From an uncultured Lachnospiraceae bacterium (GTDB taxonomy: Bacteria > Bacillota > Clostridia > Lachnospirales > Lachnospiraceae): a stretch of 16,092 nucleotides of DNA. Positions 1-16,092 of this stretch are shown here, piece by piece. Location: contig CANTGP010000019.1 in assembly GCA_947653315.1 (NCBI GenBank), positions 1 to 16,092 on the forward strand. Direction: 5' to 3'. Within the stretch, counting starts at the first letter, position 1. Each line of letters starts with the position of its first letter. The notes under the pieces were generated by a model. The model saw only the letters and a program-made list of their open reading frames with translations, ran no database searches and was not told the origin of the DNA. The translations under genes and the position numbers were made by a program.

Positions 1-96
1 GGACAGCCGGGAAACCGGTACCCGGTGGGAAGGTTTTCCAACGCATCCGGAAATTTTGAAGAAACGCTGCAAAAGAAAATAGACGAACAGGAATAG
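1..96 (+). CDS. 3' end of an unidentified protein gene (partial)
   Basis: An open frame enters from the left edge and ends at TAG (94-96), giving a 31-residue C-terminus that ends in KKIDEQE. It is hydrophilic, with no recognisable domain. The frame is supported by its uninterrupted reading up to a stop that sits just before a terminator-like hairpin and by its orientation matching uvrC. The product cannot be named from this fragment. Confidence 0.5.
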   Translation, partial: GQPGNRYPVGRFSNASGNFEETLQKKIDEQE

Positions 97-99
97 CGG

Positions 100-134
100 A
101 GAGGAGGTTCTTATGTGAAATGGGAACCTCCTTT
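100..134 (+). terminator. Probable intrinsic terminator after the upstream gene
   Basis: The arms 100-110 and 124-134 pair over 11 positions, including one G-U, around a 13-nt loop. The core is GGAGGTTC / GAACCTCC, and the right arm ends in TTT. The hairpin starts 3 nt after the stop codon at 94-96. The U tract is short, so termination may be only partial. Confidence 0.6.
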
Positions 135-140
135 GTGCAC

Positions 141-180
141 ACGGCGTCCGAAGGGAATCACAGCCCGGTACGGAAGCCGT
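141..180 (+). other. Stem-loop in the uvrC leader
   Basis: The arms ACGGCGTCCG (141-150) and CGGAAGCCGT (171-180) pair over 9 of 10 positions, with one internal G-A mismatch. They enclose a 20-nt loop that starts with AAGGGAATCA. The 25 nt beginning at 136 resemble the start of the repeat units at 12193 (18 of 25 identical without gaps, including TGCACACGG). It lies just downstream of a terminator, as does the array near 12190. Whether it acts as RNA or is a repeat remnant cannot be told from the sequence. Confidence 0.4.
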
Positions 181-220
181 TGCTTTGGTATCTGGTAAGA
201 AAGGAAAGGTGCGAAGGGAA

Positions 221-2086
221 ATGTCGTTTGATTTTGACGAGGAATTAAAAAAGCTGCCTGCCAAACCGGGTGTATACATTATGCATGACGGCAGCGATTC
301 GATTATTTATGTGGGAAAAGCGATTAACCTCCACAGCCGTGTCCGTTCTTATTTCCGTAAGAATATCGGGCGGGGTCCCCAAATAGACAAGATGGTGACG
401 CAGATTGCGCGGTTTGAATATATCATTACGGATTCCGAATTGGAAGCCCTTGTACTGGAAAACAACCTGATCAAAGAATACAGCCCCCGTTATAACACGA
501 TGTTAAAGGATGACAAAACATACCCGTACATAAAGGTAACGGTAGGAGAGCCATATCCGAGGGTGTTGTTTTCGCGGGAAATGAAAAAGGATAAGTCCCG
601 GTATTTCGGTCCCTATACCAGTGCGGCGGCGGTAAAGGATACCATAGAGTTAATCAATAAACTGTATATGCTGCGTACCTGCAACCGCTCCCTGCCGAAA
701 GATACCGGAAAGGAAAGGCCCTGTCTGAACCATCATATCAAGCAGTGCATGGCGCCATGCCAGGGATATATTTCCAAAGAGCAGTACAGGGAGCAGGTGG
801 ATCAGGCGTTGGATTTCCTGAACGGCAATTACCAGCCTATTTTAAGGGATTTGGAGCGGAAAATGCAGGACGCCTCGGAAAAGATGGAATTTGAGGAAGC
901 CATCCGCTACCGGGATTTGTACAACAGCGTGAAACAGGTGGCGCAAAAGCAGAAAATTACAGACAGCGACGGGGAAGATAAGGATATTATCGCGCTGGCG
1001 GCGGATGAAAACGATGCGGTGGTGCAGGTGTTTTTTATCAGGAACGGGAAACTAATCGGCAGGGAGCATTTCTATATGACACATGTGTCGGGAAGTGCGA
1101 GGGCACAAATTCTGCTGGATTTTGTGAAGCAGTTTTATGCGGGAACGCCTTTTATCCCGAAAGAACTGATGCTGCAGGAGGAAATTGAGGACATTGACGT
1201 ACTGGAGCGCTGGCTTGGTGCGAGGAAGGGAAGCCGTGTTTATATCCGTGTGCCAAGGAAGGGGACAAAGGAAAAACTTGTGGAGCTGGCGGCAAAAAAC
1301 GCAGCGCTGGTCTTAAGCCAGGATAAGGAAAAGATGAAACGTGAGGAAGGGCGTACCATAGGTGCGGTGAAGGAAATCGCGTCTTTGATCGGTTTGGAAG
1401 GCATTGCGCGTATGGAGGCGTATGATATCTCCAATATCAGCGGTTTTGCCAATGTGGGTTCCATGGTCGTGTTTGAAAAAGGGAAACCGAAGCGCAGCGA
1501 TTACCGCAAATTCAAGATAAAGACCGTATCGGGACCGGATGATTATGCCTGCATGAGGGAAGTCCTCACCAGACGTTTCCTGCATGGCATGGAGGAACAG
1601 AAGGAACTGGACAGAAAAGAAATCGACCAGGAATTCGGCAGTTTTACGAAATTTCCCGATTTAATCCTGATGGACGGCGGTAAGGGACAGGTTAATATTG
1701 CGCTGGAAGTGCTGGAGGAGCTGCATATCGACATTCCGGTCTGCGGCATGGTAAAAGACGATAACCACCATACCAGGGGATTGTATTTCCACAATGAGGA
1801 AATCCCCATTGACCGTCATTCGGAAGGGTTTAAGCTGGTGACGAGGGTACAGGATGAAGCCCACCGTTTCGCCATTGAGTACCACCGTTCCCTTAGGGGC
1901 AAGACGCAGGTAAAATCGGTGCTGGACGACATTCCCGGCGTGGGGCCTTCCAGAAGGAAAGCGCTGATGCGGCACTTTAAGTCCATTGACGAGATCAAGG
2001 AGGCGGATGTGGAACGGCTGTCGGAAGTGCCGGAGATACCGGCGCATATTGCCAGGGGGATTTATGATTTTTTCCATGGGAATTAG
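221..2086 (+). CDS. uvrC: UvrABC system protein C (excinuclease subunit UvrC)
   Basis: UvrC is the endonuclease of nucleotide excision repair; it cuts the damaged strand 3' and then 5' of the lesion after UvrA and UvrB have marked it. The 621-residue product shows the full family layout. The GIY-YIG domain has GVY at 17-19 and IYVGK at 29-33. Four cysteines (C154, C168, C176, C180) match the spacing of the family's iron-sulfur cluster. A UVR segment lies near 203-238. The RNase H-like nuclease domain carries YDISNISG (D402), LMDGGKGQ (D485) and H548. A C-terminal helix-hairpin-helix region begins at [12 protein letters not shown] (about 571). ATG 221 is preferred over the in-frame TTG at 185 because [19 protein letters not shown] is the usual family N-terminus; a purine-rich AAGGAAAGG lies about 11 nt upstream. 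The gene appears intact. Confidence 0.97.
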
Positions 2087-2100
2087 CTTTTATTCCCGTG

Positions 2101-2243
2101 AGCAACGAGCCAAGTAGCCGCACTTGTGCGGATATTTGGCGACTGCCGCGAGGGTCAGCACCCACACATCGCAGATGTGTTGCGCTCTGCAGCGCTGGAA
2201 GATTGATGCCCCTTGGGGCGTTTCAAGGTTATTGTCCGTTGCT
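2101..2243. repeat. Four-hairpin element with short inverted ends (MITE-like or structured-RNA repeat)
   Basis: The segment is bounded by AGCAACG (2101-2107) and its reverse complement CGTTGCT (2237-2243). Between these lie four separate stem-loops. CCGCAC/GTGCGG (2118-2131) sits inside an outer GCCAA/TTGGC (2109-2113, 2136-2140). ACACATC/GATGTGT is at 2164-2180, GCGCT/AGCGC at 2182-2195, and GCCCC/GGGGC at 2208-2219. This packing is far beyond chance and does not fit a protein gene. It lies between the convergent uvrC and antitoxin genes, so it could serve as a bidirectional terminator or be a mobile palindromic repeat. No target-site duplication is evident. Confidence 0.6.
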
Positions 2244-2531
2244 TGCGGCGGTGTCTTTGATTGGGGTAATGGATAATGTATATCCTAATGGTGCAAGAAT
2301 CTTTAATAAAGTATCAATTTGCGGAGTTGCCTTCAGGTTTTCCATTCTTGCAATGGCAGGTTGTTTTACTCCGCTTAATTTTGCTAAATCCCTTTGGGAA
2401 AGTCCCTTTTTTTCCCTTGCTTCAATCATTTTTCCGATGAGTTCTACCTCGAAGTTGATTTTTTCCCGTTCGGTGGTGGAAACTCTGGTTGTATCAGAGA
2501 GATAATCAGAAAAAGTATTGATTTCCTTCAT
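2229..2531 (-). CDS. XRE/HigA-like antitoxin of a type II toxin-antitoxin pair
   Basis: The 100-residue protein has a helix-turn-helix of the Cro/C1 type at about residues 40-80, with the typical core GLSQRDLAKLSGVKQPAIAR followed by PQIDTLLKILAPLGYTL. In HigBA-type pairs the antitoxin neutralises the toxin by direct contact and represses the shared promoter. Its ATG overlaps the last codons of the upstream toxin gene by 4 nt (2528-2531), indicating translational coupling. The last codons, encoding AASNGQ and the stop TAA (2229-2231), lie in or beside the inverted end of the hairpin element at 2101-2243. The C-terminus therefore seems to have been extended or replaced by that element. The gene is AT-rich compared with uvrC and hprK, as expected for an acquired pair. 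Confidence 0.88.
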   Translation of the reverse strand: MKEINTFSDYLSDTTRVSTTEREKINFEVELIGKMIEAREKKGLSQRDLAKLSGVKQPAIARMENLKATPQIDTLLKILAPLGYTLSITPIKDTAASNGQ

Positions 2532-2893
2532 AACATATCATTCCTTTCCAAAAAATCTTTTATGTTTTTCCGTGCCTGTTCAATTTCTTTTTTAGGTGTT
2601 TTTTGGGACTTTTTAAAATAATGGTGGACTAATATAAATTTATTATCTTTCCAATAAAAGAAAAATATTCGATTGGATAATGGTCTTAGCTCCCACAAAT
2701 TACCATCGACATGTTTTACAACGGGGGTTCCGATTCTTGTGCCGTATTTCATTAACGCGGTCATGTAAGTAAGAATTTTTTCGCGGTTAATTCTTGCATT
2801 TTTGTCTGTTTTTGCTTTTTTTTGTAATTCATCAAGATAATCTATTATTTTTGAATTGCCGTTTTTATCTTTATAAAATATAAGATCAAACAT
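2528..2893 (-). CDS. HigB/RelE-like toxin (phage Gp49-like, DUF891 family)
   Basis: The 121-residue basic protein starts MFDLIFYKDKNGNSKIIDYL and contains GTRIGTPVVKHVDGNLWELR and IFFFYWKDNKFILVHHYFKK, the hallmark pattern of the Gp49/HigB branch of the RelE fold. Family members are ribosome-dependent mRNA interferases that slow growth when the antitoxin is lost. The ribosome binding site AGGAGGGG (complement of 2904-2911) lies 10 nt before the ATG. The toxin gene precedes the antitoxin gene, the usual HigBA order. An inverted repeat covers the promoter immediately upstream. Family assignment rests on motif recognition; cleavage activity is inferred from the family. The gene is visibly AT-rich. 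Confidence 0.85.
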   Translation of the reverse strand: MFDLIFYKDKNGNSKIIDYLDELQKKAKTDKNARINREKILTYMTALMKYGTRIGTPVVKHVDGNLWELRPLSNRIFFFYWKDNKFILVHHYFKKSQKTPKKEIEQARKNIKDFLERNDML

Positions 2894-2910
2894 ACCTCAA
2901 TTTCCCCTCC

Positions 2911-2946
2911 TGACAGAATGATAACATATTAGTTATCATTCTGTCA
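2911..2946. promoter_or_regulatory. Perfect 15-bp inverted repeat, probable antitoxin operator
   Basis: TGACAGAATGATAAC (2911-2925) and GTTATCATTCTGTCA (2932-2946) are exact reverse complements around the spacer ATATTA. The two arms cover the -35 and -10 elements of the toxin-antitoxin promoter, so a bound HTH dimer would block RNA polymerase. Autorepression by the antitoxin is established for HigBA-type systems; binding at this site is inferred. Confidence 0.75.
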
Positions 2947-2947
2947 A
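2918..2947 (-). promoter_or_regulatory. Promoter of the toxin-antitoxin operon
   Basis: On the minus strand, TTGACA (complement of 2942-2947) is followed after 18 nt by TATCAT (complement of 2918-2923), with an extended -10 TG one base upstream. The predicted start, near 2911, gives a leader of about 20 nt containing the ribosome binding site of the toxin. The promoter lies almost entirely inside the operator palindrome. Confidence 0.75.
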
Positions 2948-2972
2948 TCCTTACTCCGGCAGAAAAAACGGA

Positions 2973-5654
2973 CTAATGATGTCCTTCCCACTCCTGCATA
3001 ATGCTTTCACAGGCATCGACATCGATATCGTCGATGGCGGTACGGAGTTTCTCAAACAAATCATGCTGCCAGTCTACATACCGGTATTGGTCCATTTCCT
3101 GCAAAACGGCTTCCATTTCGTCCATATCCAGATTGTCGAGGGCTTCCCGCAGTTTTTGGAACAAATCCTGTAATACGCTGCCGCCGGCTTCCTGTTTTCC
3201 CTCGTCATTGGAAACTTCGTCGGGAAAATACTGTGCCAAAATCCGGCTGTATTCGGAATATTTCTCCAAAAGCCCCGGTGTCTGTTCGTGGATCATGACG
3301 GCATCTTCCGCATTTCCTGCCTGTTCCAAGGCAGCCGCCATGTTGGACAGGGTGGTGGCTCCTATTTGGCGGGAAGCGCTTTTCAGTGCATGGACTTCTA
3401 TGGTGTAACCGCGCCAGTCTTCGTTTTGCTCAAGGGTGCCGATGAGCTGTACTTTTTTGCTGATCAGGTGGTAATAGTCTTTTAATACCGACCAGTACAG
3501 CTTTTCGCTTCCAAGAAGTTTTAAGGCCGCGTCCACGTCCAAACCTTCTATCTTAAGGGCCGGTTTCGGCTCCGGTTTTGTCTGTGCTTTTGCGTGCTGG
3601 CTGACTTTCAGTATTTTTTCCTTGGGCAGCCAATGCTTTAACGTGGATATGAGGAAACGCAGTTCAATGGGTTTCGGAACAAAGTCGTCCAGCCCTTCCC
3701 TTAAAAACATGGCACGCGTGCCGGATACCGCGTTGGCGGTCAGGGCGATGATGGGAACGTCGTCGTAATCCTCATGGAAACGGCGGATGATATGGGTGGT
3801 TTCCACACCGTCCAGTTCCGGCATCATATGATCCATGAAAATAAGGTCATAGTGTTTCTCCGCAATTTTATCCAGTGCAATCTTTCCGCTTAAGGCGGTA
3901 TCGATGTGCATCTGCATGGGTTCCAAAAGTCCTTCCGTGACCGTCAGGTTCACCGTATTGTCATCCACAATCAGGATTTCCGCATCCGGCGCGATAAATT
4001 CAAAATCATCATCCGAAGGATGGGCGAGATACATATGGATGTCCTCGTGGTTCAGTATGGATGCGATATTCAGGGTATACAGGGGTTTCTTGATGACCAA
4101 AAGGTTATCGATGTCGCTGGTGTAGGAAGAACGGAAATCCAGCATCAGCACTCCCGTTATTTCGGGGTGTCCCTGTATGTATCCCGCCATCTGTTCCGTG
4201 AATACACAATGTTCAATAAAGAAGAAAGTATTGTCATCCGGCTGCAAATCCGGTAAATCCTTAGGAGAGGACAGCGAATGGTATTTTCCGCCGAATCGTT
4301 TGATGTCGGTCTCCAACTGTTTTTTCACGTAGGGGTTGGATACGTATACGAAGGCGGTAAAGGGTTTCAGGGCTTTCACGTCAACGCTTGGGTTCATGTT
4401 ATCCACCCGCTGCGGGACGATGAAAGAGAAACGGCTTCCCTTCCCGTATTCGCTCTCCGCCCATATATTTCCGTGCATGAGGGTAAGGAGCTGTTTGGAA
4501 ATGGCAAGACCCAGCCCGGTTCCTTCCACGTTCCGGTTCCTTTTGCTGTCCAATTGCTGGAAAGACTGGAACAGGTTGCCGAAATCCTCTTTTTTAATGC
4601 CGATGCCGGTATCCGTAACCGAAACGAGCAGGTCGATTTGGTGGTTGTGTTTCCGGATGAAATCCACTTTCAGGAGAACCTGTCCGTGTTCGGTAAACTT
4701 CACGGCATTGTTGGCAATGTTAATGATGAGCTGTTTGATGCGGATCAGGTCGCCATGCAGTTTGCTTGGGATATCGGTGGCGATGTCCAAAACGAATTCC
4801 ACATCCTTGCTGTCAATCCGCGTCATAATAATATTGGTAATATCGTTAATAATGGAAAACATTTCATATTCGCTGGAAACGATGTCCAATTTCCCGGACT
4901 CAATTTTGGAAAAGTCCAAAATGTCATTAATAATGGTAAGCAATGTCTTCCCGGAAGATTTAATTTGGTTTACGTGTTCCCTTGCTGCAGGGGGAAGGTC
5001 TTCCCGCAGCGCCATTTCCGCCATACCGATGACCGCGTTCATGGGGGTGCGGATTTCGTGGCTCATATTCGCGAGAAAATCCGATTTCATGCGCGCCGCC
5101 TTTTCCGCTTCTAAGTTCGCCTGGTTTACCAGCAGTTTGTGGTGGGCAATGTTGGAAAGGACGTTGGCGATGGTGTAGAGGAAATCGGCGGTGGTCTGCA
5201 GCGATTCCTTTGGCATAATCCGTATATTTGTGGCTGCGTTCCAGTAGGTCATGGGATCTACGTTGATTTCCCTTGCCGTTTCCATGATTCTCGCCATATT
5301 GGGCGGCTCGGTCAATACCTGGCCGCCGATGAAACAACCAATCATTTTATCGCCTGCCATAATCGGGGCTGCAAGATCCGTCAGTCCCGCATGGCAGTAG
5401 TAAATGGTGGCGGCGCCTTTTTTCAAGGCAGTTTCCGCACCGTATTTGTCACATTGTTCGCACCGCAGGCAGCCGAGGGTGGACTTGCGGGTATATTTCA
5501 TACAGAATTCCGAGAAATTCGTGCCTTCCGTAACGGCAACGCCATTGGCATCCGTGGTAAGGGCGGCGATACCGGTCAGTTTGGAGAAAGAATTCTGTAA
5601 CTGCTGTAAGATGTCCGCATCAATTAAATCCGTGATATTCCATTCATCCTGCAT
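2973..5654 (-). CDS. PocR-domain hybrid sensor histidine kinase with receiver and Hpt domains
   Basis: This 893-residue phosphorelay kinase has no predicted membrane segment and should be cytoplasmic. Residues about 8-170 form a PocR ligand-sensing domain with a cysteine cluster (C51, C62, C65, C68, C87) and the typical LAAPIMAGDKMIGCFIGGQV stretch. The HisKA domain has phospho-acceptor H199 in MSHEIRTPMN. The ATPase domain has N-box NIANNAVKF, G1 DTGIGI and G2 GTGLGLAISK. A degenerate receiver-like segment (about 430-540) lacks the acidic pocket. A canonical receiver (560-675) has D564/D565, phospho-acceptor D608, T639 and K661. An Hpt domain has H755 in HALKSAS. Two related ~30-residue segments end the protein (830-859 and 865-890). 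The ATG follows an AGGGAGAAG ribosome binding site 19 nt after the upstream response regulator, indicating one operon. The ligand is unknown; PocR domains are proposed to bind small organic compounds. Confidence 0.92.
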   Translation of the reverse strand: MQDEWNITDLIDADILQQLQNSFSKLTGIAALTTDANGVAVTEGTNFSEFCMKYTRKSTLGCLRCEQCDKYGAETALKKGAATIYYCHAGLTDLAAPIMAGDKMIGCFIGGQVLTEPPNMARIMETAREINVDPMTYWNAATNIRIMPKESLQTTADFLYTIANVLSNIAHHKLLVNQANLEAEKAARMKSDFLANMSHEIRTPMNAVIGMAEMALREDLPPAAREHVNQIKSSGKTLLTIINDILDFSKIESGKLDIVSSEYEMFSIINDITNIIMTRIDSKDVEFVLDIATDIPSKLHGDLIRIKQLIINIANNAVKFTEHGQVLLKVDFIRKHNHQIDLLVSVTDTGIGIKKEDFGNLFQSFQQLDSKRNRNVEGTGLGLAISKQLLTLMHGNIWAESEYGKGSRFSFIVPQRVDNMNPSVDVKALKPFTAFVYVSNPYVKKQLETDIKRFGGKYHSLSSPKDLPDLQPDDNTFFFIEHCVFTEQMAGYIQGHPEITGVLMLDFRSSYTSDIDNLLVIKKPLYTLNIASILNHEDIHMYLAHPSDDDFEFIAPDAEILIVDDNTVNLTVTEGLLEPMQMHIDTALSGKIALDKIAEKHYDLIFMDHMMPELDGVETTHIIRRFHEDYDDVPIIALTANAVSGTRAMFLREGLDDFVPKPIELRFLISTLKHWLPKEKILKVSQHAKAQTKPEPKPALKIEGLDVDAALKLLGSEKLYWSVLKDYYHLISKKVQLIGTLEQNEDWRGYTIEVHALKSASRQIGATTLSNMAAALEQAGNAEDAVMIHEQTPGLLEKYSEYSRILAQYFPDEVSNDEGKQEAGGSVLQDLFQKLREALDNLDMDEMEAVLQEMDQYRYVDWQHDLFEKLRTAIDDIDVDACESIMQEWEGHH

Positions 5655-5673
5655 GATTCTTCTCCCTTCCGGT

Positions 5674-6828
5674 TTAACCGATTAATTTGCTGATGGTGGA
5701 CAGCAGTTTGATATGGTCGATGGGTTTCAAAAGATAACCCTGAGGTTTCAGTACCAGCGCTTTTTCGATCCGCTGGCGGTCGGATATCCCCGTCAGGAAG
5801 ATGACCGGTATGTCGTGGGTGTACGGGTTTTCCTTTAATTTTTTCAGAATGGAAGGTCCGTTCTCCAACGGCATTTCGTAATCCAGCAGGATCAGGTCCG
5901 TTTTTTTCGTTTCGAGGAATTTCAGCGCCAGCCTTCCGTTTAAGGCGGTAGCGACGTCGTATTTGTCCGCGAGGTGGCGTTTAATGATCTTGAGCATACG
6001 GGAATCATCGTCTACCACAAGGATATGTTTGCGGCGTGACGTACCGTCGTCCGAATCGTCAATCCCGTCTTCATCCAAAAGGGGAAGGTTTTCCACGGCT
6101 TCAATAACTTTTGCCGCTTCGCCCACATGTTCCGTTAATGCCTGCAAAAGCGCATCGTTGGGATCTTCGGGAACGGCAGGGGCTTTTTGCTGTTTCGGGG
6201 GCTGTGCCGGGGCGGCAGGTGTTGCGGCCTGTTGCGGCTGTGCGGCTCCGGCCGTTTTGGACGGTACCGGCTCTTTCGCGGTATTGGCAGGCGGTACCGG
6301 TGTATTGGCTGCCGGCGCCGCAGGAGCCGGATTGGGATTGGATACCGCGCCGGGAACCGGGGCAGCATTGCCGCTTACGGGCGGCGTATTGGTATTGGAA
6401 ACCGCACTGCCTGCCGCCGCGTTCATTTGAAGGGGCGGGGCTACGAATGCAGGTTTGATAAGACTTAAGAAATAAGTCTTCATTTTTTCTTCCATGGCGC
6501 TTATGGTGATGGGGGTTTCCATTACCATATTAACGACATCGGGCGCCGTCCGTGTATAGGTATCGCATTCCCCCCGGGTACCAACGGCGAAAAATGCGGT
6601 GTTTGCAGCGGCAGGATGTTTCTTTAACTCTGGCATACGGAGGAAACTTTCCGGCGCTTCGTGGTTCAGACAGTACAGGAACGCATTGGGCCGGAAAGAG
6701 TTTAAGTGGCTTACGATATCCTCAAAGCGTGAAGAAGTACTTTGATACTCGAACAGGCTGCCGGATTTTGTGAACAGGTCATCGATAATGGTTTTTTTAC
6801 TTCCCGTTAATAATATTTTGTATTTCAT
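5674..6828 (-). CDS. Receiver-domain response regulator with degenerate N-terminal domain and Ala/Pro linker
   Basis: The 384-residue protein has three parts. Residues 1-125 look like a worn receiver domain (start KYKILLTGSKK) without the aspartate pocket. Residues about 130-220 are a low-complexity Ala/Pro/Asn linker. Residues 267-384 are a canonical receiver with D273/D274, phospho-acceptor D316 in LLDYEMP, T346 in FLTG and K368 in LLKPID. No DNA-binding or enzymatic output domain is present. ATG 6828 is chosen because it follows AGGGGGTG by a few bases; an upstream in-frame start at 6912 would add 28 residues, lacks a ribosome binding site and would read through the likely promoter. It lies 19 nt upstream of the hybrid kinase and is probably its phosphorelay partner. 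Specificity and output are unknown. Confidence 0.88.
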   Translation of the reverse strand: MKYKILLTGSKKTIIDDLFTKSGSLFEYQSTSSRFEDIVSHLNSFRPNAFLYCLNHEAPESFLRMPELKKHPAAANTAFFAVGTRGECDTYTRTAPDVVNMVMETPITISAMEEKMKTYFLSLIKPAFVAPPLQMNAAAGSAVSNTNTPPVSGNAAPVPGAVSNPNPAPAAPAANTPVPPANTAKEPVPSKTAGAAQPQQAATPAAPAQPPKQQKAPAVPEDPNDALLQALTEHVGEAAKVIEAVENLPLLDEDGIDDSDDGTSRRKHILVVDDDSRMLKIIKRHLADKYDVATALNGRLALKFLETKKTDLILLDYEMPLENGPSILKKLKENPYTHDIPVIFLTGISDRQRIEKALVLKPQGYLLKPIDHIKLLSTISKLIG

Positions 6829-6865
6829 ACGAACACCCCCTGTGGTGGATTCTTTTTCTACTTCC

Positions 6866-6871
6866 ATTATA
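6866..6871 (-). promoter_or_regulatory. Probable -10 box for the response regulator/kinase operon
   Basis: TATAAT occurs on the minus strand (complement of 6866-6871), 37 nt before the ATG at 6828. No good -35 hexamer is seen at 16-18 nt, so either the promoter is weak or it needs an activator. The divergent hprK promoter lies about 65 bp away. Confidence 0.45.
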
Positions 6872-6933
6872 CCTAATAATTGTGGATTCTGCATCCTTTT
6901 TTTCCTGTACACGGAAAGAAATTGCAGGATGAA

Positions 6934-6962
6934 TTGATATTATGTCCTGTCTATGTTAAAAT
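6934..6962 (+). promoter_or_regulatory. Promoter of the hprK operon
   Basis: TTGATA (6934-6939), a 17-nt spacer and TAAAAT (6957-6962), with an extended TG one base before the -10, fit a housekeeping sigma-A promoter. The predicted start near 6969 gives a leader of about 78 nt. The leader contains the exact 12-bp palindrome ATGCAATTGCAT (6986-6997), which could be a regulator site or chance. Confidence 0.7.
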
Positions 6963-7046
6963 TGTTTCAGTGTAATTTTGAAGGAATGCAATTGCATGGA
7001 ATAAAGTCGGAATACAACTAAAAATGAGGGACAAAAGGAGAAGGTT

Positions 7047-7991
7047 ATGGCATATGTAAGTTTAAAAAACATCATTGAGAAGATGAAGCTGGAAAATCTG
7101 ACACCGGAACTGGATATTTCCAAAGTGAAGATTACACAGCCGGATATTAACCGTCCGGCTTTGCAGATTGCGGGTTATTTTGAACATTTTGAAGCGACCC
7201 GCCTTCAGGTCATCGGATTCGTGGAATATACTTATATGGAAGGAATGGAGGAGGAACGGAAAAAGGAGATTTACACAAAACTGTTATCCAGGGAAATTCC
7301 GGCCATTGTGTTCTGCAGGGAATTGCAGCCGGACCCTTTGTTCCTGCAAACGGCAGTGGAGCATAAAGTGCCCATATTGATGACGAAAAAGGCGACTTCC
7401 GCATTCATGGCGGAAATTATCCGCTGGCTGAACGTAAAACTGGCGCCGTGCATTTCCGTTCACGGCGTTTTGGTGGATGTATTCGGCGAGGGTGTGTTGA
7501 TTACCGGCGAAAGCGGCATCGGTAAATCCGAGGCGGCGCTGGAACTGATTAAGAGGGGGCACCGTCTTGTGACGGACGACGTAGTGGAAATCCGCAAGGT
7601 CAGCGACGAGACGCTGGTAGGAAGCGCACCGGACATTACGAAACATTTTATTGAGCTGCGCGGTATCGGTATCGTGGACGTGAAGACGCTGTTCGGTGTA
7701 TCCAGTGTAAGGGATACCCAAAACATAGATTTGGTCATCCGTTTGGAAGACTGGGATAAGGACAAGGAATACGACAGACTGGGACTGGAGGAGGAATATA
7801 CGGAATATTTGGGGAATAAGGTAGTATGTCATAATATCCCAATCCGCCCGGGACGTAACCTTGCCGTAATCTGTGAATCGGCAGCGATTAACCACCGCCA
7901 GAAAAAGATGGGATACAATGCGGCGCAGGAATTGTATACCCGTGTACAGAATTCTTTGGCAAGGCGGAGGGAAGAAGAAGACGAGGATTAA
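7047..7991 (+). CDS. hprK: HPr kinase/phosphorylase
   Basis: HprK phosphorylates and dephosphorylates Ser46 of HPr-type proteins according to ATP, fructose-1,6-bisphosphate and phosphate levels. It is the central switch of carbon catabolite repression in Firmicutes. The 314-residue product has the expected length: an N-terminal domain (1-130), the P-loop GESGIGKS (154-161), conserved H139 and D177/D178, and the family signature IELRGIGIVDV (202-212). The C-terminus is highly acidic (RRREEEDED). An AGGAGAAGG ribosome binding site precedes ATG 7047. The gene heads a same-strand cluster with glucokinase, murB, rapZ, whiA and an HPr-like gene. The last of these keeps Ser46 and is a plausible local substrate; no true His15 HPr is in the window. 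Confidence 0.97.
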   Translation: MAYVSLKNIIEKMKLENLTPELDISKVKITQPDINRPALQIAGYFEHFEATRLQVIGFVEYTYMEGMEEERKKEIYTKLLSREIPAIVFCRELQPDPLFLQTAVEHKVPILMTKKATSAFMAEIIRWLNVKLAPCISVHGVLVDVFGEGVLITGESGIGKSEAALELIKRGHRLVTDDVVEIRKVSDETLVGSAPDITKHFIELRGIGIVDVKTLFGVSSVRDTQNIDLVIRLEDWDKDKEYDRLGLEEEYTEYLGNKVVCHNIPIRPGRNLAVICESAAINHRQKKMGYNAAQELYTRVQNSLARRREEEDED

Positions 7992-8034
7992 AACGGATTT
8001 GGAAAAGGAAAAGACGGAAAGGGAGGAGCGTAAC

Positions 8035-8979
8035 ATGGGTAAGTATGTATTTGGCGTAGACGTGGGAGGAACCACGGTAAAGATGGGGCTGTTCGATGCG
8101 GAAGGCAACCTGCTGGACAAATGGGAGATTCCCACGAGAACGGAGAAGAACGGGGAGAACATCCTGCCGGATGTGGCAGGGAGCATCAAGGCAAAGATGG
8201 CAGAGAAAAACCTGGAAGGAAAGGATGTGGAAGGCGTAGGACTGGGTGCGCCCGGTCCCATTGATGCGGCAGGAACCGTATACGGCGCCGTAAACCTTGG
8301 CTGGGGGACTTTCAGCATCAGCGACACCCTTTCCGATCTGCTTGGTATGACCGTGAAGGCCGGAAATGATGCCAACGTGGCGGCGCTCGGTGAAATGTGG
8401 AAAGGCGGCGGCAAGGGATGTAAGGATTTGGTGGCGGTGACGCTGGGAACCGGTGTGGGCGGCGGCATCATCGTAAACGGGGGGATTCTGACCGGGTCCC
8501 GCGGGGCAGGCGGTGAAATCGGGCATATTCATGTGGAAGACGGGGAGACGGAAGCCTGCGGCTGCGGCAATACGGGATGCCTGGAGGAATATGCGTCCGC
8601 CACGGGTGTGGTGAGGCTGGCAAAGCGGGCATTGCAGGCATCGGAGGAGCCGAGCGTGCTGCGTCAGAGACCGCTTGACAAGATTTCCGCCAAAGCCGTA
8701 TTTGATGCGGTAAAGGAAGGGGATGCCCTTGCCGTGAAGATTGCGGAACAGTTCGGGGAGTATTTGGGGAAAGGGCTTGCGGTCATTGCGGGCGTTGTGA
8801 ACCCGGAAGTGTTTGTCATCGGCGGCGGCGTGTCAAGGGCAGGAGAGGTATTGTTCGACTATATCCGTCCTTCTTTTGACAGGACCGTGTTCAAAGGCTG
8901 TAAAAATGCAAAGTTTGCGCTGGCGACCCTTGGAAATGACGCCGGTATTTACGGCGCTGCCAAACTGGTTCTGGAATAA
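8035..8979 (+). CDS. ROK-family glucokinase
   Basis: The 314-residue sugar kinase probably phosphorylates glucose with ATP to glucose-6-phosphate in the cytoplasm. The N-terminal phosphate-binding motif is DVGGTTVKMG (9-18). The catalytic aspartate is D112 in GNDANVAALGE. The ROK signature has zinc ligands H164 in GHIHV and C175, C177 and C182 in CGCGNTGCLEE. The start at ATG 8035 follows GGGAGGAG (8021-8028); an open frame reaching back into hprK has no supporting signal. The gene starts 43 nt after hprK and is followed by murB, so glucose entry and catabolite signalling share a transcript. Other ROK sugars (mannose, N-acetylglucosamine) cannot be excluded, but this branch is generally annotated as GlcK. 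Confidence 0.92.
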   Translation: MGKYVFGVDVGGTTVKMGLFDAEGNLLDKWEIPTRTEKNGENILPDVAGSIKAKMAEKNLEGKDVEGVGLGAPGPIDAAGTVYGAVNLGWGTFSISDTLSDLLGMTVKAGNDANVAALGEMWKGGGKGCKDLVAVTLGTGVGGGIIVNGGILTGSRGAGGEIGHIHVEDGETEACGCGNTGCLEEYASATGVVRLAKRALQASEEPSVLRQRPLDKISAKAVFDAVKEGDALAVKIAEQFGEYLGKGLAVIAGVVNPEVFVIGGGVSRAGEVLFDYIRPSFDRTVFKGCKNAKFALATLGNDAGIYGAAKLVLE

Positions 8980-9027
8980 GTTGGCGGGAATTGACATAAC
9001 ATAATAAAAAACAGGCAGGGGTCTAAG

Positions 9028-9939
9028 GTGAATTCATCTATTTTTGATTATATAAGAGAAATTGTACCGCAGGAGGATATTTTGTTCCAGGAACCGATGA
9101 GCAGGCATACGACATTCCGGGTGGGGGGGAACGCCAAATGCCTGATTAAAATAAAGGACAAGGGGCAGCTTTTGAAACTTGTGCCTTATTTACAGATTAC
9201 CGGACAGGATTATTTTATCCTTGGAAACGGGAGTAACCTTTTGGTAGGGGATAAAGGTTACAATGGAATCATCGTGAAACTGGACAGCAGTATGGGGCAG
9301 GTTTCCGTGGCGGGTACCCGCATGACGGTGCCTGCCGGAACCCTTCTTTCGGAAGCGGCATCGGCGGCAAGAAACCACAGCCTGTCGGGATTGGAATTTG
9401 CTTCCGGTATTCCCGGAACCATGGGCGGCGGCATTGTCATGAACGCGGGGGCATACGGCGGGGAGATGAAACAGGTGGTGGAATCCGTAGAAGTCATGAA
9501 CCGGGAGGGGGAAATCCTGGTACTGGATAATGACACCATGGAATTCGGCTACCGGACCAGTGTCATTAAGGACCGGCCGTTTATCGTGACGGAAGCGGTA
9601 TTGAAACTTGAAGAAGGGAACCGGGAGGAAATCGGCGCGAAAATGGAGGAACTGTCCGCCAAACGGAGGGAAAAACAACCGTTGGAATATCCGAGCGCAG
9701 GCAGTACGTTTAAACGTCCGGAAGGGTATTTTGCGGGAAAACTGATTATGGATGCCGGACTTAGGGGGTTTTGCATCGGCGGAGCGCGCGTGGCGGATAA
9801 ACATTGCGGGTTTGTGGTAAATACCGGAAGGGCGACTGCGGCGGATATCCGGGAAGTCATTGAGGAGGTGCAGCAGCGCGTCAAGGAGAAATTCGGTGTG
9901 CGGCTGGAGCGGGAAGTTATTTTTTTGGGCGACTTTTAA
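9028..9939 (+). CDS. murB: UDP-N-acetylmuramate dehydrogenase (UDP-N-acetylenolpyruvoylglucosamine reductase)
   Basis: MurB is the FAD-dependent enzyme that reduces UDP-GlcNAc-enolpyruvate with NADPH to UDP-MurNAc, the second committed step of peptidoglycan synthesis. The 303-residue product carries the FAD-binding core GNGSNLLVGD (66-75), SGLEFASGIPGTMGGG, NAGAYGGEM, R176 in YRTSV, the proton-donor serine S226 in YPSAGSTFKRP, and E296 in REVIFLG. The absence of the extra Tyr loop of E. coli MurB suggests the shorter type II form. The start is GTG at 9028, preceded by AGGGG (9017-9021); no better ATG is in frame. It sits between the glucokinase and rapZ, as in many clostridial genomes. Confidence 0.96.
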   Translation: MNSSIFDYIREIVPQEDILFQEPMSRHTTFRVGGNAKCLIKIKDKGQLLKLVPYLQITGQDYFILGNGSNLLVGDKGYNGIIVKLDSSMGQVSVAGTRMTVPAGTLLSEAASAARNHSLSGLEFASGIPGTMGGGIVMNAGAYGGEMKQVVESVEVMNREGEILVLDNDTMEFGYRTSVIKDRPFIVTEAVLKLEEGNREEIGAKMEELSAKRREKQPLEYPSAGSTFKRPEGYFAGKLIMDAGLRGFCIGGARVADKHCGFVVNTGRATAADIREVIEEVQQRVKEKFGVRLEREVIFLGDF

Positions 9940-9981
9940 CGGAAGGGAAAGAGACAAGGATACGGAGGACGAGAGGAAGCT

Positions 9982-10845
9982 ATGAGATTCGTGGTTGTAA
10001 CCGGAATGAGCGGAGGCGGAAAACGGTCGGCGCTGAAAATGCTGGAGGATGCGGGTTTTTACTGTGTGGATAATCTTCCGGTTCCTTTGCTTGAGAAATT
10101 CGTGGAACTGATTGCCATGCCGACTTCCGAGATTAATAAAGTGGCGCTCGGGTTGGACGTGCGTTCGGGACAGCTTTTTGAAGAAGCGCGCAAAACGCTG
10201 GAAAACCTGAAAAAGAGCGGCTACTTATTTGAAATACTCTTTATGGATGCTTCTTCTCAGGTGCTTTTGAAACGGTATAAGGAAAGCAGGCGGATGCATC
10301 CTTTATCCATGGGAGGCAGGGTTGAGGACGGCATCCGGCGGGAGCGGGAAATCTTAAAGACAATGAAAGGGGAATCGGATTACGTTATCGATACGTCCAA
10401 TCTGTTGATAAGGGAGCTTAAGGAGGAAATTGACCGGATATTCGTCATGAATGAGGAGTACAACAGCCTCATGGTGACGATTCTTTCTTTTGGGTTTAAA
10501 AACGGGATTCCGGCGGATGCCGATTTGGTGTTTGACGTGCGTTTCCTGCCCAATCCGTATTACATTGACGAGTTAAAACACAAGACCGGGAATGATGCCG
10601 AAGTGCAGGAATATGTGATGGGCTTTCCGGAAGCGGGGGAATTTTTGGACAAACTGGAAGATATGGTGAAGTTTCTGATTCCAAATTATGTGAAGGAAGG
10701 GAAATACCAGCTTGTCATCGGCATAGGATGTACGGGAGGCAAACACCGGAGCGTTACGCTTGCCAACGGACTGTATAAGCGGATGAAGAATCAGGGAAAC
10801 TATGGGCTGAAGATATTCCACAGGGACGAAAAGCAGGGGGTATAA
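9982..10845 (+). CDS. rapZ: RapZ/YvcJ-family nucleotide-binding protein
   Basis: The 287-residue protein matches the RapZ/YvcJ family across its length: an N-terminal P-loop region, the family motif GFYCVDNLPVPLL (about 25-37), and the C-terminal domain motif GIGCTGGKHRSVTLANGLY. In E. coli RapZ guides decay of the GlmZ small RNA to control glucosamine-6-phosphate synthase; B. subtilis YvcJ binds and hydrolyses nucleotides and affects competence. The role in Clostridia is less clear. The P-loop reads GMSGGGKR, so the Ser/Thr that normally follows the lysine is Arg15, which may change nucleotide or magnesium binding. ATG 9982 follows GAGAGGAAG. The next gene is whiA; the yvcK/glmR gene found between them in B. 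subtilis is absent here. Confidence 0.95.
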   Translation: MRFVVVTGMSGGGKRSALKMLEDAGFYCVDNLPVPLLEKFVELIAMPTSEINKVALGLDVRSGQLFEEARKTLENLKKSGYLFEILFMDASSQVLLKRYKESRRMHPLSMGGRVEDGIRREREILKTMKGESDYVIDTSNLLIRELKEEIDRIFVMNEEYNSLMVTILSFGFKNGIPADADLVFDVRFLPNPYYIDELKHKTGNDAEVQEYVMGFPEAGEFLDKLEDMVKFLIPNYVKEGKYQLVIGIGCTGGKHRSVTLANGLYKRMKNQGNYGLKIFHRDEKQGV

Positions 10846-10906
10846 GCCGTCCTTTGGCAGTTATCCCGGCGTGTAGGGGGAAGACAGTGCGGAAACGGGG
10901 AGAATC

Positions 10907-11848
10907 ATGTCATTTTCAAGCGAAGTAAAAGAAGAACTTTCCAAACAGACCAGCAGCTCCAGACATTGCCAGTTGGCAGAACTCGCGGCGCTTTTGTGTT
11001 TTCTCGGCAGGCTGGAAGCAGACGGGCAGGGGACGCCTGTCCTGTGCCTGCAGACGGAAAATGAAGCAGTTATAAGAAAATGCTTTACATTATTGGAAAA
11101 AACATTTAATATAAATACTGGTGTTTCGCAAATCTCTTTGGAGGAAGGAAAAGGACATACATATATAACCCTCGTAAAAGGACGGGAGGAGGTCCGCAGG
11201 ATACTTCAGGCAGTTAAGTTTCAGGATGAAGACGGCATGAAGATGGCGGCGCGGACGGGACCCAATCCCCTCATCATAAAAAATGCCTGCTGCAAAAGGG
11301 CGTTTTTAAGGGGAGCCTTTTTATGTATCGGTTCCATGAGTGACCCGGAAAAGAGTTACCATATGGAATTTGTATGTGCCTGCGAGGAGGGCGCCAAACA
11401 GCTAAGGGAACTCATACAGGGATTTCAGGTTGAAGCCAAGATCGTCAGCAGGAAGAAGTATTATGTGGTTTATTTGAAAGAAGGCACGGGAATCGTGGAT
11501 TTGCTGAATATTATGGAAGCGCACGTATCCTTAATGAATTTTGAGAATTACCGGATTGTGAAAGAGATGCGCAATTCCATTAACCGGAAAGTGAACTGTG
11601 AAACGGCGAATATTACCAAAACGGTTAATGCATCATCCAGACAAATCGAGGATATCCTCCTGATTAGGGAACATTATGGATTTCAGAATCTACCGGACAG
11701 CTTAAGGGAGACAGCAGAATTGAGATTGGAATATCCGGATGCAACATTGAAGGAATTGGGACAGATCCTAACACCCACGGTTGGAAAATCGGGGATGAAT
11801 CACAGACTGAGAAAGTTAAGTGAAATTGCTGACAGGCTTAGGAAGTAA
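10907..11848 (+). CDS. whiA: WhiA, sporulation/cell-division regulator
   Basis: WhiA is a conserved Gram-positive DNA-binding protein: in actinomycetes it drives sporulation genes with WhiB, and in B. subtilis it affects division and chromosome segregation. The 313-residue product has the WhiA N-terminal domain (MSFSSEVKEELSK), a LAGLIDADG-type core lacking nuclease residues (RRAFLRGAF-like stretch near 131-145, CKRAFLRGAFLCIGSMSD), and a C-terminal helix-turn-helix (RLEYPDATLKELGQILTP and KSGMNHRLRKL). The ribosome binding site GGGGAG lies just before ATG 10907. It is followed 13 nt later by the HPr-like gene, the same order as yvcL-crh in B. subtilis. Parts of the gene near 11060-11170 and after 11640 are AT-richer than the flanks, but the frame is intact. 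Confidence 0.95.
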   Translation: MSFSSEVKEELSKQTSSSRHCQLAELAALLCFLGRLEADGQGTPVLCLQTENEAVIRKCFTLLEKTFNINTGVSQISLEEGKGHTYITLVKGREEVRRILQAVKFQDEDGMKMAARTGPNPLIIKNACCKRAFLRGAFLCIGSMSDPEKSYHMEFVCACEEGAKQLRELIQGFQVEAKIVSRKKYYVVYLKEGTGIVDLLNIMEAHVSLMNFENYRIVKEMRNSINRKVNCETANITKTVNASSRQIEDILLIREHYGFQNLPDSLRETAELRLEYPDATLKELGQILTPTVGKSGMNHRLRKLSEIADRLRK

Positions 11849-11861
11849 AGGAGGAGATATT

Positions 11862-12125
11862 ATGGTCGAAAAAGTTATGGAGATCCAATTGCCGTCGGGA
11901 CTGGAAGCGAGACCGGTAGCAGTTTTGGTACAGGTGGCGAGCCGGCATGACTGTACGGTGTACATCGAATCAGCAGGCAAAAAGGTTAACGCCAAAAGTA
12001 TCATGGGCATGATGAGCCTTGGACTGGACAGCGGGGAGAAAGTGACGGTCATTGCGGACGGCACGGACGAACAGCAGGCGGTGGAAGACATCGAGGCATA
12101 CCTGATCAAAGGAAAAGTGAGTTAA
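11862..12125 (+). CDS. crh: Crh-like HPr paralogue (His15 replaced by Glu)
   Basis: The 87-residue protein is colinear with HPr, with core GLEARPVAVLVQVAS and KKVNAKSIMGMMSLGL. The phosphotransfer His15 of HPr is Glu15 here, while the regulatory Ser46 and its surroundings are intact. In B. subtilis Crh has Gln at this position; Crh cannot accept phosphate from enzyme I but is phosphorylated on Ser46 by HprK and acts as a corepressor of CcpA. Gene order after rapZ and whiA matches the B. subtilis yvcJ-yvcK-yvcL-crh cluster minus yvcK. ATG 11862 is chosen for the AAGGAGGAG ribosome binding site (from 11848); an upstream in-frame ATG at 11820 lies inside whiA. The symbol is given by analogy; CcpA binding is inferred. 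Confidence 0.85.
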   Translation: MVEKVMEIQLPSGLEARPVAVLVQVASRHDCTVYIESAGKKVNAKSIMGMMSLGLDSGEKVTVIADGTDEQQAVEDIEAYLIKGKVS

Positions 12126-12163
12126 AAGCGCGGATGGCGCCTGGATAAATAAGGGAGGGATAA

Positions 12164-12190
12164 GGAGCATCGTTTCGGTGCTCCTGTTTT
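12164..12190 (+). terminator. Intrinsic terminator of the hprK-crh cluster
   Basis: GGAGCATCG (12164-12172) and CGGTGCTCC (12176-12184) form a 9-bp stem with one G-U pair around TTT, followed by TGTTTT. It lies 39 nt after the crh stop codon and directly before the repeat array. Confidence 0.85.
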
Positions 12191-12192
12191 AT

Positions 12193-12276
12193 GCACACGG
12201 GCCCCCAAAGGAAGAAGCCAGCAAAGCTGGCGGGTGCTCGGCGCGCGAGCAGGGGAAAGGTTTCCCCTGCTCGATT
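12193..12276. repeat. Structured tandem repeat, unit 1 (type A)
   Basis: This 84-nt unit contains a first hairpin, GCCAGC-AAA-GCTGGC (12217-12231). An outer stem CGGGC/GCTCG flanks it, with the purine stretch AAAGGAAGAA on its 5' side. A second, perfect 13-bp hairpin is CGAGCAGGGGAAA/TTTCCCCTGCTCG (12246-12258, 12261-12273). Unit 3 is nearly identical. No ribosome binding site or start supports translation. Confidence 0.85.
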
Positions 12277-12360
12277 GCACAGCCCCGTGCAAAGGAAGAT
12301 GCCGCTAAAGCGGCGCACGGGTCGCGCGGCGGGTAGGGAAGGGGTCTTCCCTACCCGATT
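12277..12360. repeat. Structured tandem repeat, unit 2 (type B)
   Basis: This unit has the same 84-nt length and architecture as unit 1 but a different sequence. An outer stem CCCGTGC/GCACGGG encloses AAAGGAAGAT and the hairpin GCCGC-TAAA-GCGGC. A 12-bp hairpin, CGGGTAGGGAAG/CTTCCCTACCCG (12330-12341, 12346-12357), follows. Compared with type A, several paired positions have changed on both arms, keeping the pairing. Confidence 0.85.
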
Positions 12361-12445
12361 ATACACGGGCCCCCAAAGGAAGAAGCCGGCAAAGCTGGCG
12401 GGTGCCCGGCGCGCGAGCAGGGGAAAGGCTTTCCCCTGCTCGATT
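12361..12445. repeat. Structured tandem repeat, unit 3 (type A)
   Basis: This is a near-copy of unit 1, 85 nt long because of one extra C in the loop of the long hairpin. The inner hairpin reads GCCGGC-AAA-GCTGGC (12385-12399), a G-U in place of A-U. The outer stem is CGGGC/GCCCG, a G-C in place of the G-U of unit 1. The long hairpin is at 12414-12426 and 12430-12442. Confidence 0.85.
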
Positions 12446-12466
12446 GCACAGCCCCGTGCAGGGGAA
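12446..12466. repeat. Truncated fourth repeat unit (type B)
   Basis: The first 15 nt, GCACAGCCCCGTGCA, are identical to the start of unit 2, and the similarity then fades within a few bases. It shows that the array is an A-B-A-B series cut off shortly before the next gene. Confidence 0.7.
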
Positions 12467-12511
12467 TAGTGGGACGGATGTTTATAGGGAGAATGGAACG
12501 GAGGTGCCGGT

Positions 12512-13492
12512 ATGGAGGCAAAAAAAATACTTTTTGTATATAATCCCCGTGCGGGGAAGGCTAAAATACAGAGCAGGTTATGTGATATTATAGACATCTT
12601 TGCAAAAGCAGGCTGTGAGATTACGGTGTATCCCACCCAAAAGGAGGGAGACGCGGCCTGGGCAGTCAGGAATAAGAAGAAGCGCTATGACCTTTTGGTA
12701 TGCAGCGGCGGGGACGGTACGCTGGACGAGACGGTAAACGGTATGATAAAAAGTTCCAAACGGATTCCCATCGGCTACATTCCCGCGGGCAGCACGAACG
12801 ATTTTGCCATGAGTCTGGGGCTGCCTAAGGATATGTGTAAGGCTGCGGAGGTTATTGTGTCGGGCAGGGATTATCCCTGTGACATCGGGACCTTTAACGA
12901 AGCATGCTTTGTCTATATTGCCGCTTTCGGGCTTTTTACGGACGTTTCTTACGAAACCAGCCAGCAGATTAAAAACGTGCTCGGGCATATGGCATACCTG
13001 CTGGAAGGCGTAAAACGGATTTCTTCCATCAAATCCTATGCCCTGAAAGTGCGTTATTTGGAATCTTCCAATCCGGGAACCGATGGGCAGCAGGCGGGAG
13101 CGCAGGTAAAAATGCCATTGGAAATACGGATACCCATGGAAACACAGGAGAAAACCATAGAAGGCGACTTTATTTTCGGGATGGTAACAAATTCCTTATC
13201 CGTGGGCGGCTTCAAGCGTATTACCGGCAAATATGTGGAACTGGACGACGGGGAATTTGAAGTGACGTTAATCAAAAAACCTTCCAATCCGTTGGAAATC
13301 AATACCATTCTCGCTGCGCTGATTAACCGGAATATCAATACGGATTATATGTACTGTTTTAAGACAAGGGAGATTACGTTTGAGTCGGAAGAAGGGATTC
13401 CGTGGACCACGGACGGGGAGTTCGGGGGAAGCCACAGAAATGTGCATATTGAAAATATGAAACAGGCGGTGACAATCAGGGTACCGGAGTAG
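12512..13492 (+). CDS. Diacylglycerol kinase-family lipid kinase (YegS/BmrU/DgkB-like)
   Basis: The 326-residue protein belongs to the soluble, membrane-associated lipid kinase family that includes B. subtilis DgkB. DgkB phosphorylates diacylglycerol to phosphatidate, recycling lipid left over from lipoteichoic acid synthesis. Visible motifs are FVYNPRAGK (8-16), the nucleotide-binding SGGDGTLDE (65-73), PAGSTNDFA (91-99), and the C-terminal DGEF motifs (DDGEFEV and TDGEFGG). It starts at ATG 12512 after CGGAGGTG with 6-nt spacing. It follows the repeat array and has no obvious promoter of its own; with a terminator at 12164-12190, its transcription start probably lies in or near the array. 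The exact lipid substrate (diacylglycerol, sphingoid base or other) cannot be fixed from sequence. Confidence 0.9.
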   Translation: MEAKKILFVYNPRAGKAKIQSRLCDIIDIFAKAGCEITVYPTQKEGDAAWAVRNKKKRYDLLVCSGGDGTLDETVNGMIKSSKRIPIGYIPAGSTNDFAMSLGLPKDMCKAAEVIVSGRDYPCDIGTFNEACFVYIAAFGLFTDVSYETSQQIKNVLGHMAYLLEGVKRISSIKSYALKVRYLESSNPGTDGQQAGAQVKMPLEIRIPMETQEKTIEGDFIFGMVTNSLSVGGFKRITGKYVELDDGEFEVTLIKKPSNPLEINTILAALINRNINTDYMYCFKTREITFESEEGIPWTTDGEFGGSHRNVHIENMKQAVTIRVPE

Positions 13493-13561
13493 ACAGCCCG
13501 ACGCGTTACCCAAATCGGACAAGATTTTCAAGAAACTATTTCTTTTTTGCCGGGAATGGGT

Positions 13562-13567
13562 TATAAT
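13562..13567 (+). promoter_or_regulatory. -10 box of the aldolase gene
   Basis: TATAAT lies 49 nt before ATG 13617. The -35 region is a T-rich stretch (TTTCTTTTTT, 13539-13548) that fits poorly to TTGACA. A separate promoter is likely because the aldolase follows a 124-nt gap after the lipid kinase gene. Confidence 0.55.
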
Positions 13568-13616
13568 AAATTCCATAAATATGTAGTTATTTTAATGATA
13601 TGGAGGTAGATAAAAA

Positions 13617-14480
13617 ATGTTAGTATCAGCAACAGAAATGCTTCAAAAAGCAAAAGCCGGCCATTATGCAGTCGGGCAGTTTAACATCAACAACCTTGAG
13701 TGGACAAAAGCCATTCTGTTGACGGCGCAGGAGAACAATTCCCCCGTTATCCTTGGGGTTTCCGAAGGTGCCGGCAAGTACATGGGCGGTTATGATGTGG
13801 TAGTGGGTATGGTAAACGGTTTGATTAAAGACCAGAATATCACGGTTCCCGTTGCCCTTCACCTGGACCACGGCAGCTATGACCACTGCTACAAGTGCAT
13901 CGAAGCCGGTTTTTCGTCCGTAATGTTCGACGGCTCCCACTATCCGATTGACGAAAACGTGGCTAAGACAAAGGAATTGGTTGCTGCGGCGCATGATAAG
14001 GGAATTTCCATCGAAGCGGAAGTCGGCGCAATCGGCGGTGAGGAAGACGGCGTAATCGGCAAAGGCGAATGTGCGGATCCTAATGAGTGTAAGGCAATTG
14101 CAGATCTTGGCATTGACTTCCTTGCAGCGGGTATCGGCAATATCCACGGAAAATATCCGGAGAACTGGGAAGGTCTGTCTTTTGAAACACTGGATGCCAT
14201 CCAGAAATTGACGGGCGATATGCCTTTGGTGCTTCACGGCGGTACCGGTATCCCGGCTGATATGATTAAGAAAGCGATTACTTTAGGTGTTGCGAAGATT
14301 AATGTAAATACGGAGTGCCAGTTGGCTTTTGCGGCAGCTACACGTAAGTACATTGAAGAAGGAAAAGACCTGCAGGGTAAGGGATTTGATCCCCGTAAGG
14401 TTCTTGCACCCGGATTTGAGGCAATCAAGGCTACCGTTAAGGAGAAAATGGAATTGTTCGGCTCCGTAGGAAAGGCTTGA
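13617..14480 (+). CDS. fba: Class II fructose-1,6-bisphosphate aldolase
   Basis: This zinc-dependent enzyme of glycolysis cleaves fructose-1,6-bisphosphate to dihydroxyacetone phosphate and glyceraldehyde-3-phosphate. The 287-residue product shows the family's catalytic features: D84 and zinc ligand H85 in LHLDHGS, the EAEVGAIGGEEDG loop, zinc ligand H177 in GIGNIHGKYP, and H207 in LHGGTGIP, followed by the phosphate-binding NVNTECQ region. ATG 13617 follows GGAGGT with the short A-rich spacer AGATAAAAA. It has its own -10 box and terminator, so it is probably monocistronic. The product and its substrate link directly to HprK, which is activated by fructose-1,6-bisphosphate. Tagatose-bisphosphate aldolase is the main alternative but less likely. 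Confidence 0.94.
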   Translation: MLVSATEMLQKAKAGHYAVGQFNINNLEWTKAILLTAQENNSPVILGVSEGAGKYMGGYDVVVGMVNGLIKDQNITVPVALHLDHGSYDHCYKCIEAGFSSVMFDGSHYPIDENVAKTKELVAAAHDKGISIEAEVGAIGGEEDGVIGKGECADPNECKAIADLGIDFLAAGIGNIHGKYPENWEGLSFETLDAIQKLTGDMPLVLHGGTGIPADMIKKAITLGVAKINVNTECQLAFAAATRKYIEEGKDLQGKGFDPRKVLAPGFEAIKATVKEKMELFGSVGKA

Positions 14481-14509
14481 GTATAAGCAGGAAAGACGGT
14501 ATTTTATGG

Positions 14510-14538
14510 AAAAGGCTGCCCGTGTCGGACAGCCTTTT
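14510..14538 (+). terminator. Intrinsic terminator after the aldolase gene
   Basis: AAAAGGCTG (14510-14518) pairs with CAGCCTTTT (14530-14538), and an inner CC/GG extends the stem with one bulged A. The A-tract and T-tract arms make it usable in both directions. It lies 30 nt after the stop codon. Confidence 0.85.
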
Positions 14539-14640
14539 GTGGAAGACAGACTTGGTATAGGGCGGATTCCTTAACTATGAGCCGAAGGGTGAATCTTTAC
14601 AAAAATTTTTTATGAGAGGATGCAGGAGGTAAAAGAGAAA

Positions 14641-15120
14641 ATGGCGAGAGTATGGAATGTCAAAGTTGACGAACAGATGTATGCGGTACAGTTAAAAGGA
14701 AGGAAAGTGGAAGTTAACGGGGAGAAACTGAAACTGAATAAATATAGGAAGAAAACAGGATTGGTTCATGAAGAATATGAATTTCCCGTAGGCTCCAAAA
14801 ATGCGCTTTTGGTATTGAAGAATATGAGCGCGCCCCAGCTTGTGATAGACGGGATAGATTGTGCTACGGGAGAAAAATATGTGCCGTTTAAGATGCCGTG
14901 GTGGTCGTACATATTTATTGTTCTTCACCTGATTAATTTTGTGAACGGGGCCATAGGGGCATTGGCGGCGGTTGTCGGTATTGGGGCCGCAACGGCTATT
15001 TCCAACAACAGCAGGATGAATATCGTGGTAAGGCTTCTGTTGAACATTGTGCTGCTGGTGTTGTTATATGGCGCAGTCTTTGGTCTTGCATCTGCCATCA
15101 TGGGCGCCGTTTATTCATAA
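14641..15120 (+). CDS. Small membrane protein with N-terminal soluble domain, function unknown
   Basis: The 159-residue protein has a soluble, beta-rich-looking N-terminal part (about 1-85) with VNGEKLKLNKY and QLVIDGIDCATGEKYVP. Two hydrophobic regions follow: WWSYIFIVLHLINFVNGAIG running on through ALAAVVGIGAATAI, and IVVRLLLNIVLLVLLYGAVF with its downstream residues. ATG 14641 is preferred because AGGAGG lies at 14624-14629; the in-frame ATG at 14620 is placed too near its only purine stretch. It is 37 nt upstream of a DUF1189-like membrane gene on the same strand, so they may be co-transcribed. I recognise the type as a conserved hypothetical of Firmicutes but cannot assign a function. 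No strong promoter is visible in the 100 nt upstream. Confidence 0.8.
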   Translation: MARVWNVKVDEQMYAVQLKGRKVEVNGEKLKLNKYRKKTGLVHEEYEFPVGSKNALLVLKNMSAPQLVIDGIDCATGEKYVPFKMPWWSYIFIVLHLINFVNGAIGALAAVVGIGAATAISNNSRMNIVVRLLLNIVLLVLLYGAVFGLASAIMGAVYS

Positions 15121-15157
15121 AGGAATGAGTCCGTAAAACCGGACATGAGGTAAAAGC

Positions 15158-16092
15158 ATGAATATATTTAAGGAAATGGTGTTGTCCATTTACAGTTACA
15201 AAAGTTACAAAGGTTTTTTGTACAATAAAAAATCCAAGGTGTTTGGGTTTGCTTTGGTGCTGATGTTGATTTACTGGCTGATAACCATGGGGGTTTCCGC
15301 CGTGGAGATTGGGCTGGTTGGTCCGGGATTTGCGCGCGAAATGGATGAGGCGGTTCCGGAGTTTGAATTGGCGGACGGTATCTTGTGGGTGGATGATGTC
15401 ATTGAATATGAGGATGCCACTTCCATTGTTAACATTGATACGGATCCGGATTATGTATTTTATGATGCGTATGAGATGATGGATGACTTGAACGAATACC
15501 AGTCCGTGCTTTTGATGGATTCGGAGAAGGTCATTATAAAAAGCGGGACCCAGGTACAGCAGTATTATTTCAGCGAATTGGAAGATTTGGAATTCACCAA
15601 GGATGATTTGATGGGACTTATCCCGTATATGTATCTGTTTTTTGCGATCTTCTTCCTGCTTTCCTATGTGTGCATGACGGCATTGTTCTTTTTGGGAGTT
15701 GCCGTTGTTGCCCTGTGCGGAATGATTGTGGCATCCTGTATGAAATGCCGGCTTACGTTTGGACAGTTATACCTGCTTGGCATTTACAGCCGTGTGCTTC
15801 CATTGCTCATCAAGGCGGCAGTGTCTTTCCTGCCATTTCATATTCCGTTTTTCTGGGTGCTAAATTTCGGTATTTCCCTGATGATTATCGGTGCGGCAAT
15901 GCAGAAAATGAAGGAACAGAACCTACAAAGACCGTTGGAATTTTCTTCCGGAAACGCAGGGTGGAACGGGGGAAACGGAGGCGGAAACTTTTCCGGTAAT
16001 TTCAATACCGGTGGTTACGGTTACGGTCAGTACCAAGGCAGCGGTGATGTTATGCCAAGTAGCGGAACCGGAATAGGAACCGGAATAGGAAA
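15158..16092 (+). CDS. DUF1189-like membrane protein (partial, runs off the window)
   Basis: The frame is open from ATG 15158, after a GAGGT ribosome binding site, to the window end with no stop, covering 311 residues. Features in order are a short cytoplasmic start (MNIFKEMVLSIYSYKSYKGF), a first membrane helix near 29-52 (FGFALVLMLIYWLITMGVSA), a soluble acidic segment of about 110 residues (rich in Asp/Glu), and several membrane helices from PYMYLFFAIFFLLSYVCMTA onward. A low-complexity Gly/Asn/Tyr tail ends the visible part. The N-terminus and layout resemble DUF1189 proteins, whose function is unknown. The tail ends in GTGI repeats encoded by a 12-nt tandem repeat. Confidence 0.8.
   Translation, partial: MNIFKEMVLSIYSYKSYKGFLYNKKSKVFGFALVLMLIYWLITMGVSAVEIGLVGPGFAREMDEAVPEFELADGILWVDDVIEYEDATSIVNIDTDPDYVFYDAYEMMDDLNEYQSVLLMDSEKVIIKSGTQVQQYYFSELEDLEFTKDDLMGLIPYMYLFFAIFFLLSYVCMTALFFLGVAVVALCGMIVASCMKCRLTFGQLYLLGIYSRVLPLLIKAAVSFLPFHIPFFWVLNFGISLMIIGAAMQKMKEQNLQRPLEFSSGNAGWNGGNGGGNFSGNFNTGGYGYGQYQGSGDVMPSSGTGIGTGIG
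16064..16092 (+). repeat. 12-nt tandem repeat at the window edge
   Basis: GGAACCGGAATA occurs at 16064-16075 and 16076-16087, and a third copy begins at 16088. It encodes GTGI units in the tail of the DUF1189-like protein. It may continue beyond the window and could vary in copy number by slippage. Confidence 0.75.

Follow-up and report, generated by a model that had tools for sequence, protein, structure and literature searches.

What is the array of structured repeats that lies directly behind the crh gene in a 16,092-nucleotide stretch of DNA from an uncultured Lachnospiraceae bacterium (the whole stretch is here called the window), and how did it come to lie there? The window codes for an HPr kinase, RapZ, WhiA and an HPr-like protein (crh) and, further downstream, for a YegS-like kinase and a class II aldolase. 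As the initial annotation had it, the array follows the crh terminator, whose T-tract it directly adjoins, but its first base is 12192, one before the 12193 given there. The units were placed by R1, a covariance model built from 34 copies of several species, at E-values of 9e-17 to 1.5e-15 (Table 1), those of A1 and B1 being values for two of the 34 sequences that built the model. The alternating array of repeats of about 84 nt is thereby confirmed, with the order A-B-A-truncated B and three full units of 84, 84 and 85 nt before the truncated fourth.

Table 1. The array and its neighbors in the window.
Feature	Position	Strand	Evidence and remarks
crh / HPr-like gene, upstream of the array	11862..12125	+	PF00381, E 9e-29
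crh intrinsic terminator, target site	12164..12191	+	Stem 12164-12184, tail TGTTTTA 12185-12191; sequence
Unit A1	12192..12275	+	R1, 89.7 bits, E 8.6e-17
Parts of unit A1	5' domain 12192-12245; purine bulge 12207-12216; domain-VI-like hairpin 12246-12273, then AT	+	
Unit B1	12276..12359	+	R1, 89.7 bits, E 8.7e-17
Parts of unit B1	5' domain 12276-12329; domain-VI-like hairpin 12330-12357, then AT	+	
Unit A2	12360..12444	+	R1, 83.5 bits, E 1.5e-15; inverted repeat
Domain-VI-like hairpin of unit A2	about 12414-12442	+	
Unit B2, 3'-truncated remnant	12445..12466	+	Direct repeat family; BLAST 12444-12466, E 0.02
YegS-like diacylglycerol kinase gene, downstream, outside the element	12512..13492	+	PF00781, E 5e-32

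The three full units fold better than shuffled sequences (z of -5.3, -4.4 and -3.6; as good a fold in 0, 0 and 1 of 200 shuffles), and the four double-sided changes reported for the long hairpin (A-T/G-C, C-G/T-A, G-C/A-T and A-T/G-C) are indeed present. A2 starts with TATACA and not with TGCACA. A1 and A2 are 95% identical over 73 nt, and the ABAB order may therefore be that of a duplicated AB dimer. The purine stretch that had been called invariant is the same throughout the window but only RGGAAR-like across the family. The two mechanically derived ORFs crossing the array (92 and 176 aa) have no Pfam match, so no intron-encoded reverse transcriptase (RT) is found there. In agreement with the earlier failure to recognize a named family, the window has no Rfam match at gathering score and no Rfam intron match, only chance-level matches at E up to 5.

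Each unit is laid out as TGCRCA, stem 1 (9 bp), a purine bulge, stem 2 (5 bp), GCGCG, hairpin 3 (11-12 bp) and GAT. The 5' hairpin domain thus comprises a TGCRC..GCGCG closing pair, the strongly covarying 9-bp stem, the one-sided purine bulge and the inner 5-bp hairpin. Among 34 sequences, 93.9% of the cells pair and 17 of the 30 pairs change on both sides (slid controls, at most 49%). With 107 distinct sequences the both-sided changes extend to 28 of the 30 pairs, and none of 500 shuffles of this alignment reached any of five measures, the alignment being fitted to the model and so leaning toward structure. Stem 1 is largely exchanged between types with pairing kept, while one closing pair is non-standard in 27 of the 34 sequences, mostly A-C. 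All such pair and mismatch counts describe related copies, not independent events. On the sense strand of hairpin 3, G-T mismatches outnumber A-C by 68 to 18 cells over 11 pairs, an excess that comes mostly from two pairs near the loop and excludes the loop-closing pair (there A-C 46, G-T 2). Stems 1 and 2, with about equal numbers (G-T 40, A-C 47), give no sign of RNA-level selection. The purine bulge was also considered as a domain IVa-like binding site for an intron protein, and no support for this was seen.

By employing BLAST on the host draft (508 contigs, 81% complete), we found at least 44 A-type places with unit A (E<=1e-7) and at least 42 B-type places with unit B (E<=1e-13). Together these make 86 non-overlapping places, some of them partial, where the counts per query are lower bounds and a copy split across two contig ends would count twice. 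Several host contigs, e.g. C73, C37, C335, C136, C398 and C302, start inside a unit. The repeat probably limits the host assembly, and copies at contig ends imply that it may break assemblies. Out of 61 related genomes 10 had BLAST matches, and nine of these, the host among them, belong to the host's genus. R1 matches were found in at least 53 of 299 Lachnospiraceae genomes (one per genus, E<=1e-3) and in at least 3 of 391 class-wide genomes (E<=1e-4), all three inside Lachnospiraceae; these are lower bounds obtained with strict filters. Named records with the hairpin pattern were, among the matches listed, mostly titled Lachnospiraceae, a few others being titled Clostridium, Ruminococcus, Clostridiaceae and 'Bacillus sp.' MAG. 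In these searches the element occurs chiefly in a single bacterial family of gut and rumen, the Lachnospiraceae. The phage and plasmid sequences searched gave no match, and one IMG/VR contig did. In the parts of the openly accessible literature covered by our search, nothing was found that describes this family or group IIC derivatives devoid of a core.

That the element is mobile is well supported. Reading the crh region by eye in the whiA loci of 15 genus members, we found that in G000 and G005 an 84-nt unit immediately adjoins the crh terminator, that G009 has a variant unit a few bases past it, and that G003 has a unit behind a second terminator after crh. Ten others showed no unit behind crh, and the relatives that have the crh terminator with no 84-nt unit behind it include G001, G002, G007 and G010. 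At this one locus compared, the site is hence mostly unoccupied in related species. Identical copies also occur at different places. G337 has nine units with nine different upstream flanks, three of the nine being identical (median identity 0.967), and in G019 one identical 90-nt unit stands behind three different terminators, the other two copies retrieved sharing flanks with these. The copies in G212 are older, with a median identity of 0.79 (best 0.977). What had been described as a palindromic repeat family is accordingly a dispersed mobile repeat with copies across the host draft and related genera.

The sites of insertion have a common denominator. Among 222 distinct arrays, 189 kept their 5' end intact and had 60 nt of sequence upstream, and 166 of these (87.8%) abut the hairpin and T-tract of an intrinsic terminator, a score reached by 0.9% of 2000 random positions and 14.3% of 3424 TTTTA sites (loci L134-L253). 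The 23 arrays failing the score include evident missed terminators and members of a second subtype. The left flank is T-rich and then A, with A directly before the unit in 87% of the 172 arrays that start with TGYNCA, and the base right after the array is T in 93% of the 132 arrays with no further unit following. Beyond this single T the right flank is near-random, and consequently no target-site duplication was seen when the flanks of occupied sites were compared. The GAT^TGC junction inside arrays is explained by repeated insertion at A^T. Where an array has at least two units (n=50), the first unit outscores the last (Wilcoxon p 2.4e-5), also when all units are full (n=30, p 1.9e-4). The upstream ORF is co-directional in 109 of the 131 arrays with flanking ORFs within 500 nt. 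Downstream of these 109 the ORF runs the same way in 76 cases and the opposite way in 33, which is near the background of 197 to 104. An overlap with a mechanically derived ORF longer than 150 aa is seen in 28 of the 222 arrays. The element thus lies mostly in sense orientation directly behind intrinsic terminators.

Some loci carry solitary parts of units. L161 and L231 have a solitary 3' hairpin and T-run just after an ORF, and L193 has a longer 3' part followed by a T-run; these hairpins look like terminators built from remnants. A polarity of 3' truncation could be read as a sign of target-primed synthesis, a reading that we reject because selection to keep the terminator explains the polarity and because the loci had been picked by their 3' hairpin. 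No autonomous larger forms were present around solitary half-units in the nine loci inspected.

Group IIC (bacterial-C) introns share this target. They insert directly after terminators according to the available text of PMC8919778, and splice almost only by hydrolysis according to that of PMC7161350. In the fetched loci, where group IIC introns were identified by Rfam RF02001, all 16 examined intron starts with upstream sequence (14 RF02001, 2 RF02003) stood directly behind a terminator, by a score somewhat looser than that for the element arrays. Out of 33 loosely matched domain V sites 17 were of IIC type (then TGTGAGAGG). Sixteen of these end in CTACTCGAT, and the next base is T in 14 of the 16. 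The domain VI hairpin of these introns has the 3' sequence ..CCTACTCGAT, and other group II classes in the fetched loci have different 3' ends. Hairpin 3 of the element has the same 3' strand as intron domain VI, the same last bases (CTACTCGAT^T) and the same next T. A single-base difference lies opposite the branch-site A, which is bulged in introns, i.e. in the three intron domain VI hairpins that were folded, but takes part in a pair in the element (T-A in 89, C-G in 5 of 99); the almost exclusively hydrolytic splicing of group IIC introns lessens the weight of this difference.

A second model, R2, represents only the 3' hairpin of the element. In 145 kb of group II intron loci it gave six matches (E 1.3e-4 to 0.26), all on domain VI sites of the form GTGTGAGAGG..CTACTCGAT and one (L284) also confirmed by Rfam, against none in 140 kb of control loci, while it missed 15 of the 16 tallied CTACTCGAT intron ends. 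R1 gave eight matches in the same intron loci, the six best of which fall on the sites of R2 (five distinct introns, E 0.06-0.27).

The differences are equally clear. A group IIC intron (RF02001/RF00029) is about 2 kb long and the element 84 nt; with two hairpin domains only, the element is devoid of the domain I-V core, of an RT gene and of a bulged branch-site A in its domain-VI-like hairpin. Group IIC introns have the 5' end consensus GTGYG. The element instead starts with TGCRCA, and only the closing helix is similar. Chance would hardly give the two the same target, orientation, 3' end and hairpin; common descent with group IIC introns, or mimicry of them, is the best reading and in our judgment a highly probable one. 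Among the examined loci no autonomous or intermediate form was found. The end CYACTCGAT occurs at 237 sites in 1.34 Mb of loci, 24 of which are outside model matches, with about 20 expected by chance. Of these 24, 13 are regular units that lie at the edge of a locus or in loci added once the scan with the model was complete, and no intermediate intron form is among them. The repeats constitute a terminator-targeting family of mobile mini-elements with a group IIC intron tail. Both the fixed site at terminator T-tracts and the intron-like 3' end had been missed in the initial annotation.

Having neither core nor gene, the element needs a helper; lacking domain V and an RT gene, it should be unable to splice or insert alone. 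The account to which we give slightly better than even chances is that the array consists of nested copies of a core-less, non-autonomous relative of group IIC introns, about 84 nt long and mobilized in trans, with a group IIC RT/ribozyme particle as its presumed natural helper. Element RNA would arise by read-through of the terminator, a particle of group IIC type would take up the unit RNA by recognizing the shared 3' end, and the unit would be inserted at another terminator, at TTTTTA^T; tandem arrays would build by repeated insertion on the terminator-proximal side. Its relation to group IIC introns would then resemble that of SINEs to LINEs. A more tentative variant, possible but clearly short of an even chance, holds that the units are bacterial mini-introns, mobile RNAs of which hardly more than the two ends is left, with core and RT supplied in trans by a full group IIC intron or the remnant of one.

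We infer, rather than observe, the trans-mobilization by group IIC introns, since the presence of the one does not track that of the other across genera and G019 has identical copies with no group II RT over the cut-off. RF02001 is found in 21 of 53 element-bearing genera and in 87 of 246 others (Fisher p 0.64, no association). Group II RT matches, weak ones included, are found in 34 of the 53 and 133 of the 246 (p 0.22); of these 167 matches, no more than 85 score above the curated cut-off. Eighteen element-bearing genera have neither RF02001 nor a group II RT match, and G019, rated 100% complete, also has no RF02001 match. It is conceivable that old copies have survived the helper that moved them and that drafts miss multi-copy introns, but G019, with identical copies in an assembly rated complete, speaks against this. 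Other RTs did not fare better as partners. The sole RT of G019 has UG26 as its best match, and relatives of it occur in 33 of 299 genera, of which only G019, G095 and G149 bear the element. RTs in general are present in 27 of 42 genomes, i.e. in 14 of 20 with and 13 of 22 without the element. In a separate observation, an RT-5 RNA (RF03026) lies just upstream of a UG26-type RT gene in L331:2138-3514, followed by a 310-aa ORF.

Alternatively, the unit may be a MITE- or REP-like DNA element whose mover is a transposase or recombinase with a preference for terminator hairpins, e.g. a single-strand Y1 enzyme, the intron-like 3' end being captured or convergent. Such an origin, which we regard as rather unlikely, would suit the hairpin ends, the single-strand-like target, the high copy number and the balance of G-T and A-C mismatches in stems 1 and 2, and RAYT-like Y1 genes do occur in G019 and G337. 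Y1 transposases are nevertheless not associated with the element (26 of 42 genomes positive; 12 of 20 with and 14 of 22 without it), eight RAYT-like loci gave no R1 match and hence have no element nearby, and the match of the 3' end to introns is left unexplained. Since 8 of the 20 tested genomes with the element lack Y1 genes and no target duplication was seen, a DNA transposase looks the less likely mover, and a Y1 transposase is no better supported than trans-mobilization by group IIC introns. The earlier suggestion of an RNA element or palindromic family, perhaps spread by an unseen transposase, therefore stands as to the dispersed mobile repeat and loses ground as to the enzyme. Selection for a function at terminators, as an insulator or as an RNA-processing or protein-binding site on read-through transcripts, would account for the position, the conserved structure and the better preservation of the terminator-proximal unit. 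It appears improbable to us given that 10 of 15 species, read by eye, have no unit at the one orthologous site compared, that identical copies at unrelated sites point to recent spread, and that there is no bias toward co-directional downstream genes. Mere local tandem duplication of a palindromic sequence, to which the near-identity of the two A units could be attributed, is refuted by copies elsewhere in the genome and across 53 of 299 genera and retains a negligible probability. The initial annotation would have fallen back on such a duplication had structured homologs and covariation been lacking, and both were found.

Under the preferred account of a core-less group IIC relative moved in trans, the closest parallel is found in eukaryotes. 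SINEs are short, have no gene, and share the 3' end and target of an autonomous retroelement. The element has these traits in common with them, with the differences that it is prokaryotic and that its partner is only inferred; it could perhaps be called a bacterial SINE by analogy. If it is mobilized in trans by group IIC machinery, it would be a short non-autonomous bacterial retroelement with a defined target and would open to test the old question of whether a group II core acts on intron ends from another RNA. If the mini-intron reading were true, it would be a living example of the core-in-trans reduction proposed between group II and spliceosomal introns. Leaving the trans step aside, the units still form a large family of repeats in bacteria of gut and rumen, one that has no Rfam entry.

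Among known bacterial repeats, REP elements and BIMEs with their RAYTs are likewise high-copy intergenic palindromic repeats in arrays. The element, unlike REPs as described in the available part of PMC2817692, has no GTAG-type head before a simple palindrome, and whereas REPs accompany a RAYT gene, it is absent near the RAYT-like loci. Pneumococcal BOX, RUP and SPRITE and other MITE-like repeats are also modular small interspersed repeats; going by their descriptions in the available parts of PMC3049150 and PMC10969869, the element is set apart by another host group, no target duplication seen and a fixed post-terminator position. The target-site duplication that is a feature of DDE MITEs was not seen in its flanks either.

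Lastly, the second subtype, represented by L118, L124, L128, L129, L130, L131, L132 and L155, has the same 5' domain and a different 3' hairpin. A long hairpin mostly precedes this 5' domain, and a CCCTCCGGGGGA or CGCTCCGCGAGGA motif is found in several members. As read by eye, the crh terminator of G011 (L101) seems to bear this subtype instead of an 84-nt unit. In L131, the 3' arm of the long hairpin looks like an inverted copy of a terminator end and T-tract.
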